From Bacillus niameyensis (GTDB lineage Bacteria; Bacillota; Bacilli; Bacillales; Bacillaceae_C), in NCBI RefSeq assembly GCF_001375535.1, contig NZ_LN831197.1:3398184-3462183 (forward strand): a stretch of DNA of 64,000 nucleotides, written 5' to 3'. Position numbers and translations under genes: made by a program. Positions 1 to 64,000 of this stretch are shown piece after piece (positions within the stretch are counted from its first letter, which is position 1; each line of letters opens with the position of its first letter). The notes below the pieces were generated by a model. It was not told the origin of the DNA. It did no database searches and saw only the letters and a list, made by a program, of their open reading frames with translations.

Positions 1-1
1 C

Positions 2-346
2 ACAAAAGTCAAAGGTGATCGTCAAGTTCATTGGAATCCGATTTTCGAAGAAATGAAAACAAAAGCAAAAACAGCCCTTGAATGTGATAAGAAGGCAGCT
101 ATCTACGCTCGGCGCAAGATTGAGGTGGAAAGCGTGTTCGGTCACATCAAGGGCAATTGATCATTCCGTAGATTTTTACTACGGGGTCTTGAAAAGGTCC
201 ACACTGAATTCGGAATTGTGGCCTTTGCTCACAATCTCCTGAAAATAGCTGGCGAATGCTGGCTATTTTCAGGTAATAAGCAAAAAGATACAAAAACAGG
301 AGGAGAAAACAGTGTCATTTTTCTCCTCTTGCCTTATATAAGCTAA
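2..346 (+). pseudogene. IS1182-like transposase, C-terminal remnant with in-frame stop
   Basis: Frame 2 reads into the window from the left as the C-terminal part of a DDE transposase. It contains IYARRKIEVESVFGHIKGN, the Y-(2)-R-(3)-E type C-terminal block typical of IS1182/IS4-group enzymes. The block is interrupted by TGA at 161-163, immediately before SFRRFLLRGLEKV, where relatives have an uninterrupted GNRSFRRF run; a single CGA-to-TGA change would explain it. The reading frame then continues to TAA at 344-346 and slightly overlaps the end of the convergent ywjG gene. The upstream part lies outside the window, so it is unknown whether the rest of the element is intact. Family assignment is from motif memory. 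Confidence 0.75.
290..327 (-). terminator. Rho-independent terminator of ywjG
   Basis: AGGAGAAAA (301-309) pairs with TTTTCTCCT (319-327). Read on the minus strand the stem is followed by CCTGTTTTTG, a short U-rich tract. It sits just past the ywjG stop and inside the 3' end of the broken transposase. Confidence 0.6.
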
Positions 347-867
347 TCTTCATAGTCCTCTAAAATTTCTTCCAACGCAAATTTCAATAAAGAATAAATA
401 TAAAGCCCTGCCATTAAAGAAGGGAAGCCAACTCGATTTCCATCATCACCTGGGAGTAATGGTTTTAGAAGGTGGGTGTGGATATGGACGTCTGCAAGAT
501 CTGTTATTCTTTTTCCTTCAGAATCTCTATTTCCAGAAATCGCTACAAAAGGTATCCCCTTTTCCGCAAGTTCTTCAGCTAGTTTTATAGCTTCCTCATG
601 GTCCGAATAGCGTGTCAGGATAAGGACTCGATCTACAGATTCTATACTAGCGACCGATTCAAGCCGACGAGCAATTTTTAAAGGTTCTGCGCCTTCCAAA
701 GCTTCGAAGGTAACACCATCCATTTCGTCAAAACCTTTAATGAAAATCGTGCCTTCTCCTGCTGCCGCCTGGGCTAATAGTCTAGCACCGTCCTCGATTG
801 AATATTCTTCATGATCCATGATTCGCTTAAAAAGTCCCATTAATTGGGTTGTGAACATTTTTTGCAT
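343..867 (-). CDS. ywjG: YwjG-like DUF2529 family protein
   Basis: A 174-residue soluble protein matching the YwjG/DUF2529 family that lies next to spo0F in Bacillus. It has an alternating alpha/beta pattern with glycine-rich turns (GEGTIFIKGFDEMDG, then VLILTRYSDHEEA and FVAISGNRD), reminiscent of a sugar-isomerase-type Rossmann fold, but no catalytic motif I can name. The ATG at 867 is preceded by AAAGGAGCG at good spacing. It is transcribed away from spo0F, with the shared promoter region at 868-1057. The biochemical function is unknown; the symbol rests on sequence resemblance plus synteny. Confidence 0.8.
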   Translation of the reverse strand: MQKMFTTQLMGLFKRIMDHEEYSIEDGARLLAQAAAGEGTIFIKGFDEMDGVTFEALEGAEPLKIARRLESVASIESVDRVLILTRYSDHEEAIKLAEELAEKGIPFVAISGNRDSEGKRITDLADVHIHTHLLKPLLPGDDGNRVGFPSLMAGLYIYSLLKFALEEILEDYED

Positions 868-1004
868 ATAAATTCGCTCCTTTGACCCATTCTTTTTATT
901 ATATATTAAAAAAATAGGAAAAACAGTTTCTAGAATTACATATTAGGGAAGGAGTAATTGAAAAGAAACAGAAATAATAGTTATGGAATTGTAACTTAAT
1001 GCTC

Positions 1005-1033
1005 TATTAACTTCCAAGTATTTTGCTTATAAT
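1005..1033 (+). promoter_or_regulatory. Probable spo0F promoter
   Basis: A consensus -10 TATAAT lies at 1028-1033 after TGCT, 25 bases before the spo0F ATG. The -35 side (TATTAA at 1005-1010, 17-bp spacing) is poor, so activation by a regulator or an alternative sigma factor is possible. I could not identify a clear sigma-H site or Spo0A box. Confidence 0.4.
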
Positions 1034-1057
1034 GATGAGTGTAGAGAGGGAGATGAA

Positions 1058-1420
1058 ATGAAGGGAAAACTTTTAATTGTTGATGATCAGTTTGGTATTC
1101 GAACACTATTAAACGAAATTTTTCAAAAAGAAGGTTTTCAAATTTTTCAAGCAGCTAACGGTCCTCAAGCTTTATCGATCGTAAAAGAGCATGATCCTGA
1201 TCTGGTTTTATTAGATATGCGGATTCCAGGGATGGACGGTCCCGAAATTCTCAAAAGAATGAAACAAATAAATGAGCATATTCGTGTAATCATTATGACG
1301 GCTTATGGAGAACATGAAATGATAGAAGCTTCAAAAGAACTAGGAATTCTGGGTCAATTCACTAAACCCTTTGATATCCAAGAAGTTCGAGAAACTGTAA
1401 AAAAGTATATTTCGAACTAG
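1058..1420 (+). CDS. spo0F: Sporulation phosphorelay response regulator Spo0F
   Basis: A single-domain receiver protein of 120 residues with no output domain. In the family it accepts phosphate from the sporulation kinases on an aspartate and passes it to Spo0B in the cytoplasm. Visible residues fit: acidic pair D9-D10, phosphoacceptor D53 in [12 protein letters not shown]81 in IMTAYG and K103 in TKPFD. The start ATG follows GAGGGAGATGAA. Position between ywjG and fba matches B. subtilis exactly, which makes Spo0F far likelier than a generic CheY-like protein. Length is close to the usual 124 residues. Confidence 0.96.
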
Positions 1421-1638
1421 ATCATTTACATAATAAATAAGTGAAGCTTTATTTTAAATAGGTCTTACTATCAGTGCATGGTATTGTAAAATAAGGTTTC
1501 CTTCTAAAAAAGTTTGCTATCATTGGTAATAAAAAGACGAATTTGATATGATAATAAAGAAATAAATCCAGCCCAGCAAAATGGAGCCGGATAGTCCTAG
1601 CACACCAGTGCGCAGTTTACTTAGAGGAGGAAGAAAGT

Positions 1639-2502
1639 ATGCCTTTAGTTTCCATGACTGACATGCTTAATAAAGCAAAAGATGAAAAATACGCAGTAGG
1701 CCAATTTAATATCAATAACCTTGAGTTTACTCAAGCGATCCTTCAAGCTGCTGAAGAAGAAAAATCACCTGTTATCCTTGGTGTATCAGAGGGTGCCGCG
1801 CGCTATATGGGCGGATTTAAGTTTGTTGTAAAAATGGTCGAAAGTTTAATGGAGGAATATGGTACTACCGTTCCTGTCGCAATTCACCTTGACCATGGTT
1901 CAAGTTTTGAAGCATGTGCACAAGCAATTCATGCAGGTTTCACATCTGTTATGATTGACGGTTCCCATTTCCCATTAGAAGAAAACATTGAGTTGACTAA
2001 AAAAGTTGTTGAACTTGCTCATATTCATGGAGTATCTGTTGAAGCAGAACTTGGACGAATTGGTGGACAAGAAGATGATTTAACAGTTGATGATGCAGAT
2101 GCAGCATATGCTATTCCAGCAGAATGCGATCGTCTTGTTCGTGAAACAAAAGTAGATTGCTTTGCTCCTGCATTAGGATCTGTTCATGGTCCTTACAAAG
2201 GTGAACCAAATCTTGGCTTTGATCGAATGGAAGAAGTTCGTGATTTGACTGGTATTCCACTTGTTCTTCATGGCGGTACTGGAATCCCGACAAAAGATAT
2301 TCAGCGTGCTATTTCATTAGGTACAGCTAAAATCAATGTCAACACAGAAAACCAAATTTCTTCTGCAAAAGTTGTACGTGAAGTTTTAGCGGCTAAACCT
2401 GATCTTTATGATCCACGTAAATATTTAGGACCAGCACGTGACGCAATTAAAGAAACTGTCGTTGGAAAAATGCGCGAATTTGGTTCCACTGGAAAAGCTT
2501 AA
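1639..2502 (+). CDS. fbaA: Class II fructose-1,6-bisphosphate aldolase
   Basis: This 287-residue glycolytic/gluconeogenic enzyme reversibly cleaves fructose 1,6-bisphosphate to glyceraldehyde 3-phosphate and dihydroxyacetone phosphate. It belongs to the zinc-dependent class II family: HLDHG at 83-87 (catalytic D85, zinc ligand H86), [14 protein letters not shown] near 134-147, and zinc-binding histidines in SVHGPYKG (H183) and VLHGGTG (H211), with [10 protein letters not shown] near the end. The ATG is preceded by AGAGGAGG. It follows spo0F as in B. subtilis, but the transaldolase gene that normally comes next is absent here. Confidence 0.96.
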
Positions 2503-2532
2503 TAGCTATATAGAACTGAATGATACTGAATG

Positions 2533-2568
2533 AAGGCCGCCCCCATCGCAAGAGGAGCGGTTTTCGTT
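2533..2568 (+). terminator. Terminator after fbaA
   Basis: CCGCCCC (2537-2543) pairs with GGAGCGG (2554-2560) with one mismatch and is followed by TTTTCGTT. It ends the fba transcript about 60 bases past the stop. Confidence 0.6.
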
Positions 2569-2943
2569 CACTATTAGAATCAACTAAACAAGAGCCCCAT
2601 CTATCGTTCCACTATTACTAATCATATGAATCAAGGAGTCGAATCCTCAAGGTTTGCTTGTCTAGCTTCACTGCCTAGTATATAAGGAAGCCGGATTCGC
2701 TTTTTGGCTCATCCTGAATCCTTTATTTCGTTAGAATCCTAAGAAGTTTATTATACGTTGCGACACGACGTCGTGCTTTTAGCTTGAAAAAGTACGTAGT
2801 TTTTTATAAGACAAACATGTTACTAATGTTAAATATAGTCAGATAGCCTACATGTTTCGCCAAAATTCGTATATAATACCTGTAAAATGCCTTGTTTTTT
2901 GATTATGGAACAATGAATGAAACGGGCGGAAAGGAAGACAAAG
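2569..2943. other. Gene-free gap where transaldolase is expected
   Basis: No supportable coding region. The stretch holds a perfect 12-bp palindrome CACGACGTCGTG at 2764-2775. A candidate sigma-A -10 TATAAT lies at 2872-2877 ahead of murAB, with a poor -35. In B. subtilis a transaldolase gene (ywjH/tal) occupies this place; I see no recognisable remnant in any frame. Confidence 0.5.
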
Positions 2944-4230
2944 ATGGAAAAGCTTAAAATTGCGGGCGGATTTCCTATCAAAGGTACCATTAAAGTGAGT
3001 GGGGCCAAAAACAGTGCTGTTGCTCTGATCCCTGCTACGATCTTGGCCGACTCGCCTGTAACGATTGATGGACTTCCAGATATATCGGATGTTCACACAT
3101 TAAAAGCTTTGCTTGAAGAAATTGGCGGAGACGTCACATTTGAGAATGGTACGATGACTGTCGACCCGACTAAAATGGTTTCGATGCCTTTACCGAATGG
3201 CAAAGTAAAAAAGTTAAGAGCTTCTTATTATTTAATGGGTGCAATGCTTGGACGCTTTAAAAAAGCTGTGATTGGTCTCCCAGGTGGATGCCATCTAGGA
3301 CCGCGTCCCATTGATCAACATATTAAAGGTTTTGAATCATTAGGTGCCAGAGTAACAAATGAACAAGGCGCTATTTATTTGCGTGCGGATGAATTGCGTG
3401 GTTCACGAATATACTTAGACGTTGTTAGTGTTGGTGCTACTATTAATATTATGCTTGCGGCTGTAAAAGCAAAGGGTCGGACGATTATCGAAAATGCTGC
3501 GAAAGAGCCGGAGATAATTGATGTAGCAACACTTTTAACGAGTATGGGTGCTGAGATTAAAGGCGCAGGTACGGATGTAATTAGGATTGATGGTGTGGAA
3601 AAATTGGAAGGTTGCCGTCATACCATTATCCCTGACAGAATAGAAGCGGGTACATATATGATCTTAGCAGCTGCTGTAGGAGAAGGCGTGTTAATTGATA
3701 ATATTATTCCCCATCATTTGGAGTCATTAACTGCTAAATTAAGGGAAATGGGTGTACATGTCGAAGCAGGGGATGATCAAGTCTTTATTGGTAAAAGTGA
3801 TCACTACAAACCTATTGATGTAAAGACTCTCGTCTATCCTGGATTTCCAACAGACTTGCAGCAACCTTTCACTGTGCTTTTAACGAAAGCGAAAGGTTCT
3901 TCAATTGTGACTGATACAATCTATTCGGCACGTTTCAAACATATAGATGAATTAAGAAGAATGAACGCAAACATTAAAGTGGAAGGCAGTTCCGCGATTA
4001 TTAACGGCCCGTCCAAATTGCAAGGTGCAAAAGTAAAAGCGACTGATTTGCGAGCTGGTGCGGCGCTTGTGATTGCAGGTTTACTTGCGGAAGGGGTCAC
4101 AGAAATAACAGGTCTGGAACATATCGATCGTGGATATAGTGGTCTCGTTGAAAAATTGAATGGACTTGGAGCAACTATTTGGCGTGAGGAAATGTCCCAA
4201 GTTGAAATTGAACAGTTTAAAAATTCTTAA
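2944..4230 (+). CDS. murAB: UDP-N-acetylglucosamine 1-carboxyvinyltransferase MurAB (MurZ)
   Basis: Transfers enolpyruvate from PEP to UDP-GlcNAc, the first committed step of peptidoglycan synthesis, in the cytoplasm. The 428-residue protein begins MEKLKIAGG and shows the K22-N23 pair (SGAKNSA), the catalytic-loop cysteine C116 in [12 protein letters not shown] and the late PGFPTDLQ motif. Start 2944 is chosen over the upstream ATG at 2917 because the ribosome site AAAGGAAG lies at about 2930-2938, inside the longer reading frame, and because family members begin here. It sits next to rho as MurAB does in B. subtilis; the paralogue MurAA is at 37764. The cysteine implies fosfomycin sensitivity by family knowledge. 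Confidence 0.95.
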
Positions 4231-4248
4231 GGGCAATCGCCTAGTTTT

Positions 4249-4297
4249 AAAGGAGAGTCTTTTCAAAAAGAAATGTAGACTCTCCTTTGCAACTTTT
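4249..4297 (+). terminator. Strong terminator after murAB
   Basis: AAAGGAGAGTCT (4249-4260) and AGACTCTCCTTT (4277-4288) form a perfect 12-bp stem with a 16-base loop, followed by GCAACTTTT. The downstream arm overlaps the -35 of the rho promoter. Confidence 0.85.
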
Positions 4298-4315
4298 CAT
4301 GTTTCCGTGTACAAT
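4287..4315 (+). promoter_or_regulatory. Sigma-A promoter for rho
   Basis: TTGCAA (4287-4292), 17-bp spacer, TACAAT (4310-4315). It would give a leader of roughly 540 nucleotides before the rho ATG. The leader holds a possible hairpin made of GGGTCT near 4345 and AGACCC near 4377, and a decayed copy of the dispersed hairpin repeat. Confidence 0.65.
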
Positions 4316-4588
4316 ATAGGCATAAAGTGAGCCTTCCGAAAATCGGGTCTCTTTATCCTGAATATACTAGCAACAAGACCCCGACTAATTGAAGTTTTAC
4401 TTTATCTCCACTGATTTAGTTGAACTTATCGGAATTTTATTTCAATGCCGATAAAATTCCATCTTCTACTCTTCAGCTGTACGGCTATCATATGCTTTCC
4501 TTCCCGAAAATCAACAAGAGTAACTTCTTTCTGGTTGCTTAGAAATTATAAATTGGAGGATATGGATAAGTTAAAACGCTATGTATAC

Positions 4589-4680
4589 TCGTCTAGCTCC
4601 AATACATATTTTGACTAGCAAATTTTCCTATGATAAGTCAACATTGGTTCATGCTTCGCCGTGTTCCCTTTATCTCGGGC
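4589..4680 (-). repeat. Decayed, inverted copy of the ~150-bp dispersed hairpin repeat (rho leader)
   Basis: Read on the minus strand, this stretch matches the repeat copies at 16303, 24453 and 34442: CGAGATAAAGGGAACACGG, then ATGTTGACTTATCATAGGAA, then TTTGCTAG and GGAGCTAGACGAG. The matching half-helices of the intact copies are no longer complementary here (central CGGC now faces ACCA), so this looks like an old, degenerated copy. It lies inside the long rho leader, in the sense opposite to rho. Confidence 0.75.
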
Positions 4681-4862
4681 CAACAAGATGTTGGTCAAAA
4701 CGGCGCGTCTTTAGCCGTTCAACTCTATTGGAAAGTTTGCCGCCGATAGTCAACGCGTTTTTGTCCTTATATTTCAAATTGTTGGTGGATAGGTATTCTC
4801 GTCTGTGGTGTTTTATAATATAATTTTGGTGATTTTTTAAATTTAAAAAGTGTGGTGTCATA

Positions 4863-6140
4863 ATGGCTGATTTAAATATTTCATTGTTGGAAGATATGAA
4901 ACTCAAAGAATTATATGAACTTGCAAAGGAATACAAAATTTCCTACTACAGTAAATTAACAAAAAAGGAATTAATCTTTTCTATTTTAAAAGCTCGCGCA
5001 GAAAGAGAAGGCTTCTTCTTCATGGAGGGTGTCTTAGAAATTATCCAGTCCGAAGGTTTCGGATTTTTACGTCCAATCAACTTCACGGCTAGCTCCGAGG
5101 ACATTTACATTTCTGCATCACAGATTCGTCGCTTTGACTTACGGAATGGTGATAAAGTTTCTGGTAAAGTTCGGCCTCCGAAAGAAAACGAGCGGTACTT
5201 TGGCCTGCTCCATGTAGAAGCTGTTAATGGAGAAGACCCGGAAAGTGCAAAGGAACGTGTCCACTTCCCTGCATTAACTCCACTTTATCCTGATCGTCAA
5301 ATCAAATTGGAAACAACCCCAACCAATCTATCAACGAGAATTATGGACTTAGTTTCCCCAGTTGGTTTCGGACAACGTGGTTTGATCGTAGCTCCACCAA
5401 AAGCAGGAAAGACGATGTTACTAAAATCAATTGCTAATTCTATTACGACTAATCATCCTGAAGCAGAATTAATCGTGCTTTTAATTGATGAACGTCCTGA
5501 AGAAGTAACTGACATTGAAAGATCTGTTAACGCGGATGTTGTGAGTTCCACTTTTGATGAAGTTCCTGAAAACCATATTAAAGTGGCAGAGCTTGTATTA
5601 GAGCGCGCTATGCGTCTTGTAGAACATCGCCGTGATGTTATTATTCTAATGGATAGTATTACCCGATTGGCTCGTGCCTATAATCTTGTCATTCCGCCAA
5701 GCGGTCGAACTCTATCTGGGGGAATTGATCCAGCTGCATTCCATCGGCCGAAACGATTCTTCGGTGCTGCCCGTAATATTGAAGAGGGAGGCAGCTTAAC
5801 GATTCTAGCAACAGCCCTTGTTGATACAGGTTCCCGGATGGATGATGTTATTTATGAGGAATTTAAAGGAACGGGAAATCTAGAGTTGCATCTGGATCGC
5901 TCTCTTGCAGAAAGAAGAATCTTCCCTGCGATCGACATTCGCCGCTCTGGTACAAGAAAAGAAGAGCTGCTAATTCCAAAAGCACAGTTGGATAAACTAT
6001 GGAAATTACGTAAGGCGATGTCTGATACACCTGACTTTATTGAAAAGTTCATGCGTAAGTTAAGACAGTCCAAAACGAACGAAGAATTCTTCAATATGCT
6101 CGACGCAGAAATGAAAGCCGGAGTAAGTGGAAGATCTTAA
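4863..6140 (+). CDS. rho: Transcription termination factor Rho
   Basis: A 425-residue hexameric RNA-dependent ATPase that binds nascent C-rich RNA and releases RNA polymerase. The N-terminal Rho helical domain (about 5-48), cold-shock-like RNA-binding domain (about 52-125, [17 protein letters not shown]) and RecA-type ATPase core are all present. Walker A is PPKAGKTML at about 178-186, Walker [17 protein letters not shown], and the R-loop [21 protein letters not shown] is intact. The ATG lies 9 bases after a weak GTGGTG. No Shine-Dalgarno of usual strength and a ~540-nt leader suggest post-transcriptional or autogenous control, as reported for other Rho genes. glpX, its usual upstream neighbour, is missing. 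Confidence 0.96.
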
Positions 6141-6158
6141 AAAAATAGCAGATAAATG

Positions 6159-6196
6159 GCATGTGAAACTGTAAAAAGATTCACATGCTATTTTTG
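6159..6196 (+). terminator. Terminator after rho
   Basis: GCATGTGAA (6159-6167) pairs perfectly with TTCACATGC (6180-6188), followed by TATTTTTGTG. It separates rho from the tandem array that starts a few bases later. Confidence 0.8.
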
Positions 6197-9100
6197 TGTC
6201 CTGAAATAGAATGTCTATTCGCCCGAGGAGCAAGAAAAGTGTACCTAGGGGTAGAATAGGACGTCTCTATTCGCCCGAGGAGGAAGAAAAGTGTATCTAG
6301 GGGTAGAATAGGACGTCTCTATTCGCCCGAGGAGGAAGAAAAGTGTATCTAGGGGTAGAATAGGACGTCTCTATTCGCCCGAGGAGGAAGAAAAGTGTAT
6401 CTAGGGGTAGAATAGGACGTCTCTATTCGCCCGAGGAGGAAGAAAAGTGTATCTAGGGGTAGAATAGGACGTCTCTATTCGCCCGAGGAGGAAGAAAAGT
6501 GTATCTAGGGGTAGAATAGGACGTCTCTATTCGCCCGAGGAGGAAGAAAAGTGTATCTAGGGGTAGAATAGGACGTCTCTATTCGCCCGAGGAGGAAGAA
6601 AAGTGTATCTAGGGGTAGAATAGGACGTCTCTATTCGCCCGAGGAGGAAGAAAAGTGTATCTAGGGGTAGAATAGGACGTCTCTATTCGCCCGAGGAGGA
6701 AGAAAAGTGTATCTAGGGGTAGAATAGGACGTCTCTATTCGCCCGAGGAGGAAGAAAAGTGTATCTAGGGGTAGAATAGGACGTCTCTATTCGCCCGAGG
6801 AGGAAGAAAAGTGTATCTAGGGGTAGAATAGGACGTCTCTATTCGCCCGAGGAGGAAGAAAAGTGTATCTAGGGGTAGAATAGGACGTCTCTATTCGCCC
6901 GAGGAGGAAGAAAAGTGTATCTAGGGGTAGAATAGGACGTCTCTATTCGCCCGAGGAGGAAGAAAAGTGTATCTAGGGGTAGAATAGGACGTCTCTATTC
7001 GCCCGAGGAGGAAGAAAAGTGTATCTAGGGGTAGAATAGGACGTCTCTATTCGCCCGAGGAGGAAGAAAAGTGTATCTAGGGGTAGAATAGGACGTCTCT
7101 ATTCGCCCGAGGAGGAAGAAAAGTGTATCTAGGGGTAGAATAGGACGTCTCTATTCGCCCGAGGAGGAAGAAAAGTGTATCTAGGGGTAGAATAGGACGT
7201 CTCTATTCGCCCGAGGAGGAAGAAAAGTGTATCTAGGGGTAGAATAGGACGTCTCTATTCGCCCGAGGAGGAAGAAAAGTGTATCTAGGGGTAGAATAGG
7301 ACGTCTCTATTCGCCCGAGGAGGAAGAAAAGTGTATCTAGGGGTAGAATAGGACGTCTCTATTCGCCCGAGGAGGAAGAAAAGTGTATCTAGGGGTAGAA
7401 TAGGACGTCTCTATTCGCCCGAGGAGGAAGAAAAGTGTATCTAGGGGTAGAATAGGACGTCTCTATTCGCCCGAGGAGGAAGAAAAGTGTATCTAGGGGT
7501 AGAATAGGACGTCTCTATTCGCCCGAGGAGGAAGAAAAGTGTATCTAGGGGTAGAATAGGACGTCTCTATTCGCCCGAGGAGGAAGAAAAGTGTATCTAG
7601 GGGTAGAATAGGACGTCTCTATTCGCCCGAGGAGGAAGAAAAGTGTATCTAGGGGTAGAATAGGACGTCTCTATTCGCCCGAGGAGGAAGAAAAGTGTAT
7701 CTAGGGGTAGAATAGGACGTCTCTATTCGCCCGAGGAGGAAGAAAAGTGTATCTAGGGGTAGAATAGGACGTCTCTATTCGCCCGAGGAGGAAGAAAAGT
7801 GTATCTAGGGGTAGAATAGGACGTCTCTATTCGCCCGAGGAGGAAGAAAAGTGTATCTAGGGGTAGAATAGGACGTCTCTATTCGCCCGAGGAGGAAGAA
7901 AAGTGTATCTAGGGGTAGAATAGGACGTCTCTATTCGCCCGAGGAGGAAGAAAAGTGTATCTAGGGGTAGAATAGGACGTCTCTATTCGCCCGAGGAGGA
8001 AGAAAAGTGTATCTAGGGGTAGAATAGGACGTCTCTATTCGCCCGAGGAGGAAGAAAAGTGTATCTAGGGGTAGAATAGGACGTCTCTATTCGCCCGAGG
8101 AGGAAGAAAAGTGTATCTAGGGGTAGAATAGGACGTCTCTATTCGCCCGAGGAGGAAGAAAAGTGTATCTAGGGGTAGAATAGGACGTCTCTATTCGCCC
8201 GAGGAGGAAGAAAAGTGTATCTAGGGGTAGAATAGGACGTCTCTATTCGCCCGAGGAGGAAGAAAAGTGTATCTAGGGGTAGAATAGGACGTCTCTATTC
8301 GCCCGAGGAGGAAGAAAAGTGTATCTAGGGGTAGAATAGGACGTCTCTATTCGCCCGAGGAGGAAGAAAAGTGTATCTAGGGGTAGAATAGGACGTCTCT
8401 ATTCGCCCGAGGAGGAAGAAAAGTGTATCTAGGGGTAGAATAGGACGTCTCTATTCGCCCGAGGAGGAAGAAAAGTGTATCTAGGGGTAGAATAGGACGT
8501 CTCTATTCGCCCGAGGAGGAAGAAAAGTGTATCTAGGGGTAGAATAGGACGTCTCTATTCGCCCGAGGAGGAAGAAAAGTGTATCTAGGGGTAGAATAGG
8601 ACGTCTCTATTCGCCCGAGGAGGAAGAAAAGTGTATCTAGGGGTAGAATAGGACGTCTCTATTCGCCCGAGGAGGAAGAAAAGTGTATCTAGGGGTAGAA
8701 TAGGACGTCTCTATTCGCCCGAGGAGGAAGAAAAGTGTATCTAGGGGTAGAATAGGACGTCTCTATTCGCCCGAGGAGGAAGAAAAGTGTATCTAGGGGT
8801 AGAATAGGACGTCTCTATTCGCCCGAGGAGGAAGAAAAGTGTATCTAGGGGTAGAATAGGACGTCTCTATTCGCCCGAGGAGGAAGAAAAGTGTATCTAG
8901 GGGTAGAATAGGACGTCTCTATTCGCCCGAGGAGGAAGAAAAGTGTATCTAGGGGTAGAATAGGACGTCTCTATTCGCCCGAGGAGGAAGAAAAGTGTAT
9001 CTAGGGGTAGAATAGGACGTCTCTATTCGCCCGAGGAGGAAGAAAAGTGTATCTAGGGGTAGAATAGGACGTCTCTATTCGCCCGAGGAGGAAGAAAAGT

Positions 9101-10112
9101 GTATCTAGGGGTAGAATAGGACGTCTCTATTCGCCCGAGGAGGAAGAAAAGTGTATCTAGGGGTAGAATAGGACGTCTCTATTCGCCCGAGGAGGAAGAA
9201 AAGTGTATCTAGGGGTAGAATAGGACGTCTCTATTCGCCCGAGGAGGAAGAAAAGTGTATCTAGGGGTAGAATAGGACGTCTCTATTCGCCCGAGGAGGA
9301 AGAAAAGTGTATCTAGGGGTAGAATAGGACGTCTCTATTCGCCCGAGGAGGAAGAAAAGTGTATCTAGGGGTAGAATAGGACGTCTCTATTCGCCCGAGG
9401 AGGAAGAAAAGTGTATCTAGGGGTAGAATAGGACGTCTCTATTCGCCCGAGGAGGAAGAAAAGTGTATCTAGGGGTAGAATAGGACGTCTCTATTCGCCC
9501 GAGGAGGAAGAAAAGTGTATCTAGGGGTAGAATAGGACGTCTCTATTCGCCCGAGGAGGAAGAAAAGTGTATCTAGGGGTAGAATAGGACGTCTCTATTC
9601 GCCCGAGGAGGAAGAAAAGTGTATCTAGGGGTAGAATAGGACGTCTCTATTCGCCCGAGGAGGAAGAAAAGTGTATCTAGGGGTAGAATAGGACGTCTCT
9701 ATTCGCCCGAGGAGGAAGAAAAGTGTATCTAGGGGTAGAATAGGACGTCTCTATTCGCCCGAAGGAACAGAAAATTGTACCCAAGGGTAGAATAGAACGT
9801 CTCTATTCGCCCGAGGAGGAAGAAAAGTGTATCTAAGGGTAGAATAGAACGTCCCTATTCGCCCGAAGGAACAGAAAATTGCATCCAAGGGTAGAATAGG
9901 ACGTCTCTATTCGCCCGAGGAGGAAGAAAATTGCATCCAAGGGAAGAATAGGACATCTCTATTCGCCCGAGGAGGAAGAAAAGTGTATCTAAGGGTAGAA
10001 TAGAACGTCCCTATTCGCCCGAAGAGGAAGAAAAGTGTATCTAGGGGTAGAATAGGACGTCTCTATTCGCCCGAAGGAACAGAAAATTGTACCCAAGGGT
10101 AGAATAGAACTT
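6190..10112 (+). repeat. Giant 52-bp tandem repeat array (about 75 units)
   Basis: Direct head-to-tail repeats with an exact 52-bp period. The right half-site CTATTC first occurs at 6215 and last at 10063, a distance of 3848 = 74 x 52, so there are 75 units without net insertion or deletion. Each unit contains the dyad GAATAG-N7-CTATTC followed by GCCCGAGGAGGAAG. The first unit is degenerate, units from 6254 to about 9756 appear identical, and the last seven are variant (for example GAAGGAACAG replaces GAGGAGGAAG). A final half-site lies near 10102. This pattern fits recent homogenising amplification of the interior. No open reading frame of note crosses it. It lies between the rho terminator and the ECF/ABC operon. 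Confidence 0.98.
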
Positions 10113-10156
10113 TGCCATATAAAATTAAGATGAGAATAACCACTTTTATAAAGGAC

Positions 10157-10163
10157 TGAAACC
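10157..10163 (+). promoter_or_regulatory. Candidate ECF-type -35 element ahead of the ABC/ECF operon
   Basis: TGAAACC at 10157-10163 matches the AAC-containing -35 recognised by many Firmicute ECF sigma factors. It lies about 100 bases before the operon's first gene, in keeping with autoregulation by the operon's own sigma factor. A canonical CGTA/CGTC -10 is not seen at the expected distance, so this is tentative. Confidence 0.35.
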
Positions 10164-10258
10164 TCTATCTTTTATCATAAATTTATTTTTCCTATTTGAA
10201 ACAAAAAGGAGCGGGTAAACGTGTAAGAATCAGAAACAGCTTAAAGGAGGCGGACATT

Positions 10259-11134
10259 CTGATTACAATCGAAATAGAAGGACTACATAAAACGTATCGC
10301 AAATTTGAGGCGCTAAAAATGATTGATTTACAAATTGGGACTGGCTTATTTGGTCTTCTTGGTCCAAATGGAGCAGGGAAATCAACTTTAATGAATATAT
10401 TGAGCACCCTTCTGCCTTGGGACGAAGGAAAAGTAACAGTCTACGGATTTGACCTCGCAAAGGAAGGCGGAAAGATTCGCGAATTACTTGGTTATTTGCC
10501 ACAGCATTTTCATCCGCCTGTCCAATTTACAGGGCGAGAATTTCTCCACTACGTATGCTCGATGAAAGGTGTCACAGCGAAGGCTGAACGTGATTTACAG
10601 GTTGAAAAAGTATTAGAGCAAGTGAATTTACTCGATCATGCCAATAAAAAAATTAAAGGATATTCTGGTGGGATGAAGAGGCGACTTGGAATTGCGCAAG
10701 CACTCATTGGGAATCCGAAGTTCATTATTTTGGATGAGCCTACTGCAGGACTTGATCCATCCGAACGGATTCGTTTCCGCAATGTGATCGAAAAGCTTAG
10801 TAAAGATTATACGATTATTTTATCGACCCACATTATTAGTGACATTGAGTCGAGCTGTAAAAATGTCGGGGTCATCCACCATGGCGATGTCCTTTATCAA
10901 GGAACGACTGAAGTTTTAGCAAAACAGGCTAAAAACGTCGTTTGGGAAATCACTGTTCCCTATATAGAATATGACAGTGTGGAAAAGGATTATCTCGTTC
11001 TTTCTAGTCGAAGAGATCAAGAGAATGTGATTTTCCGAGTTTTAGCGAAAGAATCCCCTAGACAAGATGCGATTGCAATCGAACCAACGATCGAAGACGG
11101 ATATATGGCTCTGATCAATGGGGTGATCGCATGA
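10259..11134 (+). CDS. ABC transporter ATP-binding protein (ECF/ABC operon)
   Basis: A cytoplasmic ATPase of the ABC-2 export type, about 291 residues: Walker A GPNGAGKS at about 35-42, signature YSGGMKRRL at about 135-143, Walker B FIILDEPTAGLDP at about 155-167, then H-loop STHII. A ~75-residue C-terminal extension follows. The start is unclear. The only in-frame standard codon upstream is TTG at 10196, which lacks a ribosome site. A near-perfect AAAGGAGG at 10243-10250 instead precedes in-frame ATT (10256) and CTG (10259), and family members begin at this MITIEIEGL-like point, so a rare start codon is likely. It overlaps the next gene by ATGA. The substrate is unknown. Confidence 0.8.
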   Translation: MITIEIEGLHKTYRKFEALKMIDLQIGTGLFGLLGPNGAGKSTLMNILSTLLPWDEGKVTVYGFDLAKEGGKIRELLGYLPQHFHPPVQFTGREFLHYVCSMKGVTAKAERDLQVEKVLEQVNLLDHANKKIKGYSGGMKRRLGIAQALIGNPKFIILDEPTAGLDPSERIRFRNVIEKLSKDYTIILSTHIISDIESSCKNVGVIHHGDVLYQGTTEVLAKQAKNVVWEITVPYIEYDSVEKDYLVLSSRRDQENVIFRVLAKESPRQDAIAIEPTIEDGYMALINGVIA

Positions 11135-13263
11135 AGAGAGTAAAGACGGTATTTCAAAAAGAACTGATTTTATTATTACGTAATAAATTTTTTGCGATCC
11201 CTTTGATCATCAATCTCCTCTGTTGGGGATATATCATTATTTCCTATGAAATCCAAGGAGTTCACTATGAAGAGACGGCTGCTGTTTTTTACCGCGGATT
11301 CATTTGGATGTTGCTATTGAACTTGTTAATTATTGGTCTTATCGCAGTTTATCTTACTAGTAAAGATCGTGAAACGAAATTTGAACCATTAATGGCAAGC
11401 TATCATGTGAAAAATATGGAGTGGATACTCGGAAAGTGGCTTGTGGCCCAATTGTATGGAGTTCTGATTACGGTCTTAACGGTCGCGATTCAGGCACTCT
11501 GGTTCATAGGGGCGGACATGTCACTTGGGGAATGGAGCAAACATCTCGTTTATGTATTTGTTCAAATGGAAGGAGCCCTTTTCTTCATTATTTCCTTCGG
11601 TTTTTTATTTGGTACATTGATAAAAAATATGTTTGCTTATCTTTCGATTCCTGTTATTTTATTGCTCACACTCGCACTCCCTTTTGATAATGTAGGTACG
11701 GCACTAACTTACGATAATCCAAGGTTTCATTTATTAACACCCTTTGATTATATGTTTATTGGAACCCCCTATGAGGGAATTTGGGGGATTGAACGAGTTT
11801 TTGCACCAACGATCTTGCATCAAATCGGTGTCTTTTTACTAGGAATTGTTCTAATCTCTATCACATTGTGGATATTCCGTCCAAATCGGAGAAGTCATCA
11901 GGAGAAACGGCTCATTTTACTACTTGTAACGATCTTTCTCATTTCAACAGTAGTAGTAAGTGGTTTTCGATATATGCAATATGAACAAGCATTGAAAAAG
12001 TTAATTGAAACAGGAAAGACCTATGCCCAATCTTATTCAAAAGAGGTTGGGATGGAGTATTATGAGTGGATGAATTCGTATTATGATGAACATTTGGATG
12101 ATGAGCCGTATGAGTTTGCCATGGAAAAAGCGGATTTGAAGGTGCAACTTCTAGGCAATGATGAACTCCGTGTCCAAAGTAAGGTAACGATTAAAAATAA
12201 TGGGGAAGCTCCTGTCAAAGATGTCGAGTTAACATTGTATCACGGTTTAACTGTTAAAGAATGTACGAGTCCAGCGGGAGTAACTTGTATAAGGGATGGC
12301 GATTGGATCACGCTTCAATTTGACGAAATGATGGAGCCTGAAGGTGAGATGGAAGTAAGTCTCGAATATGAGGGGAATATTTTACAATACCGGTATGATG
12401 GCTATGTAGAGCAAGCCTTTATTGATAAAAATAGAATTTATCTCCCAAAAGAAGCTGGTTGGTATCCGCTCATTGGCAAGCGATCGTTAGTGATTGCCCG
12501 AGAACATGAAGAACGTTATTTTGGTTTTGAAATGCGAAATGCAAGATTAGTAGAAGATTATCCGACAAACTTCACTGTGGAGATTGAGAGCGAGGATCTT
12601 CCGATAGCTTTGACTGTTCCAAAAGTAGAAGCAGGATTTTATAAAGGTGATTCATTTTATGGTCTTTCCTTAATTGGGGGCAACTTCAAAGAAGAGACTG
12701 TTGGGGAAACTCGTATCCTTGCTCATCCTGAGGCTTTGAAAGGTGCAAAAGATGTAGCGGAAAGATACCAAAAGGCTTCTCGGTTTGTTGAAGGTTGGCT
12801 AGGTATTCCAATGGTCCCTTCCGTTATTTTTGTAATGAACGATGAGCATTATTATTTATCCGATGATACGGTGAATCAAGGCTTTTTAGTTTGGGGGAAT
12901 AGGGACATTCAAGATTCGAATGATGAGCAGATTGCTTATAGATTACAAAGGAGTTTATTTCAAGAACGGTCCGATATGGAGAGCGTAGAGGATGTTTTCC
13001 TGTTGGAAGATGCGATGATCTGGCCGATTCTTCATCATTTACAAGGAGAGTCTACTTTTAAAGAATGGTATAAAAGTCTTTGGTGGAATGAAGATGATGA
13101 CCTTACGCTTGTTGATATATTATCTAGTTACGAAGAGGAAAGTCCTGAGCAATTTCAAGACGTTGTCAAATACCTTTATTATAATTGGACCCAATTAGAG
13201 AACGGTCAGGAATTTGATATGACAGCAGCCTTGAAATTATATGAAAAGGAGTCAGGGCGATGA
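11131..13263 (+). CDS. ABC-2 permease fused to a large extracytoplasmic domain, M1-peptidase-like but lacking HExxH
   Basis: A 710-residue protein. The N-terminal ~290 residues hold about seven hydrophobic segments (near 18-40, 52-76, 108-128, 145-187, 240-258 and 270-290), like an ABC-2 permease. The remaining ~420 residues are soluble and presumably outside the membrane. They begin with a beta-rich region (VTIKNNGEAPVKDVELTLYH, YLPKEAGWYPL) resembling the N-terminal domain of peptidase-M1-type proteins. The following alpha region has DEQIAYRLQRSL and FLLEDAMIW where active M1 enzymes carry HExxH and the downstream Glu. No zinc motif is present, so any peptidase function is lost. ATGA overlaps join it to both neighbours. 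The M1 relation is inference from pattern. Confidence 0.65.
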   Translation: MKRVKTVFQKELILLLRNKFFAIPLIINLLCWGYIIISYEIQGVHYEETAAVFYRGFIWMLLLNLLIIGLIAVYLTSKDRETKFEPLMASYHVKNMEWILGKWLVAQLYGVLITVLTVAIQALWFIGADMSLGEWSKHLVYVFVQMEGALFFIISFGFLFGTLIKNMFAYLSIPVILLLTLALPFDNVGTALTYDNPRFHLLTPFDYMFIGTPYEGIWGIERVFAPTILHQIGVFLLGIVLISITLWIFRPNRRSHQEKRLILLLVTIFLISTVVVSGFRYMQYEQALKKLIETGKTYAQSYSKEVGMEYYEWMNSYYDEHLDDEPYEFAMEKADLKVQLLGNDELRVQSKVTIKNNGEAPVKDVELTLYHGLTVKECTSPAGVTCIRDGDWITLQFDEMMEPEGEMEVSLEYEGNILQYRYDGYVEQAFIDKNRIYLPKEAGWYPLIGKRSLVIAREHEERYFGFEMRNARLVEDYPTNFTVEIESEDLPIALTVPKVEAGFYKGDSFYGLSLIGGNFKEETVGETRILAHPEALKGAKDVAERYQKASRFVEGWLGIPMVPSVIFVMNDEHYYLSDDTVNQGFLVWGNRDIQDSNDEQIAYRLQRSLFQERSDMESVEDVFLLEDAMIWPILHHLQGESTFKEWYKSLWWNEDDDLTLVDILSSYEEESPEQFQDVVKYLYYNWTQLENGQEFDMTAALKLYEKESGR

Positions 13264-13937
13264 TCGTACGACTCCAACTTTTTTTAAAACTATGGCTTAG
13301 ATCGATATACTCCCTGCTCATTGTTTTATCTATACCAGTTATGGCGATTGTCATTTACAACTCGGGAACGTATACAATCGCTGACTTAACAAGTATCATT
13401 TATGAAAAAGCAGCACCTATTTGGTTCATCTTTATTTTACAATGGTTCCTTGCTATTGAGTTTGATTCAAAATTTTATCATCAACTTATCACCTATCCGA
13501 TTGTAAAATGGAAGTTTTTAATCGAAAGACTCCTATTTGCAACGTTGATCTTCCTGGGGTTATTAAGCGTCGTTACTGTCATCTTATCCTATAGTTATGG
13601 GAATTATTTCTGGAAAAGTTTCGTTTTTGCAATTCCCTTGTATATGGCTATGAGCGGATTTGTGTTTTTTGGAACGTTAATTGGTAAACACTCCCTTGGT
13701 GGACTTTTGATGGGAATCTTCTTTTGGATGTTCTATTTATTCGGTGGTGCCCTATTGAAGGATTTCAATGTTATATTACTTGTCTATGGAAGTGTTGAGC
13801 GATTTGTCAGCGGGGAAAGTGGCTTTTGGGCTTCGGAAAATCGCTGGATTCTTTATAATCGTTCCAGTTATATCGGGATAGGAGTACTATTGATGGGAGC
13901 TGCGATGATGACAGCTCACATTAAATGGAGGAAATAA
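13260..13937 (+). CDS. Six-TM membrane protein, probable ABC-2-type permease subunit
   Basis: A 225-residue integral membrane protein with about six hydrophobic helices (first at 18-36, last at 204-220) and short loops. It lacks a recognisable catalytic motif. Its size and helix count suit the second permease partner of the operon's ABC ATPases. Start ATG overlaps the preceding stop (ATGA), implying translational coupling. Residues after the third helix include FFGTLIGKHSLGGLLMG, comparable to the loop FLFGTLIKNMFAYL in the preceding permease, which supports a shared ABC-2 fold. Substrate and direction are unknown. Confidence 0.6.
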   Translation: MIVRLQLFLKLWLRSIYSLLIVLSIPVMAIVIYNSGTYTIADLTSIIYEKAAPIWFIFILQWFLAIEFDSKFYHQLITYPIVKWKFLIERLLFATLIFLGLLSVVTVILSYSYGNYFWKSFVFAIPLYMAMSGFVFFGTLIGKHSLGGLLMGIFFWMFYLFGGALLKDFNVILLVYGSVERFVSGESGFWASENRWILYNRSSYIGIGVLLMGAAMMTAHIKWRK

Positions 13938-13938
13938 A

Positions 13939-14484
13939 ATGCAAGACGAAGAATATATGCGCCAACTGTCGCTTGGAATCGATTCAGCTTTTGAATCTCT
14001 TGTTTTCCGTTACCACAAACCATTGTTTGGCTATGTATTTCGATTATTGCAAGATGAAAAGTTAGCGGAAGATATTGTCCAAGAATCGTTTCTTAAAATT
14101 TATCAACAAGGAAAAAAGGGATTTGTTCCAGAACAGTTTAAGCCGTGGATCTATAAAATTGCGACGAATGCATGCAAAGATTATTGGAGAAAAGCTTCGA
14201 CCCAAAGGGAACGAATCTCTGAAATCAATGAAAACAGTCAAGTCCATCATATTATCGATCGTCAAATAGAGCGGCAATGGATGGTCGAATCATTGAATCA
14301 ATTATCACTCGATTATAGAACGGTTCTCTATTTACGGTTTTATCAAGATTTGCAGTATGCCGAAATTGCGATCGCATTAGATCTTCCGATTAACACGGTG
14401 AAAACGCGAATTTCAAGGGGATTGAAACAACTTGAATCTATTATAAAAGAGGATGAGAGGAAAGGGGCGAGGGCCAATGACTGA
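13939..14484 (+). CDS. ECF-family RNA polymerase sigma factor
   Basis: A 181-residue sigma-70 of the extracytoplasmic-function class. Region 2 (about 15-85) carries LVFRYHKPLFGYVFRLL and EDIVQESFLKIYQ. Region 4 (about 115-162) carries YRTVLYLRFYQDLQYAEIA and an HTH LDLPINTVKTRISRGLKQL. There is no region 1.1 or 3. The gene is embedded between membrane and ABC genes of one operon, the arrangement seen in stress-responsive or cell-envelope sigma modules such as the sigY operon. The product is expected to be held inactive by a membrane partner, for which the next gene is the obvious candidate. The ATG lies 2 bases after the previous stop, with GGAGGAAAT upstream. Confidence 0.9.
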   Translation: MQDEEYMRQLSLGIDSAFESLVFRYHKPLFGYVFRLLQDEKLAEDIVQESFLKIYQQGKKGFVPEQFKPWIYKIATNACKDYWRKASTQRERISEINENSQVHHIIDRQIERQWMVESLNQLSLDYRTVLYLRFYQDLQYAEIAIALDLPINTVKTRISRGLKQLESIIKEDERKGARAND

Positions 14485-15265
14485 AGAGCAAGATTTAACA
14501 CGGTTAGAAGAAGAGTGGAAAGACCGCTTTGAACGCTTTACAGCGCCTGAACCGACAAGAGAAGATACATTTCGTTTAATTGAAAAAATAAAAGCATCGG
14601 ACGAAGTGACAATGCCGATTGATTTGCGAGCACAGCTGGAAATCGCCCAATCCTCCTTATCATGGAAAGATAAATGGATCAATTTGTTTTTATCCCAGTG
14701 GACATTCCACGGAATGAAAAGCTGGCTTCTAACAGGCGTTATTATGCTGATTTTATCAGTCACGATTAGTCAAAATATGGCCGATGAAATGACTGGGTTC
14801 GCAGCTTGGATTAAATGGGTGACTCTCATCATGATTGCGGTGATTGGTTATGCATTTCGCCCGAAAGATGAAGGGAATTATGCGATTGAGACATTAAGTT
14901 ATTATCCGCTTATTCAGCAAATGTTTGCTCGGTTTATAATCGTTATAGTGTTGCAATGTGTGATCGCCTTTCCTTTAGTGTTTGTCATCACTGGAAAAGC
15001 GGGAATATTAATGTATATGCTCAAAGTATTTACACCTTTATTCTTCTTTGGGGTTGTTGGGTTCGTTAGTACGATTTGGCTCGGTTCAAAACTGGGGTTA
15101 TTGCTTACAATCTTGATATGGTTCGTTCAAATCTTTTTTGATAAACTGTCCTTCTCGCTTTTTGCCCAATCAAATCTGCTTATTCATGCGGTGATCTTAG
15201 GAATTTCGATTCTCCTGCTTGGAACAGTGCGTTGGCGCTATCGACCTATGAGGGACTCTTTATGA
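14477..15265 (+). CDS. Membrane protein with N-terminal cytoplasmic helical domain, candidate anti-sigma factor
   Basis: The ATG at 14477 (MTEEQDLTRLEE) is preferred over the upstream in-frame ATG at 14453 because GGAAAGGGGC precedes it. It overlaps the sigma gene by 8 bases. The ~262-residue protein has a charged, helical N-terminus of about 75 residues, rich in Glu/Arg/Lys and suited to binding a sigma factor. It is followed by about six transmembrane helices. No zinc-binding HxxxCxxC anti-sigma motif is present. Being immediately downstream of the ECF gene and translationally coupled to it suggests an anti-sigma role, but it could equally be a third permease subunit for the ATPase that follows. 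Confidence 0.55.
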   Translation: MTEEQDLTRLEEEWKDRFERFTAPEPTREDTFRLIEKIKASDEVTMPIDLRAQLEIAQSSLSWKDKWINLFLSQWTFHGMKSWLLTGVIMLILSVTISQNMADEMTGFAAWIKWVTLIMIAVIGYAFRPKDEGNYAIETLSYYPLIQQMFARFIIVIVLQCVIAFPLVFVITGKAGILMYMLKVFTPLFFFGVVGFVSTIWLGSKLGLLLTILIWFVQIFFDKLSFSLFAQSNLLIHAVILGISILLLGTVRWRYRPMRDSL

Positions 15266-15951
15266 GAATTTCATTAGAAGGAGTAGAATACGAAAAAGAG
15301 GGAACGAAGATTATTAAAGGAATGACATGTTCCTTTACAACAGGAATCACCAATATTGTCGGAAAAAATGGATCTGGTAAAAGCTCTCTTTTAAAATTAA
15401 TCGCGACCGCCATTCAACCTGCAAAAGGAACGATTTGTTATAGAAGACTAATGAAAGATAATGGGTTATATCGCAAACAATTGAATGTCGATGAGATTAG
15501 AACAATGATCGGGTATATGCCGCAAGAATTTTCAGGCTACCCAGAAATGACGATAGAAAGATATTTAAAATATATGGCCTATCATAAAGGGATTCCGTAT
15601 AAGATTGTAAAATCAACTTTAGAAAAATGGTTAGAAGAGAGCGGGTTGGCTAAACTAAAAAGACGGAAGTTGCGCTCCCTATCAGGTGGCCAATTGAAAA
15701 AGGTCGGCTTAATCCAAACTCTAATTAATCAACCTCGCATCTGTATTTTGGATGAACCTTTTGAAGGGCTAGATATTGCGGAGAGATTATATTTTCAACG
15801 AACGATTCAACGACTTTCCTTTCATAGTATTGTGTTAATAAGTACCCATATAATGGATGAAATAATTGATGGGGATTTTCTTTATATGGAGGAAGGGAAT
15901 ATTGCTAGAGCGGAAGGAAATGAGTTCGAATGTTTCGGTGGGAAGCGTTAA
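15262..15951 (+). CDS. Second ABC transporter ATP-binding protein of the ECF operon
   Basis: A 229-residue ATPase starting at ATG 15262, which overlaps the previous stop as ATGA; the earlier in-frame TTG at 15232 would give ten extra residues and has no better ribosome site. Walker A is VGKNGSGKSS, the signature is SLSGGQLKK, Walker B is CILDEPFEGLD, and STHIMDEI is the switch region. It lacks the extended C-terminal domain of the first ATPase. It most likely energises the preceding six-helix membrane protein, giving the operon two ABC modules. No terminator follows; the rpmE promoter begins 19 bases downstream. Confidence 0.8.
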   Translation: MRISLEGVEYEKEGTKIIKGMTCSFTTGITNIVGKNGSGKSSLLKLIATAIQPAKGTICYRRLMKDNGLYRKQLNVDEIRTMIGYMPQEFSGYPEMTIERYLKYMAYHKGIPYKIVKSTLEKWLEESGLAKLKRRKLRSLSGGQLKKVGLIQTLINQPRICILDEPFEGLDIAERLYFQRTIQRLSFHSIVLISTHIMDEIIDGDFLYMEEGNIARAEGNEFECFGGKR

Positions 15952-15969
15952 ACAATTTTGGACCAGCTA

Positions 15970-15998
15970 TTGCAAATTAAAAACTCAGTTGTTATAAT
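15970..15998 (+). promoter_or_regulatory. Sigma-A promoter for rpmE
   Basis: TTGCAA (15970-15975), 17-bp spacer, TATAAT (15993-15998) with an extended TGT before the -10. This is one of the best promoters in the window, fitting a ribosomal protein gene. Confidence 0.8.
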
Positions 15999-16019
15999 AA
16001 AGAATGTGATTTTTGTAAA

Positions 16020-16098
16020 GACAGTGGAGCGTATTCGCTTCCTATCAACATACATTAAACTCTGACTCAGCAAATGATTCAGGGCATAAGGAGTGGAA
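16020..16098 (+). promoter_or_regulatory. Possible autoregulatory rpmE (L31) leader
   Basis: The ~100-nt leader forms two small hairpins: GGAGCG with CGCTTCC near 16025-16041, and CTGACTCA with TGATTCAG near 16063-16083, the second ending just before the AAGGAG ribosome site. Ribosomal protein L31 leaders with autogenous control are known in Firmicutes; I cannot verify a consensus match by eye. Confidence 0.4.
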
Positions 16099-16101
16099 AA
16101 G

Positions 16102-16302
16102 ATGAAAGCAGGAATTCATCCAGGTTATAAAAAAGTTATGGTTAAATGTGCTTGTGGAAATGAATTTGAAAGTGCTTCTGTAAAAGACGAAGTACGTGTT
16201 GAAATCTGTTCAGAATGTCATCCATTCTATACAGGACGTCAAAAATTCGCATCTGCAGCTGGACGTGTAGATCGCTTTAATAAGAAGTATGGAATGAAGT
16301 AA
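16102..16302 (+). CDS. rpmE: 50S ribosomal protein L31 (zinc-binding form)
   Basis: A 66-residue ribosomal protein of the large subunit. [24 protein letters not shown] carries the CxC pair and [10 protein letters not shown] the second CxxC, so this is the zinc-binding type A L31, usually expressed under zinc-replete conditions. The start is the ATG at 16102, preceded by AAGGAGTGG; the in-frame GTG at 16093 lies within that ribosome site. It follows rho in B. subtilis; here the giant array and the ECF operon separate them. Confidence 0.96.
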
Positions 16303-16457
16303 GAAAAGCGGAAAGCGACGTTTAGCGACGTACAAACTTTAAGGTTTTCTGACGAGATAAAGGAAACACGATGAGCCCAGTAGGGTGAATCGATGTTGAC
16401 TTATCGTAGGAAGAAACCGTAAGTTTGCTAGTCGCTGTCGCTTGTAGCTAGACAGTA
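16303..16457 (+). repeat. Dispersed hairpin repeat, copy 1 (after rpmE)
   Basis: A 155-bp element that starts one base after the rpmE stop with GAAAAGCGGAAAGCGAC and ends GTAGCTAGACAG. The two arms pair in order: AAGCGAC with GTCGCTT, AGCGAC with GTCGCT, AAACTTTAAGGTTT with GAAACCGTAAGTTT. The centre CGAT..ATCG encloses GCCCAGTAGGGT. Related copies lie at 24453, 34442 and, decayed and inverted, at 4589. Confidence 0.9.
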
Positions 16458-16473
16458 AGATTTGTATAGTAGA

Positions 16474-16503
16474 AAAACAGGCAAGAACGTTGCCTGTTTT
16501 TTT
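16474..16503 (+). terminator. Terminator upstream of tdk
   Basis: AAAACAGGCAA pairs with TTGCCTGTTTT, followed by a run of T. It terminates rpmE transcription beyond the hairpin repeat. Confidence 0.85.
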
Positions 16504-16560
16504 ATTGCCCAAAATACAATAATAAAGGCATCAGATAGAAAGGTGCGGTGATCCTTCATA

Positions 16561-17160
16561 ATGGAAATCATGAAACAGTCAGGTTGGATTGAAGTTATTT
16601 GTGGAAGCATGTTTTCGGGGAAATCTGAGGAATTAATCCGCCGTGTGCGCAGAACTCAATTTGCAAAAGAAGTCGCGATCGTCTTCAAGCCCCAAATCGA
16701 TAATCGTTATAGTGTGAATGAAGTAGTTTCCCATAATGGGACAGCCGTTGAAGCTTTACCAGTTAAACACTCTTCCGACATTTTACATAGTGTAAATGCT
16801 GAAGTGGATGTTGTTGCAATTGATGAGGCACAATTTTTTGATGATGGATTGATCCAAGTGGCACAACAATTGGCTAATAGTGGTCATCGTGTTATTATCG
16901 CTGGTCTTGATCAAGATTTTCGCGGTGAGCCTTTTGGACCAATGCCTGCACTGTTAACTGTTGCGGAGGAAGTAACGAAACTCCATGCTGTTTGTGCAGT
17001 TTGTGGATCGTCGGCGAGTAGAACTCAACGGCTCCTTGACGGTAAACCAGCTTATTATGATGATCCAGTTATTCTTGTAGGTGCAAGCGAGGCGTATGAA
17101 GCTAGATGCCGCCATCATCATGAAGTGCCAGTTAGAGAAAAAGTTTCTAAAGAACGATGA
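16561..17160 (+). CDS. tdk: Thymidine kinase
   Basis: Phosphorylates thymidine to dTMP with ATP in the pyrimidine salvage pathway. The 199-residue type II enzyme has P-loop GSMFSGKSE at about 15-23, the DEAQFF catalytic/Walker B motif near 91-96, the lasso-region [13 protein letters not shown] and a structural zinc site made of CAVCG and later cysteine/histidine residues (CRHHHE). An alternative start exists at 16570 (MKQSGW). Position between rpmE and prfA matches Bacillus. Confidence 0.95.
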
Positions 17161-17239
17161 TTTTCCAACTATTTGCTTTAGAGCCTTGCCACGTTATAAT
17201 ATAATAGTGCTTGAAGTCAACTTTTTGAGGTGAACCGAT

Positions 17240-18310
17240 ATGTTTGACAAATTGCAATCTGTTGAGGAACGCTATGAGCGGTTAAATGAGCTTTTAAGCG
17301 ACCCGGAAATTGTTAGCAATGCCGATAAACTACGTGAATATTCAAAGGAACAGTCTGCAATTGCAGAAACTGTTGAAGTTTATCGTGAATATAAAAATGC
17401 CAAAGATGAATGCAATGATGCGAAAGAAATGCTGAATGAAAACTTAGACAGCGATATGCGGGAAATGGTGAAAGAAGAAGTAAATGAGCTTGAAGATAGA
17501 CTAGAGGAACTGGAAGAACGTTTGAAGATTCTCCTTATCCCTAAGGACCCTAATGATGATAAAAACGTTATTATGGAAATCCGTGGGGCAGCTGGGGGAG
17601 ATGAAGCAGCGTTATTTGCTGGGGCTCTTTACAGAATGTACAGCCGCTATGCTGAAAACCAAGGTTGGAAAACAGATGTGATTGAAGCTCACTCAACAGG
17701 TCTTGGTGGATATAAGGAAATTATCTTCATGATCAATGGAAATGGAGCTTTTTCAAAGTTAAAATATGAAAATGGCGCCCATCGTGTTCAACGTGTGCCT
17801 GAAACTGAATCTGGCGGACGTATCCACACGTCTACGGCTACCGTTGCTGTTCTTCCTGAGGCTGAAGAAGTTGAAATAGATATCCATGAAAAAGATATTC
17901 GCGTCGATACATTTGCTTCCAGTGGTCCTGGTGGACAGAGTGTTAACACAACGATGTCTGCTGTGCGATTGACACATATACCAACTGGAACTGTTGTTTC
18001 TTGTCAAGATGAGAAATCGCAAATTAAAAATAAGGAAAAAGCGATGAAAGTATTGCGTGCTCGGGTTTATGATAAATTCCAGCAAGAAGCACAGGCAGAA
18101 TATGATGCAAACCGGAAATCTGCTGTTGGAACTGGAGATCGCTCGGAACGAATCCGTACTTATAACTTCCCACAAAATCGTGTGACTGATCATCGTATTG
18201 GTTTGACGATCCAAAAGCTTGATCAAATTTTAGAGGGAAAACTTGATGAAGTAATCGATGCATTAGTCATTGAAGAACAATCAAAAAAATTAGAGAGCGT
18301 GGAAGAGTAA
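17240..18310 (+). CDS. prfA: Peptide chain release factor 1
   Basis: Recognises UAA and UAG stop codons and triggers peptide release. At 356 residues it is full length. The anticodon-like PxT motif is PET in [15 protein letters not shown], and the catalytic GGQ lies in [12 protein letters not shown], whose glutamine is the substrate of PrmC encoded next. AGGTGAACCGAT precedes the ATG. prmC begins 2 bases after the stop, so the pair is a transcriptional and probably translational unit. Confidence 0.97.
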
Positions 18311-18312
18311 AC

Positions 18313-19161
18313 ATGTCGGAAATGAAAGTGTTCGAGGCCCTAAAATGGGCTTCTTCTTTTTTAAAAGACCATGGTCGCGATGAAAATGCAGGAGAGTTAT
18401 TTTTGAAGTGGATCTTACAGATGGAGCGAGCCCAGCTTCTTGCTGAGTTAAGAATGCCGTTATCAGACCATGATCGGAGTCGTTTTGAACAGGCGATCAT
18501 GGAGCATGTCGCAGGTCGTCCGATTCAACATATAATTGGGTATGAAGAATTTTACGGTCGAAAGTTTATCGTTAATGAGGATGTTTTGATCCCGAGACCG
18601 GAAACGGAGGAATTAGTCGAGGCGATTTCGTCGCATATAAAGACTCGTTTGAATACTCCTTTGAGACTTGCCGATATCGGGACTGGCAGTGGTGCCATCG
18701 CTATTACAATGAAGTTAGAGTTTCCCGAATTAGCTGTAGCTGCTTCTGATATTTCTGAAGATGCACTCGAAATCGCGAAAAGGAACGCTTCCTTATTGGA
18801 TGCAAATATGGCATTTTTCCATGGAGATTTACTAGAGCCCTTTTTAAAAACTAGTGAAAAGTGGGATATCATTCTTTCCAATCCACCCTATATACCCGAT
18901 GGCGAAAATTTATCTGATGTCGTAAAAAATTATGAGCCGCATAGTGCCTTGTTTGGTGGCATAGATGGTCTTGATTTTTACAGAAGATTGGCGCGCGACT
19001 TGCCTAAAGTCGTGAATGAACGAGCGCTAATTGGTTTTGAAATCGGAGCTGGACAGGGGCTTGCTGTGCAAGCGATTATGCAAGCGGCTTTTCCTCGGGC
19101 AAATACAGAAATTATATTTGATATAAATGGGAAAGATCGGATTGTTTTGACGCAATTATAA
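18313..19161 (+). CDS. prmC: Release factor glutamine N5-methyltransferase
   Basis: An S-adenosylmethionine-dependent enzyme that methylates the GGQ glutamine of release factors. Its 282 residues contain the helical substrate-binding N-terminus, the SAM-binding motif ADIGTGSGAIAI at about 118-129, the acidic loop following ASDIS, and the diagnostic NPPYIP motif near 195-200. The preceding prfA gene encodes its substrate. The following B. subtilis neighbour ywkF is absent; spoIIR follows directly. Confidence 0.95.
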   Translation: MSEMKVFEALKWASSFLKDHGRDENAGELFLKWILQMERAQLLAELRMPLSDHDRSRFEQAIMEHVAGRPIQHIIGYEEFYGRKFIVNEDVLIPRPETEELVEAISSHIKTRLNTPLRLADIGTGSGAIAITMKLEFPELAVAASDISEDALEIAKRNASLLDANMAFFHGDLLEPFLKTSEKWDIILSNPPYIPDGENLSDVVKNYEPHSALFGGIDGLDFYRRLARDLPKVVNERALIGFEIGAGQGLAVQAIMQAAFPRANTEIIFDINGKDRIVLTQL

Positions 19162-19198
19162 AAAGCCAGTAGATTTTAACGTACTCAAAAAAATAGAT

Positions 19199-19228
19199 GT
19201 ATACGATTCTATCATTTTGTCCATAATG
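19199..19228 (+). promoter_or_regulatory. Predicted sigma-F promoter of spoIIR
   Basis: GTATA (19199-19203), 15-bp spacer, then GTCCATAATG (19219-19228), close to the forespore sigma-F consensus GTATA / GGnnAnAnT. SpoIIR must be made in the forespore under sigma-F, so site and function agree. Confidence 0.6.
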
Positions 19229-19250
19229 CTCTCATAGAGGGGAGATGGAC

Positions 19251-20027
19251 ATGATGAAAGATTACAGGAAACATAGATTCTATCAAAAAAATATAGCGTT
19301 AATTTATATATTGGTACTCGTATTGGGAACGGTGGCTAGTTTAGCTATTCCAAAGTATGAGCAAGCGGCAGCGGTCGATCCATTAGTTATTCCGAATGAG
19401 GCGATTCGTCTCAGGATCCTTGCCAATAGCGACAGTGAGAAAGACCAAGAAGTGAAGCGTGAAATTCGCGATGCTGTAAATGACGAAATTAATCGTTGGG
19501 TGGAGGAATTGACTTCTATAGAAGACGCACGTCATGTGATGACTTCTCGTCTTGATGAAATTGAAGAAATAGCTCAGCAAATTTTAAAAGAAAAAGGATT
19601 CGATTATTCACTTAATGTAGAATTTGGCGAAGCACAGTTTCCTACAAAGCTTTATGGTCAATTTCTTTATCCTGCTGGAACTTACGAAGCCATTGTGATC
19701 ACACTTGGAAAAGGTAATGGTGCTAACTGGTGGTGTGTTCTATTCCCGCCCCTCTGTTTCCTTGACTTTTCCAATAGTCTTGCAGTTAGTGAAGGGATTG
19801 AGGAGTCCGGAGAAGAGCAAGAAAAGATAGAAGAGAAAGAAAAGAAACAAACAAAAGAAGCTAAAGAAAAGAAAGAAACGAAGTCAAAGAACGAACAGCT
19901 GGAAGCGGATTCTGAAGTTGTGGATAAGAATGTGGATAAGACTGCAGAAGCTCCAATTGTTGTTGATGATGAAAGTGAAGTTGAGGTAAAATTTTTCTTG
20001 GTGGAACTATTTAATAAAATCTTTTAA
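19251..20027 (+). CDS. spoIIR: Stage II sporulation protein R (forespore-to-mother-cell signal)
   Basis: SpoIIR is secreted from the forespore into the intermembrane space, where it activates the SpoIIGA protease to process pro-sigma-E. One hydrophobic segment near residues 15-33 is the export signal. The conserved core contains IPNEAIRLRILANSDS, DAVNDEI and the family signature WWCVLFPPLCFLDF. The C-terminal ~75 residues are a Glu/Lys-rich linker ending VEVKFFLVELFNKIF, making it longer (about 258 residues) than the ~224 of B. subtilis. Start 19251 or 19254 is favoured because GAGGGGAG directly abuts the ATG at 19245. Confidence 0.93.
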   Translation: MMKDYRKHRFYQKNIALIYILVLVLGTVASLAIPKYEQAAAVDPLVIPNEAIRLRILANSDSEKDQEVKREIRDAVNDEINRWVEELTSIEDARHVMTSRLDEIEEIAQQILKEKGFDYSLNVEFGEAQFPTKLYGQFLYPAGTYEAIVITLGKGNGANWWCVLFPPLCFLDFSNSLAVSEGIEESGEEQEKIEEKEKKQTKEAKEKKETKSKNEQLEADSEVVDKNVDKTAEAPIVVDDESEVEVKFFLVELFNKIF

Positions 20028-20079
20028 ATCTCTCAAGGGGGAGATTTTTTCTTTTTTTATATGAATATTGTGAATTACT

Positions 20080-20325
20080 TGTGTATAATAAGGTAGTTAT
20101 TCACATTAATCACAGGAGTTATCCACGGAATGTGGAAAATTATCCACAATATGTGTATAACCTTCAATATGGAACACCTCTTTCATTTATTAAAAAAAAA
20201 GAGGAAATCCCCAAAATATATGATGTTTTAATAAATAAATGTTTGAAAAGAAATGAGGAAAGAACAATGGATTCTTTACATTGGTCTGTGAATAAAGATG
20301 TGGATAATTTAAAAGGTTATCCACA
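20080..20325. promoter_or_regulatory. DnaA-box cluster (nine boxes) at the spoIIR-ywlC junction
   Basis: Seven perfect TTATNCACA boxes: 20080-20088 (minus), 20097-20105 (plus), 20140-20148 (plus), 20152-20160 (minus), 20287-20295 (minus), 20299-20307 (minus) and 20317-20325 (plus). Two one-mismatch boxes lie at 20119-20127 and 20131-20139. Three perfect boxes fall inside the first codons of ywlC. In B. subtilis, DnaA is known from ChIP work, as I recall, to bind a cluster at ywlC among a few oriC-region DnaA-box clusters that restrain initiation, so this appears conserved. Confidence 0.88.
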
Positions 20326-21316
20326 AATTAGAGAGGCAGCTCGATTATTACAGTCTAATCAAGTTGTGGCATTTCCTACAGAAACCGTATATGGACTTGG
20401 TGCTAATGCATTATCTGATGACGCCGTCGCAAAAATTTATGAGGCGAAAGGAAGACCTTCTGACAATCCACTAATTGTCCACATAGCTGAATTGCAACAA
20501 CTTGAAGAATTAGTTGATTCGATACCAGCCCATGCTCATTTGTTAATGAAGGAATTTTGGCCAGGCCCATTAACGCTTATTTTTCCAAAAAAGGCTGGTG
20601 TTGTTTCCGAGAAGGTAACAGCGGGTCTTGATACGATTGCGGTAAGGATGCCGGACCATCCGGTTGCGCTAGCACTCATATCTGCAGCCCGTTTGCCGAT
20701 TGCAGCTCCAAGTGCTAATAGATCGGGGAAACCAAGCCCTACAACTGCCCGTCATGTAGCAACAGATCTTGATGGGAGAGTTGCGGGTATTCTTGACGGC
20801 GGTCCAACTGGTGTAGGTCTTGAGTCGACTGTCGTTGATTGTACAGGGGAAGTACCGATTATATTGCGCCCAGGTGGTATTTCCATGGAAGACATAGAAA
20901 AGGTGATAGGAAATGTACTCGCTGGACCACTTTCGCCAAATCAGATGGAAATTCCGAAATCGCCAGGCATGAAATATAAGCACTATGCTCCTGTCGCTCC
21001 TTTATATTTATTAGACGGTGAACCGTCATGGATTCAGAGTATGATCGATCAAAAGCGCCGGGATGGGTTGAAAGTAGGCATAATGTCTACAACTGAAAAT
21101 ACGCATTATTATAATGCAGATCTTGTCCTGGAATGTGGCAGCAGAATGGACTTACAATCCGTTGCTCACCATTTATACGAAGTACTGCGAAAATTTGATG
21201 AGGTTCCATTGGATTGTATTTTTTCCGAAGTTTTCCCAGACTCTGGAATTGGAGCTGCGATTATGAATAGATTGGATAAAGCAGCTGGACATCACTGGAT
21301 TCGTCAGAAAGACTGA
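20267..21316 (+). CDS. ywlC: L-threonylcarbamoyladenylate synthase (Sua5/YwlC)
   Basis: Makes threonylcarbamoyl-AMP from threonine, bicarbonate and ATP for the t6A37 modification of ANN-decoding tRNAs. The YrdC core contains FPTETVYGLG, KGRPSDNPLIVHI and PSANRSGKPSPT. The C-terminal Sua5 domain begins around SPGMKYKHYAP, so this is the long two-domain form (349 residues; the B. subtilis protein is about 346). The reading frame is open further upstream to 20081, but the start is set at ATG 20267 because GAGGAAAG precedes it and because the upstream part consists of DnaA boxes. Confidence 0.93.
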   Translation: MDSLHWSVNKDVDNLKGYPQIREAARLLQSNQVVAFPTETVYGLGANALSDDAVAKIYEAKGRPSDNPLIVHIAELQQLEELVDSIPAHAHLLMKEFWPGPLTLIFPKKAGVVSEKVTAGLDTIAVRMPDHPVALALISAARLPIAAPSANRSGKPSPTTARHVATDLDGRVAGILDGGPTGVGLESTVVDCTGEVPIILRPGGISMEDIEKVIGNVLAGPLSPNQMEIPKSPGMKYKHYAPVAPLYLLDGEPSWIQSMIDQKRRDGLKVGIMSTTENTHYYNADLVLECGSRMDLQSVAHHLYEVLRKFDEVPLDCIFSEVFPDSGIGAAIMNRLDKAAGHHWIRQKD

Positions 21317-21410
21317 ATTCAATAAGAATAGGAAAAAAGCTAGTCTACTCTTGCATAAATCCGCATATGTTCCCTAATAGGCATGTCCTAAAGTGAAAGG
21401 GGAATAGAAA

Positions 21411-21962
21411 GTGCTTGCGGAATTTATTGCGCTGATCATTATGGCTTTTGCAGTTGGGATGGACGCTTTCTCCATATCCCTCGGCATGGGTGTTTATAAG
21501 ATAAGACTAAGAAGAATGTTCTATATCGGTCTAGTTGTTGGCCTTTTTCATTTGTTAATGCCATTAGTTGGAATTCTGATGGGTCATCTATTATCCGGCA
21601 CATTTGGGCAAATTACGATATATGTTGGAGGAATTTTATTAGTTATTATCGGAATGCAGATGGCTTTTTCCTCTTTTCGGAAAGAAGAGGATACGGTTAT
21701 TATTCCGACTGGCTGGGGATTATTCCTTTTTTCTTTACTTGTAAGTATTGATAGTTTTTCAGCTGGATTAAGCCTTGGTATTTTTGGAGTTAAAGCAGCA
21801 ATCGCTGTTATCTGTTTTGCAGCTGTATCCATTTTTTTAACATGGTCTGGGCTTTTAATCGGACGTAAAATCCAAAGTATGCTTGGCGCCTATGCAGAAC
21901 TGCTAGGGGGCGTAATCCTTATATCGTTTGGGATCAAACTATTGCTCCCTTTTCCCTGGTAA
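21411..21962 (+). CDS. mntP: Manganese efflux pump MntP
   Basis: A 183-residue inner-membrane exporter of Mn(II) with six predicted helices in two related halves. Each half contains an aspartate-bearing motif: MDAFSISLGMG near 18-28 and SIDSFSAGLSLG near 106-117. The start is GTG, preceded by AAAGGGGAA. The neighbours (ywlC, ywlE) are as in Bacillus, where the gene is ywlD. No yybP-ykoY-type manganese riboswitch is evident in the 94-base upstream gap. Confidence 0.92.
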   Translation: MLAEFIALIIMAFAVGMDAFSISLGMGVYKIRLRRMFYIGLVVGLFHLLMPLVGILMGHLLSGTFGQITIYVGGILLVIIGMQMAFSSFRKEEDTVIIPTGWGLFLFSLLVSIDSFSAGLSLGIFGVKAAIAVICFAAVSIFLTWSGLLIGRKIQSMLGAYAELLGGVILISFGIKLLLPFPW

Positions 21963-21998
21963 ACTATTCCGTTTTCTTTATGAAAATAATTATTTCAT

Positions 21999-22033
21999 GA
22001 CAGCTATTTCAAAAGAGGGCTGTCTTTTTATTT
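21999..22033 (+). terminator. Terminator after mntP
   Basis: GACAGC (21999-22004) pairs with GCTGTC (22019-22024), followed by TTTTTATTTT. Confidence 0.75.
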
Positions 22034-22072
22034 TCAAATATGGCATAATTTCAATAAACTTACGTAATGCTT

Positions 22073-22100
22073 TTGACCTACATATTTAGAACGTTATGTT
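22073..22100 (+). promoter_or_regulatory. Sigma-A promoter for ywlE
   Basis: TTGACC (22073-22078), 16-bp spacer, TATGTT (22095-22100), 31 bases before the ywlE start. Confidence 0.55.
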
Positions 22101-22130
22101 AAATAGAAAAAGAAAAGGAGGTAAAATTAA

Positions 22131-22562
22131 TTGAAAGTTTTGTTTATATGTACAGGTAACACTTGTAGAAGTCCGATGGCGGCTGCCATTTTTAACGATA
22201 GATGGTCAGAAAAAGGTCAAGCACGTTCTGCTGGCTTATTTGCAACAGAAGGGCAAGAGGCAGCATTAAACGCATCCAGTGTATTGAACGAACATGGCAT
22301 TGAAATTCAGCATCAATCTAGCCAAGTGAAAAAGGAAGATATGAACTGGGCAACTCATATTTTGACGATGACGTTGGCACATAAGGAAATGCTGATGAAT
22401 TATTTCCCTGAAGCAAGCGATAAGATTTTTACCCTAAAAGAATATGTACATCATTCTGAACATGACCTCGATGTGATTGATCCTTTTGGAGGAGATCTAG
22501 AAGTTTATAAAATGACATTTTCTGAGCTTGACCATTTAATTAGCCGAATTTTTAAAGATTAA
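22131..22562 (+). CDS. ywlE: Protein-arginine-phosphatase YwlE
   Basis: A 143-residue low-molecular-weight phosphatase. The P-loop CTGNTCRS gives C7 as nucleophile and R13. Thr at position 11 is the residue known in YwlE to select phosphoarginine over phosphotyrosine. The general acid lies in DPFGGD near residue 121. In Bacillus it counters the arginine kinase McsB, affecting CtsR and ClpCP-directed degradation. The TTG start is preceded by AAAGGAGG. The gene runs into the chemoreceptor gene 23 bases downstream. Confidence 0.94.
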   Translation: MKVLFICTGNTCRSPMAAAIFNDRWSEKGQARSAGLFATEGQEAALNASSVLNEHGIEIQHQSSQVKKEDMNWATHILTMTLAHKEMLMNYFPEASDKIFTLKEYVHHSEHDLDVIDPFGGDLEVYKMTFSELDHLISRIFKD

Positions 22563-22585
22563 TCATAAAAGGATGAGGAAGTTCA

Positions 22586-23890
22586 ATGAAAAAAAAGCGT
22601 AAATATCGAATGGGTTTACAGAAGAAATTGGTTATGTTTACGACAACGGTTGCAACCGTAACCTTTTCTACAAGTGCCTTCTTTTTATATTTTATTTACC
22701 CACTTGTAGAAGAGTATATGAATCAGACTTTGTTTACTCTCGGAACTTTGTTATTAGGAATCATTTGGTCGGGGATTATTGCTTGGTTTGCAGCATTCGT
22801 AATAACTAGACCTTTACATCGACTCGAGGAAGCAGCGGTTCGAGCTGGAAATGGAGACATTAGAGAAGATGTGATAGTAAGTAAAACAGATGATGAAATC
22901 AATTCCTTAGGGAAAGCTTTTAATCTAATGTTGCATAATCTTCGAGAAATGGTTCAGCAAATCGAAGAAAGTGTAACAAGTACAAATGAGAATGTCGTTT
23001 CCATTTCCAAGAAAACAATGAAAGTGGCAGGAGAAGCAGAAAGTGCTGCTCACACAATTTCAGAAATATCTTTAGGAGCTGAGAGTTCAGCTGCGGCGAT
23101 TCAACAGACAGCTGAATCAGTAGAAGATATTACTCGAATAGCGAATGAAGTACAAGACAGAGCAAAAGAGTCCGAGAGAATTTCGCAGGTGATGCTGACT
23201 GAACTAATTAAAAGCCAAGAAGTCGTAGAGTCACTTGTTGAAGGGATTACCAATTTGGCAGTGAACAATAATGATTCACTTAATTCTGTTAAACGACTCG
23301 AGGAAAATACTTCTCAAGTTGGGCAAATCATTCAACTCGTTGGAGATATTGCGAATCAAACGAACTTATTAGCATTGAATGCATCGATTGAAGCAGCACG
23401 GGCTGGCGAGCATGGAAAAGGTTTTGCTGTTGTCGCAGATGAAGTTAGGAAACTAGCAGATGAAAGTGCCAAAGCAGTAAATGGAATTTCTGAACTTCTT
23501 AATGCGATCCAATCAGAAGTAAATCAAGTAGTCGAGCAAATTAGTGAGCAAGTTGTCTCAGCTAATTCAGAAGTAGGAAAAGGAAAACAAACGAATATCG
23601 CCATTGCGAAAATGACAGAAACGATTCATGAATCTGCTAAAGCGGTAGAGTCGATTTCTCATTTAGTAGACAGGCAAATGGATAACGTTCAAGAAACTTC
23701 TGCACAGGCAGAAGAAGTAGCTGCCATTGCGGAGGAAACGTCAGCAGGGGCCGAAGAAGTAGCTAAGATGGCTATAAAGCAAGCAGCTGACATGGAAGAA
23801 ATTGATCAATTAACAGGACAATTAAAAGAGCAAGCTAGTAAATTAAAAGATACGATTTCCCGCTTTGATTTAACAGAAACGACAAACTAA
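22586..23890 (+). CDS. Methyl-accepting chemotaxis protein with no large sensor domain
   Basis: A 434-residue membrane-bound chemoreceptor-like protein. Two hydrophobic helices (about 15-38 and 44-68) are separated by only a few residues, so there is no sizeable extracytoplasmic ligand domain. A HAMP domain follows (about 70-125), then a long coiled-coil signalling domain whose conserved hairpin tip reads [20 protein letters not shown] near 264-283. It would feed CheA/CheW. With the minimal outside loop it may sense membrane state or an internal signal. It sits between ywlE and rpiB, where B. subtilis has no chemoreceptor. Confidence 0.9.
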
Positions 23891-23952
23891 CAATTATTGT
23901 AAGTAAAAAAACAGCCAATCATAGAAGTTTCCATTATAATAAAAGAAAAAGA

Positions 23953-23976
23953 AGACACTCTTTTAAAAGAGTGTCT
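23953..23976. promoter_or_regulatory. 24-bp perfect palindrome before rpiB
   Basis: The arms AGACACTCTTTT and AAAAGAGTGTCT abut with no loop. The element ends 9 bases before the AAGGAGG ribosome site of rpiB. On the minus strand it is followed by a T-rich run. It may be an operator or an RNA hairpin; there is no plus-strand U tract. Confidence 0.7.
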
Positions 23977-23999
23977 ATTCATTAAGGAGGACTGTAATT

Positions 24000-24437
24000 A
24001 TGAAAGTGGCATTGGCATCAGACCATGGAGGAATCCATATTCGAGAAGATATTAAACATTTATTGGACGAGATGGGCATTGAATACGAGGACTTTGGCTG
24101 TAACTGTGAAGGCTCTGTTGATTATCCGGATTATGCTCTTCCAGTTGCTGAGAAAGTGGCAAACGGGGAATTTGACCGAGGGATTTTAATCTGTGGGACG
24201 GGAATTGGAATGAGTATATCGGCCAATAAAGTAAAGGGCATTCGTTGTGCACTTGTCCATGATCTTTTCAGTGCCAAAATGACCCGTCTCCATAATAACA
24301 GCAACGTCCTTGCGATGGGAGAGCGTGTGATCGGCCCAGGCCTTGCTCGGGAAATTGCTAAAACTTGGCTTGAAACAGAATTTGAAGGTGGACGCCACCA
24401 AAAGCGAATCGAAAAAATTACCCATTACGAAGAATAA
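24000..24437 (+). CDS. rpiB: Ribose-5-phosphate isomerase B
   Basis: Interconverts ribose 5-phosphate and ribulose 5-phosphate in the pentose phosphate pathway. The 145-residue RpiB/LacAB fold shows ASDHGG at 6-11, CGTGIGMSISANK near 65-77 and HNNSNVLAMGERV near 98-110. AAGGAGG precedes the ATG. It corresponds to ywlF of B. subtilis by position. Confidence 0.93.
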   Translation: MKVALASDHGGIHIREDIKHLLDEMGIEYEDFGCNCEGSVDYPDYALPVAEKVANGEFDRGILICGTGIGMSISANKVKGIRCALVHDLFSAKMTRLHNNSNVLAMGERVIGPGLAREIAKTWLETEFEGGRHQKRIEKITHYEE

Positions 24438-24452
24438 GGTGCCTGGCACAAA

Positions 24453-24598
24453 GAAAAGCGGAAGGCAGCGTTTAGCGCCGTACAAACTTTTTAGGTTTTC
24501 TGACAAGATATAGGAAACACGGCGAGGAACGAGCCGATGTTGACTTATCGTAGGAAGAAACCGAAAGTTTGCTAGGCGCTGCTGCCTGGAGCTGGACA
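24453..24598 (+). repeat. Dispersed hairpin repeat, copy 2 (after rpiB)
   Basis: A 146-bp copy starting 15 bases after the rpiB stop. Pairs: GGCAGC with GCTGCC, AGCGCC with GGCGCT, AAACTTT with AAAGTTT, GGTTTC with GAAACC, and the central CGGC with GCCG. Compared with copies 1 and 3 both sides of these helices change together. The centre is shorter by about 8 bases because the innermost hairpin is missing. Confidence 0.9.
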
Positions 24599-24639
24599 CG
24601 CCCCGAAATTTGTCGAATAGTGGTAAGGGAGGTAACAAC

Positions 24640-25188
24640 TTGACTCTACCTTTGAGTGAATGGATGAATCAGATGCAGCGAATCACTCAAGAATGTAAGG
24701 ATCAATTGAATCTAGGGCCTGGCAAGGTGTTAGTGGTTGGCTGTTCCACTTCGGAAATCGCGGGTGAAAAAATAGGAACGTCAGGATCAATGGAAACAGC
24801 AAAGGTTATCTTTGAAGAGCTGCGGAACTATGCACAAGAGCATGGATTTGCGCTAGCCTTTCAGTGTTGTGAACATTTGAACCGTGCTCTCGTTACAGAG
24901 AAAAAAACGGCCCAAAAACACGGATGGGAAGAAGTATCTGTAATTCCAGCCCCGACAGCTGGCGGGTCAATGGCTACATTTGCTTATCAACATTTTGAAG
25001 ATCCGATTGTCGTTGAGTTTATTAAGGCTGATGCTGGTATTGATATTGGTGATACGTTTATAGGAATGCATTTGAAGCATGTAGCCGTCCCAATTCGCAT
25101 CTCGCAAAAACAATTAGGCAATGCCCATGTAACATTAGCTACAACGAGACCGAAGTTAATTGGTGGAGCAAGAGCTATATATGAATGA
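24640..25188 (+). CDS. ywlG: YwlG-like DUF436 / TIGR01440 family protein
   Basis: A 182-residue cytosolic protein of unknown function, conserved beside glyA and rpiB in Bacilli. Recognisable blocks are [31 protein letters not shown] and [19 protein letters not shown]. The start is set at TTG 24640, directly after AAGGGAGGT; the earlier in-frame TTG at 24610 has no ribosome site and lies next to the repeat. Conserved Cys/Asp residues could indicate an enzyme, but none is established that I know of. Confidence 0.88.
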
Positions 25189-25196
25189 TGTTTGCC

Positions 25197-25250
25197 TAAA
25201 GCTGAACATTTAATAGGATGTATGTCCTAAATGTTAGGATTTAGCTTCAA
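25197..25250 (+). terminator. Hairpin/terminator after ywlG
   Basis: Nested inverted repeat: AAGCT...AGCTT outside, AACATTTA...TAAATGTT inside, closing on TAGGA/TCCTA around TGTATG. It precedes the glyA promoter. The U tract is weak. Confidence 0.5.
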
Positions 25251-25266
25251 AAAATGAAAAAATCGT

Positions 25267-25295
25267 TTGGCATTGCTTCTCTACCGTGGTAGAAT
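25267..25295 (+). promoter_or_regulatory. Sigma-A promoter for glyA
   Basis: TTGGCA (25267-25272), 17-bp spacer, TAGAAT (25290-25295), 56 bases before the glyA ATG. Confidence 0.7.
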
Positions 25296-25350
25296 GAGAT
25301 GGAATTTAAAACTTGAAAATTGTCAAAAAGATGAAGGGGGAACGGATAAA

Positions 25351-26586
25351 ATGAGTAACCTCGCTAACCAAGATCCGCAAGTGTATGAAGCCATTCAAAA
25401 AGAATTAAAACGGCAGCGGACGAAAATTGAATTAATTGCATCAGAAAACTTTGTAAGCTCCGCTGTTATGGAGGCTCAAGGGTCAGTTTTAACGAATAAA
25501 TATGCAGAAGGTTATCCTGGTCGCCGTTATTATGGCGGCTGTGAATATGTTGATATCGCGGAAGATCTTGCTCGCGACCGTGCAAAAGAAATCTTTGGCG
25601 CAGAACATGTAAACGTACAGCCGCATTCCGGTGCTCAAGCGAATATGGCTGTCTATTTTACAGTACTAGAGCCTGGAGATACTGTCCTTGGCATGAACTT
25701 GTCACACGGCGGTCATTTAACACATGGTAGCCCTGTGAATTTCAGCGGTGTTCAATATAATTTTGTTGAGTATGGAGTAGATGAAGTCGACCATCGCATA
25801 AATTATGAAGATGTTCGGCAAAAAGCTCTAGAACATAAACCGAAACTGATCGTAGTTGGGGCGAGCGCTTACCCACGGATTATTGATTTTAAAAAGTTCC
25901 GTGAAATTGCAGATGAAGTCGGTGCTTATTTAATGACGGATATGGCGCATATCGCTGGTCTAGTAGCAGCTGGCCTTCATCCGAATCCAGTTCCATATTG
26001 CGAATTTGTCACGACGACAACCCACAAAACATTGCGCGGACCTCGTGGCGGAATGATTCTATGTAAAGAGGAATTCGCTAAGAAAATTGACAAATCCGTT
26101 TTCCCTGGGATTCAAGGTGGTCCACTTATGCACGTTATTGCTGCAAAAGCAGTTGCATTTGGTGAAGCATTAACAGAGGAATTTAAAGTCTACAGTCAAA
26201 ATATTATTGATAACGCTAAGCGCCTTGGCGAATCTTTGAAAAAGGAAGGCCTGAATCTCGTTTCTGACGGTACAGACAATCATTTACTTTTAGTCGATTT
26301 ACGACCAATCGGCCTAACTGGAAAAGTGGCTGAAAAAGTTTTGGACGAGGTTGGAATTACAGTTAATAAAAATACAATCCCATTCGATCCAGAAGGTCCG
26401 TTCACAACAAGCGGAATCCGGATCGGAACGCCAGCCGTTACTTCAAGAGGTTTTGGTCCTGAAGAGATGGACGAAATTGCATCCCTTATTGGACTTGTAT
26501 TGAAAAATCATGATGACGAAGCTAAATTAGCTGAAGCACGTAATCGCGTTGAAGCTTTAACGGCTAAGTTTTCATTATATGAATAA
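25351..26586 (+). CDS. glyA: Serine hydroxymethyltransferase
   Basis: A PLP enzyme converting serine and tetrahydrofolate to glycine and 5,10-methylene-THF, the main one-carbon source. The 411-residue protein has [13 protein letters not shown] near 51-63, DMAHIAGL near 198-205 and the PLP-lysine block [13 protein letters not shown] near 223-235. The start is ATG 25351, after AAGGGGGAACG. The frame stays open back to 25267, but that codon is the -35 of the promoter. Synteny with ywlG and upp is conserved. Confidence 0.96.
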
Positions 26587-26591
26587 GAAAA

Positions 26592-26617
26592 GACCGGCTC
26601 CACGGCCGGTTTTTCTT
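26592..26617 (+). terminator. Terminator after glyA
   Basis: ACCGGC and GCCGGT form a GC stem around a short loop, followed by TTTTCTT. Confidence 0.85.
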
Positions 26618-26639
26618 ATGGAGAAAAAGGTTAGTTAAC

Positions 26640-26965
26640 GGAGTATCCATTGAAGTCGGGAGATTCCGAGCAAGTAAGAAATTAATTCTTGAAGTTGCGA
26701 AAATCGGAGCGCAGTTAAAAGATTATATTCTGAAGTCGTGAAAATCCTAGCGCAGTTAAAAGATTATCTCTTAAAGTCGCGAAATTCTCAACAAATTTAA
26801 AAGAATATCTGTTTAAGTCGTGAAAATCTCACCGAAGTAAAAGAATATCTCTCAAAGTCGTGAAATTCTCAACAAATTTAAAAGAATATCTCGCAGAGTC
26901 GCGAAATCTCCAGCAAATTCAAAAAATTTCCACCGGAATTCGCGAAATCCCTCCCAAAAGTCGAA
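26640..26965 (+). repeat. Degenerate ~41-bp tandem repeats between glyA and upp
   Basis: The anchor AGTCG (or AGTTG) recurs at 26654, 26693, 26734, 26775, 26816, 26856 and 26897, giving spacings of 39, 41, 41, 41, 40 and 41. The consensus reads roughly AAGTCGcGAAAwTCTCA then AAATTTAAAAGAATATCT. Further decayed units with ATTCGCGAAATCC and AAGTCGAAAGAATCC run to about 26980. No open reading frame covers it. The spacing is close to four helical turns. Confidence 0.85.
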
Positions 26966-27055
26966 AGAATCCAGCGAATCCCTTCAAGAAACCACGCTCT
27001 TTCAACTAAGTATTTGCCCTCATCCTAATATAATTGCAGATTCTCCCCCTTTCCC

Positions 27056-27084
27056 TTGCTCCGCTCATATCTTTTCTGTAAAAT
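27056..27084 (+). promoter_or_regulatory. Sigma-A promoter for upp
   Basis: TTGCTC (27056-27061), 17-bp spacer, TAAAAT (27079-27084), leaving a leader of about 70 nt. Confidence 0.6.
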
Positions 27085-27161
27085 AATCAGAGGTAAGCTG
27101 ATTGACGCAGAAGACAAAAATCCGCAAATTTCGGCAAGATTAACATTAAAGGAGAGATACC

Positions 27162-27791
27162 ATGGCTAAAGTATATGTGTTCGATCATCCTCTCATCCAA
27201 CACAAAATGACATATATTCGGGATAAGAACACAGGGACAAAGGAGTTTCGTGAACTTGTAGATGAAGTTGCAACTCTAATGATGTTTGAAATCACAAGAG
27301 ATATGTCCCTTGAAGAGGTAGATGTTGAAACACCTGTCGCTACCGCAAAGTCAAAAGTTTTAGCTGGAAAAAAACTTGGAATTATTCCTATTCTTCGAGC
27401 CGGAATTGGTATGGTGGATGGAATTTTAAACTTGATCCCAGCTGCTAAAGTGGGACATGTTGGTTTATATCGTGACCCTGAAACATTAAAACCTGTTGAA
27501 TATTATGTGAAACTTCCTAATGATATTGCAGACAGAGAATTAATTCTAGTTGATCCGATGCTCGCTACTGGAGGATCAGCTATTGCTGCTGCTGAATCAT
27601 TAAAAACTCGCGGCGCAAAAAACATTAAATTTATGTGCTTAATTGCCGCTCCTGAAGGTGTAGAAGCGATGCAGAAGGCACACCCTGATATTGATATATA
27701 TATTGCGGGGCTAGATGAAAAATTGAATGAAAAAGGATATATCGTTCCTGGGCTAGGAGATGCCGGCGATCGGTTATTTGGAACAAAATAA
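27162..27791 (+). CDS. upp: Uracil phosphoribosyltransferase
   Basis: Salvages uracil to UMP using PRPP. The 209-residue type I PRTase shows VPILRAG-like [13 protein letters not shown] near 75-87, the PRPP-binding loop [12 protein letters not shown] near 127-138, and the C-terminal uracil-binding [12 protein letters not shown] near 191-202. AAAGGAGAG precedes the ATG. It sits between glyA and mnaA as in Bacillus. Confidence 0.96.
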
Positions 27792-27798
27792 AGTTATA

Positions 27799-27835
27799 AA
27801 GGACTAAGGTGGGATGATCATTCTCACCTTCTTTA
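27799..27835 (+). terminator. Intercistronic hairpin between upp and mnaA
   Basis: AAGGTGGGA and TCTCACCTT form a 9-bp stem around TGATCAT, followed by the short CTTTACT. It may attenuate read-through from upp into mnaA. Confidence 0.5.
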
Positions 27836-27860
27836 CTATACTGAGAAGGGGAGGAAGGTA

Positions 27861-29000
27861 ATGGAAAGACGAATAAAAGTAATGTCTATTTTTGGGACAA
27901 GACCAGAAGCTGTAAAAATGGCACCCCTTGTTTTGGAGCTAAAAAAACGGTCAAATCAATTTGAGTCGATCGTAACAGTAACGGCTCAACATCGGCAAAT
28001 GCTTGATCAAGTTTTGGGAATTTTCGGGATTACTCCTGACTATGATCTAAACATTATGAAAGATCGCCAAACGCTCATAGACGTCGCCACTCGAGGACTC
28101 GAGGGACTTGATCGTGTTATGAAAGAAGTAAAGCCAGACATTGTCCTTGTCCATGGGGACACTTCTACAACTTTTATTGCAAGTCTAGCAGCCTTTTATA
28201 ATCAAATCGAAGTTGGGCATGTTGAAGCAGGCCTTCGAACTTGGAATAAGCACTCCCCATTTCCAGAAGAAATGAACCGGCAGTTAACAGGAGTTCTTGC
28301 TGATTTACACTTTGCACCAACTGAAAAGGCAGCAACGAATCTTTTAAATGAAGGTAAACATGCTGAGGCTATTTTTATCACAGGGAATACTGCAATTGAT
28401 GCATTACAAACTACAGTAAAAAAAGAGTATAACCACGAAGTGCTCGAAAAGCTCGGAGACGATCGTCTAATTCTTATGACTGCTCATCGCCGAGAAAATT
28501 TAGGAGAGCCGATGCGCAATATGTTTAGGGCAATAAAACGAATTGTTCAAGAGCAACCCGATGTGCAAGTAGTTTATCCGGTTCACTTGAATCCAGTCGT
28601 TCGCGAACTAGCGGATGAAATTCTTGGAAATGATGATCGAATTCATTTAATCGAACCGCTTGATGTCATTGACTTCCATAATTTTGCAAACAGAGCTTAT
28701 TTAATTCTAACGGATTCAGGTGGAGTTCAGGAAGAAGCACCATCACTAGGTGTTCCTGTTCTCGTATTAAGAGATACGACGGAGCGTCCGGAAGGAATCG
28801 ATGCGGGAACATTGAAATTAGCAGGGATAGAGGAAGAGACAATCTACCAACTTGCAATGGAGCTATTAACAAATGAACAAGATTATAAAAAAATGGCCCA
28901 TGCAGCAAATCCATATGGAGATGGAAAAGCATCATCTAGAATTTGCGAAGCTCTTCTTTATCACTACAAAAAAAGAGCGGATCGCCCCGAAAATTTTTAA
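27861..29000 (+). CDS. mnaA: UDP-N-acetylglucosamine 2-epimerase (non-hydrolysing)
   Basis: Interconverts UDP-GlcNAc and UDP-ManNAc, the precursor for teichoic-acid linkage units and some capsules. The 379-residue GT-B-fold protein has FGTRPEAVKMAPLV at about 9-22, HVEAGLRT near 117-124, TAHRRENLG near 208-216 and the UDP-binding DSGGVQEEA near 288-296. A strong ribosome site GGGGAGGAAGG precedes the ATG. Its position just before the atp operon matches B. subtilis yvyH/mnaA-type genes. Confidence 0.94.
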   Translation: MERRIKVMSIFGTRPEAVKMAPLVLELKKRSNQFESIVTVTAQHRQMLDQVLGIFGITPDYDLNIMKDRQTLIDVATRGLEGLDRVMKEVKPDIVLVHGDTSTTFIASLAAFYNQIEVGHVEAGLRTWNKHSPFPEEMNRQLTGVLADLHFAPTEKAATNLLNEGKHAEAIFITGNTAIDALQTTVKKEYNHEVLEKLGDDRLILMTAHRRENLGEPMRNMFRAIKRIVQEQPDVQVVYPVHLNPVVRELADEILGNDDRIHLIEPLDVIDFHNFANRAYLILTDSGGVQEEAPSLGVPVLVLRDTTERPEGIDAGTLKLAGIEEETIYQLAMELLTNEQDYKKMAHAANPYGDGKASSRICEALLYHYKKRADRPENF

Positions 29001-29100
29001 GGAAAAATGTTGAAAAATGAAAAACGCTGAAATGTTGGGATTTTGTGAACAAATACTGAATTTCTACAAAATACCAACTACTAAATTGATAGAAAACTCA

Positions 29101-29129
29101 TTGACATTGATATAGTGCTATTGTATGCT
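29101..29129 (+). promoter_or_regulatory. Sigma-A promoter of the atp operon
   Basis: TTGACA (29101-29106), 17-bp spacer, TATGCT (29124-29129). The ~150-nt leader that follows contains complementary short tracts (CGGGATGAG, CCGACT) but no riboswitch I recognise. Confidence 0.75.
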
Positions 29130-29283
29130 AAAAAAAGCTGTGAATACACGGCAAAAACCGCTTTTATTAGTCGGGATGAGACCACTTACATATTAACGTA
29201 TTTCATAACGGAAACCGACTACATATCCTGTTTTATTCTGCTGATTATACCTCAAGGTTCGACATTTTAGGAGACTATAAAAT

Positions 29284-29661
29284 ATGCCAGAACTTCAACA
29301 ATTATTCTATAGACATTGTAAATACATGCTGTATTTATTGTCCATTCTCGTACTTGGTTGGGGTTTTACAGAATACAAAACTATTTTTATGGGTCTTATT
29401 CTCGGTACCGCAGTTAGTTTATTCAATCATTGGAATCTTTACAGGAAAACAAAGCGGATTGAAAAGGTTGTAACAGAAGGCAAAAAAGCATATGGCATGG
29501 GTACATTAATTCGGATGGCTGCTGTGATTTTGGCCGTATTTGTTGCAACAAAATATCCTACTGTTTTTCACTTAATAAGTGTTATAATTGGAATAGTGAC
29601 AGCCTATGTTGTTGTTATGATAGATTTTGTCATTATGCAAATTTTCAAACCGCGTAACTAG
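29284..29661 (+). CDS. atpI: ATP synthase assembly protein AtpI
   Basis: A 125-residue membrane protein with four predicted helices, first gene of the atp operon as in other Bacilli. In the family it helps assemble the c-ring and has been linked to magnesium uptake. Sequence similarity within the AtpI family is low; hydropathy (helices near 14-32, 35-52, 73-92, 97-117) and position support the call. GGAGACTATAAAAT precedes the ATG. atpB follows after 21 bases. Confidence 0.88.
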   Translation: MPELQQLFYRHCKYMLYLLSILVLGWGFTEYKTIFMGLILGTAVSLFNHWNLYRKTKRIEKVVTEGKKAYGMGTLIRMAAVILAVFVATKYPTVFHLISVIIGIVTAYVVVMIDFVIMQIFKPRN

Positions 29662-29676
29662 TCGGAAGAGAGGTGA

Positions 29677-30671
<995 letters not shown>

Positions 30672-30690
30672 TCAATAATTTTCTCGGTAA

Positions 30691-30793
30691 GGCTGGCATT
30701 CTTGAATTCAAAAAGATTTAGAATAGCCAGCCTGTATCTTATCCGGGCTTTTACAAGATTAAAATGGCGAAGCTCGTGAGAAACTTCGCCATT
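30691..30793 (+). promoter_or_regulatory. Two hairpins in the long atpE-atpF intergenic region
   Basis: Hairpin 1: GGCTGGCATTCT (30691-30702) pairs with AGAATaGCCAGCC (30720-30732) with one bulge. Hairpin 2: AATGGCGAAG (30763-30772) pairs perfectly with CTTCGCCATT (30784-30793). Neither has a strong U tract. Because subunit c is needed in about tenfold excess, such hairpins may protect an atpIBE 3' end or partly terminate transcription. Confidence 0.75.
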
Positions 30794-30883
30794 CGTTTAT
30801 GTATAACTAATATTGAAGGTACCTGCCTATTCGCGGCAATACCTACCCTAGATATGCCTTAATTCGAAGGGAGTGAAGCAAAC

Positions 30884-31393
30884 GTGCTTGCAAATAATAT
30901 GGTACTAGGTCAACAAGTGTTTAATAGTGGAGATGTCATTTTCACATTATTTGCTTTCCTAGTGTTACTATTCATATTGAAAAAAGTTGCTTGGGGTCCT
31001 TTAATGGGGATCATGATCAAGCGGGAAGACTATATCGCAACTGAAATTGAAGAGGCGGAAAAAAGCCGCGTTGAATCCAATAAACTATTGGAAGAGCAAA
31101 AAAAGCTATTAAATGATGCACGAAAAGAAGCTCAAGAAATGATCGAGAATTCCAAGAAACACGGCGAAGTGCAGCGTGAAGAGATTATTCAAATCGCGCG
31201 CGGGGAAGCCGAGCGCATTAAAGATTCTGCGCGTGCCGAAATCGAACAACAAAAAGAGCAAGCCATTACTGCTTTACGTGAACAAGTGGCAACACTTTCC
31301 GTCATGATTGCTTCGAAAGTAATCGAAAAGGAACTGAATGAAGAAGATCAACAAAAATTGATCAATGACTACGTTCAAAAGGCAGGAGAATAA
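30884..31393 (+). CDS. atpF: ATP synthase Fo subunit b
   Basis: The peripheral stalk subunit: one membrane helix near residues 19-38, then a long charged, coiled-coil-forming helix (about 45-150, rich in Glu, Lys, Arg, Ala) that reaches the top of F1 and binds delta. It has 169 residues. The start is GTG 30884, after GAAGGGAGTGAAG; ATG 30899 is an alternative. atpH begins 2 bases after the stop. Confidence 0.95.
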
Positions 31394-31395
31394 AA

Positions 31396-31932
31396 ATGAG
31401 CCAAAACGTTGTCGCAGAACGCTATGCTTTGGCTCTTTATGAACTAGCCAAAGAAACAAATGATGTTCAAAAGATTGAAGGGGAACTTCGTGTTGTCCGA
31501 AAGGCCATCAATGAAAATCCGGCTTTCACCACACTATTATCCTCCCCAAACTTAACCATTCAACAAAAAAAGAATATTGTCAATGAGATCTTTGCAAAAT
31601 TGTCACCAGCCGTTTTAAATACGATCATGCTGTTAATCGATCGTGATCGAGAAAATGACATTGCAGATGTAGCTCAATCGTTTATTGATTATGCAAGTCG
31701 AGACAGCGGAGTGGCAGAAGCGAAAGTTTATTCTGTTCGACCGCTTACTTCAAATGAAACAGAATTAATTTCTGCGACATTTGCAGCTAAAGTCGATAGA
31801 CGTTCCTTAAACATTGAGAATGTTGTTGACAGTAATTTACTTGGTGGAATTAAGGTTAGAATTGGAAACCGTATTTTTGATGGTAGTCTTAAGGGACAAC
31901 TTGATCGTTTAGCACGAACACTTACAACTTGA
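31396..31932 (+). CDS. atpH: ATP synthase F1 subunit delta
   Basis: Links the b dimer to the alpha subunits at the top of F1. The 178-residue protein has the six-helix N-terminal domain (AERYALALYELAKE at the start) and the conserved C-terminal block SNLLGGIKVRIGNRIFDGSLKGQLDRL near 150-176. It is tightly packed between atpF and atpA. Confidence 0.95.
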   Translation: MSQNVVAERYALALYELAKETNDVQKIEGELRVVRKAINENPAFTTLLSSPNLTIQQKKNIVNEIFAKLSPAVLNTIMLLIDRDRENDIADVAQSFIDYASRDSGVAEAKVYSVRPLTSNETELISATFAAKVDRRSLNIENVVDSNLLGGIKVRIGNRIFDGSLKGQLDRLARTLTT

Positions 31933-31951
31933 TGAAAGTCTTAGAAAATGA

Positions 31952-33472
<1,521 letters not shown>

Positions 33473-33505
33473 ATATAAAACCCATTTACAAGAAATATCG
33501 ATCCT

Positions 33506-33545
33506 TATAAGTGGAACATCGGTTTTAAGGAATGTTCCACTTATA
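33506..33545 (+). promoter_or_regulatory. Perfect 14-bp hairpin between atpA and atpG
   Basis: TATAAGTGGAACAT (33506-33519) pairs with ATGTTCCACTTATA (33532-33545), loop of 12. There is no U tract. It is probably an mRNA processing or stability element inside the operon. Confidence 0.75.
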
Positions 33546-33577
33546 CATGAGGTTCGAACTTTGGGAAAGGATGGTGA

Positions 33578-34441
<864 letters not shown>

Positions 34442-34596
34442 GAAAAGCGGAAGGCGGCGCTTAGCGACGTACGAACTTTTTAAGCTTCAGACGAGATAAA
34501 GGAAACACGGTAAGTCCGATAGGACGAACCGATGTTGACTTATCGTAGGAAGAAGCTGAAAGTTCGCAAGTCGCTGCCGCCTGTAGCTAGACAGTG
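34442..34596 (+). repeat. Dispersed hairpin repeat, copy 3 (between atpG and atpD)
   Basis: A 155-bp copy inserted in the atp operon directly after the atpG stop. Pairs: GGCGGC with GCCGCC, AGCGAC with GTCGCT, CGAACTTT with AAAGTTCG, AAGCTTC with GAAGCT, central CGGT with ACCG, innermost GTCC with GGAC around GATA. atpD must be transcribed through it. The atpG-atpD gap is about 200 bases here. Confidence 0.92.
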
Positions 34597-34631
34597 AAAA
34601 GCGGAAATAATGAGAAAGAAATCCCAGGTAG

Positions 34632-36065
<1,434 letters not shown>

Positions 36066-36070
36066 AATAG

Positions 36071-36484
<414 letters not shown>

Positions 36485-36498
36485 TTTGCAAAATATGG

Positions 36499-36537
36499 CA
36501 CCTTCCGATTTTGTTGTCGGAAGGTGTTGCTTTTGTG
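36499..36537 (+). terminator. Terminator of the atp operon
   Basis: CACCTTCCGA pairs with TCGGAAGGTG around TTTTGTTG and is followed by TTGCTTTTGT. Confidence 0.85.
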
Positions 36538-36581
36538 TATATAGGTAGGTAATGAAATTTACAATGTCAGGGGGTAGTCGA

Positions 36582-36815
36582 ATGCATGAAGATCTGGGTC
36601 AACAAGCTCTACTAACGTTATTCTCCCATTTATTTTTCATTGGCATCTCTTTTTTCGCACTGCAAGCATTACATTTTGATAAATTTATTAAAGCCAATCG
36701 CGTTTTTCAAGCTCGCCTTCTTTACATTCTATTAACGATTGTCATTGGAACAACTGTTAGTAATTTTTTCCTTGATTACTTATATTGGTCTAGACAAATC
36801 CAATTTTTGTTTTAA
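36582..36815 (+). CDS. ywzB: Small DUF1146 membrane protein (YwzB-like)
   Basis: A 77-residue protein with two hydrophobic helices (about 7-27 and 44-64) that matches the DUF1146/YwzB family found after atpC in Bacilli. The start is ATG 36582 (MHEDLGQQALL), 8 bases after the GGGGG of CAGGGGGTAG; the upstream in-frame ATG at 36552 would place that ribosome site inside the gene. The function is unknown. Confidence 0.85.
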   Translation: MHEDLGQQALLTLFSHLFFIGISFFALQALHFDKFIKANRVFQARLLYILLTIVIGTTVSNFFLDYLYWSRQIQFLF

Positions 36816-36987
36816 AATGAAATATGGGACTATTTACCTGTTTGCAAGAAATGAAATTTTAGTTATGATTTGATAGTATGCGACAATTTATGTCGAATAT
36901 TGATGAGATAAATATCTGATATTGACGGCAATTTGATCGTATGGCTTCCCCTCGAAAGGAAACAATGTTAATGAGGGGGAGAGAAAA

Positions 36988-37731
36988 GTGAAAAACCAAA
37001 AAAAGCTATATTTTATTTTGTTTGTTTGTTTCATCTGTTTGACGACTATTTTTTATGGGAATAGGACAAGTGCAAATCCCATTTTGAAAGATATGAATGA
37101 GTTAGCAGAAACAATGGAGCATTTGCATGGAGAGATGATTGAATGGTCTCTATATGCAAGAGAACCCATTTATTTTAATACAAAAGATGAGTGGTCGGAC
37201 AAGAAAGTTCAGTTGATGACAGATTTTCCTGATTTCAATTGGACATTTTCCGAGGAAACTAACACATTGCAAGGTGTCAATGACAGCCTGCCATCTTTTA
37301 GTATGATCATTAAACTAATTGTAAATGGGGAAAATATTTATTCTCCATCGTATATTTCATACGAGCTAAAAGGTTCTGATTGGAACTCTGAAACGAATCA
37401 TACCGTTTCTGAATCAGCAAGTGAGCAACTTAACAAACTTTTTAGCAAGGAGCCCGTTTTGTTCTCTTGTATAAAAGGCGAATTCAATGAAACAAGCGAA
37501 GAATTTATGAACGTTTCTTTAAACGAATTTCTAAATTCCTTAAACGCAGAAGAAATTGAATCAATAAAAGAACAGGAATTTCAATCCATCTCAGCATATT
37601 CCTCTCTTTTAACACAGAACTTATCATTTACCGATAAACAAATGAATATGCAAATTGGAATGAGAAAAAACGATTTGGGTACAGGGACTACTGTCGTAGT
37701 CGGCACACCCATCTTGACGATTGAATATTAA
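36988..37731 (+). CDS. ywmB: YwmB-like secreted protein
   Basis: A 247-residue protein with an N-terminal signal/anchor (about 7-24, FILFVCFICLTTIFYG) and a soluble alpha/beta domain of the YwmB (DUF1779, TATA-box-binding-like fold) family. It is conserved directly upstream of murAA in Bacilli. The start is GTG, preceded by AGGGGGAGAG. A Spo0A-box-like TGTCGAA lies at 36891-36897, about 90 bases upstream, which may or may not matter. The function is unknown. Confidence 0.85.
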   Translation: MKNQKKLYFILFVCFICLTTIFYGNRTSANPILKDMNELAETMEHLHGEMIEWSLYAREPIYFNTKDEWSDKKVQLMTDFPDFNWTFSEETNTLQGVNDSLPSFSMIIKLIVNGENIYSPSYISYELKGSDWNSETNHTVSESASEQLNKLFSKEPVLFSCIKGEFNETSEEFMNVSLNEFLNSLNAEEIESIKEQEFQSISAYSSLLTQNLSFTDKQMNMQIGMRKNDLGTGTTVVVGTPILTIEY

Positions 37732-37763
37732 TATAAAGACTACGGACGCGGAGGGGAATACTC

Positions 37764-39071
37764 TTGGAAAAAATCATCGTCCGCGGCGGAAAAAGGCTTA
37801 GCGGCATTGTTAAAGTTGAAGGAGCAAAAAATGCTGTATTGCCTATTATCGCTGCATCATTATTAGCCAGTGAGGGAAAAAGCATCATTCGGGATGTACC
37901 ATCTCTCTCCGATGTATATACAATTGGCGAAGTATTGCGCAGTTTAAATGCGAGTTTTGAGTTTGAAAATAAAACTGTCACCATTGATGCTTCAAATGAG
38001 CTTGGTATAGAAGCTCCATTTGAGTTCATGCGCAAAATGCGTGCTTCCGTACAGGTTATGGGGGCTTTACTTGGAAGGTATGGCAAAGCAAGAATTGCCC
38101 TGCCAGGCGGTTGTGCCATCGGTTCCCGTCCCATCGATTTCCATTTAAAGGGATTTGAGGCGATGGGAGCAAAAGTGAAGGTGCATAATGGTTTTGTTGA
38201 AGCTACAGCGGATCGGTTAAAGGGAGCAAAAATCTATTTAGACTTTCCAAGTGTTGGAGCAACAGAAAATATTATGACGGCTGCAACATTGGCTGAAGGA
38301 ACGACCGTGATTGAAAACTGTGCAAAAGAGCCGGAAATTGTCGACCTTGCTAATTTCCTAAATAAAATGGGAGCTAATGTAAAAGGTGCTGGAACAGGGA
38401 CAATCCGAATCGAAGGTGTAGAAAGACTATATGGTACAGAGCACACTGTCATTCCAGACAGAATTGAAGCAGGCACATTTATGGTGGCTGCGGCTATTAC
38501 GAAAGGAAATGTACTTGTGCAAGGAGCGATTCCTGAACACTTGTCATCCGTTATTGCTAAGCTAGAAGAAATGGGTGTTACGATTATTGAAGAGATCGAT
38601 GGACTTCGTGTAATTGGTTCTGATCACTTAAAATCAGTCGATATTAAGACGATGGTACACCCTGGTTTTCCGACAGATATGCAATCACAAATAATGGCCT
38701 TGCTATTAAGTGCAAAAGGAACAGGATTAATTACGGAAACCGTTTTTGAAAACCGTTATATGCATGTCGAAGAATTCCGTAGAATGAACGCAGAAATTAA
38801 AATTGAAGGTCGATCTGTCATTATTTCTGGTCCATGTGAACTTCAAGGAGCAGAAGTAGCAGCTACAGACCTAAGAGCAGCTGCAGCGCTAATTATTGCT
38901 GGTTTAGCAGCAGATGGCTACACTCGCATAACGGAACTACAACACTTAGATAGAGGTTATTTAGATTTTCATTTAAAACTTCGTGGATTAGGCGCAGATA
39001 TAGAGCGAGTTAACGACGAAATTGAACAAATGATTACGGATGAAGCACAGTCCGAAGTGGCTGAAATTTAA
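37764..39071 (+). CDS. murAA: UDP-N-acetylglucosamine 1-carboxyvinyltransferase MurAA
   Basis: The main MurA paralogue, catalysing the same step as MurAB at 2944. The 435-residue protein carries K22-N23 (EGAKNAV), the catalytic cysteine C117 in [12 protein letters not shown], and [15 protein letters not shown] start follows GCGGAGGGGAA. It is linked to spoIID downstream, as in B. subtilis, but here the second 52-bp array separates them. Confidence 0.96.
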
Positions 39072-39078
39072 AAGTAAA

Positions 39079-39113
39079 ATGAGAAAGTCTTTCCAAGGCT
39101 TTCTCATTTTTTT
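39079..39113 (+). terminator. Terminator after murAA
   Basis: AATGAGAAAG pairs with CTTTCTCATT, followed by TTTTT. Confidence 0.85.
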
Positions 39114-39196
39114 AGTTAAAGGTACTTGAGTATCTGGTTTTTCTATTAGAGTGAAAAGGGTCATTTGTCCGAAGCACAGGAGAAGCGCCTCCAAAG

Positions 39197-40140
39197 GTCG
39201 AATAGGGCGCCTCTATTCGCCCGAAGCGCCAGGTCGAGTCGTCCAAAGGTCGAATAGGGCGTCCCTATTCGACCGAATCGCCAGGTCGAGTCGTCCAAAG
39301 GTCGAATAGAACATCTCTATTCGCCCGAAGCACCAGGGAAAGTCTTCCAAAGGTCGAATAGGGCATCCCTATTCGCCCGAAGCACTAGGTCGAGTCCTTC
39401 GAAGGTCGAATAGGACGTCCCTATTCTCCCGAAGCACCAGGTCGAGTCCTTCAAAGGTCGAATAGGGCGCCTCTATTCGCCCGAATCGCCCGGTCGAGTC
39501 GTCCAAACGTCGAATAGGACGTCCCTATTCGCCCGAATCGCCCGGTCGAGTCCTTCAAAGGTCGAATAGGGCGCCTCTATTCGCCCGAAGTGCCAGGTCG
39601 AGTCTTTCAAAGGTCGAATAGGGCGTCTCTATTCGCCCGAATCGCCCGGTCGAGTCTTTCAAAGGTCGAATAGGGCGTCTCTATTCGCCCGAAGCACCAT
39701 GTCGAGTCGTCCAAAGGTCGAATAGGGCGCCCCTATTCGCCCGAATCGCCAGGTCGAGTCGTTCAAAGGTCGAATAGGGCGTCTCTATTCGCCCGAATCG
39801 CCAGGTCGAGTCGTTCAAAGGTCGAATAGGGCATCTCTATTCGCCCGAAGTGCCAGGTCGAGTCTTTCAAAGGTCGAATAGGACGTCTCTATTCGCCCGA
39901 AGCGCCATGTCGAGTCGTCCAAAGGTCGAATAGGACGTCCCTATTCGCCCGAAGCGCCATGTCGAGTCGTCCAAAGGTCGAATAGGGCGCCTCTATTCGC
40001 CCGAATCGCCAGGTCGAGTCCTTCAAAGGTCGAATAGGACGTCTCTATTCGCCCGAATCGCCAGGTCGAGTCGTCCAAAGGTCGAATAGGGCATCCCTAT
40101 TCTCCCGAACCGAAAGAGAAGAGCCTTCGATGGTCGAATA
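39197..40140 (+). repeat. Second 52-bp tandem array (19 diverged units)
   Basis: The anchor GTCGAATAG recurs at 39197, 39249, 39301, 39353 and on to 40081 and 40133, every 52 bases exactly. Eighteen units carry the full dyad GAATAG-N7-CTATTC; the last has only the left half. The seven central bases vary (GGCGCCT, GGCGTCC, AACATCT, GACGTCT and others), as does the spacer (CGCCAGGTCGAGTCGTCC and variants). The dyad plus CGCCCGA is shared with the array at 6190, while the rest of the unit is unrelated. It lies between the murAA terminator and the spoIID promoter. Confidence 0.97.
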
Positions 40141-40184
40141 GATTACTCTCCTTTGTTTTTAATAATTTTCAAATACTAAAATTA

Positions 40185-40213
40185 TCATAATTGCTTGTCC
40201 AAGCCCATATACA
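40185..40213 (+). promoter_or_regulatory. Predicted sigma-E promoter of spoIID
   Basis: TCATAATT (40185-40192), 13-bp spacer, CATATACA (40206-40213), close to the mother-cell sigma-E consensus. spoIID belongs to the sigma-E regulon in B. subtilis. Confidence 0.6.
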
Positions 40214-40249
40214 TAAATCAGATCGAAAATTAAATATGGAGGAATAGGC

Positions 40250-41266
40250 ATGAAACCATTAAAACCACTATTTATTGTTGTCAGTATTTTACTTGCTCTT
40301 ACATTTGTACTACCGTCTCTGCTCGTTTTGCCTTCTGCCAAAGAAAAAGATGGCCCTCACTTATCAGAATTAAAACAGGAGTCTAAAAAGGTTGTGGATA
40401 GCTCAAAAACAGAGGTTGCTGTATTTCGGAATGCGACAGAGACCATTGAGACTTTACCACTTGAGGAGTATGTCGTAGGCGTTGTCGCATCGGAAATGCC
40501 TGCTGAATTTGAAATAGAAGCTTTAAAAGCTCAAGCACTTGCGGCCAGAACATATATTACGAACTACCTGCTTAATTCGTCTGAAGATAAATCCCTACCT
40601 GATGGAGCAAATATTACAGATACAGTGAACCATCAAGTATTTAAAAATAAGGAAGAATTAAAGAAACAATGGGGAAAAGATTTTGAAAAAAAATATAAAA
40701 AAATAACCGAAGCTGTTCAGGCAACAGAAGGGGAGATCCTAACTTATCAAGATAAGCCGATTACAGCCTCCTTTTTTTCAACAGGTAATGGTTTTACAGA
40801 GAATTCCGAGGAATATTGGGAAAATAAAATACCTTACTTAAAAAGTGTGGAAAGTCCTTGGGATACTCAAGCTCCCGAGTTTGAAAGTAAAAAAACTTTA
40901 AGTGTTGCAGAATTTGAAGAAAAACTTGGCGTGAAAATTAGTGATAGCAAAGATATTGGAACGATCACTGGAAGGACGACAGGTAACAAGGTGGCAGCTG
41001 TTAAAATTAATGACAAAACCTTCACAGGACGAGAAATCAGAGAAAAGTTAGACTTGAGATCAACCCATTTTACTTGGCAAAGAAACGGGAACTCCGTTAT
41101 CATTACGACAAAAGGATATGGTCACGGCGTAGGGATGAGTCAATATGGAGCAAATGGAATGGCTAAAGAAGGAAAGAACTATCGAGACATAGTGGAACAT
41201 TATTACAAGGATGTAAGTATTACAAAAGCAAATGATTTTATGGATAAAAAATATGTATCTAAATAA
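40250..41266 (+). CDS. spoIID: Stage II sporulation protein D (lytic transglycosylase)
   Basis: A mother-cell peptidoglycan glycosidase of the engulfment DMP machinery (SpoIID, SpoIIM, SpoIIP). It has one N-terminal membrane anchor (about 7-27) and an extracellular SpoIID domain with the catalytic-glutamate segment LEEYVVGVVASEMPAEFEIEALKAQALAARTY near 76-107, and GYGHGVGMSQYGANGMA near 287-303. The total is 338 residues, usual for the family. AGGAGGAATAGGC-like AGGAAT precedes the ATG. Confidence 0.95.
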   Translation: MKPLKPLFIVVSILLALTFVLPSLLVLPSAKEKDGPHLSELKQESKKVVDSSKTEVAVFRNATETIETLPLEEYVVGVVASEMPAEFEIEALKAQALAARTYITNYLLNSSEDKSLPDGANITDTVNHQVFKNKEELKKQWGKDFEKKYKKITEAVQATEGEILTYQDKPITASFFSTGNGFTENSEEYWENKIPYLKSVESPWDTQAPEFESKKTLSVAEFEEKLGVKISDSKDIGTITGRTTGNKVAAVKINDKTFTGREIREKLDLRSTHFTWQRNGNSVIITTKGYGHGVGMSQYGANGMAKEGKNYRDIVEHYYKDVSITKANDFMDKKYVSK

Positions 41267-41308
41267 AAGCGTCGAATCTCCGGAAAACGGAGATTTAACG
41301 CTTTTTTT
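41267..41308 (+). terminator. Terminator after spoIID
   Basis: AAAGCGT..AATCTCCG pairs with CGGAGATT..ACGCTTT, with an internal mismatch of two bases, followed by TTTTT. Confidence 0.85.
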
Positions 41309-41358
41309 CAATAAAAAACCTTCTTTATAAGGGAATTTTAACCAATTTCAAAAAAACT

Positions 41359-41388
41359 GTATAATTTTTTCACATTTGTCGAAAAATA
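41359..41388 (+). promoter_or_regulatory. Possible sigma-F promoter of spoIIQ
   Basis: GTATA (41359-41363), about 14 bases, then GTCGAAAAAT (41378-41387). It resembles the forespore sigma-F consensus less well than the spoIIR site. The -10 overlaps a TGTCGAA sequence. Confidence 0.4.
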
Positions 41389-41459
41389 AGTGGATAAAAT
41401 TTCAGCACCAAGTATATTATTCTCATTTTCTGTTCAGAATGGTGACAGAGGTGATGAAA

Positions 41460-42326
41460 ATGAGAGAGGAAGAAAAGAATCAATCTTCTCGATGGAAAAA
41501 AGTCCTTAAAAAGCGGTGGGTATATCCAGCAGTTTATCTTGCTTGTGCAGCGTTGCTCATTTCAGGTATTGTTTGGTTCCAAACGGCAAATAAAGATATT
41601 GCTGAACAGCCGAATGTATCTGAAAATCCAGATGATTTACTAGGGCATAATCCAGATGGGGAAGCAATCGAAGTAACTCAAACTTTTGAAGATATTGCTT
41701 TACCTCTGAAAAATCAAGACGATGTCGAAGTTGTAACGGAATTTTTCGATATTAATGCATCTGCAGAAGAACAAGAAATGGCTCTAGTAGTAAATGGCAA
41801 TAAATATCATCCTAATATGGGGATTGATTACGCAGCCAAAGATGGTTCAGAGTTTGAAGTGCTTGCGGCTCTAAGTGGTAAAGTAACAGCAGTACGTGAT
41901 GACTCTTTACTAGGAAATGTCATTGAAATTGATCACGAAAATGGGGTTGCTACCATTTATCAATCTATTAAGGACATTCAAGTTAAGGCTGGAGATAGCG
42001 TCAAACAAGGTGATGTGATAGCAACATCTGGTACAAGCCAATTAAACAAGGCGGCAAAAAACCATCTCCATTTTGAAATTAGGAAAGATAGCACAGCAAT
42101 GAATCCGTTAAACTTCTTCGGGCAACCACTTACTGCACTCCACACTGAATCTTCAGCTGAAAATAATGCAGAAGAGCAAGTAGGAGCAGATCAGTCTCAA
42201 TCAGAAGAAGAACTGGAAACTGGAAATGAAACAGATTCCGATAGTAGAACTGACTCTGAAAGTGAAACTGAAACTGATGAAGAGAATAAAACGGAAGATA
42301 CTCCACCCGCTGATGAACAAGAGTAA
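41460..42326 (+). CDS. spoIIQ: Stage II sporulation protein Q (LytM-domain forespore protein)
   Basis: The forespore half of the SpoIIIAH-SpoIIQ channel needed for engulfment and late sigma-G activity. It starts MREEEKNQSS as in B. subtilis; ATG 41460 follows AGAGGTG, whereas the open frame back to 41376 lacks a ribosome site. It has one membrane helix (about 25-43), then a degenerate M23/LytM domain. The HxxxD zinc motif is YHPNMGIDYA, with Asn at the first-His position, while NHLHFEIRK keeps HxH. A peptidase role is therefore unlikely. The C-terminal ~50 residues are an acidic Ser/Glu/Thr-rich tail. Confidence 0.94.
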   Translation: MREEEKNQSSRWKKVLKKRWVYPAVYLACAALLISGIVWFQTANKDIAEQPNVSENPDDLLGHNPDGEAIEVTQTFEDIALPLKNQDDVEVVTEFFDINASAEEQEMALVVNGNKYHPNMGIDYAAKDGSEFEVLAALSGKVTAVRDDSLLGNVIEIDHENGVATIYQSIKDIQVKAGDSVKQGDVIATSGTSQLNKAAKNHLHFEIRKDSTAMNPLNFFGQPLTALHTESSAENNAEEQVGADQSQSEEELETGNETDSDSRTDSESETETDEENKTEDTPPADEQE

Positions 42327-42341
42327 TGAATGAAAATGTAT

Positions 42342-42371
42342 GACGAGTCTAAAATAGGCTCGTCTTTTTTT
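42342..42371 (+). terminator. Terminator after spoIIQ
   Basis: GACGAG pairs with CTCGTC around TCTAAAATAGG, followed by seven T. Confidence 0.85.
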
Positions 42372-42806
42372 GCCTTGATTCGAGAAAAAATAAATCATTT
42401 CTCGGGAAATAAATGCAATTTTTTATCAAATACGTCGGAATAATTGGCTCTTTGTCATTGAAAATCGAAACATGATATGGGAAAGGTTCTAACTTACAGC
42501 CGATTGATTCGGAATATTATGGATTTTAAGCATATATTTCCTAGCTTGGAAATAAGTATATACAAACTGTACAAAATATTGTGAGTGTTTGAGGTGAGTA
42601 ATCGTTTATGGAAGCCACATTCAGTTGAATATATGCTTAAGTCCAGAAAAAAGAGAGGGATTTGAAATAGAACATTTACTAGACTAATACTAGCTGCGGA
42701 AGGGTGCATTCAATTTAATAACCCTTGTTGGCAAATGTAGAATTTATATAATACAGACGAGTCTCATTTCACACTCCTCACATCCAATTTGGGGAGGGCG
42801 AGAGGT
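42372..42806. other. Gene-free region upstream of spoIIID with a wide inverted repeat
   Basis: No supportable gene. GGATTTTAAGCATATATT (42521-42538) is nearly complementary to AATATATGCTTAAGTCC (42628-42644), about 90 bases apart, with a smaller TATTTCC/GGAAATA hairpin inside. A tentative sigma-E-like pair GGCAAATG (42730) and AATACAGA (42750) lies about 55 bases before spoIIID. Confidence 0.45.
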
Positions 42807-43079
42807 GTGCACGATTACATCAAAGAGCGAACAATCAAGATAGGAAGATATATCGTGGAGACGAGAAAGACAGTTCGCGTAATTGCTAAGGAATTCGGAG
42901 TATCAAAAAGTACAGTTCATAAGGACCTGACTGAACGCCTGCCAGAGATTAATCCGGATTTGGCAAACGAAGTCAAAACGATTCTTGAATATCATAAATC
43001 AATTAGACATTTGCGAGGTGGTGAAGCAACTAGACAAAAATATAAGAAAGAAGAAGAAATGAATATTGTAACTAAATAG
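42807..43079 (+). CDS. spoIIID: Sporulation transcription factor SpoIIID
   Basis: A 90-residue mother-cell DNA-binding protein that represses or activates much of the sigma-E regulon and activates sigK. The start is GTG 42807 (MHDYIKERTIKIG), as known for B. subtilis; upstream GGAGGGCGAGAGG is the ribosome site. The helix-turn-helix is RVIAKEFGVSKSTVHKDL (24-41), followed by the basic C-terminal region RHLRGGEATRQKYKK. The sequence is nearly invariant in Bacillaceae. Confidence 0.97.
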   Translation: MHDYIKERTIKIGRYIVETRKTVRVIAKEFGVSKSTVHKDLTERLPEINPDLANEVKTILEYHKSIRHLRGGEATRQKYKKEEEMNIVTK

Positions 43080-43085
43080 GAACCT

Positions 43086-43121
43086 GATAAGGCTATCCAA
43101 TGCTGTTTGGATAGCCTTATC
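43086..43121 (+). terminator. Strong hairpin after spoIIID
   Basis: A perfect 15-bp stem: GATAAGGCTATCCAA (43086-43100) with TTGGATAGCCTTATC (43107-43121), loop of 6, weak U tract ATATTGTTT. Confidence 0.75.
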
Positions 43122-43304
43122 ATATTGTTTATTCGGTATAAACTTCCACCTGAAATTTGCCTAGCAAAAAAGCAAGTATTTTGTAAAAAGATGAATAAAA
43201 ATGTTTAAGAGTATGGTAAAATAAACAATTAGGGAATAAACTTACTAATGACTTTTTTACTATATAAAAATATAAAGATTTAAAGGGAAAGAAGGGATTA
43301 CGGG

Positions 43305-44306
43305 ATGTTTGCAAAGGATATCGGCATTGATTTAGGAACTGCAAATGTTTTGATTCATGTAAAGGGGCAAGGAATTGTTTTAAACGAACCTTCCGTTGTA
43401 GCTATTGAAAAGAATTCGAATAAAGTGCTTGCTGTTGGTGAGGAAGCAAGAAAAATGGTTGGGAGAACACCTGGTAATATTGTTGCGATTCGTCCTTTAA
43501 AAGATGGGGTCATTGCTGATTTTGATGTAACAGAATCAATGCTGAAACATTTTATTAACAAATTGAATGTTAAAGGATTTTTATCGAAACCTAGAATTCT
43601 AATTTGTTGTCCAACAAATATAACAAGTGTTGAACAAAAAGCGATTAGAGAAGCTGCTGAAAAGAGCGGTGGCAAGAAAATCTATCTTGAAGAAGAGCCA
43701 AAAGTGGCCGCAATTGGTGCAGGGATGGATATCTTTCAGCCAAGCGGGAATATGGTAGTGGATATTGGCGGTGGAACATCGGATATTGCAGTATTGTCGA
43801 TGGGTGATGTTGTCACATCTTCCTCCATTAAAATGGCTGGAGATAAGATGGATAACGAAATCCTAAATTACGTCAAAAGACAGTATAAGCTGTTAATCGG
43901 TGAACGTACAGCCGAAGATATTAAAATTAATATCGGAACTGTTTTTCATGATTCTCGGAACGAAGAAATGGATATTCGTGGTCGTGATATGGTCTCTGGA
44001 CTGCCACGCACAATTACCGTCCGTTCCAAAGAAATTGAAGAAGCTTTACATGAATCAGTTGAAACAATTGTTCATGCAGCGAAAACTGTCTTGGAAAAAA
44101 CACCGCCTGAGCTATCTGCAGACATTATTGATCGCGGTATAATGTTAACAGGTGGAGGAGCTTTATTACACGGTATGGATCAATTGCTAGCTGAGGAGCT
44201 TAAAGTTCCAGTTCTAATTGCCGAACAGCCAATGGATGCCGTAGCAATCGGAACGGGCATCATGCTGAAGAATATGGACCGAATTTCTCGACGCAGTTTC
44301 ATTTAA
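43305..44306 (+). CDS. mbl: MreB-like actin homologue Mbl
   Basis: A cytoskeletal ATPase that moves with the cell-wall elongation machinery. The 333-residue protein begins with the phosphate-1 loop DIGIDLGTANVLIH, has the phosphate-2 motif VVDIGGGTSDIAVLS near 146-160 and the adenosine motif LTGGGALLHGMDQLL. Position between spoIIID and flhO identifies it as Mbl rather than MreB. A hairpin without U tract (CAGGCTAC/GTAGCCTG, 44324-44347) follows. Confidence 0.95.
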   Translation: MFAKDIGIDLGTANVLIHVKGQGIVLNEPSVVAIEKNSNKVLAVGEEARKMVGRTPGNIVAIRPLKDGVIADFDVTESMLKHFINKLNVKGFLSKPRILICCPTNITSVEQKAIREAAEKSGGKKIYLEEEPKVAAIGAGMDIFQPSGNMVVDIGGGTSDIAVLSMGDVVTSSSIKMAGDKMDNEILNYVKRQYKLLIGERTAEDIKINIGTVFHDSRNEEMDIRGRDMVSGLPRTITVRSKEIEEALHESVETIVHAAKTVLEKTPPELSADIIDRGIMLTGGGALLHGMDQLLAEELKVPVLIAEQPMDAVAIGTGIMLKNMDRISRRSFI

Positions 44307-44433
44307 TGCCCACAGTGAGTTCCCAGGCTACATCTTGCCGTAGCCTGAGAATCAGATCTGGTATAATCTGTCTATCAAGATAATCCCCTTTCCGTCGATA
44401 AAATAGATAAGGACTCTTAAATGGAGTGATAAA

Positions 44434-45216
44434 ATGTTACGAGGATTTTATACAGCCGCTTCTGGTATGTTTGCGGAGCAGCGTCGCACAGAGATGCTAA
44501 CGAATAATTTAGCTAATATGAATACTCCTGGCTACAAAGAAGATCAAGCTGCTATTCGAGCATTTCCAGAAATGCTCTTGCAAAGAATCGGGGGTCAAAA
44601 CCAATTTACCGGCAGTCGTGAAGTGGGAAGTTTGAATACAGGTGTTTATATGCAAGAAATCTTGCCACGTTTTATTCAAGGAGATTTACGCCAAACGGAC
44701 CGTAATATGGATTTGGCTTTAACGGATCGAAGTGATCAACCTGTATTTTTTACGGTGGAAAATAATGATCAAATAAAATATACTCGAAATGGAAGCTTTA
44801 CGCTTGATTCAGACGGGCTTCTGACTACTTCAGAGGGCTTTCCAGTATTAGACGAGGCAGGGAATCGAATCCAGCTGAACAGCGAAGAATTTACGGTTTC
44901 CGATCGAGGAATTATTTTAGAAAATGGGAATGAAGTTGCCCGCCTTGGAATAGCGATCACAGACAATCCTGAAGCCTTAATTAAGGAAGGGAGCGGTCTG
45001 TTTCGAACAGAGAATAACGAGCCGCTCATGAACGCGAATATCGATACATATGCTATTTCCCAAGGTTTTATTGAGGGAGCTAATGTAGATCCTTCGAAGG
45101 CTATGACAGAAATGCTCACGGCTTATAGAGCATTCGAAGCGAATCAAAAAGTTTTACAGGCTTACGATAAAAGTATGGAAAAAGCTGTTAACGAAATTGG
45201 CAGAGTTAATGGATAA
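44434..45216 (+). CDS. flhO: Flagellar hook-basal body rod protein FlhO
   Basis: A 260-residue FlgF/FlgG-type rod protein, secreted through the flagellar type III apparatus and without a signal peptide. It has the N-terminal rod motif ASGMFAEQRRTEMLTNNLANMNTPGYK and the C-terminal segment EGANVDPSKAMTEMLTAYRAFEANQKVLQ, which together form the coiled rod domain. flhP follows after 25 bases. The pair lies apart from the main fla/che operon, downstream of mbl, as in B. subtilis. Confidence 0.93.
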   Translation: MLRGFYTAASGMFAEQRRTEMLTNNLANMNTPGYKEDQAAIRAFPEMLLQRIGGQNQFTGSREVGSLNTGVYMQEILPRFIQGDLRQTDRNMDLALTDRSDQPVFFTVENNDQIKYTRNGSFTLDSDGLLTTSEGFPVLDEAGNRIQLNSEEFTVSDRGIILENGNEVARLGIAITDNPEALIKEGSGLFRTENNEPLMNANIDTYAISQGFIEGANVDPSKAMTEMLTAYRAFEANQKVLQAYDKSMEKAVNEIGRVNG

Positions 45217-45241
45217 GGAATCACTAGGAGGTTCATTTTAA

Positions 45242-46078
45242 ATGAATCGTTCAATGACAACCGCAATGAATACAATGAATCAATTGCAGAAGCAATTTGA
45301 TATAATTAGCCATAATATTAGCAATACCCAAACTACAGGATTTAAAAGCAGGGATGTTTCATTTACGGATTTATTAGTCCAAGAAATTTACAATCAATCC
45401 TCTCCTGAGAAGGAAGTTGGAAGAGTATCTCCGCTTGGAATTCGTCAAGGTGTTGGAGCGAAGATTGCGAAGTCTTCTTTAAATTCTACACAAGGGCCAG
45501 TTAAAACAACGGATCGCTCTCTTGATCTTGCTTTTACAAAACCTAATCAATATTTAAAAGTTCAAGTTCAAACAGGGGAAGGTTCTGAAGTTCAATATAC
45601 CCGTAATGGAGCTTTATATGTAACTCAAACGGATAATGAAAATCTCATGCTCGTTACTCAAGATGGACATGCAGTTTTAGATGCAGATGATCAACCGATT
45701 ATTTTTTCGAATCAGCTTGATGAATATTATGTTACCGATCATGGTAGCTTTCAAGCAAAAGGCGCGACTGGACAACCTCGGGAATTTGATTTAGGAGTTA
45801 TCGCTCTCCACAAACCGCAGTTTATGGAGCAAAAAGGCGACTCATTAATTGGACTTTCTCAAGATGTGCAAGTTGATCAAGGAACGATTTTTACGAATTT
45901 GGCTACATTTGCTGAAAGAAATAATATTGGACTGCAGCAAGGCGCACTTGAAGGATCGAATGTCGACTTGAGTAAGGAAATGACAAACATGCTTATGGTG
46001 CAACGCGCACTTCAATTCCAGTCAAAATCCATCACTTTATCTGACCAAATGCTGGGAATTGTCAACAATATTCGCTAA
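45242..46078 (+). CDS. flhP: Flagellar hook-basal body rod protein FlhP
   Basis: A 278-residue paralogue of FlhO. The N-terminal MNTMNQLQKQFDIISHNISNTQTTGFK and C-terminal EGSNVDLSKEMTNMLMVQRALQFQSKS are the conserved rod/hook terminal helices. A CACTAGGAGG ribosome site precedes the ATG. It is co-transcribed with flhO. Confidence 0.93.
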   Translation: MNRSMTTAMNTMNQLQKQFDIISHNISNTQTTGFKSRDVSFTDLLVQEIYNQSSPEKEVGRVSPLGIRQGVGAKIAKSSLNSTQGPVKTTDRSLDLAFTKPNQYLKVQVQTGEGSEVQYTRNGALYVTQTDNENLMLVTQDGHAVLDADDQPIIFSNQLDEYYVTDHGSFQAKGATGQPREFDLGVIALHKPQFMEQKGDSLIGLSQDVQVDQGTIFTNLATFAERNNIGLQQGALEGSNVDLSKEMTNMLMVQRALQFQSKSITLSDQMLGIVNNIR

Positions 46079-46166
46079 AATATGTTATGATAATATCAGT
46101 CTTTTATCCATTTTCTGTTCTGCCCTATTTCCACTGCAAATTGGCGGGATCAAAGGAGTTTAGCAA

Positions 46167-46466
46167 ATGATGGCCAATCAAATCAGCCAAGAGCAAGTAC
46201 AAACAAGAGAAGAACTGAAGAAAAAGAAATCTGAAGCTAAAAGGAAGAAACGCGAACAAAAGATTGAAAAGCAATCTATGAAGCGTGTGAGAATTAGATT
46301 AATTCCTATTTGGCTGCGAATTATTTTGTTCGTTATTCTGTTAGCGGCAAGTCTTGCAGGCGGTTTGCTAGTTGGATATGGTGTCATCGGAGACGGGAAA
46401 CCAACAGATGTCTTCCAGAAAGAAACATGGACTCATATCATAGATTTAGTGAAAAAAGGTAAATAA
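46167..46466 (+). CDS. EpuA-like small membrane protein (annotated in relatives as RNA polymerase subunit beta-like)
   Basis: A 99-residue protein with a highly charged N-terminal cytoplasmic segment of about 45 residues ([17 protein letters not shown]) and one transmembrane helix near 50-72, then a short outside tail. It resembles the EpuA family (PF11772), often named DNA-directed RNA polymerase subunit beta in databases although that function is not evident from sequence. It is placed between flhP and fabZ. The ATG at 46167 or 46170 follows CAAAGGAG. Confidence 0.7.
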
Positions 46467-46474
46467 AATTGTTA

Positions 46475-46504
46475 AAGGGTTCATCATAACGGTGAATCCT
46501 TTTT
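46475..46504 (+). terminator. Terminator upstream of fabZ
   Basis: AAGGGTTCA pairs with TGAATCCTT (one G-T pair), followed by TTTT. Confidence 0.6.
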
Positions 46505-46536
46505 GCCAATACATATCATTAAAGGAGGAGACGTTT

Positions 46537-46962
46537 TTGTTAGATATTCAACAAATTAAAGAAATTATTCCACATCGTCATCCATTTTTACTTATTGACT
46601 CAATTGAGGAATTAGAGCCAGGAAAAAGAGCCGTTGGAAAAAAGAATTTGACAGCAAATGAAGAAGTTTTTAATGGTCATTTTCCTGATTATCCTGTTTT
46701 TCCAGGTGTCTTAACATTAGAAGCGTGTGCTCAAACAGGTGCGGTCGCACTTTTATCTATGCCAGAGTATGCAGGGAAAATTGCTTTCTTTGCTGGCGTA
46801 GAGAAATGCCGCTGGAAACGCCAAGTTCGGCCTGGTGATACTCTTATGATGGAAGTTGAATTATTAACGATTCGTCGTGGGATTGGTAAAGGAAAAGCTA
46901 TAGCTAAAGTCGATGGTGAGATAGCGATGGAAGCTGAAATTATGTTTGCTATACAAGGTTAA
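46537..46962 (+). CDS. fabZ: 3-hydroxyacyl-[acyl-carrier-protein] dehydratase
   Basis: Dehydrates beta-hydroxyacyl-ACP in type II fatty acid synthesis. With TTG 46537 as start (after AAAGGAGGAG) the protein is 141 residues, equal to B. subtilis FabZ. The hot-dog fold motif [21 protein letters not shown] contains catalytic H48 and E62. The open frame extends to 46492, but that part lies within the preceding terminator. Confidence 0.95.
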
Positions 46963-46967
46963 TATAG

Positions 46968-47000
46968 GCTGACAGCTTGTAAATGAGCTGTCAGCTTTTT
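46968..47000 (+). terminator. Terminator after fabZ
   Basis: GCTGACAGCT pairs with AGCTGTCAGC, followed by TTTTT. Confidence 0.9.
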
Positions 47001-47220
47001 ACATGCGTTTCTTTTTCGAAAAGGGTTATATTATGAATGCCGGAATACATAAAGATTCCGGGGGGATTTATCGTCCACACACATAAAATAAAATTTTTAT
47101 TAAATTTTATGAAGGATTTATAAATTTTTGGGAAAGCTAATGTCAGGCAAAGTGCAATGTCAAATATGACAAAGCCCAAATCCCTCCACAGTGGGGAAAA
47201 TCTGAAAGGAGCTTACCAAA

Positions 47221-47541
47221 ATGAAGGTAAAATGGACAAAGTATGTAGGAAGTTTCGCATTAGCATCTGCACTATTAGTAGGTTGTGCAAACAATGACGA
47301 CGATCAAAATCCACCGCCACCAGTCAATGACAATGGAGTGGATGATAACGGGGTTAATGATAACAACGGTGTGAATGACAATAACGGAGTAAATGATGAT
47401 AATGGAGTTTTAGATAATGATTTAAACGATGACAATAACAATGATATCAACAATCCGAATAACGATAATTTGAATGATAATAACGATGTCGATGATAATG
47501 ATTTGAATAATAATGACCGCAATGATGATGACAATAGATAA
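47221..47541 (+). CDS. Asn/Asp-repeat lipoprotein
   Basis: A 106-residue predicted lipoprotein. The N-terminus MKVKWTKYVGSFALASALLVGCAN is a type II signal peptide with lipobox LVGC (cysteine at 22). The mature part is almost entirely Asn and Asp with Val/Gly, in repeats of the type NGVNDN and DNDLND, preceded by PPPP. It should be disordered and strongly acidic. The ribosome site AAAGGAG is 8 bases upstream. A good terminator follows. No enzymatic domain; metal or surface-water binding would be guesswork. Confidence 0.8.
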   Translation: MKVKWTKYVGSFALASALLVGCANNDDDQNPPPPVNDNGVDDNGVNDNNGVNDNNGVNDDNGVLDNDLNDDNNNDINNPNNDNLNDNNDVDDNDLNNNDRNDDDNR

Positions 47542-47570
47542 GCAGGGGATTCCCTGCTTGTCTTTTTTTT
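47540..47570 (+). terminator. Terminator of the Asn/Asp lipoprotein gene
   Basis: AAGCAGGG pairs with CCCTGCTT around GATT, followed by GTC and eight T. Confidence 0.9.
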
Positions 47571-47631
47571 GTTTAGAAAATCGGACTGCGCGTTTTTAGC
47601 CCGATGAGCAATGCGCCTGCGCTTTTGTAAC

Positions 47632-48045
47632 TTATGTTTGTTTTGCCTTCATTCGTTTCTTAAATTCAGCCATTAAATGGTCACCGCTAAACCCTTCCTT
47701 AATTAAGTCATCTAGCAGTAATTCAGGATATTGATTGCGTCTTCTGCTAAGTTTACCTTCAAATAGTATACTGAAATGCCGTTCGAATTCATTGATTGAA
47801 ATGATCTTTGCAGTAAATGGGGCGGGATCGTTAGCAGCATGAGTAATAATCACCCTGATTTCAAAGGACAAGCGTTCAGCAAATTTGCTTTGAAAAACTT
47901 CTAGATACTGCTTATCTATATACGCTTCAATAATCCAGACTCCATCTCGATTTTCTTTATTAATAATTAAACCATCTGTTAAAGGAATGTCCACGGCCTT
48001 ATGTTTTTCGATAATCTGTAGGGCAACAATTTTAAAGGTCTTCAA
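47632..48045 (-). CDS. ywpF: YwpF-like protein
   Basis: A 137-residue cytosolic protein of the YwpF family, of unknown function. The start is TTG at 48045 (MKTFKIVALQII), 9 bases after GGAGG on the minus strand; the upstream ATG at 48063 overlaps that ribosome site. Recognisable blocks are DIPLTDGLIINKENRDG and PFTAKIISINEFERHFSILFEGKLSRRRNQYPELLLDDLI. It lies divergent to ssbB, as in B. subtilis. Confidence 0.85.
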   Translation of the reverse strand: MKTFKIVALQIIEKHKAVDIPLTDGLIINKENRDGVWIIEAYIDKQYLEVFQSKFAERLSFEIRVIITHAANDPAPFTAKIISINEFERHFSILFEGKLSRRRNQYPELLLDDLIKEGFSGDHLMAEFKKRMKAKQT

Positions 48046-48290
48046 ACCAATTCGCCTCCACAACCTTTTTATAAAATTATATCATTTTTCACCTATCTTT
48101 AAAAAATAATCTAAAATAGTTAGATTTCGAATTTTGGAACTATAATGGATTCTAAAATTAGATTAATAAGTCAAATACAGGACCTTTGTTGTCGAAAATA
48201 GCGATAATTATCATATTTTGACGATTTTACATAGGGTAGTAAGTCCTATAAAATGTGGTTACATTGCTTGGAAGGAGGAGTGAAAATAAG

Positions 48291-48659
48291 TTGATCAACC
48301 AAGTGACATTAGTCGGTAGATTGACGAAGGAACCTAATCTACGTTATACAGTGGACGGCAAAGTAGTCTTAAATGTTACGATCGCCCTTAATCGCCAGTT
48401 CAAAAATGCGAAAGGAGAGTATGAAGCTGATTTTGTTTTATGTACCTTGTGGGGCAAGACCGCTGAAAACACAGCAAAATATTGCCATCGGGGTTCGCTT
48501 GTAGGAATAACAGGCAGGATCCAAACTAGAAATTATGATAATGACCAAGGGAAAAAGGTTTATGTAACAGAAGTCATCGCGGACTCTATAAAATTCATGG
48601 ATGGCAGACCACCTGAAAATAAAAAAGTGAATATATCTGAAGAAGCACTTCCTTTTTAG
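48291..48659 (+). CDS. ssbB: Single-stranded DNA-binding protein SsbB
   Basis: A 122-residue OB-fold protein. MINQVTLVGRLTKEPNLRYT starts at TTG 48291 after GGAAGGAGGAG. FVLCTLWGKTAENTAKY and GSLVGITGRIQTRNYDN are the DNA-binding strands. It lacks the long acidic tail and C-terminal DDDIPF tip of the essential SsbA, ending instead in EEALPF. This matches the competence-associated SsbB paralogue (B. subtilis ywpH), which protects incoming single-stranded DNA. No ComK box was identified with confidence. Confidence 0.88.
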   Translation: MINQVTLVGRLTKEPNLRYTVDGKVVLNVTIALNRQFKNAKGEYEADFVLCTLWGKTAENTAKYCHRGSLVGITGRIQTRNYDNDQGKKVYVTEVIADSIKFMDGRPPENKKVNISEEALPF

Positions 48660-48689
48660 GGAGAGACAATTTTTTTAGGGGGTGACCAT

Positions 48690-48884
48690 TTGCAGCAATC
48701 TTACCAAAATGACTCAATGGAAATTTTAATTAGTGATCTCATTTTTAAATTGGGCAAAGCGAACCAGCAAATCCATCAACTGACAATAAGAGTTTCACAA
48801 CTTGAATTTCTCCTGCAAAATCAGTTAGCAAATAGTTCCTCAGATTCCCGCCCCATTATAGAGAGAAAAATGATGGCACAATAA
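48690..48884 (+). CDS. Small hypothetical coiled-coil protein
   Basis: A 64-residue frame with TTG start directly after AGGGGGTGACCAT, an excellent ribosome site, 30 bases beyond ssbB. The sequence from about residue 8 to 45 has heptad-like hydrophobic spacing (ILISDLIFKLGKANQQIHQL). No homologue recognised. It is probably co-transcribed with ssbB, and a terminator follows. Confidence 0.55.
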   Translation: MQQSYQNDSMEILISDLIFKLGKANQQIHQLTIRVSQLEFLLQNQLANSSSDSRPIIERKMMAQ

Positions 48885-48930
48885 CCTTACAGCTGTGCTC
48901 AACTCATCCTCGCTTTCTTCCCCACTTGAA

Positions 48931-48965
48931 GAGGCTGCACCCACTAGGGAACAGCCTCATTTTGT
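48931..48965 (+). terminator. Terminator after ssbB and the small ORF
   Basis: GAGGCTG pairs with CAGCCTC around a 14-base loop, followed by ATTTTGTT. Confidence 0.65.
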
Positions 48966-49026
48966 TGGGATAAAATAGTCGCACACGCCTAGGATAGCGG
49001 ATAACCCCGAATAAAGATCCTGCTCA

Positions 49027-49338
49027 TCACTCGATTTCCTTAATTACTTTTTCAACTTGGGAAATAGAAAAGTCGTCGATAGGAGCAATCTGCATAAACT
49101 CGGCTGCTTCATTTAGTAATTCAAACAGTCGGTTCCCCGATTGTTTTAAAGACGGCCAGCGCAAATGGGGGGGAAGCCAATTTTCTGAATAAAGTCCGGG
49201 ATCTTCTAGCAAACCATCGACTTCTTTATCGCAAATTCCGCGGATGAGAAAATCCATTCGTATTTCCGCTCTTTCTGCTTCAAATAAATCATATCTTGCT
49301 TTTAATTGATGGAGTAGTTTCGCCAAATCCTCAGACAC
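49027..49338 (-). CDS. Hypothetical protein downstream of the SNF2 helicase
   Basis: A 103-residue soluble protein, mostly helical and acidic, starting at GTG after AGGGAGGG. It is the third gene of a minus-strand operon, 17 bases after the SNF2 helicase stop. No domain recognised; conservation with ywqA/ywqB across genomes would be the best clue to its role. Confidence 0.7.
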   Translation of the reverse strand: MSEDLAKLLHQLKARYDLFEAERAEIRMDFLIRGICDKEVDGLLEDPGLYSENWLPPHLRWPSLKQSGNRLFELLNEAAEFMQIAPIDDFSISQVEKVIKEIE

Positions 49339-49355
49339 AATTGAGTCCCTCCCTA

Positions 49356-52175
49356 TTAGGCTAATGCTAATAACGAATGTAATTCATCATTAGATAATTC
49401 TGTTACCCATTGATCACTGCGAATGATTTCTTCATTTAACGCCTGTTTTTTCTCTAACATCATATCAATTCGCTCTTCCAGCGTTCCTGTTGTTATCAAT
49501 TTATGGACATGGACAAAGCGACTTTGGCCAATGCGGTAGGCGCGGTCTGTTGCCTGATTTTCAACGGCTGGGTTCCACCAACGATCGTAATGAATGACAT
49601 GGTTGGCCGCTGTTAAATTCAGACCCGTGCCACCAGCTTTCAAGGAAAGTAGGAAAAACGGAAATTCTCCATTTTGAAAACGGCTGACATATTCATCTCG
49701 TTGTGCTTTTGGCATACTTCCATTTAAGAATGGTACTTGTATCGAATAACGTTCTGCGAGCAGCTTTCGAATCATTTCTCCCATTTGAATGTACTGAGTG
49801 AAGATAATTCCTGCTTCTTTTTGCTCAACGACCGCATCTGCAATGCTGACTAATGTTTCCATTTTATTCGAGCGGGTTAAAACATTTTCCGGTGAATCTT
49901 CTTTTAAATAAAGAGCGGGGTGGTTACACAATTGCTTTAATCGATTCAGCATTTGTAAAATTAACCCTTTTCTCTCAAAAAAGCTCAGTGTTTCTATTTT
50001 AGTAAATGTTTCCTGAACTAAATCCTCGTACAAGGCAGCCTGCTCTGCAGTCAGAGCGCAATATTCTTTCTGCTCTAATTTCTCTGGTAAATTCAGTTCA
50101 ACATCAGGATCCTTTTTCGTTCTTCTTAATAAGAACGGCTTAATCAGCCGTTGCAATTCACGAATTTTTCGCTCGGAGCCGTCCTTCTCAATTGGAGCAA
50201 TATATTTTTTCTGAAATTGACCGAACGTTCCTAAATAGCCATGGTTAATGAAATCAAAAATAGACCACAATTCAGCAAGACGATTTTCCATCGGAGTTCC
50301 TGTTAAGGCGATGTGATGTAAACCTTTCAATTTTCGAATCGCCCGTGATTGTTTTGTATCCGCATTTTTTATGTTTTGCGCTTCATCAAGAGCAATCGTA
50401 CTCCATTCAACTGCAGACAGTTCTTCAAAGTCTAAAGAAGAGAGCCCATAACTTGTTAAAATAATGTCGGCAGCTTTCGCACTTGCGGTAAAATCTTCGC
50501 CCTTTGGTCGATTCGAACCATAATGGAGCACGACATTCATGCTCGGTGCAAAGCGCTCTAGCTCACGTTGCCAGTTACCGAGAACTGAAGTTGGGCAAAT
50601 AATTAAAGCAGGCTGGCTACTTGATGTTTCTTTTTTAACATGAAGCAAATAAGCGATAAGCTGGATCGTTTTCCCGAGTCCCATATCATCTGCAAGACAA
50701 GCCCCAAAACCGAATTGCCGTAAAAAGGCGAGCCAATCGACGCCTAACTTTTGATAAGGGCGTAGTTCACCTAATAAGTCTGATGAAATTTCAACTTGTG
50801 GTATTTCTTCGAGCGTATTTAACTGTCGAAGCATTTGCTTCATGGATTGATTGAGTTCGACCTTGATCTGTGCGAAAGCCCGTGGATCAAACTCTTCTTC
50901 AGTAGTAGGAATATCCTCATCCTCTGCTCCAAGCGCAAAAATATCTTGAACGCGCAACCCTTCTTTTTTCGCTTGTTGCATAAGAGCTTGAATATGGGCA
51001 ATCATTTTTGGATCTAACTTTACCCAACGCCCGCGAATTTTTACAAGCCGGCGCTGTTCTTGAATTAATTTCTGGAATTCTTCCTCGGATAAGTCTGCAC
51101 CATTCATGGAAAAACGCCAATTAAAATCGAGCATCGCGTCAAGACCAACGAAAGAGGGGCGATAATTCGTCCCCGTTTGGCGCACTTTCGCCTTTACGGT
51201 TAAATTTGCTTCCCGCATTGCTTCCCACCAGGAAGGAAGCAAAATTTCCACACCAAGGGAATGTAATTTTTCACTTGCTTCCGTTAAGAAATCCCAAGCA
51301 GCTGCTTCTTCGAGCTCATGAGTCAAGCCATTTTCCCCTTCAAGCCACGGAAACAGCTTGATCCATCGTTCCTCCTCATCCTTCACCCAATCGAGATGGC
51401 CTTCCCAACGTTTTGGGAATTTTTCTAAAGTGGAATAAAGACGATCTGGATTTTTTACATCACGAAGAATCGTTTCAAGTAACCAAGGTTCATCATCCGC
51501 ATCTGGTTCCGAAAGGCGAAGCCCGATCGAAAAAGGCAAGCTTTCTACACTTGGATCAACCCATTCATTCCACCGTTTTTCATCAAAATAAGCATTTAAT
51601 TCTTTTGCTGTAAGCGGGCTTTCTTTTAAAACAGCGAGCTTTTCCGCCAAAACTTGGCTGCTTGGGTTTTGCTCTAAATGGGCGGACAAGGCATGATGAT
51701 AAAAACGCTCAACGAAAGTTTTCATCGTTTCATCATGAAAAGTTTGTTCCCAAAAATCGCTTGGAAACTCATCCCAGACGATTTGAGGAACTCGCCAAGT
51801 AAACAAGTTTTCATCGTCATCAGCAAACTTTGGATTCCATTTTCCATCACGAATGGCGTCTAACATAATAGGCGTCACGGCTAAAAGCGGGTCACTTGAT
51901 TCATCCCAAACCCATTGAATAAAAGGAGTGAATTGCTCTCGTCCTAGCAATGTTAATAAGCTATAGCTATCTAATTCAATTCCGATCTTCCCATCGACTG
52001 TTGTACCTTCTAGAAAGGAGCCGTAGAAACTTTCCTCATGCCAAAGAAACAGGTTATCTTTCCAGTTGATCGGATCAATTGCTAAGGAACCGTCTGCCCC
52101 ATAGAAAGCAGAGATGAAAAAAGAACCTGATGAAAGTGGCAGAATATAAAGTTTCATTATGTCGTCATTCCTCAT
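49356..52175 (-). CDS. ywqA: SNF2-family helicase (YwqA-like)
   Basis: A 939-residue DEAD/DEAH-superfamily DNA translocase. The N-terminal ~450 residues are the bacterial SNF2-associated region. The ATPase core follows: ACLADDMGLGKTIQLIAYLL (Walker A), ALDEAQNIKN (Walker B), HIALTGTPMENR, then the helicase C domain with LLSLKAGGTGLNLTAANHVIHYDRWWNP and RAYRIGQSRFVHVHKL. It overlaps the upstream SWIM gene by 11 bases; an internal ATG at 52157 after GAGGA is an alternative start. The partner gene encodes a SWIM-zinc protein, an association found widely and presumed to act in DNA repair or chromatin-like remodelling; the exact function is unknown. Confidence 0.92.
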   Translation of the reverse strand: MRNDDIMKLYILPLSSGSFFISAFYGADGSLAIDPINWKDNLFLWHEESFYGSFLEGTTVDGKIGIELDSYSLLTLLGREQFTPFIQWVWDESSDPLLAVTPIMLDAIRDGKWNPKFADDDENLFTWRVPQIVWDEFPSDFWEQTFHDETMKTFVERFYHHALSAHLEQNPSSQVLAEKLAVLKESPLTAKELNAYFDEKRWNEWVDPSVESLPFSIGLRLSEPDADDEPWLLETILRDVKNPDRLYSTLEKFPKRWEGHLDWVKDEEERWIKLFPWLEGENGLTHELEEAAAWDFLTEASEKLHSLGVEILLPSWWEAMREANLTVKAKVRQTGTNYRPSFVGLDAMLDFNWRFSMNGADLSEEEFQKLIQEQRRLVKIRGRWVKLDPKMIAHIQALMQQAKKEGLRVQDIFALGAEDEDIPTTEEEFDPRAFAQIKVELNQSMKQMLRQLNTLEEIPQVEISSDLLGELRPYQKLGVDWLAFLRQFGFGACLADDMGLGKTIQLIAYLLHVKKETSSSQPALIICPTSVLGNWQRELERFAPSMNVVLHYGSNRPKGEDFTASAKAADIILTSYGLSSLDFEELSAVEWSTIALDEAQNIKNADTKQSRAIRKLKGLHHIALTGTPMENRLAELWSIFDFINHGYLGTFGQFQKKYIAPIEKDGSERKIRELQRLIKPFLLRRTKKDPDVELNLPEKLEQKEYCALTAEQAALYEDLVQETFTKIETLSFFERKGLILQMLNRLKQLCNHPALYLKEDSPENVLTRSNKMETLVSIADAVVEQKEAGIIFTQYIQMGEMIRKLLAERYSIQVPFLNGSMPKAQRDEYVSRFQNGEFPFFLLSLKAGGTGLNLTAANHVIHYDRWWNPAVENQATDRAYRIGQSRFVHVHKLITTGTLEERIDMMLEKKQALNEEIIRSDQWVTELSNDELHSLLALA

Positions 52176-53742
52176 GGATTAACTTTCCTTTCCGGCATTC
52201 TTCTTGAAATGCACGCAAGCGCTTTGTGTTGTCAAGCAATGCTGTTAAATAGCGCTCCCACTGAGCCAGATTTTTTTGTTTGCGATAAAGGGTTCGCAGC
52301 TTTTTTAAGTAACGAACTGCTTTTTTATATGAATCCCGATTACGATTTTCAACTAAGCTTATAATTGACGCGTGATAAAGAGGCTTTAATGCTTCGGGAT
52401 CATTCTTAGCGACGATATCTAACGTATGCCGATCAATTAAATCAATCGTATTATTCGTATACATTTGCAAAGCAGCCCATGTTTTATAATCCTCACGGTC
52501 GAACAAGAGGTCTTTATAGCGATAACGGCTATAAGGCATTAAAGCCATATATAGCTTCTCTAATGTATGCGTGTCGATTTTATCTGAACCACCTTTATCA
52601 AGAGCTTGGAATAGCACCCTTGTAAAGTGGATTTTCTCATGCTGATTGTCGAGATTAGCGACAAAATCCTCCATTTCCGAAATAAAGGAAGGTAAAAATG
52701 CAGTAAGACGTTCCTTTGGCATCCATTCCATATAACGCAATGCAAACGGAGCAAAATTAGTGCCAAACTGATTAATTTTTCCAATAGCAATTGGATCCTT
52801 TTCAAGTAAAATAGCTAAATGAATAATGCCAAGTGCGATTCGCTTATTGTCTGTATGGTCTAAGCCTTGAAGGTAATTCCATTCGTCTAATCGGTCTTGC
52901 CTGTTTTTAAAAAGTCTCGTCCATAACATTGTATATAAATCAATAAATTCATCATCAAAGACAGTTTCCTCTTCTAAAAATCGAGTACTTTGTTCACGCA
53001 AATAGTGAAAATACTCGTCAAAAGCAAAAGGGGAGGCGGTCATTGCCAAACTTGAAAGGGCAATGCTTGCTTCTTCAACCATTTTATCAACGAAAGGTGC
53101 TAATTCATTTTGCTTCCTGGAATCATTCGCAATCGAATTGATCACTTTTAATGATTCACAAGCAGTAAATAGCCGAAAAAGCGGTCGCCATTCTCGTTCC
53201 ACAGGAGCGGATCCCATCAGACGTTGGTGACATATTCTAGCCCACTCATCTAGCTGATAGAAATTTTTGGTCGTGTCTTGCTCATAAGAGCGGCGAATTC
53301 GCTCGACCCATTGACCAGGACCGCTTTCAGTAGCAATAGAAGGCTTCTTTAACAAATCCGACCCGCGCTGTAAAGTGGAAAGAATGTCTTCCATATTCCA
53401 GCGCGCCTTCCATTTTTGCACCCACGAAAAGACATTTTGCTCTCTGCTCAAAATCGTAAAGAAGAGCGCAACCTGATGGCGGCACATACCTTCTTCAGGA
53501 CAAGAGCATCTATTGGCAGAAAGCTGCTCGAAAAATAAATCAACTCGAACAGGAGTGACATCCCGGACAGTTCCTACCATCTTTCTATGGCTAAACTTCA
53601 CTCCAGTCACATGCTGTCCTCGAAATAGCATCAACCCCTTTTGAACCAATTTTTGATGTTCTTCTATCCTAGGATCAAGGAGACTCTGCAATTCATCACT
53701 ATAAAATTCGATTGCCCGTCGTAATTGTTGATTATTGATCAT
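52165..53742 (-). CDS. ywqB: SWIM zinc-finger protein (YwqB-like)
   Basis: A 525-residue protein with a SWIM motif near residues 78-92 (RCSCPEEGMCRHQVALFF, CxC...CxH), a zinc-binding fold for DNA or protein contacts. The rest is helical without known catalytic motif. A good ribosome site TTTTGGAGG precedes the ATG. It is the first gene of an operon with the SNF2 helicase, into which it overlaps, so the two probably act as a complex. Confidence 0.88.
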   Translation of the reverse strand: MINNQQLRRAIEFYSDELQSLLDPRIEEHQKLVQKGLMLFRGQHVTGVKFSHRKMVGTVRDVTPVRVDLFFEQLSANRCSCPEEGMCRHQVALFFTILSREQNVFSWVQKWKARWNMEDILSTLQRGSDLLKKPSIATESGPGQWVERIRRSYEQDTTKNFYQLDEWARICHQRLMGSAPVEREWRPLFRLFTACESLKVINSIANDSRKQNELAPFVDKMVEEASIALSSLAMTASPFAFDEYFHYLREQSTRFLEEETVFDDEFIDLYTMLWTRLFKNRQDRLDEWNYLQGLDHTDNKRIALGIIHLAILLEKDPIAIGKINQFGTNFAPFALRYMEWMPKERLTAFLPSFISEMEDFVANLDNQHEKIHFTRVLFQALDKGGSDKIDTHTLEKLYMALMPYSRYRYKDLLFDREDYKTWAALQMYTNNTIDLIDRHTLDIVAKNDPEALKPLYHASIISLVENRNRDSYKKAVRYLKKLRTLYRKQKNLAQWERYLTALLDNTKRLRAFQEECRKGKLIHEE

Positions 53743-53842
53743 AATTAACCTCCAAAAGGTTATTATACCGCGATTTAGAAAATTTAAAAAGAGTGTGGAT
53801 AAAAAGGGGGGGAATTCCTGAAGTTTTTTAAATGAAATAATA

Positions 53843-53874
53843 AAAAGAGGTCTCTAATGTAGAGAACCTCTTTT
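53843..53874. terminator. Bidirectional terminator between the LysM gene and intergenic space
   Basis: AAAAGAGGT and AACCTCTTTT form a stem extended by CTCT/AGAG. U-rich on the minus strand, it lies directly downstream of the LysM-NlpC/P60 gene. Confidence 0.75.
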
Positions 53875-53877
53875 GGA

Positions 53878-55008
53878 TTAATAAAACTTTTTAAAACCGT
53901 CAAATTTGCTTTTCCAGTAGGAATTACTTAAATTTGTAATGTTTACTCCATTATCATTGGCATGGATAAAGTTGCCATCACCAAGGTAAATCCCCATATG
54001 AGAAATTCCGGAACGATATGTATTACGGAAGAAAACAAGATCTCCTGGTTGAGGATTGTCAACATAATAAGAACGATCATAGTAGCCATCTGTGCTTGAA
54101 CGGCTAATCTTTTGTCCGCTTTGATTAAAGGCGTAATAGATAAAGCCGCTGCAGTCAAATCCGCCGCCTAGCGTCGTTCCACCCCATGTATATTTTGTTC
54201 CAAGCGCCTTTTTAGCTGTATTAATTAAATTCGTTACACTGCTTGGAGCTTCAGGTTTTACTTCAGGTTTTGGGTTAGTGTTTGGAGTTGGTGCTGTCTG
54301 CTCCTTTTCTGGGGTCGCTGCTGTACCTTTAAGCTTTAAAACTTGTCCAATCGTTATTAAATCAGAGCTTAACCCATTCAAGGATTTAATCTCTTTTACT
54401 GTTGTATTATATTTTACAGCAATACCACTTAAAGTATCGCCTTTAACTACTGTATATGTAGCAGTATTGTTCGTTTCTGGTTTTTGTTCAGGTTTAGTAC
54501 TTGTATTATTATCTTTATTTTGTGTCGTGTTCTCAGCTGGCGGTTTAGTAGTCGTCGCTTTCGAATTGGAGACTTTTAGTACTTGACCTGGATGGATAAG
54601 ATCAGTCTTCAAATTATTCCATTCTATTAAATTCACTAACGAGATTTTATGTTTAATAGCAATGTTAAATAAGTTATCCCCTGATTTTACAACATATGTT
54701 TTAGCTACCGCTGCCGGACTTGTCTGTGTTTTGCCAGCAGTTGATTCGGATGGTTCTTTTGTTGCAGGTTTTTTGTCTTGTTCCTTTTTCACTTCATCTG
54801 AAGTTACTAAGAGAACTTGTTTAGGATAGATCAAGTCACTCTTTAGGTCATTCCAATCTTTTAATTGAGTAACAGATGTATTATACTTTGATGCAATTTT
54901 CCAGAGAGAGTCTCCGGATTTCACCTCATGAGTCGCGCCTAACGCAGTGCCAGTAAAAGAAGTCGCTAACATTACAGCTGTTGCTGTGCCAACTATTGCT
55001 TTGCGCAT
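53878..55008 (-). CDS. Secreted LysM (x3) - NlpC/P60 peptidoglycan endopeptidase
   Basis: A 376-residue wall hydrolase cleaving between D-Glu and meso-DAP, of the LytE/LytF/CwlS type. A signal peptide with AXA-like site (ALGATHEVK) spans about 1-25. Three LysM domains follow (about 26-70, 104-148, 184-228), separated by Lys/Thr/Pro/Asn-rich linkers. The NlpC/P60 domain (about 255-376) shows the cysteine in GGGFDCSGFIYYAF and the histidine in SHMGIYLG. It is monocistronic with a minus-strand promoter near 55047 (TAGAAT with TG extension) and a terminator. Confidence 0.93.
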   Translation of the reverse strand: MRKAIVGTATAVMLATSFTGTALGATHEVKSGDSLWKIASKYNTSVTQLKDWNDLKSDLIYPKQVLLVTSDEVKKEQDKKPATKEPSESTAGKTQTSPAAVAKTYVVKSGDNLFNIAIKHKISLVNLIEWNNLKTDLIHPGQVLKVSNSKATTTKPPAENTTQNKDNNTSTKPEQKPETNNTATYTVVKGDTLSGIAVKYNTTVKEIKSLNGLSSDLITIGQVLKLKGTAATPEKEQTAPTPNTNPKPEVKPEAPSSVTNLINTAKKALGTKYTWGGTTLGGGFDCSGFIYYAFNQSGQKISRSSTDGYYDRSYYVDNPQPGDLVFFRNTYRSGISHMGIYLGDGNFIHANDNGVNITNLSNSYWKSKFDGFKKFY

Positions 55009-55332
55009 TCTATTAATCCCCCTATCTTCCCTAATTACTTACAAATATTCTAGCATAAAATGACTATAATTTTGTAATATCTTCCAATTTGTAACATGAA
55101 TTTAAAGAAACGGGATAAAAGGTGCGGGTTTTTAGGGAAAAATAGCAAATTTTTGATGAAGGTAGGATGAATGACCTATATAAAGAGAGTAAAAAGGTTT
55201 AATGGCTAAAAAAGGAGAACGGCAAATAGCATATGAATGCTCAATATCTTTTGCGACTGATCTTGTTTGTCATTACTGGTAAGTAGATTTATAATAAAGA
55301 TAATAGAAATGCGAAAATGAGAGGTGGAGAAT
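55009..55332. other. Divergent promoter region between the LysM hydrolase and nagA
   Basis: Contains the minus-strand -10 TAGAAT (55047-55052) with TGC extension for the hydrolase and the plus-strand nagA promoter at 55267-55295. I see no gene and no NagR-type operator with confidence. Confidence 0.5.
55267..55295 (+). promoter_or_regulatory. Sigma-A promoter of nagAB
   Basis: TTGTCA (55267-55272), 17-bp spacer, TATAAT (55290-55295), 37 bases before the nagA ATG. Confidence 0.75.
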
Positions 55333-56472
55333 ATGGAACAGCAGGTCATTATTAATGCAGCGATTTATCCTGGGGGCAATGAACAACCAATCGAAAAAGG
55401 CTTTTTAAGGTTTTCTGAGCAAATTATCGAAGTAGGAAATATGGAAGCGTATAAAGAGCAAGAAGGTGAAAAAGTTCTTGATGCGGGTGGGCGAATCGTC
55501 ATTCCTGGAATGATTGATGTTCATATCCATGGTGGGCATGGCATTGATTTTATGGATGCTGACCCGGAAAAAACTGTAGAACTTAGTCATATGTTGCTCG
55601 GTGAAGGAGTCACTTCTTTCTTTGCGACAACGATGACTCAATCTCATGATAGAATTACTGAAGCGATGGCAGCAATCAAGACGGCAAAAGAAATGGGCGC
55701 TAACATTGAAGGTGTTCATTTAGAAGGACCGTTCATTAATGTGAACAAAGCAGGGGCTCAATACCCTGAATACATTTGCCCGCCAAATATTGAAACTTTT
55801 ATTAAATGGTATGAAGCATCAGGTGAAGATATAAAGCTCGTTACATATGCACCTGAACTAGAAGGTGGACGTGAATTTGAAAAAGTTATGGACGAACGTG
55901 GAATTATTCCTTCTGTCGGCCACTCTGACGCTGTTCGCGCGGAGCTTCTGGAAAGCTCTGCAAGCCATGCAACTCATTTGTACAACGGAATGCGCGGGCT
56001 TCACCATCGTGAACCAGGAGTAGCAGGTCATGCTTTATTAACAGAAGGTTTACAAGTGGAAATCATAGCAGACGGCGTTCACATTCACCCGGACATGATT
56101 GATCTTGCCTACCGTCTAAAAGGTGCAGAAGGGATCACCCTTATTTCCGATGCGATGAGGGCGAAAGGGATTTTAGAAGGTGAATCAGAACTTGGCGGAC
56201 AAAAGGTATTCGTTTCCAATGGGGAAGCGCGTCTCGAAAACGGTTCACTTGCAGGAAGTACTTTGACAATGGACAAGGCATTCCAAAATATTATAAAATT
56301 CACAGGATGCTCCATTGCGGAAGCTGTCCAAATGACATCCGGCAACCAAGCGCGAGAATTCCGTCTTGAACAAAAAGGACTTCTTCAAGCAGGGAAAGAT
56401 GCTGATTTTGTCATCATGAACGAAGAACTAGAAGTAGAAAATACTTATCGTATGGGTATTAGTTATAAATAA
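55333..56472 (+). CDS. nagA: N-acetylglucosamine-6-phosphate deacetylase
   Basis: Removes acetate from GlcNAc-6-P in amino-sugar and cell-wall recycling. The 379-residue amidohydrolase shows DVHIHGGHG near 61-69, the metal-ligand glutamate in EGPFIN, PSVGHSDA, ATHLYNGM and the catalytic aspartate in LISDAMRAKG. The start is ATG 55333, after GAGAGGTGG; the in-frame GTG 55324 lies in that ribosome site. nagB follows after 44 bases. A yvoA/nagR regulator gene is not seen in the window. Confidence 0.94.
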   Translation: MEQQVIINAAIYPGGNEQPIEKGFLRFSEQIIEVGNMEAYKEQEGEKVLDAGGRIVIPGMIDVHIHGGHGIDFMDADPEKTVELSHMLLGEGVTSFFATTMTQSHDRITEAMAAIKTAKEMGANIEGVHLEGPFINVNKAGAQYPEYICPPNIETFIKWYEASGEDIKLVTYAPELEGGREFEKVMDERGIIPSVGHSDAVRAELLESSASHATHLYNGMRGLHHREPGVAGHALLTEGLQVEIIADGVHIHPDMIDLAYRLKGAEGITLISDAMRAKGILEGESELGGQKVFVSNGEARLENGSLAGSTLTMDKAFQNIIKFTGCSIAEAVQMTSGNQAREFRLEQKGLLQAGKDADFVIMNEELEVENTYRMGISYK

Positions 56473-56516
56473 GTATAATTTGAACAATAAGAATTGTTAT
56501 AAGAGGGGGACGAAAG

Positions 56517-57224
56517 TTGAATATTATCATTGCAAAAAATGATCAAGAAGCGTCAGAAAAGGCGTTTGAGCTTGTCAAAACAGGCCTGCAAAATGGCAAA
56601 ATTAAGACACTTGGCCTTGCAACAGGGAGTACACCATTAAAACTATATGCGCAAATGCGTGAGGCAAATTTAGACGTTGCGGATGTAACGACTGTAAATC
56701 TCGACGAATACATTGGCCTTGAAGCTGATAACCCACAAAGCTATAACTATTATATGGAGCAGGAACTTTTTAAAAGCATGAATTTTAAAGCATCCTATTT
56801 ACCAAATGGGGTAGCCGAAGATTTAGAAGCGGAATGTGAGCGATATGAAAGCATTTTGGCTGACCATCCCGTAGACTTGCAAATTCTTGGTCTCGGCACA
56901 AACGGACACATTGGTTTTAACGAACCAGGCACACCGTTTGCAGCTAAAACGCATGTCGTTGAGTTAACACAATCAACGATCGAAGCGAATAAACGCTTCT
57001 TCGAAAGAGAAGAAGATGTTCCAACTCTTGCTGTCTCAATGGGGATTGCTTCCATCATGGCAGCGAAAGAAATCGTCTTGCTCGCATTCGGGGAAGCAAA
57101 GGCAGACGCTGTCCAGCAAATGGTGGAAGGCCCAGTAACCGAAGACTGCCCAGCTTCTGTCTTGCAAAACCATCCAAATGTTACCATCGTCCTCGACGAG
57201 GCGGCAGCTAGTAAATTAAAATAA
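56517..57224 (+). CDS. nagB: Glucosamine-6-phosphate deaminase
   Basis: Converts glucosamine 6-phosphate to fructose 6-phosphate and ammonia, the step after NagA. The 235-residue protein has GLATGSTPLKLY near 34-45, the catalytic aspartate in NLDEYIGL, GLGTNGHIGFNEPG with the catalytic histidine, and a final DEAAASKLK. It is the short, single-domain Gram-positive form without the allosteric C-terminus of E. coli NagB. The TTG start is preceded by AGAGGGGGACG. Confidence 0.95.
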   Translation: MNIIIAKNDQEASEKAFELVKTGLQNGKIKTLGLATGSTPLKLYAQMREANLDVADVTTVNLDEYIGLEADNPQSYNYYMEQELFKSMNFKASYLPNGVAEDLEAECERYESILADHPVDLQILGLGTNGHIGFNEPGTPFAAKTHVVELTQSTIEANKRFFEREEDVPTLAVSMGIASIMAAKEIVLLAFGEAKADAVQQMVEGPVTEDCPASVLQNHPNVTIVLDEAAASKLK

Positions 57225-57230
57225 TGAATG

Positions 57231-57276
57231 AAAAAAGTAGTGCTAGAATGTAAGGGATTCTGGCACTACTTTTTTA
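57231..57276 (+). terminator. Terminator after nagB
   Basis: AAAAAGTAGTGC..AGAAT pairs with ATTCT..GCACTACTTTTT, giving a long stem with a following T run. Confidence 0.9.
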
Positions 57277-57332
57277 TGAAGAGCAATAGCATGCAAATCA
57301 GCTCTCATGGCTCACAATAATGCAGCCAATAC

Positions 57333-58565
57333 CTACCTCTGCAGCACACCTACCAAAATATACTTCAATATTTTTCGGAAGCTCGCTTCTTTCCAGATCG
57401 TAATAATGCCCTTGTCCCATTTAAAAGGCGTTATAAACGGTCCAGGTTTTTTTACGGCTTCCGCATGATGAACATAATATTCGTCCAAGTCAGCGCCACT
57501 TGCTATTTCATACTTTTTCCCTACTTGAAGTCCAAGTGTGACGTTTCTTTTTTCTAACCCGCCATTACGGTTAATAGCCCAAAGGTGAGCAGCTTCACCT
57601 TGCTTATGAATGTTGTTTTCGTGAGCTATAATGGCATTTTCGGCTTGAGCTGTCACAATTTCCGCATCTACATGATCGCCGATTAAAAATTCCTCGGAAT
57701 CTAGTCCAGCGACAAAACGATACAAACTAGCTCGGTCTAAGGCAGCCTTTTCAATCGGGCGTTCTTCTACTTTACTTATTTCACCATCAAGCTCACTGTC
57801 CAACCATGGAGCCGAAATTTTTACATTCATGCCTTCTTCGACTTCGCGAACTTGTTTTTCTGTAAGGTGACCTTCCAAAACAGATTCCTCAGAAGCGATC
57901 ATGATAACGGGATTATCTAATCCAAGATTAATACTGTCCACAATGCCGGCATGGGAACTTAAAATCGTTAGACCTTCCATACCCGACTCGATTAATGTTC
58001 GCTGATCCTCATACTGACGAATTTCCTCATCCACATTTGCTTTTTCGAGTTCCTTTTCCGCTATCGATTGTTCAATCATAAATGAGCGCTCTTGAATCGA
58101 CGCGGCTTCCATACTCAAAACAGCTTTTTCCACATCCGAAAGCTTTCCCCAATCCCTTATATCTACTTTTGGAAGTCCGTTTTTCATCCCTTGCAATTCT
58201 GAAAGATACTCATCTATATTTTTCTTCTGTGCTTCTAAACGGGATATTTCGGAATCAAGCAGCTGGACCTGTTCCTGTAAACGATCACTTTCATACTTAA
58301 AAAGCGGTGTTCCGACTTCTACGGCATCACCCTCTTTAACTAAAAATTCCTTGAACGGTGCATTATGATCAAGAAAAATCGGAAAGTGGTCAGAAGGAAC
58401 AACAACTCCTTCGACAGGGAGAAGCTGTTCTAAATTTCCAGTTTTCAACTGGATCCAATCGGTTAGATAGTTGAGCGGTTTCAATTTACTATCTTCATTC
58501 ACTAATAAAAGAATATTAATCCCGACCAAAACGAGAGAGGCTATAACTAGAATCATTTTTTTCAT
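57333..58565 (-). CDS. HlyD/RND-type efflux adaptor protein
   Basis: A 410-residue membrane-anchored periplasmic-adaptor-like protein (in Gram-positives, an extracytoplasmic accessory of exporters). It has an N-terminal anchor (4-24), a lipoyl/barrel-like half around VEGVVVPSDHFPIFLDH and FKEFLVKEGDAVEVGTPLFKYE (about 51-93), a coiled-coil hairpin (about 94-200, DSEISRLEAQKKNIDEY) and a return barrel with VDSINLGLDNPVIMIA. It shares an operon with the YIP1-like gene upstream, resembling YknX/YknW, but no ABC (YknY/YknZ) genes are adjacent. Confidence 0.82.
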   Translation of the reverse strand: MKKMILVIASLVLVGINILLLVNEDSKLKPLNYLTDWIQLKTGNLEQLLPVEGVVVPSDHFPIFLDHNAPFKEFLVKEGDAVEVGTPLFKYESDRLQEQVQLLDSEISRLEAQKKNIDEYLSELQGMKNGLPKVDIRDWGKLSDVEKAVLSMEAASIQERSFMIEQSIAEKELEKANVDEEIRQYEDQRTLIESGMEGLTILSSHAGIVDSINLGLDNPVIMIASEESVLEGHLTEKQVREVEEGMNVKISAPWLDSELDGEISKVEERPIEKAALDRASLYRFVAGLDSEEFLIGDHVDAEIVTAQAENAIIAHENNIHKQGEAAHLWAINRNGGLEKRNVTLGLQVGKKYEIASGADLDEYYVHHAEAVKKPGPFITPFKWDKGIITIWKEASFRKILKYILVGVLQR

Positions 58566-58583
58566 AAAGGTTCACCCTAATGT

Positions 58584-59249
58584 CTACAGTAGTATGACAA
58601 AATTAATAAAAGCGAGTGTCGCGGTTAGACACCAACCAACAAGATTCAAAAACAATACCATTAGAAAAGTTGGAAGGCGTGACAGCTTTGAAAGCTCTCG
58701 TAATCCGTAATATTGAATAACCATCACCCAAATTTTAAAAAATGAAATGGAACCTAAAAGATAGATGACATAATTTTTACTTATGAAGTATTGCGCGATG
58801 ACCCCTAAAGAAAGAGGGGAGGAATACCAAGGTAAATCAAAACTAATCGCTAGAAAAATAAAAGTTAGTTGTTCCAGTAATAAAATAGGTAAAGTGATGA
58901 TTTGTATGGCAACTAATTTTGAATAGTCTACATGGGTAAAGGTCCAAAAACATAAAGATGGTAACGTTATAATAAGTCCCGCGTAAATAAACCCGAGAAG
59001 AGTCCGGCCAACGAGAAAAAAGCTTTTTAGGCTGGCAAATTCGGCTTTAGATGATTCCACAAGAGTAGGGGAGAGGACATGTGTGCCAATGCCAAACCAC
59101 CCCGAAAGAAAAAAGACGAATCCGCTCGCTAAAAGCAAGCCAATAATCGAGGCATTCATTCCGCGAATGATTTCAGAATTAGCCAATTGAATAAAGTTTC
59201 TTTGAGGATGTAACCAAGCTTTTAGAATTCTAGTTTGATAGATCAACAA
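58584..59249 (-). CDS. YIP1-family membrane protein
   Basis: A 221-residue integral membrane protein with about five hydrophobic helices, first at 33-55, of the Yip1/YknW type: a long first cytoplasmic segment (MLIYQTRILKAWLHPQRNF) then clustered helices. It lies 18 bases upstream of the HlyD-like gene in the same operon. In B. subtilis, YknW helps assemble the YknXYZ exporter that protects against the SdpC toxin; whether this pair has a similar partner elsewhere is unknown. The TTG start at 59249 (or 59246) is preceded by CGGGGGA. Confidence 0.7.
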   Translation of the reverse strand: MLIYQTRILKAWLHPQRNFIQLANSEIIRGMNASIIGLLLASGFVFFLSGWFGIGTHVLSPTLVESSKAEFASLKSFFLVGRTLLGFIYAGLIITLPSLCFWTFTHVDYSKLVAIQIITLPILLLEQLTFIFLAISFDLPWYSSPLSLGVIAQYFISKNYVIYLLGSISFFKIWVMVIQYYGLRELSKLSRLPTFLMVLFLNLVGWCLTATLAFINFVILL

Positions 59250-59394
59250 AAATCCCCCGCTTCTAAAGATGACAACTCTATTTTAAACTACTTTTCTTCC
59301 AAAGTGCCAGTTTTCCCCAACAATTCTGAAAAATAAGGGTCTTTCGACGGATAAGGTGAGCATTTTTCCCGGAAGTTCGAGTAAAAAAGAAAAA

Positions 59395-59422
59395 TACCAG
59401 ACCGTGTAGTAGAGTCTGGTAC
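59395..59422 (-). terminator. Terminator of the XRE regulator gene
   Basis: TACCAGAC pairs with GTCTGGTA; on the minus strand it is followed by TTTTTCTTTTTT. Confidence 0.85.
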
Positions 59423-59427
59423 ATTTG

Positions 59428-59832
59428 CTATCGATTTTGAATTAGCTTCAAGAAATGAGGAAGGAATTTTGTTAAATCGATCTGAACTTTTTCAGTCGAA
59501 TAGGAAAGAGACACTAGAAATTTCATAAGCGCATTATTACTTTCAATCATATCGATAATACGCTCGTAATCCGAACTTCTCGAGCGTTCTCGTAACACCA
59601 TTGGGGAGTATTCCTTTCCGGCTTCCTCGCCAAAAATAATTTTCATTAAATGCTCGGGAGGAATCGAATAGGCACGTTGAAATTGCTGCAAACTTTCTAC
59701 TGTAATATGGCGTTTTCCTTGTTCGTAATTGGAAAGAGCAGCTTGCGTCATATGAAGACGTTTGATGGCTTCTTCCTGGCTAATTCCCAATATCTCTTCA
59801 CGATACTTTTTTATCTCTTCATGGAATGCCAT
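59428..59832 (-). CDS. XRE-family HTH transcriptional regulator
   Basis: A 134-residue DNA-binding protein. HTH near 8-62: LGISQEEAIKRLHMTQAALSNYEQGKRHIT. The C-terminal ~65 residues are helical and may form the dimer or ligand part. The start is ATG 59832, after GGAGGCAAGACA; the frame is open further to 59940 but has no ribosome site there. It is divergent from the 60007 gene, whose promoter it could control. Confidence 0.85.
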   Translation of the reverse strand: MAFHEEIKKYREEILGISQEEAIKRLHMTQAALSNYEQGKRHITVESLQQFQRAYSIPPEHLMKIIFGEEAGKEYSPMVLRERSRSSDYERIIDMIESNNALMKFLVSLSYSTEKVQIDLTKFLPHFLKLIQNR

Positions 59833-60006
59833 TGTCTTGCCTCCATTACCCTTTTCGTTAAAGATAACGGCAAAACAAGAGGCGAATAGCGAATTATAAC
59901 AACTTATAATAGAAAATAATATAACAAAGTAGAAATTCAAGGTACTTGTCGAAAGAGTCAGTTATTATTATAGGTATATTTTACTATAAAACGGGAGGGA
60001 CAGGCT

Positions 60007-60444
60007 TTGAGTATTTGTGTAGAGATAAAAAGAATTTTATCATATGGAAAATTGGCAGGAAGAAACTACAATTTAGTCTGCCAGGGAAATTGGGTACGAA
60101 ACCAACTTCTTAAAGTAACCCCCGTCGTATACATCCAGAATGCTTCGAACCATCAAACCCACAGTAAATCCCCTAATTTTTGTTTACCGCTAACTGTATA
60201 CACAGAAATTGAAATAATCGCCAAAAGGGGGGAAGTGATTTGGAAAACAACAATTTTAATTGATTTAAAAAACTGGCATTTCACATTCCGGAAGAACGAA
60301 GGCGAAATGCCAGATGAAATAAAGGTGCTCATCCTATCATCATTTGGTGTTCAACAAGGGGAGAACATCCTTTGTTTGCATGCACTTGCATCACGAAGGC
60401 CTTTTTTTGAAAGCCAAATGAAAGGACGGTCAGAAGAGAATTGA
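60007..60444 (+). CDS. Hypothetical protein divergent from the XRE regulator
   Basis: A 145-residue frame starting at TTG after GGGAGGGACAGG, a strong ribosome site. No family recognised. A mixed beta pattern (LTVYTEIEIIAKRGEVIWKTTILIDLKNWHFTF) suggests a small beta-rich cytosolic protein. There is no signal peptide. Codon use is like the neighbours. The terminator at 60601-60646 follows about 150 bases later. I regard it as a likely gene of unknown function. Confidence 0.55.
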   Translation: MSICVEIKRILSYGKLAGRNYNLVCQGNWVRNQLLKVTPVVYIQNASNHQTHSKSPNFCLPLTVYTEIEIIAKRGEVIWKTTILIDLKNWHFTFRKNEGEMPDEIKVLILSSFGVQQGENILCLHALASRRPFFESQMKGRSEEN

Positions 60445-60600
60445 GGAATTTCAGTATTTTGAGATGTTCTATGGTTTGGGAAAATGCTCGTGTCAGTCAA
60501 AGGTAATCATACAGACAAACAATGTTTTAAACGTTCATTCAAAATGAAATTACCCAATCATTTAAAAGCCGTTTTATGATTTATGAGATAACCCCATTAA

Positions 60601-60646
60601 AAATACGACTTTAAAATCACATTGCTGGATTTCAAAGTCGTATTTG
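60601..60646. terminator. Bidirectional terminator between convergent genes
   Basis: AAATACGACTTT pairs with AAAGTCGTATTT, extended by AAATC/GATTT around ACATTGCTG. It separates the 60007 gene from the convergent sulfatase. Confidence 0.8.
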
Positions 60647-60685
60647 ATGAGAATAGCATTACTTTTGCTAGGGTTCTCAATTTAT

Positions 60686-62080
60686 TTAATCAAAATCTTT
60701 CACCTTGTCTTTTAAGCGATACAATTCTTCTTTCAATTTTTCGATTACTTCTTGGTAATCTGGATTACTGTATACATTATTCAATTCATTTGGGTCTTTT
60801 TCCAAATCATAAAGCTCCCATTCAGGATCCATTTTAATATCCTTGGCTCCTGGGACGCCCAACCCTTCACCATAATAGCATATTAATTTATATTGATGTG
60901 TACGGACACCATAGTGTGCTGGGACATTATGTTCACTCATATGCTCCCAATAGCGATAATACATGGATGACTGCCAGTCTGCTGGAGTTTCCCCTTCCAA
61001 AATGGGACGTAGACTAGTACCCTGCATATCCTCCGGTGCTTCAATGCCCGCATAATCTAAGAATGTTTGAGCAAAGTCTACATTCAGTGCAAATGCATTT
61101 TGAGTTGTTCCAGCTTTGATGCCCTTAGGATAACGAATTAAAAATGGCATTCTTAAAGACTCTTCATACATAAAACGCTTGTCGTACCAGCCATGATCTC
61201 CTAAGAAAAACCCTTGATCTGATGTATACATTACAATTGTATCTTCTGTAAGCCCCTTTTCGTCCAAGTAATCAAGAAGACGCCCAACATTATCATCGAT
61301 GGAAGCAATACAACGCAAATAGTCTTTAATGTAACGTTGGTAATACCAGCTTTTGCGTTCAGCGGGGGATAACCCTTCTGGTGGCTCCCCTTTTACATCC
61401 CAAGATGTTAAATCACGGTCAACTCTCATTTCCGCCCCTTGTGCTGCATATGTACGTGTTGCATAATCATCGTTAAACGTTTCAGGTTCTGGGATATCAA
61501 TATCTTCATAAAGATGCATATGCTTTTCATCAGGCATCCATGGGCGATGTGGCGCTTTATGATGACACATCATAAAGAACGGACGATCCTCGTCCCGTTC
61601 ATCAAGCCAATCAAGGCATAAATCAACTGTAATATCCGTCGCATAACCGGAAAATTTCTTCTTTTCACCCATTTCAATCATAACTGGATCGTGGTATTCT
61701 CCTTGTCCAGGGAAAATATTCCAATAGTCAAAACCAGTTGGATTACTATTACCACCATGACCTAGGTGCCATTTACCAATCATAGCAGTTTGATAGTTAT
61801 TTTCTTGGAGAATCTTAGCAACATGTTGCTGACTTGCGTCAATATTTTCATGCAACGTTCTGACACCGTTCATATGATTATACTTTCCGGTTAGTATAGC
61901 AGCGCGGCTCGGTGCGCAAATCGAATTTGTACAGAAACAATTATCCAAACGCATTCCGTCATTTGCAATTCTGTCAAGGTTTGGCGTTTCGTTAATGCGG
62001 CTGCCATAGGCGCTAATAGCATGCGCTGCGTGATCGTCACTCATAATAAAAATAATATTTGGTTGTTTTGCATCACTCAA
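60686..62080 (-). CDS. Formylglycine-dependent sulfatase
   Basis: A 464-residue type I sulfatase. The active-site signature C55-A-P-S-R59 (in NSICAPSRAAILTGKYNH) marks the cysteine to be converted to formylglycine. Metal ligands fit D15-D16 in MSDDH and, later, YTSDQGFFLGDHGWYDKR. No signal peptide, so it is predicted cytoplasmic, as in several Bacillus-type sulfatases acting on imported sulfated compounds. Substrate unknown. No formylglycine-generating enzyme or anSME is encoded nearby. The TTG start is preceded by AGGTGA. Upstream cre sites suggest catabolite repression. Confidence 0.9.
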   Translation of the reverse strand: MSDAKQPNIIFIMSDDHAAHAISAYGSRINETPNLDRIANDGMRLDNCFCTNSICAPSRAAILTGKYNHMNGVRTLHENIDASQQHVAKILQENNYQTAMIGKWHLGHGGNSNPTGFDYWNIFPGQGEYHDPVMIEMGEKKKFSGYATDITVDLCLDWLDERDEDRPFFMMCHHKAPHRPWMPDEKHMHLYEDIDIPEPETFNDDYATRTYAAQGAEMRVDRDLTSWDVKGEPPEGLSPAERKSWYYQRYIKDYLRCIASIDDNVGRLLDYLDEKGLTEDTIVMYTSDQGFFLGDHGWYDKRFMYEESLRMPFLIRYPKGIKAGTTQNAFALNVDFAQTFLDYAGIEAPEDMQGTSLRPILEGETPADWQSSMYYRYWEHMSEHNVPAHYGVRTHQYKLICYYGEGLGVPGAKDIKMDPEWELYDLEKDPNELNNVYSNPDYQEVIEKLKEELYRLKDKVKDFD

Positions 62081-62142
62081 TTATCTCACCTGTCTTTTTT
62101 TGTAGTGCCTGTATATTCAATCACTAAGAAATACTACAGACA

Positions 62143-62158
62143 TTGAGAGCGGTATCAA
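62143..62158. promoter_or_regulatory. CcpA cre site upstream of the sulfatase
   Basis: TTGAGAGCGGTATCAA fits the cre consensus WTGNNARCGNWWWCAW at every position and lies 63 bases upstream of the sulfatase start. A second, imperfect match (minus-strand ATGAAAGCGGTAAAC, about 62181-62195) lies 25 bases further away. Confidence 0.75.
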
Positions 62159-62240
62159 ATGAAATTAAATAGAGTTATAGTTTACCGCTTTCATTTTATT
62201 ATAGCAGATCAGTTTCCTTCGTAAATAAATTAGCCTATTA

Positions 62241-62278
62241 AAACAAAAAAACTCCCGTATTTTGTCATAACTAGGAGC
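62241..62278 (-). terminator. Possible terminator downstream of the PLP enzyme gene
   Basis: On the minus strand CTCC and GGAG pair around a long loop, followed by TTTTTTTG. The stem is short. Confidence 0.35.
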
Positions 62279-62374
62279 CTCATAATATTCATCTTGTCAC
62301 ACTTAATATTTTTTATCTGTGCTTTATTAGTCAAAAATACACTGTCTAAAAGGATTTTTAGTGACCGCAAATAC

Positions 62375-62455
62375 AAGGCAGGGGAGTTTCCTTTCAATTC
62401 CCGTATCCGTTCATTTTCTTCTCGTACGGTTCATGCTCCCCTCGCCTCTAATCCC
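62375..62455. repeat. Complex inverted repeat between sulfatase and PLP enzyme genes
   Basis: GGCAGGGGAG (about 62377-62386) is complementary to CTCCCCTcGCC (about 62435-62445). Inside, CCGTA near 62401 is complementary to TACGG near 62426. On the minus strand it lies about 35 bases after the PLP gene stop. It has the shape of a structured RNA or mobile-element end; identity unknown. The whole 62081-62489 gap holds no gene. Confidence 0.55.
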
Positions 62456-62489
62456 ACCGCTGTCCTTTTTTAGCCTCCAGGCGGCTATC

Positions 62490-63689
62490 TCAGACAGAAG
62501 TCGCTACGGCTACCTTCTTCAACGCTTGCTCTAGGTCTTCAATAATATCTTCGGGATCTTCTAACCCAATCGACAGTCGGAGTAATCCATCGGTAATGCC
62601 GAATTTGGCGCGTTCCTCTGCAGGAATGGAATAATGGGTCATGCTTGCAGGATGCTGGATCAACGTTTCAGGATCACCTAAGCTAAATGAGATCATCGCT
62701 AATTTTAAAGAGTTAATAAACTGTTTCCCAGCCTCAAAGCCACCTCTTACTTCAAAAGAAATGATTGCTCCATTTCCATTCATTTGCCTTTGGGCGAGGG
62801 CATATTGAGGGTGAGAAGGCAAGCCAGGGTAATAAGTGCGTTCAATCGCTGGATGGCTTTCCAAGAATTCGGCCACTTTTTGGGCACTGTTACAATGCTG
62901 GCGTAAGCGCACACCCAATGTTTTTAAACCTCGTAAGATTAAGAAGGCTTCCCAAGCATTTAGATTTTGCCCAAGGTCCCCCATAATTTTTTTCCGAACA
63001 AAATGAATCCACTCTTGACGCCCAACGAGAAAACCCGCGACGACATCTCCATGTCCATTTAAATATTTGGTGGCACTATGAACGACGACGTCTGCTCCTA
63101 GTTCGAGCGGCTTTTGTAAGTAAGCCGTCATAAAAGTATTATCGACGATTAAGGGCAAGTCATTTTCCTTTCCAATTTGCGCAATTGCTTTTATATCTAG
63201 TACTGTCAGCAAAGGGTTAGACGGAGTTTCCAAATAGATCGCTTTCGTATTGGCTTTAATTCCGCGGCGAACTTCATTGAGGTCCGTACAGTCGACAAAA
63301 TCAAATTGAATACCAAAACGAGGAGCGAGGGAAGTAAGGAAGCTGTACGTCCCACCATAAACATCTTTCGTAACGAGCAAATGATCGCCGCTTTGACAAA
63401 AAGCGAGTATCGCACAGGAAATTGCGGCCATTCCACTGCTCACACCAAGAGCGGCTTCACCATTTTCTAAATCCGCCATTTTCTCCTCTAATGTAGCAAC
63501 CGTCGGATTTCCATACCTTCCGTAGTAAACACCAGGAGTTTCCCCAGATACAACAGCAGCAGCTGATTCTGCATCTGGAAAAGCATAAGCGACAGCAGGA
63601 ACAATCGGTTGTGACACGGCTCGGGTATCTTTGTTAGGAGAAAGATGGGAATGAATAATTTGTGTGTCGGCTCTCCAATCGTTATTCAT
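62490..63689 (-). CDS. PLP-dependent Cys/Met metabolism enzyme (cystathionine gamma-lyase/synthase type)
   Basis: A 399-residue trans-sulfuration family enzyme. YYGRYGNPT (56-64), SGMAAI, DNTFMTAY (183-190) and the PLP-lysine motif SATKYLNGHGD with K208 are all present. At the position of the catalytic cysteine of methionine gamma-lyase (YGCT) this protein has Y111-G-G113-T, as in cystathionine lyases and synthases. The precise reaction (cystathionine gamma-lyase, gamma-synthase, or homoserine-ester sulfhydrylase) cannot be fixed by eye. Divergent from a GntR regulator, 138 bases apart, so probably regulated by it rather than part of the housekeeping methionine operon. Confidence 0.85.
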   Translation of the reverse strand: MNNDWRADTQIIHSHLSPNKDTRAVSQPIVPAVAYAFPDAESAAAVVSGETPGVYYGRYGNPTVATLEEKMADLENGEAALGVSSGMAAISCAILAFCQSGDHLLVTKDVYGGTYSFLTSLAPRFGIQFDFVDCTDLNEVRRGIKANTKAIYLETPSNPLLTVLDIKAIAQIGKENDLPLIVDNTFMTAYLQKPLELGADVVVHSATKYLNGHGDVVAGFLVGRQEWIHFVRKKIMGDLGQNLNAWEAFLILRGLKTLGVRLRQHCNSAQKVAEFLESHPAIERTYYPGLPSHPQYALAQRQMNGNGAIISFEVRGGFEAGKQFINSLKLAMISFSLGDPETLIQHPASMTHYSIPAEERAKFGITDGLLRLSIGLEDPEDIIEDLEQALKKVAVATSV

Positions 63690-63780
63690 GATAGTTCACC
63701 CTTTCTCATCTCATTTTATATTAATCATACTACTGGTATGATCAGCGTGTCAATAAGGTAAAAATTGAAGAAAAAGAAAC

Positions 63781-63817
63781 AACTCCGTATAATTAAAAGT
63801 AGAATTATAAAGGAGTT
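63781..63817. promoter_or_regulatory. Inverted repeat containing the gntR ribosome site
   Basis: AACTCC (63781-63786) and TATAATT (63788-63794) pair with AATTATA (63803-63809) and GGAGTT (63812-63817). The right arm contains AAAGGAG, the ribosome site of the GntR gene, and the left arm contains a TATAAT-like -10. It may be an operator and/or translation-blocking hairpin in the divergent promoter. Confidence 0.6.
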
Positions 63818-63827
63818 ATTCGTCCAA

Positions 63828-64000
63828 ATGGAAAAAAGCCAATCCTTAAAGGATGACGTCCGTAATAAAATTATTACCGAAATTTTGCGAGGGAACTTCC
63901 CAGTCGATAGCGTCATCACTGAAAAGCAACTTATAGAAATGTTCAATGTCAGTAAAACGACAATACGTGAAGCGCTAGTAGAACTCCGCAATGAGAATGT
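63828..64000 (+). CDS. GntR-family transcriptional regulator, N-terminal part (cut by window end)
   Basis: ATG 63828 begins MEKSQSLKDDVRNKIITEIL, followed by a winged-helix HTH (TEKQLIEMFNVSKTTIREALVELRNEN) typical of the GntR superfamily, probably FadR/FCD type from the spacing. Only 57 residues are present. It is divergent from the PLP enzyme, which it probably regulates. Confidence 0.85.
   Translation, partial: MEKSQSLKDDVRNKIITEILRGNFPVDSVITEKQLIEMFNVSKTTIREALVELRNEN

Follow-up and report, generated by a model that had tools for sequence, protein, structure and literature searches.

Tandem 52-bp Arrays of Many Bacillales Share a Covarying Core and Helical Phasing and May Act as DNA-Wrapping Platforms

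Introduction

What keeps the size and the dyad of a tandem repeat constant while the rest of its sequence is free to change? The question is raised by an array of 52-bp units between murA and spoIID of Bacillus niameyensis, here called array 2, and by another array with the same dyad, array 1, in the same stretch of 64,000 nucleotides, the whole of which was analyzed and is referred to as the window.

Tandem repeats of 52 nucleotides were described in Bacillus by Subirana and Messeguer in 2021 (PMC8161180) as constant in size, variable and species-specific in sequence, and of unknown function. Short signals were found to be common to the arrays of one genome, no sequence conservation was seen between species, and the 52-nt size was left unexplained; the authors suggested a polymerizing protein or small RNAs. 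According to the same paper, B. subtilis lacks such repeats. Among the literature matches listed, with subscription journals outside their scope, those on this class were papers and an editorial around Subirana and Messeguer, and none contained an earlier account of a core common to 52-bp repeats, of a link to gyrase or of a bias toward convergent genes. The matches listed for the arm sequence TGTCCTTCAT were all unrelated. New in this study are a shared 27-bp core, which is absent from PMC8161180, covariation within its stem, an A/T phasing of 10.4 bp, and a bias toward convergent gene ends.

Results

Arrays 1 and 2 in the window

The features of the window that bear on the two arrays are as follows.

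4863..6140, plus strand: rho, upstream of array 1 (Pfam family and neighborhood)
6214..10107, no strand assigned: array 1, same dyad as array 2, about 75 units of 52 bp
37764..39071, plus strand: murA (EPSP_synthase family), the gene upstream of array 2 (Pfam family and neighborhood)
39078..39113, plus strand: hairpin and T-run 3' of murA, terminator-like by direct view, unscored
39200..40135, no strand assigned: array 2, 18 units of 52 bp, each a dyad with a 7-nt loop plus a spacer
39248..39274, no strand assigned: one exact copy of the wider core within array 2, GGTC-N19-GACC, with a 10-bp stem and a 7-nt loop (regular expression and pair counts)
40136..40141, plus strand: nineteenth GAATAG half-site, second arm missing
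40250..41266, plus strand: spoIID, the gene downstream of array 2

Array 2 is noncoding and occupies the murA-spoIID interval; 52 is not a multiple of 3. With a constant unit within the range of 51 to 53 nt and at least four tandem units, a species-specific sequence, and short motifs common to the arrays of one genome, it is a slightly decayed member of the known 52-nt repeat class. When cut at GAATAG it yields 18 full units, the last diverged in its 3' half, in a register that is exact from 39200 to 40136; the first-pass annotation of this DNA had counted 19, one too many, as the nineteenth GAATAG at 40136 has no second arm. Tandem Repeats Finder (TRF) placed the array at 39192-40109 with a period of 52, 17.7 copies, 88% match and 0% indels, and a looser wrap-around alignment over 39192-40135 introduced 2 gap bases.

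The motif GAATAG-N7-CTATTC followed by GCCCGA, which the annotation had reported as common to both arrays, is indeed present in both. In the first 17 units of array 2, none of the 12 positions of the dyad arms varies (0 of 204 letters are minority letters), whereas 12 of the 23 positions of the spacer vary (41 of 391 letters); minority letters make up 21 of 119 in the 7-nt loop and 2 of 102 in the GCCCGA 3' of the dyad. All 20 variable positions of the unit fall outside the arms (permutation p = 0.001), and when a mask of two hexamers was rotated over the unit, only 1 of the 52 rotations, the arm position itself, was this invariant. The proposed constraint on the dyad therefore stands, and dyad and spacer do not change at equal rates.

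Both arrays depart from the wider core described below. One of the 18 dyads of array 2 is an exact copy, the remaining units mostly having GCC in place of the right-hand GAC, and array 1 is a diverged member that lacks both the outer GTC and the outer GAC. Array 1 also contains 67 identical units (6254-9737), implying a very recent expansion or a count that depends on the assembly.

Searches of plasmids and phages with array 2 gave no match, and a mobile origin was rejected on this basis. Across the whole window, Rfam at its gathering threshold returned only an L31 leader elsewhere and no family over the arrays.

Sister arrays in the genome and the orthologous site in relatives

Further arrays with this core, for which a search had been recommended, do exist in the genome: five others carry it or a close variant (C6:1751.8k, 2695k, 2711k, 4007k and 4072k), and an additional array, exact on the wider core, lies at C6:4237k. 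The sister arrays at C6:2695121 and C6:4237330 have the left arm GGTCGAATAG and fit [TG]GTC-N19-GAC[AC] exactly; the right arm is CTATTCGACC or CTACTCGACC in the former and mostly CAATTCGACC in the latter. A second arm family, TGTCTCTGA, is found in many other arrays of this genome. The spacers of the five sister arrays are intermediate by eye between those of arrays 1 and 2, and the earlier statement that the other half of the unit is unrelated looks too strong.

The claimed absence of indels holds for array 2 by TRF but fails for its sisters, four of which have a period of 51 bp and one of 52 bp, with single-base gains or losses inside some of them. Pairs of exact-core units in this genome number 39 at a distance of 51 bp versus 4 at 52 bp, which weakens the idea that strict phasing demands a period of exactly 52 bp.

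At one mismatch or fewer, the core of this genome was found in none of 59 relatives, 15 of them congeneric. We read the murA-spoIID interval in the 15 congeners; in one (G005) the upstream gene is unlike murA, leaving 14. Two (G004 and G007, the latter being the Lederbergia citrisecunda locus) carry 51-bp arrays of unrelated sequence, G013 has a decayed array plus a 21-bp array, G014 has two units, and in ten of the 14 no array was seen. At this site, position and size class recur and sequence does not. Frequent indels in orthologous arrays had been named as evidence against constraint, and on this point the outcome is divided: the other arrays of this genome are mostly of 51 bp with some single-base indels, and those of the relatives at murA-spoIID are absent or unrelated.

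The unit of the 21-bp array in G013 (L064) contains CTATTCGCC, a 9-mer that also occurs in array 2, and a link between the 21- and 52-bp classes is possible on this basis.

A 27-bp core with a fixed spacing

The core is a 27-bp inverted repeat, [TG]GTC-N19-GAC[AC], with a 10-bp stem and a 7-nt loop. GTC-N19-GAC occurs in 7 of the 27 published consensus repeats (PMC8161180, Table 1), from five named species, more often than any other combination of complementary triplet and spacing; over 60 shuffles, GTC-N19-GAC itself reached 0 or 1 and no triplet more than 4, these figures to be read with the facts that the motif had been partly noticed in the published table before the test and that some of the published consensuses are interrelated.

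Searched in tandem (KGTC-N19-GACM twice at 52 bp), the core was found in 82 of 397 genomes of the order, belonging to 32 of 135 genera and including this genome, with up to 590 hits per genome. A reversed control pattern gave, by reading of the table, 1 to 13 hits each in 6 of the 397. Since the exact pattern is missing from 315 of the 397 genomes, it has no essential role. In a sample of the phylum (159 genomes), hits were confined to this genome.

Spacing controls were run on 45 genomes, all with tandem-core hits. Neither N20 nor N21 was found in any of the 45, N17 was found in 6, and N19 at a period of 51 was found in 29, mostly with few hits (39 in this genome). The N19 spacing of the core is specific. 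By eye, the listed N17 units of G408 combine a 9-bp stem with, again, a 7-nt loop and a 52-bp period, and those of G371 have rather a 10-bp stem and a 5-nt loop. Many N17 units occur in G408 and G123, in the former as if the size of the loop were kept when the stem shortens.

True solitary exact copies were not found in the 800 kb of this genome that were checked: eight exact dyads are in tandem, and the one flagged as single lies inside a tandem array (L096).

Stem bases covary without an RNA signature

In arrays collected with the core pattern, stem pairs 1 to 4 are imposed by the search, and only pairs 5 to 10, the loop and the spacer count as evidence; the published consensuses and the TRF arrays were chosen without imposed stem pairs. 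In a set of one locus per genome (30 loci, 195 units), pairs 5 to 10 were Watson-Crick by majority in 26, 19, 24, 29, 29 and 21 of the 30 loci, versus shuffle means of 13.3, 10.9, 10.7, 7.9, 15.3 and 10.2 (each p <= 0.001). A larger set of 72 arrays (432 units, 70 loci, 8 of them in this genome), drawn from the same 30 genomes and hence not independent, gave 59, 46, 60, 69, 68 and 54 Watson-Crick arrays for the same pairs, versus shuffle maxima of 40, 41, 44, 32, 54 and 38. Pair 8-20 is Watson-Crick in 69 of the 72 arrays and uses all four pair types. Pairs 11 to 13 do not rise above the shuffles in the 72 arrays, and the loop is therefore 7 nt. Of the 353 unit-to-unit steps below 60 bp, 274 are of 52 bp and 68 of 51 bp. 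Such free covariation of the stem is unlike a dimer site of fixed specificity; a hairpin, a cruciform, or repair of palindromes by template switching would fit it.

In 37 codirectional arrays read on the gene strand, there are as many G.U pairs as A.C pairs (55 each), and thus there is no sign of a selected RNA hairpin; counted by pair positions the numbers are 32 and 36, and by arrays 11 and 14 with 12 ties. The lack of a G.U excess over A.C favors DNA over RNA, with the proviso that codirectional arrays often lie beyond terminators and the test may cover untranscribed DNA.

A/T content is phased at 10.4 bp

Helical phasing was measured on the 64 of the 72 arrays that have a 52-bp step. Their mean A/T profile peaks near positions 9, 19, 29-30, 40 and 50-51 of 52; harmonic 5, which corresponds to 10.4 bp, has a power of 25.7, and no other of harmonics 1 to 13 exceeds 2.6. 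T3 and A25, the A/T positions imposed by the core, are out of phase with this rhythm. In the spacer alone, which the search did not impose, the contrast is 0.363, and none of 5000 shuffles exceeds 0.112; a set limited to a single array from each genome gives 0.357, positive in 30 of 30. The share of harmonic 5 is 0.092 in the arrays versus a mean of 0.040 in 1220 random 52-mers from the flanks (bootstrap maximum 0.058).

In a phase-free test, none of 1000 shuffles attained the observed value for the 27 published consensuses, for the subset of 17 that lack both the N19 and the N17 core, or for 27 TRF arrays from the genus, the last comprising array 2, the five sister arrays and congener arrays and thus not a random sample (1 of 28 was dropped for want of a TRF consensus). 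Harmonic 9 is also high in the 17 core-less consensuses (0 of 1000 shuffles). Taken singly, array 2 has harmonic 5 as its strongest (p = 0.02), array 1 has no significant 10.4-bp signal (p = 0.29), and the signal is not significant in many of the 27 TRF arrays.

With A/T and G/C alternating at 10.4 bp, a 52-bp unit spans five helical turns and is most readily understood as five-turn DNA with a single bendable face. The first-pass annotation had argued for constraint on both the dyad and the helical phasing, beyond mere copying by slippage. The invariant arms, the covariation and the 10.4-bp phasing bear this out beyond the present genome, although the indel comparison speaks partly against it.

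Arrays of the 52-bp class favor convergent gene ends

Locations were sampled in 118 stretches of 20 kb (2.36 Mb) from six genomes, with crude ORF calls as genes. One of 20 arrays of the 52-bp class was left out at an edge, and L162 and L168, which had been chosen for the murA-spoIID region, were excluded. Eleven of the 19 placed arrays lie between convergent genes, a setting that makes up 16.5% of intergenic base pairs (p = 5e-5), 7 between codirectional genes and 1 between divergent genes. Arrays of the 21-bp class have no convergent bias (4 of 15, p = 0.29), and on this ground the notion that the two classes are the same thing was rejected.

With one array per genome, 29 could be placed: 11 convergent, 15 codirectional and 3 divergent (p = 0.005). 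The 68 placed arrays of the larger set, 4 of the 72 having been left out of this test at contig edges, comprise 24 convergent, 37 codirectional and 7 divergent (p = 2e-4, the arrays not being independent). The convergent background in both tests, about 16%, is that of this genome and five congeners applied to other genera.

Arrays 1 and 2 had been said to lie directly after terminators of essential genes. By Pfam family and neighborhood, the genes upstream of them are rho and murA, each followed by a hairpin and T-run that was seen and not scored; in B. subtilis, rho is dispensable. The position after terminators is a special case of a broader preference of the 52-bp class for gene 3' ends, above all convergent ones.

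Discussion

Array DNA that is symmetric, strand-neutral and helically phased, and that lies where genes converge, points to a complex in which the DNA wraps around protein. We infer that the 52-bp arrays are a DNA-level wrapping platform or track, with DNA gyrase as the most likely partner, and we give this reading a probability of roughly 0.55; the wrapping, the identity of the protein and any topological role are the parts that go beyond the comparisons above. The arrays would function at the DNA level and not through RNA or protein. Each unit would span five helical turns, with the 27-bp inverted repeat around one dyad and the spacer around the other, and each turn would have its A/T on one side of the helix and its G/C on the other, allowing ready bending in one direction. 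Tandem units would keep the same face, and the array as a whole would form a track for a DNA-wrapping protein. Gyrase, whose C-terminal domains (CTDs) wrap DNA with a G/C periodicity of 10 to 11 bp, would be the most likely partner, and an Lrp- or HU-like nucleoid protein the second. At convergent gene ends, where positive supercoils meet, such a track might capture gyrase or buffer torsional stress, a role already proposed for the REP/BIME-2 elements of Escherichia coli.

Work on gyrase bears on this reading in both directions. According to Sutormin 2018 (PMC6379681), the E. coli gyrase motif has periodic G/C in two 47-bp arms, in agreement with the 35 to 52 bp thought to be wrapped per CTD, and gyrase is enriched in BIME-2 and downstream of transcribed operons; a preprint (PMC12324340) reports that all gyrases tested, a Bacillus enzyme among them, prefer a G/C periodicity of 10 to 11 bp. 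The arrays have this feature, with 10.4 bp for the class, and they resemble the E. coli motif in being a symmetric composition pattern with periodic G/C. They differ from it in period (10.4 versus 10.75 bp) and in the cleavage core: a search of the mean unit of the 64 arrays for G-4/C+8, A-2/T+6 and G+1/C+4 found no significant center against a column-shuffle null (p = 0.30 with and 0.56 without the central pair), and a gyrase cleavage core within the unit was rejected as a candidate. The dyads are of odd length and centered on a base, and the gyrase cut is centered between bases, which counts against gyrase. PMC6379681 also reports that strongly phased sites in E. coli bound gyrase yet slowed it, and that gyrase recruitment downstream of operons did not seem to be sequence-encoded. 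As for other wrappers, no decisive paper on wrapping by LrpC was among the literature matches listed. Also counting against this reading are the departures of arrays 1 and 2 from the core, the out-of-phase T3 and A25, the high harmonic 9 of the core-less consensuses, the lack of a significant 10.4-bp signal in array 1 and in many single TRF arrays, and the free covariation of the stem bases.

If the wrapping-track reading is true, it would explain how a repeat can have a fixed size with free sequence. If the features described here hold, the 52-nt size represents five turns of wrapped helix around a core common to many genera, its function becomes a direct test of occupancy by gyrase or a named wrapping protein, and the arrays could serve to mark, simply and across whole Bacillales genomes, the gene ends whose topology is managed. 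A more tentative idea, which we would sooner doubt than accept, is that many Bacillales carry wrapping tracks, preferentially between converging genes, that hold gyrase or another wrapper where positive supercoils collide, as an independent Gram-positive counterpart of BIME-2.

Alternatively, the arrays could be neutral or selfish satellites, amplified by slippage and unequal exchange, kept perfect in their palindromes by template switching and tolerated at 3' intergenic sites; the 52-bp size would then reflect the amplifying machinery and not a function. Template switching does keep palindromes perfect, by quasi-palindrome correction. The species-specific arms, with the core of this genome in 0 of 59 relatives, the orthologous site with unrelated or no arrays in relatives, the 67 identical units of array 1 and the preference for gene 3' ends would all be expected of satellites. 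Slippage leaves unexplained why GTC-N19-GAC is fixed across genera and why spacers that differ in sequence share their A/T phasing (30 of 30 arrays), and we regard this explanation as unlikely.

Transcribed arrays of RNA hairpins, acting as small RNAs, sponges or 3'-end stabilizers in line with the suggestion of those who described the class, would account for the covarying stems and the location downstream of genes, and transcription of the class in B. coagulans is reported in PMC8625621. The equal counts of G.U and A.C on the gene strand (55 and 55), the lack of an Rfam family at gathering score over the arrays of the window, and the helical A/T phasing, which has no evident role in RNA, make this explanation improbable; the G.U asymmetry that it might have shown finds no support, in DNA that may be untranscribed.

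Single-stranded DNA hairpins made and moved by an IS200/IS605-like (Y1/RAYT) transposase have been proposed for REP, and the stem-loops with fixed bases at their foot invite the same proposal here. Y1_Tnp occurs widely in the order, in 34 of 41 genomes, and among array-rich genomes (22 of 23). The array-rich genome G116, with 516 hits, has no Y1_Tnp match, however, and the array-rich G042 has only one stop-interrupted fragment, which rules out such a transposase as a necessary maker of the arrays; together with the lack of truly solitary exact copies over the 800 kb checked in this genome, this leaves the proposal with little to recommend it. Least probable of all is a torsion buffer of cruciforms, extruded under negative supercoiling and reabsorbed by the positive supercoils of convergent transcription with no specific protein, which would suit the free covariation of stem bases, the lack of strand bias and the convergent location but needs no fixed GTC/GAC foot, 52-bp period or spacer phasing, all of which are seen.

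The arrays can be set against three known systems. They share with the 52-nt repeats of PMC8161180 a period of 51 to 53, a noncoding nature, several arrays per genome with short shared motifs that are often inverted within the unit, and a species-specific sequence, all of which fit array 2; they differ in the GTC-N19-GAC core across many genera, the 10.4-bp A/T phasing and the bias toward convergent genes. REP/BIME elements, as covered in Di Nocera 2013 (PMC3733652), are likewise short palindromes whose stems vary with compensation, and they lie mostly between genes in convergent or codirectional arrangement; BIME-2 is a gyrase target in E. coli. Tagged REPs, in that paper, carry an unpaired GTAG or CGTC, occur genome-wide, often as head-to-head dimers, and have frequent G.T pairs. 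In the 52-bp arrays, by contrast, the conserved triplet is paired on both arms, there is no unpaired GTAG or CGTC tag and no G.U excess, exact copies occur only in head-to-tail arrays, with none dispersed singly or head-to-head in the 800 kb checked, and an associated RAYT/Y1 transposase is missing from array-rich G116, which has no Y1_Tnp match; 22 of 23 other and array-rich genomes have one, and an association may hold there. Regular palindromic repeats with intervening sequence also recall CRISPR, a likeness noted by the authors of PMC8161180; in array 2, however, the sequences in between have all diverged from a single one and keep a fixed period, where CRISPR has unique, unrelated foreign spacers between identical repeats.

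Several other features were observed in the course of this work. In the window, an ORF of 710 amino acids (11131-13263) without a Pfam match at E 0.001 directly follows an ABC ATPase gene (10196-11134) and lies in the stretch from array 1 to the L31 leader at 16060. A noncoding 41-bp (about 2 x 21) tandem array at 26692-26949, between ORFs 25267-26586 and 27162-27791, belongs to the other repeat size class of Bacillus. Elsewhere, a 52-bp array with the same core (L021, 6262-7740) starts inside or at the end of a truncated-looking, sulfatase-like ORF (family assigned by eye), and in the congener G004 there are 28-bp arrays (L151, 18327-18692; L154, 2631-2772) with 99 to 100% match and inverse complementarity within the unit.
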